A DNA stretch of 12,132 nucleotides from Pseudomonadota bacterium (GTDB lineage: Bacteria; Pseudomonadota; Alphaproteobacteria; Acetobacterales; Acetobacteraceae). This document shows positions 1 through 12,132 of this stretch, piece after piece. Numbering within the stretch: position 1 is the first letter of the stretch; every line of letters begins with the position of its first letter. The position numbers and the translations under genes are program-made. Location of the stretch: assembly GCA_021785335.1 (NCBI GenBank), contig JAJYFW010000011.1:1-12132 (forward strand). Direction: 5' to 3'. The notes beneath the pieces were generated by a model. That model ran no database searches, was not told the DNA's origin, and saw nothing but the letters and a program-made list of their open reading frames with translations.

Positions 1-1
1 G

Positions 2-1189
2 ACCGTGGATGCACGGTTCCGTGGCGATCTTGGCATCGTCGCCTCGGTCGCATTAGCGCGCTTTCCGGGCAGCGCGGGCGGTTTCCTCCATGACGGGCAG
101 GTGCTGGCGGCCGTCCCAGCCTTGCCGCCCCCGTCGGCGATGCCGGCGCTGCGCGAGGCGGCAACCTCCGCCGTCTCAAATTCGGCCGACGCAGCGATGA
201 CGATCGCGCTCGGGACCGCGCAGCTGGCGCTGCGCGTCTGCCCGCTACGCGGTCCGGTGCCGAACCTGGTCGCATTCGTGACGAGCCCGCTGCCCGCGGC
301 CGGGCAGAGCCCGGCCCTCCGCCTGGGCCTTGGCGCCCTGCTCGCCTTGATGCTCGCCCTGACCGCCGGCCTCGGCTGGGTTCTCGCCGGCATTGTCCGT
401 CGTGCGCACGCCATCGAGTCGGCACTCGCGGCGGTGGGCGGGGACGGGCTGCCGCATATCGGCCCGACCGGCGAGGTCGCCTTCGACCGTATCACCGCAG
501 CACTCAACGAGGCCGGGGAACGCCTGCGCGCGGCAGAAGCCGCCCGTGCCACACTGGCCGCGCGGGTTGCCGGAAGCGAGCGCCTAGTGGCACTCGGCCG
601 CATCGCCGCGGGAGTCGCCCACGAAATCCGAAACCCGCTGGCCGCGATCCGGCTGCGTGTCGAGGGACTGCCGGCGAGCGAGCAGGTGCGTACCGAGGCC
701 CTGCTGACCCAGATCGCGCGGATCGATCGGCTGATCAGCGAGTTGCTGTCCGCCACCCAGACGCCGGTGCCTCATCCGGTTGCCACCGATCTGCGGCTTC
801 TGCTCGAGGAGGTTGTCGCGGCACACGCGCCAATCGACGTCGCGAACCCGATCCGGACCGCGGTGCTGGACCCTGAACTGACCCGCCGCATCCTCGACAA
901 CCTCGCCGCCAATGCCCGGCAGGCAACACCCGCTAGTGGCCGTGTGCGCATCGAGGTGTCGCGTGACGATCGGCACCTGCTGATCGCGGTCGAGGATGAG
1001 GGGCCTGGCGTCGATCCCGCGATCGCCGGACGGATCTTCGAGCCCTTCGTCACCGGCCGCGCCGATGGTACGGGGCTCGGGCTCACCATCGCGCGCGAGC
1101 TTGCGGAAGCGCAGGGTGGCACGCTGCGGCTCGATCCTTCCCCACGCGGCGCCCGCTTCGTTCTCGCCCTGCCCTGGAGCGAACCCTGA
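2..1189 (+). CDS. Sensor histidine kinase, 5'-truncated by window edge
   Basis: Membrane sensor kinase that should autophosphorylate on a histidine and pass the phosphate to the response regulator encoded next. Numbering from the first in-frame GTG (position 5): an extracytoplasmic-looking segment (about 1-105), one transmembrane helix (about 106-130), a linker with HAMP-like character, then the HisKA dimerisation domain with H206 in the motif AHEIRNPL. The HATPase_c domain has the N box (NLAANARQA, 299-307), G1 (DEGPGV, 331-336) and G2 (GTGLGL, 355-360), all intact. Two-TM sensors of this class normally have an N-terminal helix before the sensor domain. None is visible and the frame is open to the window edge, so the GTG is probably internal. 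The stop TGA shares one base with the next ATG (TGATG), indicating translational coupling. The periplasmic part has no obvious metal-binding cluster, so the signal is unknown. Confidence 0.93.
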   Translation, partial: TVDARFRGDLGIVASVALARFPGSAGGFLHDGQVLAAVPALPPPSAMPALREAATSAVSNSADAAMTIALGTAQLALRVCPLRGPVPNLVAFVTSPLPAAGQSPALRLGLGALLALMLALTAGLGWVLAGIVRRAHAIESALAAVGGDGLPHIGPTGEVAFDRITAALNEAGERLRAAEAARATLAARVAGSERLVALGRIAAGVAHEIRNPLAAIRLRVEGLPASEQVRTEALLTQIARIDRLISELLSATQTPVPHPVATDLRLLLEEVVAAHAPIDVANPIRTAVLDPELTRRILDNLAANARQATPASGRVRIEVSRDDRHLLIAVEDEGPGVDPAIAGRIFEPFVTGRADGTGLGLTIARELAEAQGGTLRLDPSPRGARFVLALPWSEP

Positions 1190-2553
1190 TGGCGCACATC
1201 CTGATCGTGGACGACGATGCGGGGCTGCGGGCGAGCCTGTCCGAAGCCTTGGTCGATCTCGGCCATACCGCGGAGGAAGCGCCCGATGGCGCCGCGGGGC
1301 TGGTCCGCATCCGCCACGGCGGCATCGACGCTGTGCTGCTCGACCTACGTATGCCGGGGATGGACGGGCTCGCGGTGCTGCGGGCGCTGTGGGGTGAGAA
1401 GGCGCCGCCGGTCGCGGTGCTGACCGCCGTGCCCACGGCCGCAAACACGATCGAGGCGATGCGGCTCGGCGCCGTTGATCATCTCGCCAAGCCGGTTGGC
1501 CGCGCGGCACTGAAGACGCTGATCGCGCGTTTGCTGGCGACGCCACCGGCGACAGCCGAGCTTGCCCCGCCGATCGCCGCGGACGAGATCGTCGCGGTTT
1601 CCGAATCGATGCGCGGGGTAATGAAGGCGATCGGCCGTCTGGCGGACTCGCAAGCCACTGTCCTCATCACGGGCGAGACTGGAACCGGCAAGGAGGTCAT
1701 CGCCCGCGCCCTGCACCGCCACGGCAGCCGCGCCGCGCACCCGTTCGTGGCGGTCAACTGCGCGGCGATCCCGACCGGCCTGCTGGAATCCGAGTTGTTC
1801 GGCCATCGCCGTGGCGCGTTTACCGGCGCTGTCGCGGACGCGCCCGGCAGCATCCGCGCCGCCGACCACGGCACGCTGTTCCTCGATGAGATCGGGGACA
1901 TGGACGCCGCTATGCAGGCGAAGCTCCTGCGAGTGCTGGAGATGCGAGAGGTCGTACCGGTCGGCGGCAGCCGGCCCATCGCCGTCGACGTCCGCATCAT
2001 TGCCGCGACGCATCGCGACCTGGCGGAGCGGGTGTCGGAAGGAAAGTTTCGCGAGGACCTCTACTACCGTCTCGGCGTGGTGCCGCTGCATCTGCCGCCG
2101 CTGCGCGAGCGCCTCGCGGACATCCTGCCATTGGCTGAGCGCTTTCTCGGCCCAGGACGAACGCTTTCGGCCGCCGCCGCGGCGCGCCTGCTGGCGCATC
2201 CCTGGCCAGGCAATGTGCGGGAGTTGCGCAACGCGATGGAACGCGTCGCGACGCTGGGTCGGGGGCGGATCGTCGAGGTGGCCGAACTCGATTTCCTGGG
2301 CGCGGTCCATCCGCCACCTGAGCCGCAGGCGTCGACGCTCGCGGAGGCCGTTGCGCAACTCGAGGCGAGGATGATTCGCGAGGCGCTGGAGGCGACGGGA
2401 GGCAACCGCGCGGAGGCCGCGCGGCGACTCGGGATCCACCGGCAGTTGCTCTACGAGAAACTCCGCCGGCTGGACCCCACGATGTCCGGAAGCCGGACAG
2501 ACGGTGTCAGCGAAGACGACGGCGCTCCCCCTCGAGAGAGCCCGCAAACGTAG
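1189..2553 (+). CDS. NtrC-family sigma-54-dependent response regulator
   Basis: A 454-residue transcriptional activator with the full three-domain layout. The receiver domain (about 1-115) has acidic residues D8-D10, phospho-acceptor D52, T79 and K101. The AAA+ domain (about 135-365) has Walker A GETGTGKE (162-169), the sigma-54-contacting GAFTGA loop (209-214), Walker B LFLDEIGD (230-237) and the PWPGNVREL motif near 338-346. A Fis-type helix-turn-helix lies at about 396-428. With GAFTGA intact it should be a true enhancer-binding protein that remodels RNA polymerase-sigma-54. It overlaps the kinase gene by one base and is almost certainly its partner. After the DNA-binding domain it carries a hydrophilic tail of about 25 residues (430-454). 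That tail's coding sequence contains the perfect palindrome at 2483-2499, so the gene end probably doubles as a binding site for its own product. The nearest visible target is the secreted protein gene downstream. Confidence 0.96.
   Translation: MAHILIVDDDAGLRASLSEALVDLGHTAEEAPDGAAGLVRIRHGGIDAVLLDLRMPGMDGLAVLRALWGEKAPPVAVLTAVPTAANTIEAMRLGAVDHLAKPVGRAALKTLIARLLATPPATAELAPPIAADEIVAVSESMRGVMKAIGRLADSQATVLITGETGTGKEVIARALHRHGSRAAHPFVAVNCAAIPTGLLESELFGHRRGAFTGAVADAPGSIRAADHGTLFLDEIGDMDAAMQAKLLRVLEMREVVPVGGSRPIAVDVRIIAATHRDLAERVSEGKFREDLYYRLGVVPLHLPPLRERLADILPLAERFLGPGRTLSAAAAARLLAHPWPGNVRELRNAMERVATLGRGRIVEVAELDFLGAVHPPPEPQASTLAEAVAQLEARMIREALEATGGNRAEAARRLGIHRQLLYEKLRRLDPTMSGSRTDGVSEDDGAPPRESPQT
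2483..2499. promoter_or_regulatory. Candidate enhancer (UAS) for the NtrC-type regulator
   Basis: Perfect inverted repeat TGTCCGG-AAG-CCGGACA: 7-bp arms, 3-bp spacer. It lies within codons 432-437 of the regulator, downstream of its helix-turn-helix. The centre is about 110 bp upstream of the transcript start predicted from the -24/-12 promoter at 2575-2590, inside the usual 80-200 bp range for sigma-54 enhancers. Fis-type domains bind such dyads as dimers. The assignment to this regulator is inference from position and symmetry. Confidence 0.55.
2505..2521. promoter_or_regulatory. Possible second, degenerate enhancer site
   Basis: This 17-bp stretch keeps the outer TGTC and GAC of the palindrome at 2483-2499 and matches it at 9 of 17 positions. 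It starts exactly 22 bp after it, about two helical turns. Paired sites on one DNA face are common for NtrC-type activators, but the inner positions do not match, so this is a weak call. Confidence 0.2.
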
Positions 2554-2574
2554 TTAATTCAAAGTATTATGTTT

Positions 2575-2590
2575 TGGCACGCCGGCTGCT
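2575..2590 (+). promoter_or_regulatory. Sigma-54 (-24/-12) promoter
   Basis: The sequence TTGGCACGCCGGCTGCT (2574-2590) matches the RpoN consensus YTGGCACGRNNNTTGCW at the whole TGGCACG block and at 4 of 5 positions of the -12 block. The invariant GG (2576-2577) and GC (2588-2589) are separated by exactly 10 bp, the required spacing. The predicted transcript start is near 2601, leaving a leader of about 37 nt before the ATG at 2638. It sits directly between a sigma-54 activator and the gene it would drive. Confidence 0.85.
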
Positions 2591-2637
2591 GCGTGATCCG
2601 CGCCCGGGCATCGGAGCCCGGCAGAACGGAGATCAAC

Positions 2638-3336
2638 ATGACGCGCTTCAAGACCACGCTGCTTGCCGCGACGGCCAGCCTCGTCCTGGCGGTGCCCGCC
2701 TTCGCGCAGGGCGCCGGTCCCTTCGACCCCAATCAGCTTCCGGCGGTGAGCGGCAAGGTGGCGAGCTATACCGTGACACCGCGCGGCGACGTGGATGGGT
2801 TCCTGCTCGCCGACGGCGTCGAGGTGCATGTACCGCCCTTCGACAGCACGGCGCTCGTCTACGCCGTCCGGCCCGGCGACGCCGTGACCGTGCATGGGCT
2901 GCGCACTCGTAACGGCGCCATGGTGGCTGCGATGAGCGTCACCAACGACGCCACGCACGCGACCGTCAACGTTGAGCCGCCGCGATGGGGACACCACTGG
3001 TTTGGCCAGAAGCTGCAGGCGACCGGCACGATCAAGGAACCCCTGCATGACCCTCGCGGTACGGTGAACGGCGTGCTGCTGTCCGACGGCACGCAGGTCC
3101 GCATGCCGCCGCGCGACGCGGCCCAGATGGCGGCCATGCTGGCGGTGGGCAAGACGATTTCAGTGCAGGGCGTGGGGTATCAGGGGCCGCTTGGCCGCAT
3201 GATCGCCGCCCGGGCCATCGGGCCCGACGCCCAGCACATGACAAGGATCGAGCCGCCGCACCCGCACCACTTCGACCACATGCCGTTCCGCCATGGGCCT
3301 CATGGGCATGAACGCATGGGGCATCCGGCCGGCTAG
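2638..3336 (+). CDS. Secreted duplicated OB-like-domain protein with His/Met-rich tail
   Basis: A 232-residue protein of unknown function, probably periplasmic. The start is the ATG at 2638, preceded by GGAG (2628-2631) at 6-nt spacing and followed by a signal peptide (basic MTRFK, hydrophobic stretch, cleavage likely after AFA at 21-23). The mature part contains two copies of one domain, at about 36-106 and 126-196. Both have PRGxVxGxLLxDGxxVxxPP followed by a GxxxxVxG strand, suggesting small OB-like beta barrels. They are joined by a linker with WGHHWFG. The C-terminal 33 residues (200-232) hold nine histidines and three methionines, suggesting metal binding. The sigma-54 promoter in front and the NtrC-type two-component genes upstream suggest it is their induced output, by analogy with ZraSR and periplasmic ZraP, although it does not resemble ZraP. 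The metal role is inference. An upstream ATG at 2569 falls inside the promoter and is rejected. Confidence 0.85.
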   Translation: MTRFKTTLLAATASLVLAVPAFAQGAGPFDPNQLPAVSGKVASYTVTPRGDVDGFLLADGVEVHVPPFDSTALVYAVRPGDAVTVHGLRTRNGAMVAAMSVTNDATHATVNVEPPRWGHHWFGQKLQATGTIKEPLHDPRGTVNGVLLSDGTQVRMPPRDAAQMAAMLAVGKTISVQGVGYQGPLGRMIAARAIGPDAQHMTRIEPPHPHHFDHMPFRHGPHGHERMGHPAG

Positions 3337-3337
3337 G

Positions 3338-4084
3338 CTACGAGGACCCGCCCGCGCCCATTTCTGCGAGGATGGCGCGGGCGGCTGCCGCGGGGTCGGG
3401 GGCGGCGATTACGGGGCGCGCGACCACCAGGTAATCCGATCCCCTGGCCAGGGCCTCCGCCGGGGTCGCGATGCGCACCTGGTCGCCCTTTGCGGCGCCG
3501 GCAGGGCGGATGCCGGGCGTTATGACCAGCAGTCGATCATTGCCGGCCGCCGCACGCAGGGCACGCGGATCGTCGGCGGCCGAGGCAACGATGCCGTGCA
3601 CGCCGCATTCCACCGCCTGGCGGGCGCGGCGCCGAACCAATGCCTCGACCCCTTCGGCGTAACCGGCCTCGTGCAGCGCCGCGTCATCGAGGCTGGTCAG
3701 GACCGTGATGGCTAGAATCCGGGTCGGCGTGCCGGCGGCGCCGCGCACGGCCGCCGCCATGACCTGCGGTTCGCCATGGACTGTCACGAAGCTCGCCCCG
3801 CGCTCGGCGGCACGCGCTACGCCCTGCTCCACCGTCTGGCCGATGTCGTGGAGCTTCATGTCAAGGAACAGCTCGCGCCCGCCGGTGGTGAGGTCGCGGA
3901 TCAGCGCCTCAGCCCCTTCCGCGTAAGCGAGCCACGGGCCCAGCTTGTAGAAGGAAACGATGCCGTCGAGACGCTCGATGATCGCGCGCGCGGCGGCAGC
4001 CGTGGGCAGGTCGAGCCCGACGATCAGCCGCCGCGACATCTCCTGCGGCACGTCGCGTGCCGCCTGCTTGGGTGCCGCAGTCAT
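3338..4084 (-). CDS. pyrF: Orotidine 5'-phosphate decarboxylase
   Basis: Catalyses the last step of de novo UMP synthesis, decarboxylating OMP to UMP in the cytoplasm. The 248-residue TIM barrel shows the family's catalytic residues: D25 (VGLDLP), K47 (FYKLGP) and the D75-x-K77-x-x-D80 signature (FLDMKLHDI). The phosphate-binding loops TPGIRP (189-194) and VARPVI (221-226, R223) are also present. Length is normal for a short bacterial PyrF with a modest N-terminal extension of about 15 residues. The alternative start at M16 has an AGGAG directly touching its ATG, too close to work, so the longer start is kept although its own ribosome binding site is weak. The stop lies one base from the stop of the convergent secreted-protein gene. 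A lipoprotein gene lies 73 bp upstream on the same strand, so the two could be co-transcribed, with no functional link. Confidence 0.96.
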   Translation of the reverse strand: MTAAPKQAARDVPQEMSRRLIVGLDLPTAAAARAIIERLDGIVSFYKLGPWLAYAEGAEALIRDLTTGGRELFLDMKLHDIGQTVEQGVARAAERGASFVTVHGEPQVMAAAVRGAAGTPTRILAITVLTSLDDAALHEAGYAEGVEALVRRRARQAVECGVHGIVASAADDPRALRAAAGNDRLLVITPGIRPAGAAKGDQVRIATPAEALARGSDYLVVARPVIAAPDPAAAARAILAEMGAGGSS

Positions 4085-4157
4085 GCCGCCAAGATTGGCG
4101 ACTGGCGGCGGCTGGTCAACGGGCGGTCAGGGCCGCCTGCGGGTTACGCTGCGCCGA

Positions 4158-4313
4158 TCACACCCACTGTCCGGGAACCCAGACGCCGTGCCAATTGAAA
4201 TGGCCCGGCACCCAATGCGCGGCTGGGCGCGGCGGCGGCGGCCGGACCACGACGCAACCCCCGAGAGCCAGGCCCGACAGCAGCAGCAACACCACGGCCG
4301 AGAATTTTCGCAT
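4158..4313 (-). CDS. Small lipoprotein with YXWGXW-type repeats
   Basis: A 51-residue predicted lipoprotein. The start is the ATG at 4313, with AGGAG (4319-4323) 5 nt upstream. An in-frame start 39 bases further upstream would place the signal sequence internally. The N-terminus MRKF plus a hydrophobic run ends in a lipobox LGGC with C20 as the lipidated residue. Then come a VVVR stretch, a proline run (25-28) and two copies of a W-V-P-G-x-aromatic motif (WVPGHF 34-39, WVPGQW 45-50). This resembles the YXWGXW repeat family, tiny cell-envelope proteins of unknown role common in Proteobacteria. The family is normally longer with more spacing, so this is a minimal version. Reading: an outer- or inner-membrane-anchored envelope protein. 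No function can be assigned from its neighbours. Confidence 0.8.
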   Translation of the reverse strand: MRKFSAVVLLLLSGLALGGCVVVRPPPPRPAAHWVPGHFNWHGVWVPGQWV

Positions 4314-4823
4314 GCCTTCTCCTGACGCCCATTGGCCGAGAATGCCGATCATCCGATCCCTGAGCCGCCGCGCAAGCCGGGCGCGCCATCGTTACCCTGG
4401 GCGCCACGACCGATGCGGCGGCGATCACCGATGTCGCCAGGAAAACCGGCTCCGGACTGCGGATACCGGTGATGACGCGCCGATGCCAGGCCAGTACCGG
4501 CGAGGATTTCGGCGCCCGGGTCGTCGTCGCCAGCGCCGCGATGGCCAGCGACCTCTATGAGCGCGTTCGACCTCGCAGGCCCCCTCCCTGGAGAACGAAG
4601 CGGTGGCGCCGAATATCCTTGCGGATGTTGCGGCCGTGTTGCGGCAATGTCGGAGCGCGTTTCAGGCGAGTCAAATCGGCTCCGCCACCCGTCCAGCGAC
4701 AGGGATCCAGTGTCGTGCCGGGCGCCCGCCACGCGCGTCGCGCAGACCTGATCCGGCATTCCAACGCCCGCACATGCGTGGCAGCGTGCGCGGCAACATC
4801 GGAAACGCCCCAAGGAGACGCCT
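4314..4823. other. Gene-poor stretch, possible decayed coding remnant
   Basis: About 510 bp with no convincing intact gene. It must hold the promoter of the lipoprotein (leftward) and of the thiamine diphosphate enzyme (rightward); I see no strong -35/-10 pair for either. One forward frame from about 4364, just after an in-frame TGA, to about 4568 reads like real protein, with segments IVTLGATTDAAAITDVA and ARVVVASAAMASDLYERV, but has no start codon with a ribosome binding site. It then turns into arginine/proline-rich nonsense. A second frame near 4575-4690 (for example APNILADVAAVLRQ) also looks protein-like. This fits an old frameshifted gene. I cannot name the parent family, and chance is not excluded in DNA this GC-rich. 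Confidence 0.3.
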
Positions 4824-6443
4824 ATGCCCCGCATGACTGGTGGCGAAGCCATCGTCGCCTCGCTCCTCGCCCACGGTATCGACACCGTCTTCGGCCTGCC
4901 CGGGGTACAGCTCTATGGATTGTTCGACGCCCTGGCGCGCGAGGCCAACCGCATCCGCGTGATCAATGCGCGCCACGAGCAGGGGGTCGCGTACATGGCA
5001 CTCGGGGCGGCAGCCTCGACAGGGAAACCGGCGGTCTATTCAGTGGTGCCGGGGCCCGGCGTGCTCAACACCACCGCGGCGCTCGCCACCGCGGCCGGCA
5101 TCAACGCGCCGATGCTGTGCGTCACCGGCCAGGTCCCTAGCAGCTTCCTCGGCCGGGAGCGCGGTCATCTGCACGAGCTGCCGGACCAGCTCGCGACCCT
5201 GCGCACCCTCGCCAAGCGCGCGGAGCGGATCGAAGACGCCGAGGCGGCGCCGCGCCTCGTTGCTGAAGCGTTCCAGACGATGATGGCAGGGCGGCGGGGC
5301 CCGGCGACGCTCGAGATGCCCTGGGACAAGTTCCAGGAGGCAGGCGAGGTGACGCCAGTCGATCCCCTGCCCGCCATCGCGCCCCCCGCACCGGACCCGA
5401 CGCGCATCGCGGAGGCGGCGAAGCTGGCGCTGGCCGCCAAGGCGCCGCTGATTGTCGTGGGCGGCGGAGCGGTCGTGGCAGGCGACGCGGTGCGCGCGCT
5501 CGCCGAGCGCCTTGGGGCACCCGTGGTCAGCTATCGCAGCGGGCGCGGTGTGCTCGATGACGACCATCCGCTCTCCATTACCGTTGCCGCGGTGCATGCG
5601 CTTTGGCCGCAGACGGATCTCGTGATCGGCATCGGCTCGCGGCTGGAAGGACCCGGCTGGCGGTGGACGCGCCAACCGACCCCGGCGAAGCTGATCCGCA
5701 TCGATATCGATCCGGTGGAGATGCGTCGCCTGCCCGCCGATGTTGCGCTGGTTGCCGACGCGCCGGCGGCGACCGCCGCCCTGGTGGCGGCCCTGGGCCC
5801 CGGCCCCGCGCCCGGTCGGCGCGAGGATGTTGCCAACGCGAAACGCGCCGCCGCCGCGCTCATCACGGAAGCGCGCCCGCATCACGAGTATCTGCAGAAG
5901 ATCCGTGCCGCCCTGCCCGCCGACGGATTCCTGGTCGATGAGATGTGCCAGGCCGGCTACACGAGTTGGTTCGCGTTCCCGGTGCATCGTCCGCGGACGA
6001 TCATCTCCTCAGGATTCCAGGGCACGCTCGGATCGGGCTTTCCCACGGCACTGGGCGTGGCCGCCGCGAATCCGGGACGCAAGGTGATTTCGCTCACCGG
6101 TGATGGCGGCTTCCTGTTCGGCGCGACGGAGCTTGCCACCGCGGTGCAGTTCCGCCTCGGCGTCACCGTGATCGTGTTCGAGAACGGCGCCTACGGCAAC
6201 GTCAAGCGTGACCAGCAGCGGCTGTTCGAGGGAAGGCACGCGGGGGCGGATCTCGCCAACCCGGATTTCGTGCGCTTCGCCGAGAGCTTCGGCGTGCCCG
6301 GGTTCCGGGTCGAGCGCGACGCTGACTTCGCGGACACGCTCGCAGCCGCGCTTGAAGTCAACGGGCCGGCGCTGGTGCATGTGCGCACGAAGCTCGCGGA
6401 GGAGGTGAGCCCCTGGCGCTTCATCGCGCCAAGCCGGCCGTGA
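4824..6443 (+). CDS. Acetolactate-synthase-like thiamine diphosphate-dependent enzyme
   Basis: A 539-residue cytosolic thiamine diphosphate enzyme of the pyruvate oxidase/acetolactate synthase (IlvB-like) superfamily. The N-terminal PYR domain (about 1-170) carries the catalytic glutamate E52 in ARHEQG. The middle Rossmann-like domain (about 190-325) contains VVGGGAV and the segment IGIGSRLEGPG. The C-terminal PP domain has GFQGTLGSGFPTALG (398-411) and the Mg-ThDP motif GDGGF (426-430) with N454. A clean AAGGAG (4812-4817) at 6-nt spacing supports the start. There is no regulatory small subunit (ilvH/ilvN) next to it, and it stands alone on its strand, so a biosynthetic acetolactate synthase role is doubtful. 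A 2-oxoacid decarboxylase or carboligase of unknown substrate is more likely. Its 3' end overlaps the convergent isomerase gene by 23 bp. Confidence 0.88.
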   Translation: MPRMTGGEAIVASLLAHGIDTVFGLPGVQLYGLFDALAREANRIRVINARHEQGVAYMALGAAASTGKPAVYSVVPGPGVLNTTAALATAAGINAPMLCVTGQVPSSFLGRERGHLHELPDQLATLRTLAKRAERIEDAEAAPRLVAEAFQTMMAGRRGPATLEMPWDKFQEAGEVTPVDPLPAIAPPAPDPTRIAEAAKLALAAKAPLIVVGGGAVVAGDAVRALAERLGAPVVSYRSGRGVLDDDHPLSITVAAVHALWPQTDLVIGIGSRLEGPGWRWTRQPTPAKLIRIDIDPVEMRRLPADVALVADAPAATAALVAALGPGPAPGRREDVANAKRAAAALITEARPHHEYLQKIRAALPADGFLVDEMCQAGYTSWFAFPVHRPRTIISSGFQGTLGSGFPTALGVAAANPGRKVISLTGDGGFLFGATELATAVQFRLGVTVIVFENGAYGNVKRDQQRLFEGRHAGADLANPDFVRFAESFGVPGFRVERDADFADTLAAALEVNGPALVHVRTKLAEEVSPWRFIAPSRP

Positions 6444-7062
6444 GACCGGAAAGGCGGGCCACGAGCGCTCGCTGTCGCGACCACTCGATCGCGTCCTCCA
6501 TGCGGTCGTCGCCCCAGAACAGCTCGCCGCGGGTGACGAAGCTTGGCGATCCGAACACGCCGCGCGCCTTCGCCGCCTCGGTCGCGGCCGCGAGCGCGTC
6601 GGCAGCGGCGGGCGCGGCGGCTTCGGCGAGCACCCTGGTGGCGTCCTGACCGACAGCGCGCAGGCTTGCGGAGAGGCTGGGCTCGGTTCCGGGTTCCAGC
6701 CCTTCGCCGAACCACTGCCGGTAGGTTTCGCGGACATAGTCTTCGCCCCAACCCTCGGCGAAACCGACCATTACGACGTGGTGCGCGGTGTCGTAAGCGG
6801 TGAGAGGATACGGGGCCGGCACCCTGGCCGGAACACCGAGCCGCGCGGCACGGCGCTCGATGTCGCGCCACATATACGCGGTCTTCACCGGCTTGCCGAT
6901 GAAGGGGATGTTGTTCTGTTCCTTCATGATCGCGCGCACGCCGAAGGGACGCCAGATGAAGGTGACGCCCTCGCGCCGCGCAACGTCGGCGATACGCGAG
7001 ACCGAGAGATACGTGTAGGTGCTGGCCACCGAGAACCAGAACTCGATCGGCTCGGACATCAT
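6421..7062 (-). CDS. DsbA-family 2-hydroxychromene-2-carboxylate isomerase-like protein
   Basis: A 213-residue thioredoxin-fold protein of the GST-kappa/HCCA isomerase group, which in its best-known members performs glutathione-dependent isomerisation in naphthalene-type aromatic degradation. The N-terminal motif FWFSVASTYTYLS (8-20) aligns with the family's FDFxSPxSYL, S14 matching the active-site serine; the usual proline is replaced by threonine. The C-terminal GVFGSPSF (168-175, with the cis-proline at 173) and GELFWGDDRM (179-188) are typical. Two adjacent ATGs (7060-7062, 7057-7059) can start it; neither has a strong ribosome binding site. No other aromatic-degradation genes are visible, so the substrate is unknown and a general glutathione-linked oxidoreductase role is possible. 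It overlaps the convergent thiamine diphosphate enzyme gene by 23 bp and diverges from the MFS gene. Confidence 0.85.
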   Translation of the reverse strand: MMSEPIEFWFSVASTYTYLSVSRIADVARREGVTFIWRPFGVRAIMKEQNNIPFIGKPVKTAYMWRDIERRAARLGVPARVPAPYPLTAYDTAHHVVMVGFAEGWGEDYVRETYRQWFGEGLEPGTEPSLSASLRAVGQDATRVLAEAAAPAAADALAAATEAAKARGVFGSPSFVTRGELFWGDDRMEDAIEWSRQRALVARLSGLTAGLAR

Positions 7063-7088
7063 GCGCCCCGACGTTGTTCCGTAGGTGA

Positions 7089-7102
7089 GCGTAACGTGAC
7101 GC
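7089..7102. promoter_or_regulatory. Near-palindrome in divergent intergenic region
   Basis: GCGTAACGTGACGC matches its own reverse complement at 12 of 14 positions. It lies between the divergent isomerase (start 7062) and MFS (start 7181) genes, 27 bp upstream of the former. It could be an operator serving both genes. No regulator gene is adjacent, so no factor is proposed. Confidence 0.2.
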
Positions 7103-7166
7103 CATGTCGCGGGCAAATCACCGTTGCGCGACCGGATGGCGCGCGCCGGCCAACGAGGAGCCGGGG

Positions 7167-7172
7167 AAGGAG
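7167..7172 (+). promoter_or_regulatory. Ribosome binding site fixing a GTG start
   Basis: AAGGAG sits 8 nt before the GTG at 7181. The in-frame TTG at 7124 and ATG at 7136 have no comparable site, and they would add a hydrophilic leader ahead of the first membrane helix. Confidence 0.75.
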
Positions 7173-7180
7173 ATAGCGTA

Positions 7181-8533
7181 GTGTGGCGCGACGTATTGCG
7201 TGGCCATAACGGGCGGATCACCGCCACCGCCTGCCTCGGCGAGGCGATCTACGCGATGAACGTCTTCCTCGTTTCCACCGCGATGCCCTCGGTGGTGCGC
7301 GACATCGGCGGCGTGCGCTTCCTCGCCTGGGTCAACACGCTGTATCTCATCGCGGCGATCGTGGTTGGCGCGGCTACGGGTTTCCTCAAGCAGCAACTCG
7401 GATCGCGCCGCCTGATGCTCACCGGGGCGGCATGCTTCGCAATCGGCTCACTTGCCGCGGCGGCGGCTCCGGTCATGCCGGTCATGCTGATCGGGCGGAC
7501 CCTGCAAGGCGCAGGCGAGGGTGCGATCGGGGCCTCCGCATACGCGCTGCTGGCCGAGCGATTGCCCAGCAAGCTGATCCCAAAGGCGCTCGGGGCGATG
7601 GCGATGGTGTGGGCGGTAGGCGCACTGGTAGGGCCGCTCGCCAGCGGTTTACTGACGGAGTTGTTGTCCTGGCGGGTCGCGTTGCTGATGAACCTGCCGT
7701 TGATCGCGGCCTTTGCCGCGCTCGTACTCGGCTCGGCACCGCCAGGCAGCGCCGTGGAAGCAAGCCAGCGGCTTCCCGTGTCCCGCCTCGCGTTTCTCGC
7801 CGCCGGGATCATACTCGTGGCAATCGCCTCGGTCGCCGGGGACATCGCCTGGCTGGCGCTCGCCTGTGGCGGGGCGGCGCTCGTGGGCGTGGTCGCCGCC
7901 GACCGCCTGGCCACGGTGCGCCTTTTCCCCCGCGACGCTTTTCGGCCGGCAAGCCAACTCGGCGCCGTGCTCTGGGTAGCGCTGCTGATGCCGCTCGGCC
8001 AGGCGAGCACCTCGGTCTTCCTGCCCATCACGGTCCAGAATCTCTGGGGTTACCGGCCGGTCGTCGCCGGCATTGTCGTCGCCACGATGGCGCTGTCGTG
8101 GAGCGCGTCGGCGCTGCTCGTGACCCTGCCGCGCGGGCTGACGCCCGTGCTTTGCATCCGCGCCGGCGCGATCCTGACCGCGCTCGGGCTTGCCGCGGCG
8201 ACGCTCGCCATCCCCCACCATGCGCTGCTGCCCCTGCTCGCTGCCCAGGTCACCATCGGGGTCGGCTTCGGCCTGGGCTGGGGCTTCCTCAACCAAGTCG
8301 GGGCCGAGGCCGCGCCGGAGGGCGAGCGCGATCTTGCCGCCGCGCTGCTGCCGACGACGCAGAACACGGGCTACGCGCTCGGTGCCGCAGTCGCAGGCCT
8401 CATTGCCAACGCCACCGGCTATGCGCAGGAACTCGCGATGGGCGCCGGCCATGGCGGGGTCGCCGTGTTCGCCATGGGAACCGCCCTTGCGGCGCTCGGG
8501 GCGCTGGCGAGCCTGCGCCTCAAGGCTCGATGA
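7181..8533 (+). CDS. MFS transporter, DHA2/EmrB-like drug efflux family
   Basis: A 450-residue inner-membrane major facilitator permease, most likely a proton-driven exporter of drugs or small organic molecules. It starts at GTG 7181, chosen for its AAGGAG. The N-terminal half shows a helix around 20-37, a second helix followed by a motif-A-like loop (TGFLKQQLGSRRL, 66-78), the RTLQGAGEGA segment (106-115), and a motif-C-like stretch (WAVGALVGPLASGLL, 144-158) followed by WRVALLMNLPL. These are typical of the DHA2/EmrB group. Helices continue to the C-terminus, with the conserved PTTQNTGYALGAAVAGLI (391-408) near the end. The length is closer to a 12- than a classical 14-helix protein, so helix number is uncertain. 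There is no HlyD-type partner (EmrA) nearby, so it probably works alone. The substrate cannot be predicted. Confidence 0.88.
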   Translation: MWRDVLRGHNGRITATACLGEAIYAMNVFLVSTAMPSVVRDIGGVRFLAWVNTLYLIAAIVVGAATGFLKQQLGSRRLMLTGAACFAIGSLAAAAAPVMPVMLIGRTLQGAGEGAIGASAYALLAERLPSKLIPKALGAMAMVWAVGALVGPLASGLLTELLSWRVALLMNLPLIAAFAALVLGSAPPGSAVEASQRLPVSRLAFLAAGIILVAIASVAGDIAWLALACGGAALVGVVAADRLATVRLFPRDAFRPASQLGAVLWVALLMPLGQASTSVFLPITVQNLWGYRPVVAGIVVATMALSWSASALLVTLPRGLTPVLCIRAGAILTALGLAAATLAIPHHALLPLLAAQVTIGVGFGLGWGFLNQVGAEAAPEGERDLAAALLPTTQNTGYALGAAVAGLIANATGYAQELAMGAGHGGVAVFAMGTALAALGALASLRLKAR

Positions 8534-8549
8534 CGGGACTGCGCCCCGC

Positions 8550-8564
8550 CTGACGCGGCGTCAG
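8550..8564. terminator. Inverted repeat at convergent gene junction
   Basis: Perfect CTGACG-CGG-CGTCAG in the 27-bp gap between the MFS stop and the usp stop; its right arm includes the usp stop codon (TCA on this strand). It could form a 6-bp GC-rich stem in transcripts from either side. No T-run follows, so it is at best a weak bidirectional terminator or an mRNA 3'-end stabiliser. Confidence 0.3.
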
Positions 8565-9316
8565 TGCGACATCAGCACCGGCACCGTCATTCCCTCGAGC
8601 AGGCTGCGGGTGACGCCGCCAAGCACACGCTCACGCATCGGCGTCTGGCCATAGGCGCCGGTGACCAGCAGCCCGATACCGAGATCGGAGGCCTCGTTGA
8701 GCAGCGCCGCTGCTTCCGGAACGCCGTCCGCGACGGTGCGCGAAACCATCACGTTCACCCCGTGATGCGCGAGGTGAGCGGCGACGTCGACCGCGCCGAT
8801 CTCGACCTCCCAGTCATCGCTGGGATCCGTCGCGACCGAGAGCACGGTGACATTTTCCGCGCGCTTCAGGAGCGGCAGCGCGTCGTGCACCGACCGCGTC
8901 GCCTCCCGGCTGCCGTTCCAGCCGATCAGTACCCGGCCCGGCGGCAGGTCGAAGCTGCCGACATAGGGGAGGATCAGCACCGGCCTGCCGACCCGCATCA
9001 GAACCGCCTCGATCTCCTCCCGCATGATCGCGGTGTCGCGGCGACGCGGATCCGCCTGGCCCAGGACCACGAGGTCCGACCGGCGGGCGAGCGCCAGCTT
9101 CGCGGAGCGCGTCCCCGCCGTCAGCGATCCGGCCTCGAGCCCGTTCCGACGCACGGTCTCGGCGAAAAGCGAGGCACATGGCGCCTCCTCGGCGCCCGCC
9201 ATCGCGGCGCCCTCGAGCCGCGCCTCCCACGCGACTGCCAGGCGGGCGGCGGTGTCCAGTACCTTCGTGCCGCCCTCGCTGGCGTCGAAGAGAACGGCGA
9301 TGTCCTTGATGCTCAT
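8561..9316 (-). CDS. Tandem-domain universal stress protein (UspA family)
   Basis: A 251-residue cytoplasmic protein with two Usp domains (about 1-118 and 126-250), the usual size of the tandem class. The second domain has IGWNGSREA (131-139) and the ATP-binding signature G-2x-G-9x-G (G220, G223, G233) in TGAYGQTPMRERVLGGVT; glycine replaces the frequent serine after the last G. The first domain lacks a canonical signature (it has VLGQADPRRRDTA), so only the C-terminal half is likely to bind ATP. It starts at ATG 9316, with a strong GGAGG (9322-9326) at 5-nt spacing; the in-frame TTG upstream is ignored. It diverges from hemN across about 93 bp holding an FNR-type box and a 14-bp palindrome. 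Low-oxygen or redox induction is therefore plausible, as known for usp genes under FNR/ANR in other Proteobacteria. Confidence 0.92.
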   Translation of the reverse strand: MSIKDIAVLFDASEGGTKVLDTAARLAVAWEARLEGAAMAGAEEAPCASLFAETVRRNGLEAGSLTAGTRSAKLALARRSDLVVLGQADPRRRDTAIMREEIEAVLMRVGRPVLILPYVGSFDLPPGRVLIGWNGSREATRSVHDALPLLKRAENVTVLSVATDPSDDWEVEIGAVDVAAHLAHHGVNVMVSRTVADGVPEAAALLNEASDLGIGLLVTGAYGQTPMRERVLGGVTRSLLEGMTVPVLMSH

Positions 9317-9333
9317 GGGAACCTCCAAAAGCA

Positions 9334-9347
9334 ATTTCCGCGGAAAT
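9334..9347. promoter_or_regulatory. Perfect 14-bp palindrome upstream of usp
   Basis: ATTTCCGCGGAAAT is fully self-complementary and lies 18 bp upstream of the usp start, where the core promoter or an operator would be. It does not match the FNR box 14 bp further on. A dimeric regulator site is the natural reading, but I cannot name the factor. Confidence 0.4.
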
Positions 9348-9360
9348 CCATGTGGGGTCG

Positions 9361-9374
9361 TTGACGCAGATCAA
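9361..9374. promoter_or_regulatory. FNR/FixK-type box in the usp-hemN divergent region
   Basis: TTGAC-GCAG-ATCAA fits the FNR/FixK consensus TTGAY-N4-RTCAA without mismatch. Its centre (9367.5) is 41-43 bp upstream of the position where the hemN -10 would place the transcript start, the class II activator geometry. hemN is a well-known FNR/FnrL/FixK target in Proteobacteria. On the usp side the same spacing would start transcripts inside the Shine-Dalgarno, so control of usp by this box is less certain. Confidence 0.85.
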
Positions 9375-9399
9375 GTCGCGGTGCGGCCGGGGTGGGCAT

Positions 9400-9405
9400 C
9401 ATAAT
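9400..9405 (+). promoter_or_regulatory. Candidate hemN -10 element
   Basis: CATAAT differs from TATAAT at one base and ends 4 nt before the hemN ATG (9410). The -35 region would be covered by the FNR box. Normal -10 to start spacing (4-9 nt after the hexamer) puts +1 at about 9410-9412, that is at or inside the start codon. Confidence 0.5.
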
Positions 9406-9409
9406 TGTT

Positions 9410-10750
9410 ATGGACATTCGCACCCTGCTCGCCCGCTATGGCGGCGACGTTCCCCGGTACACGTCCTACCCGACGGCGCCGCATTTCGGACCGTCGGTGG
9501 ACGCGGACACATATGCATCCTGGCTCGCGGCGACGGATCCGACGGCGCCTGTGTCACTCTATCTGCATGTGCCGTTCTGCGACGAGCTGTGCCTCTACTG
9601 CGGCTGCAGCACCACGGTCGCGCGCCGGGCGGATGTACGGCAGAGCTACGCGAACCTGCTGGTCCGCGAGATCGGACTGGTTGCCGCGGCGCTCGGCAAG
9701 CGTCGGCGCGTGACGCACATCCACTGGGGCGGGGGCACGCCGACCGCGTTGCCGGGCAAAGCGATGCGCGAGGTCGACGCGGCGCTGCGCCAGCATTTCG
9801 ACCTTGAGAACGACGCCGAAGTGGCGGTCGAGCTCGATCCGCGCCATCTCGGCGGCGACCGGATAGCGGCGCTGGCAGCCATCGGTACGCGCCGGGCCAG
9901 CTTCGGGGTCCAGGATTTCGACCCGCAGGTGCAGCAGGCGATCGGGCGCATCCAGTCGCATGCTCAGACCGCGACCGCGGTTGCCGCCATGCGCGGAATC
10001 GGGGTGCGTTCGATCAACCTCGACCTCATGTACGGGCTGCCGCACCAGACGCCGGCGGGCGCGGCGGAGACGGCGCGCCGGGCGCTGGCCCTCGCCCCCG
10101 ATCGGGTGGCGGTGTTCGGCTACGCGCATGTGCCCTGGATGCGCCAGCGCCAGAAGCTGCTGCCCGAGGCGGCTTTGCCAGGGCCGCTCGAGCGCTTCGC
10201 CAGCCGGGCGGCGATCGATGCCACCATGCGCGAGGCGGGCTTCGTCGCCATCGGGCTCGACCATTACGCCAGGTCGCAGGACAGCCTCGCGCGGGCGGCG
10301 GCCGAGGGACATCTGGTCCGCAACTTCCAGGGCTACACGACCGACGATGCGCCGGTCCTGCTCGGCTTTGGGGCCTCGTCGATCGGCACGCTGCCGCAGG
10401 GGTTCGTGCAGAACCACGCGGACGTTCCCTCTTGGCGCGAGGCACTGAACGCCGGGCGGCTGCCGGTCGCGCGCGGCATCGCGCCGACGCCGGAGGACCG
10501 GATGCGGGCGGAGATCATCTCGCGCCTGCTGTGCGACCTCTCGGTCAATCTCGGCGCCGTGGCGCGGCGGCACAACCTGCCGCTCGCCTGGCCGACGGCG
10601 GCGCTGCGGACGATGGAGCGCGACGGCCTGCTGGTCTTCGATCACGGGCGCATCCGCGTGCGTGAGGAGGGCCGCCCGTTCCTGCGCAGCATCGCCGCGC
10701 TGTTCGACACGCGGCTCGCGCTCGCCGGACGGCACAGCCAAGCGGTCTGA
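9410..10750 (+). CDS. hemN: Oxygen-independent coproporphyrinogen III oxidase (dehydrogenase)
   Basis: Radical-SAM enzyme that oxidatively decarboxylates coproporphyrinogen III to protoporphyrinogen IX without oxygen, in anaerobic or micro-oxic haem (and, where present, bacteriochlorophyll) synthesis. The 446 residues include the [4Fe-4S] motif C57-x3-C61-x2-C64-G-C66 (FCDELCLYCGC), the SAM-binding GGGTP (107-111), and the N-terminal RYTSYPTAPHF (16-26). That last motif is characteristic of true HemN rather than the HemW haem chaperone, as is the length near 450. The ATG at 9410 is preferred; an in-frame GTG at 9392 would add six residues (MGIIIV) and has no better ribosome binding site. No Shine-Dalgarno lies in the normal window before the ATG, and the promoter geometry suggests a leaderless or nearly leaderless mRNA. 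It is divergent from usp and is likely activated under low oxygen via the box at 9361-9374. Confidence 0.95.
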   Translation: MDIRTLLARYGGDVPRYTSYPTAPHFGPSVDADTYASWLAATDPTAPVSLYLHVPFCDELCLYCGCSTTVARRADVRQSYANLLVREIGLVAAALGKRRRVTHIHWGGGTPTALPGKAMREVDAALRQHFDLENDAEVAVELDPRHLGGDRIAALAAIGTRRASFGVQDFDPQVQQAIGRIQSHAQTATAVAAMRGIGVRSINLDLMYGLPHQTPAGAAETARRALALAPDRVAVFGYAHVPWMRQRQKLLPEAALPGPLERFASRAAIDATMREAGFVAIGLDHYARSQDSLARAAAEGHLVRNFQGYTTDDAPVLLGFGASSIGTLPQGFVQNHADVPSWREALNAGRLPVARGIAPTPEDRMRAEIISRLLCDLSVNLGAVARRHNLPLAWPTAALRTMERDGLLVFDHGRIRVREEGRPFLRSIAALFDTRLALAGRHSQAV

Positions 10751-10761
10751 GCGGGTCAGAC
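10745..10761. terminator. Inverted repeat spanning both stop codons of convergent genes
   Basis: Perfect GTCTGA-GCGGG-TCAGAC: the left arm ends with the hemN TGA and the right arm begins with the complement of the SIS-gene TGA. A 6-bp stem with a 5-nt loop could form in either transcript. No clean T-run follows, so termination is only a possibility. Confidence 0.35.
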
Positions 10762-11760
10762 GGTTCGTGTGACTTTTGCGAGCCCCGGCGGGCGGTCCGG
10801 GTCCCGCCCGCGGGAACGTGAGGCAGCCTCGGCCGCGAGATAAAAGCGCAGCAGCAATGTGGCGAGGTCGCAAACCGGGTCGTCCGGCGGCAGTGACGGC
10901 AGGCGCGCGGCACCGGCGAGATCGACCGTCGAAAGCATCGGAACGCCCGCGGCGAGCGGTTCCAGCACGGCGCGCGCCGGCGCCAGCGCCCGATCCTCGG
11001 CCAGCAGGGCAACGATCGGGAAGGCGGCGCCGGCCAGGGCACGCGGCCCGTGCGCCAGTTCGGCGGCGCTGAAGGCCAGCGCCGGGAGGCCGCAGGTCTC
11101 AGCGAGTTTCAGCCCCGCCTCCTCCACAATGCCGAGGCCGGGACCACGGCCGACGACAAAGAGGTGCTGTGCCGTGGCCAGCAGGGATTCCAGCGCCGAC
11201 CAATCGAGCGCCGCCGCTTCGCGCAGGCGCGCGGGAAGCCGTGCCAGGCCGGGCCTTGCGTGTCCGCTCCAGGTCTCGATCAAGGCGAGGCCGGCCGCGA
11301 TGGTCGCCAGCACGGTCTTCGTCGCCGCAACGCTTCGCTCCGGACCCGCGCGGATATCAAGCACCGCCTCGCAGGTGGCAGCGAGCGGCGAGGCGGCGTC
11401 GTTGACGATGGCGAGAGTGAAGGCACCGCCCGCCCGCGCCGACCGCGCCTCCGCGATCAGGTCCGGGCTTTTGCCGGACTGGCTCACGGCGAGGAACAGC
11501 GCGCCCCTGAGTTTCTGGCGCACACCATAGACCGAGGCGATGGAAGGCATGCCGGCGGCCGCGACCAGGCCCAGCTCCTGCGCCAGCACGTAGCGCAGCA
11601 CTGTGCCGGCGTGGCCGGAACTGCCGCGCGCGGAGAGCAGCACGAAGGGCGGGTCGAGGGCGCGCAGCCGCGCGCCGAGAGCCGCGAAATCCGCTCCCGC
11701 GAGGCAGCGCGCCACCGCCTCCGGCGCCTCCAGCGTCTCGGTGCGCATCAGGCTGGTCAT
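10756..11760 (-). CDS. Double-SIS-domain protein (NagB-II/GlmS/AgaS-like)
   Basis: A 334-residue cytoplasmic sugar-phosphate isomerase or deaminase candidate with two SIS domains and no glutaminase domain. SIS-1 has ARGSSGHAG (44-52), the phosphate-binding SQSGKSPD (93-100) and the GPERSVAATKT segment (139-149, E141). SIS-2 has VGRGPGLGIVEEAGLKLAE (203-221) and AELAHGPRAL (233-242), close to the GlmS isomerase pattern. Proteins of this build include type II glucosamine-6-phosphate deaminase (NagB-II) and AgaS, which deaminate amino-sugar phosphates. That is the best guess, but the exact substrate is unproven. The start ATG (11760) overlaps the stop of the upstream permease gene as ATGA, so the two are translationally coupled and probably serve one uptake and catabolic pathway, perhaps amino sugars or muropeptide fragments. 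Confidence 0.88.
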   Translation of the reverse strand: MTSLMRTETLEAPEAVARCLAGADFAALGARLRALDPPFVLLSARGSSGHAGTVLRYVLAQELGLVAAAGMPSIASVYGVRQKLRGALFLAVSQSGKSPDLIAEARSARAGGAFTLAIVNDAASPLAATCEAVLDIRAGPERSVAATKTVLATIAAGLALIETWSGHARPGLARLPARLREAAALDWSALESLLATAQHLFVVGRGPGLGIVEEAGLKLAETCGLPALAFSAAELAHGPRALAGAAFPIVALLAEDRALAPARAVLEPLAAGVPMLSTVDLAGAARLPSLPPDDPVCDLATLLLRFYLAAEAASRSRGRDPDRPPGLAKVTRTV

Positions 11761-12132
11761 CGTGCCCTCAGCCTCGGGTCGAGCCGGTCCTGCAGCCCGT
11801 CGCCCACCAGGTTGAAGCCGAGGGCGGCGAGCAGGATCGCGAGCCCCGAGAACACCGCGGGCCAAGGGGAGAAGGTCAGCAGGGAACGAGCGTCGGACAG
11901 CATGCGCCCGAGCGAGGCCGCGGGCGGCTGGGTGCCGAGCCCCAGAAAGGAGAGCGATGCCTCCACCAGGATCGCGGTGGAGAGCGAGAGGGAGGTCTGC
12001 ACCAGAATCACCGGCGCAAGGTTCGGCACCACGTGGCGGGTCAGCAGGCGCCAGGGTGAGGCGCCGACCGCGCGCGAGGCGGCGACGTAGTCGGATTCGC
12101 GCAGCACCAGCGCCGGGGCGCGCAGCACGCGC
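11757..12132 (-). CDS. ABC transporter permease, DppC/OppC family, C-terminal part
   Basis: The last 125 or so residues of an inner-membrane permease; the 5' part lies beyond the window. It contains the cytoplasmic EAA loop that contacts the ATPase (ESDYVAASRAVGASPW and onwards to HVVPNLAPV). Two hydrophobic segments follow, and the tail GFNLVGDGLQDRLDPRLR is highly characteristic of DppC/OppC-type permeases. These systems import di- and oligopeptides, nickel, or oligosaccharide-like compounds. The ATGA overlap with the SIS gene downstream suggests the cargo contains an amino sugar, as in SIS/NagA-linked Dpp-type operons, but the missing upstream genes (other permease, binding protein, ATPases) are needed to say more. 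Confidence 0.92.
   Translation of the reverse strand, partial: RVLRAPALVLRESDYVAASRAVGASPWRLLTRHVVPNLAPVILVQTSLSLSTAILVEASLSFLGLGTQPPAASLGRMLSDARSLLTFSPWPAVFSGLAILLAALGFNLVGDGLQDRLDPRLRAR

Follow-up and report, generated by a model that had tools for sequence, protein, structure and literature searches.

The stretch of DNA analyzed herein (12,132 nt, hereafter the window), which originates from an uncultured bacterium, opens with three genes on its forward strand. The first encodes a sensor histidine kinase (K, 2–1189), whose HisKA and HATPase_c domains were recognized with Pfam and whose N-terminus lies beyond the window's left edge; its stop overlaps, at position 1189, the start of an NtrC-type sigma-54 response regulator (R, 1189–2553), annotated with Pfam and NCBIfam. 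Within the 3′ end of R lies UAS1 (TGTCCGGAAGCCGGACA, 2483–2499), followed 22 bp downstream by UAS2 (TGTCAGCGAAGACGACG, 2505–2521), and further along the same strand by an IHF-like site (ATTCAAAGTATTA, 2557–2569), a candidate sigma-54 −24/−12 promoter (2574–2590, predicted +1 near 2601), a 5′-leader hairpin (CCGGGC-ATCGGA-GCCCGG, 2604–2621) and the third gene, T (2638–3336), for a predicted secreted protein of 232 aa. A literature search (titles and abstract openings among the matches listed) returned no paper on this K-R-T system, which is no proof of absence, and the main text of a study on RpoN in Bradyrhizobium DOA9 (PMC13207237) did not contain the terms sought.

In K, the phospho-acceptor histidine codon is found at 620 and the second of two periplasmic cysteines at 239–241, and both cysteines are invariant in 64/64 full-length relatives (kinase ORFs below 430 aa were dropped, leaving 64 plus the window). 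A Cache/PAS-like sensor is predicted for the K of a close relative (L003), the modeled fold matching known sensors. R carries a receiver aspartate (D52), a GAFTGA loop at 1813–1830, which bears out the sequence-only reading of an intact motif, and a Fis-type HTH; in an alignment of 68 sequences (window included, R ORFs below 400 aa dropped) D52 is present in all 68 and the exact GAFTGA in 50, the others varying in the loop. With its receiver Asp, AAA+ domain with GAFTGA and Fis HTH, R has the composition of an NtrC-type enhancer-binding response regulator and is classed as such from its sequence.

The candidate promoter, TTGGCACGCCGGCTGCT at 2574–2590 on the forward strand, has GG at 2576–2577 and GC at 2588–2589 separated by N10, the spacing that had been claimed for it, and deviates by one mismatch from TTGGCACGNNNNTTGCW, the sigma-54 −24/−12 consensus. 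It is unique in the window, where no other site with up to two mismatches (GG and GC fixed) was found on either strand and the nearest runner-up has three mismatches (3926), and a chance match was rejected on dinucleotide shuffles of the window, which averaged 0.02 sites at no more than one mismatch. With GG and GC fixed, a −24/−12 element within three mismatches was present in 71 of 80 related loci vs. 3.9% of random 350-bp stretches, and downstream of the double UAS in 76/77 (76 loci plus the window). Five of the seven Methylobacterium loci have GA in place of GC at −12, and the −12 of one locus (L180) is decayed. Of 20 related genomes, 19 encode RpoN, among them that of the nearest relative (G110). 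By its spacing and its conservation in orthologues, the window's element is predicted to be a sigma-54-dependent promoter.

The sequence-only reading had placed a single perfect dyad about 110 bp upstream of +1. The dyad TGTCCGG-AAG-CCGGACA is indeed exact at 2483–2499, but dyads of that size (17 bp) occur 26 times in the window vs. 27.2 times expected from shuffles, and a lone dyad was rejected as sufficient evidence; the enhancer is instead a pair of sites, with a second, weaker 17-bp copy at 2505–2521 sharing a GTC-N9-GAC core with UAS1. Ahead of T, the double UAS is present in the window and in 76 of the 79 related loci that could be tested (one locus of the 80, L001, was without upstream DNA and was dropped), the exact form with a 7-bp gap in 66/79 vs. 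0.2% in the background, and the distance from UAS to −12 is 83–86 bp in 73/77 (76 loci plus the window); these loci are related by descent, and the counts are not independent. A strict scan for UAS plus promoter gave 56 matches in 55/80 loci and none in reversed sequences, and in 200 genomes of one family the site adjoined 33 of 39 close T matches and none of 52 remote ones. The loose UAS pattern alone was no commoner than its reversed control (50 vs. 55, hand count) and stayed near background in the families of G003 (10 vs. 11) and G007 (7 vs. 5, both hand counts); lone sites therefore count only together with promoter, spacing and gene identity. The switch was absent from two loci with T and without R (L043, L046) and from a plasmid gene (L205), and another locus (L039) has one UAS mismatch. 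The conservation of dyad and −24/−12 in orthologues, which had been named as the check on the proposal, was thus largely confirmed, and the tandem dyadic sites upstream of the promoter would constitute an NtrC-type enhancer.

Since a lone dyad is at chance level and 66 of the 77 UAS lie within R, all in one frame, the dyad and the −24/−12 could in principle have arisen by chance or through the coding of R, with T using an ordinary promoter. The remaining 11/77 UAS lie outside R, for which reason a coding by-product was rejected, and the near-fixed spacing to −12 and the occurrence of the unit before other gene families (see below) also argue against this explanation, which we regard as barely credible.

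Two further elements accompany the switch. The IHF-like site, like UAS2 absent from the sequence-only reading, has one mismatch to the IHF consensus WATCAANNNNTTR, and sites with no or one mismatch were found in 33/77 spacers vs. 2.4% of shuffled spacers. The leader hairpin recurs in the leaders of relatives: with leaders of 25–75 nt retained (72/77) and near-duplicates then removed (55 kept), a hairpin of at least 5 bp was observed at the corresponding leader position in 34 of the 55, with 3.5 expected from shuffles and 4.2 from genomic controls. Folding energies of single leaders were weak (mean z −0.45) while the position-specific test was strong, and an Rfam search gave no match at gathering scores. 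The recurrent enhancer pair, its near-fixed spacing, the sites outside R and the IHF-like site and hairpin together suggest that R very likely activates T with sigma-54, which supports the earlier proposal that the adjacent kinase/regulator pair directly controls T.

The same switch is seen in front of other genes. Downstream of T, an MFS transporter is located in 33/80 loci and an ArsB-like permease in 27/80 (neighbors were counted by tblastn; ORF clusters contained shadow ORFs), and in other lineages the MFS, a phosphoesterase and an ArsB/CitMHS permease either follow T on its strand or carry their own copy of the switch. The UAS+promoter unit, at 82–85 bp, precedes the MFS (L183, L195), the phosphoesterase (L044, L224, L201), a small secreted protein (L186) and an RND outer-membrane channel (L185). 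Close MFS orthologues in L212 and L213 (79% and 76% identity to that of L183) had no such unit within 1.5 kb, and no cassette gene was found in L192–L194, L196–L199 and L203 (families of G003 and G007) or in L091, L093 and L095. In L184 an RND adaptor gene lies behind a weak unit with four promoter mismatches. Plasmid cassettes of Bradyrhizobium barranii and Acidiphilium multivorum, from the 4 of 20 records with a T match that were examined, have both UAS and promoter. The description of the locus as a one-target cassette holds for the window's lineage, where the two nearest relatives (G110, G167) have one site each and no MFS or phosphoesterase homologues at E ≤ 1e−40, but it fails in the other lineages, which add transport genes.

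These distributions also bear on the identity of the activator. These genomes probably encode further NtrC-type activators, one of which, rather than R, could serve the sigma-54-dependent promoter. However, the UAS pair accompanies R in Acetobacteraceae-type, Bradyrhizobium, Methylobacterium and Bosea loci, and in L183 and L195, which keep R and the switch, it precedes an MFS gene directly after R in place of T; we therefore consider another activator very unlikely.

T has a signal-peptide-like start (by eye), followed by two repeated domains (approximately residues 36–111 and 124–195), each predicted as an OB fold (a barrel of five strands, the third followed by a helix), in line with the secreted duplicated-domain target of the sequence-only reading. 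No Pfam or NCBIfam model names the window's T; a match to DUF5666 (PF18914) is weak (18.2 bits, below the Pfam cut-off of 27), and T differs from proteins with that domain in having two domains in tandem. No phage family was found for T, the VIA-align list covering mainly residues 28–107 and barely testing the other parts, and a PDB sequence search gave nothing useful. The tail is His/Pro-rich (9 His among the final 45 residues), which, together with the ArsB-like permease, the two invariant periplasmic Cys of K and the plasmid cassette of Acidiphilium multivorum, a metal-tolerant species, would fit a metal-binding periplasmic chaperone in a zinc, copper or metalloid response like ZraSR. On the other hand, tail positions are not conserved, and no invariant His, Met or Cys was found in an alignment of 37 T sequences (from 168 relatives in all, 120 were among the matches listed and 36 were aligned), an argument against a dedicated metal site within the folded domains; the permease of L057, moreover, scores better as CitMHS than as ArsB (163.6 vs. 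104.3 bits, Pfam) and misses the NCBIfam ArsB cut-offs. A metal chaperone is hence unlikely.

Alternatively, T may mainly be a feedback or accessory part that adjusts the kinase by binding K's periplasmic domain, with the transport genes recruited later in some lineages. No other target is found next to K-R across so wide a range of lineages, and ZraP and QseG have been described as feedback or accessory parts of their sensors (PMC4987338, PMC6075780), although the sequence of T shows no meaningful resemblance to either. T-like proteins without the switch are found in many genomes (52 remote matches), five such loci (L187–L191) showed neither K nor R in the sequence retrieved, and a role of the T family without K is implied; L183 and L195 likewise keep R and switch without T alongside. 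We regard a feedback role as possible, if improbable on balance.

Our preferred reading, direct activation of T by R, can be set out as a mechanism. K would be an inner-membrane kinase that, through its periplasmic Cache/PAS-like sensor, phosphorylates R upon periplasmic stress. R would then bind UAS1 and UAS2, tandem 17-bp sites approximately 85 bp upstream of −12 whose 22-bp separation places them on about the same helix face, and bending at the IHF-like site would bring R to the sigma-54 polymerase at −24/−12. T would be transcribed from ~2601 as an mRNA bearing the 5′ hairpin, and the protein exported to act in the periplasm, while in other lineages the same switch would drive an MFS transporter, an ArsB/CitMHS-family permease and a phosphoesterase as a transport module. 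That module makes a stress or toxicant-export response, with T as its periplasmic component, the most likely role; since G110 and G167 lack MFS and phosphoesterase, the export role rests on the other lineages. The parts, their conservation, their geometry and the common switch are read from the sequences themselves, from which we infer the binding of R to these sites, its phosphorylation, the DNA bending, the +1, the signal, the effector function, the direction of transport and the export role. We hold the proposal as a whole, from K and R through the UAS and sigma-54 to T, with a stress or toxicant-export response as its most likely role, to be highly probable. A bolder version, to which we give limited credence, is a hitherto undescribed, mainly alphaproteobacterial sigma-54 detoxification regulon in which K reads thiol-reactive toxicants or periplasmic oxidation via its Cys pair, copies of one rigid unit, made up of an IHF-like site and two 17-bp enhancer sites spaced 21–22 bp apart and ~85 bp from −12, have come to precede the tandem-OB protein, MFS, ArsB/CitMHS permease and phosphoesterase, and T transcripts carry a conserved 5′ hairpin.

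Through the analysis, three genes that lacked annotation become a regulon open to testing, for which binding-site, promoter and target candidates are given exactly and which extends over Acetobacteraceae-type bacteria, Bradyrhizobium, Methylobacterium, Bosea and Skermanella. A family of secreted proteins with tandem OB folds thereby gains its first functional lead. Sigma-54 enhancers are usually held to tolerate distance, for which reason the near-fixed enhancer–promoter spacing is unusual and offers a natural system for asking why distance is held.

Among known systems, the envelope stress and efflux responses of the BaeSR/CpxAR type likewise place a periplasmic protein and exporters under one envelope sensor, while their regulators belong to the OmpR type and depend on sigma-70. 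GlrK-QseG-GlrR (QseEGF) of E. coli, which has been linked to envelope homeostasis (PMC6075780), resembles the present system in its sigma-54 response regulator and in repeated TGTC...GACA half-sites upstream of −24/−12, of which glmY has three copies. However, the GlrR site is given as TGTC-N10-GACA in PMC4987338, with a spacer of 10 vs. 9 in the window-type UAS, R scores 326.4 bits against a GlrR cut-off of 763, and glmY is a small RNA whereas the predicted target of R is a protein. ZraSR-ZraP of Escherichia coli and Salmonella shares the output-module design, a sigma-54 two-component pair beside a secreted-protein gene, but zraP is divergent whereas T lies downstream of K-R in the same direction, R reaches 337.1 bits against the ZraR equivalog cut-off of 760 and K (truncated in the window) 118.4 bits against 479 for ZraS, T, predicted as tandem OB folds, has no meaningful similarity to ZraP (11 identities over 37 columns in the best local alignment), and other lineages of the K-R-T system add transporter targets. 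Membership in either system was rejected on scores, gene orientation, site spacer and T alignment; the proposed way of working nonetheless resembles both, and in design the K-R-T system resembles ZraSR-ZraP with a different effector, as had been described earlier.

The kinase (K), a HisKA/HATPase protein whose gene is the first in the window and is truncated by its edge, is followed by the gene for R, an NtrC-type activator by Pfam and NCBIfam (1189–2553), by that for the secreted protein T (2638–3336), and then by pyrF (orotidine-5'-phosphate decarboxylase; 3338–4084, minus strand), which is convergent with T, a single base separating the stops. No Pfam or NCBIfam family matches T itself at E 1e-3. 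The genes from 4824 to 12128 appear unexceptional (TPP enzyme, DsbA-like oxidoreductase, MFS transporter, universal stress protein, HemN-like radical SAM and SIS-domain protein). The sequence-only reading proposed that the kinase/regulator pair switches on T. We consider control of T by R through a predicted switch, i.e., a pair of putative R sites (UAS1 and UAS2) and a −24/−12 promoter kept at near-fixed spacing, to be very likely.

The predicted promoter, TTGGCACGCCGGCTGCT (2574–2590), differs by one mismatch from the sigma-54 −24/−12 consensus. Its GG-N10-GC spacing, already noted from the sequence, was borne out; this is the only site in the window at up to two mismatches (GG and GC fixed) and shuffled sequence contains 0.02 sites per window at up to one mismatch. 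The dyad of UAS1, TGTCCGGAAGCCGGACA (2483–2499), is exact as claimed but not distinctive by itself, with 26 such dyads in the window versus 27.2 in shuffles, and comparative support was therefore needed. Side-by-side reading of the regions upstream of T found a second site, UAS2 (2505–2521), so that the enhancer, first described as one dyad, is double in both the window and most related loci. In the window, the spacer between the pair and the promoter holds an IHF-like site with one mismatch (2557–2569); at zero to one mismatch, such sites occur in 33 of 77 spacers versus 2.4% of shuffled spacers.

The protein database yielded 168 relatives of T, 36 of which were aligned with the window's T (alignment A1), and the best 80 of 94 candidate loci, taken from genome contigs, formed the comparative set. 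Their record titles name Acetobacteraceae/Rhodospirillales, Bradyrhizobium, Methylobacterium, Bosea and Skermanella, plus some otherwise labelled, and most carry K and R upstream of T. The pattern GTC-N9-GAC-N7-GTC-N9-GAC is exact in 66/79 loci versus 0.2% of 3000 control stretches. With a free gap (5 to 8 allowed; only 6 and 7 occur), the pair is present in 77/80 sequences, namely 76/79 loci and the window, the exceptions being L039 (one mismatch) and two loci whose stretch contains no R, L043 and L046. The distance from pair centre to −12 is 83–86 bp in 73/77, and the best −24/−12 downstream of the pair has at most three mismatches in 76/77, the window included, so that conservation of pair and promoter at the relatives' T loci, the check suggested for the original claim, was largely found. 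Irrespective of the pair, a −24/−12 at up to three mismatches (GG and GC fixed) lies within 350 bp 5' of T in 71/80 loci, counting L001, which has no upstream DNA, as a miss, versus 3.9% of random stretches from the same loci. A strict scan (UAS up to one mismatch, promoter up to two, spacing 82–88) gave 56 matches in 55/80 loci; the same 80 loci, when reversed, gave none. Five of seven Methylobacterium loci (L061, L062, L066, L072 and L077) have TTGGCAYGNNAGTTGAC or similar, where the −12 GC is GA and the remaining unit is intact, possibly a lineage-specific −12 variant.

The pair could in principle reflect coding constraint on R, since in 66/77 it lies inside the 3' end of R, in a single reading frame throughout. 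This explanation was rejected because the other 11 pairs lie outside R (six intergenic, five in stretches where no R precedes them). All 66 pairs inside R have a 7-bp gap (site spacing 22 bp), versus 6 bp in 10/11 outside (21 bp; L014, L016, L018, L021, L025, L027, L030, L034, L041 and L042), L012 having 7.

Beyond these loci, RpoN was found in 19/20 genomes tested, including G110, a near relative of the window, and a looser pattern occurs in 14/14 cassette genomes (18 matches in total versus 5 in the control). Across 200 genomes from G002's family the overall count shows no excess (50 matches in 41 genomes versus 55 in the reversed control, a hand count); a match lies directly 5' of T in 33/39 close T matches (E below 1e-59) and in 0/52 weaker ones. 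Five of the six close T genes lacking a match were fetched: in L178 the pair is nearer the promoter, imperfect pairs accompany a −24/−12 in L181 and L182, L179 combines an imperfect pair with a poor −12, and L180 has a decayed −12, with R absent from its stretch; the sixth (G110:C225) starts at a contig end. The weaker 52 form a remote T subfamily without the switch, five loci of which (L187–L191) have neither K nor R in the stretch. Matches in the G003 and G007 families are about as frequent as in their controls (10 versus 11 and 7 versus 5), and the switch is thus patchy there; 3/10 and 6/7 matches, respectively, lie beside cassette genes (tblastn or fetched loci). Cassettes on Bradyrhizobium barranii and Acidiphilium multivorum plasmids have UAS and promoter; a T gene on a Methylocapsa plasmid has no such switch, nor K-R in its stretch. 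In the metagenome-assembled genome B12_bin-0097, the T of L033 has the switch, and another T-like pair, at L043, lacks it.

The 5' leader of T contains a hairpin (2604–2621) upstream of the ribosome-binding site that recurs in relatives. Counting hairpins that start at leader positions 3–10, numbered from about the predicted +1, at least five Watson-Crick pairs can form in 34/55 non-redundant leaders, versus 3.5 (shuffles) and 4.2 (genomic controls) expected; allowing G-U pairs, the count is 43 versus 14.7. Plain folding energies of the leaders are unremarkable. Stem sequences vary by lineage, which points to a role for RNA structure.

The proposal of a one-target cassette held in part. G110 and G167, the two nearest relatives examined, have no MFS or phosphoesterase homologue at E≤1e-40 and one switch site each, so T looks like the sole target among these three genes. 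Elsewhere the unit also precedes other genes. Outside Acetobacteraceae-type loci, the genes behind T are often a second T, an MFS transporter and an ArsB/CitMHS-family permease, and some loci also have a calcineurin-like phosphoesterase; same-strand genes 3' of T in the 80 loci (tblastn) include MFS in 33, permease in 27 and phosphoesterase in 6 (8 loci in all). Where the locus extends at least 3 kb downstream, MFS follows in 29/30 of the non-Acetobacteraceae group versus 3/36 of the Acetobacteraceae group (L001 counted in the latter). In L183 (85 bp) and L195 (82 bp), MFS comes immediately after R and has a unit in front of it. Phosphoesterase genes away from T likewise have one in L044 (85 bp), L224 (84 bp, with a single UAS mismatch) and L201 (85 bp, three promoter mismatches, the start of a permease following). 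In genome G055, T, MFS and phosphoesterase lie on three contigs, a unit before each. A 114-aa secreted protein without a Pfam match, between R and T in L186 (2666–3010), has its own unit (85 bp, three promoter mismatches). The unit before an RND outer-membrane channel gene in L185 (84 bp) is only suggestive of a further target, as it came from the 200-genome search. Counting against further targets, one scan found no unit in 12/16 loci, including the two closest MFS orthologues, L212 (79% identity) and L213 (76%). The genes that have the same switch tilt the balance towards a stress or export role, and the regulatory link together with a stress role is, as a joint statement, likely.

Among the open-licence papers listed, titles and abstract beginnings contained no description of this system. 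Membership in the ZraSR-ZraP or GlrR system was rejected: R falls short of the cut-offs for ZraR (337 versus 760) and GlrR (326 versus 763), and T has no similarity to ZraP or QseG. Likenesses to both nevertheless exist. PMC4987338 gives TGTC-N10-GACA as the GlrR site. E. coli glmY has three such sites, and the half-sites TGTC...GACA are common to GlrR sites and those of the window's system, which in design is similar to ZraSR-ZraP.
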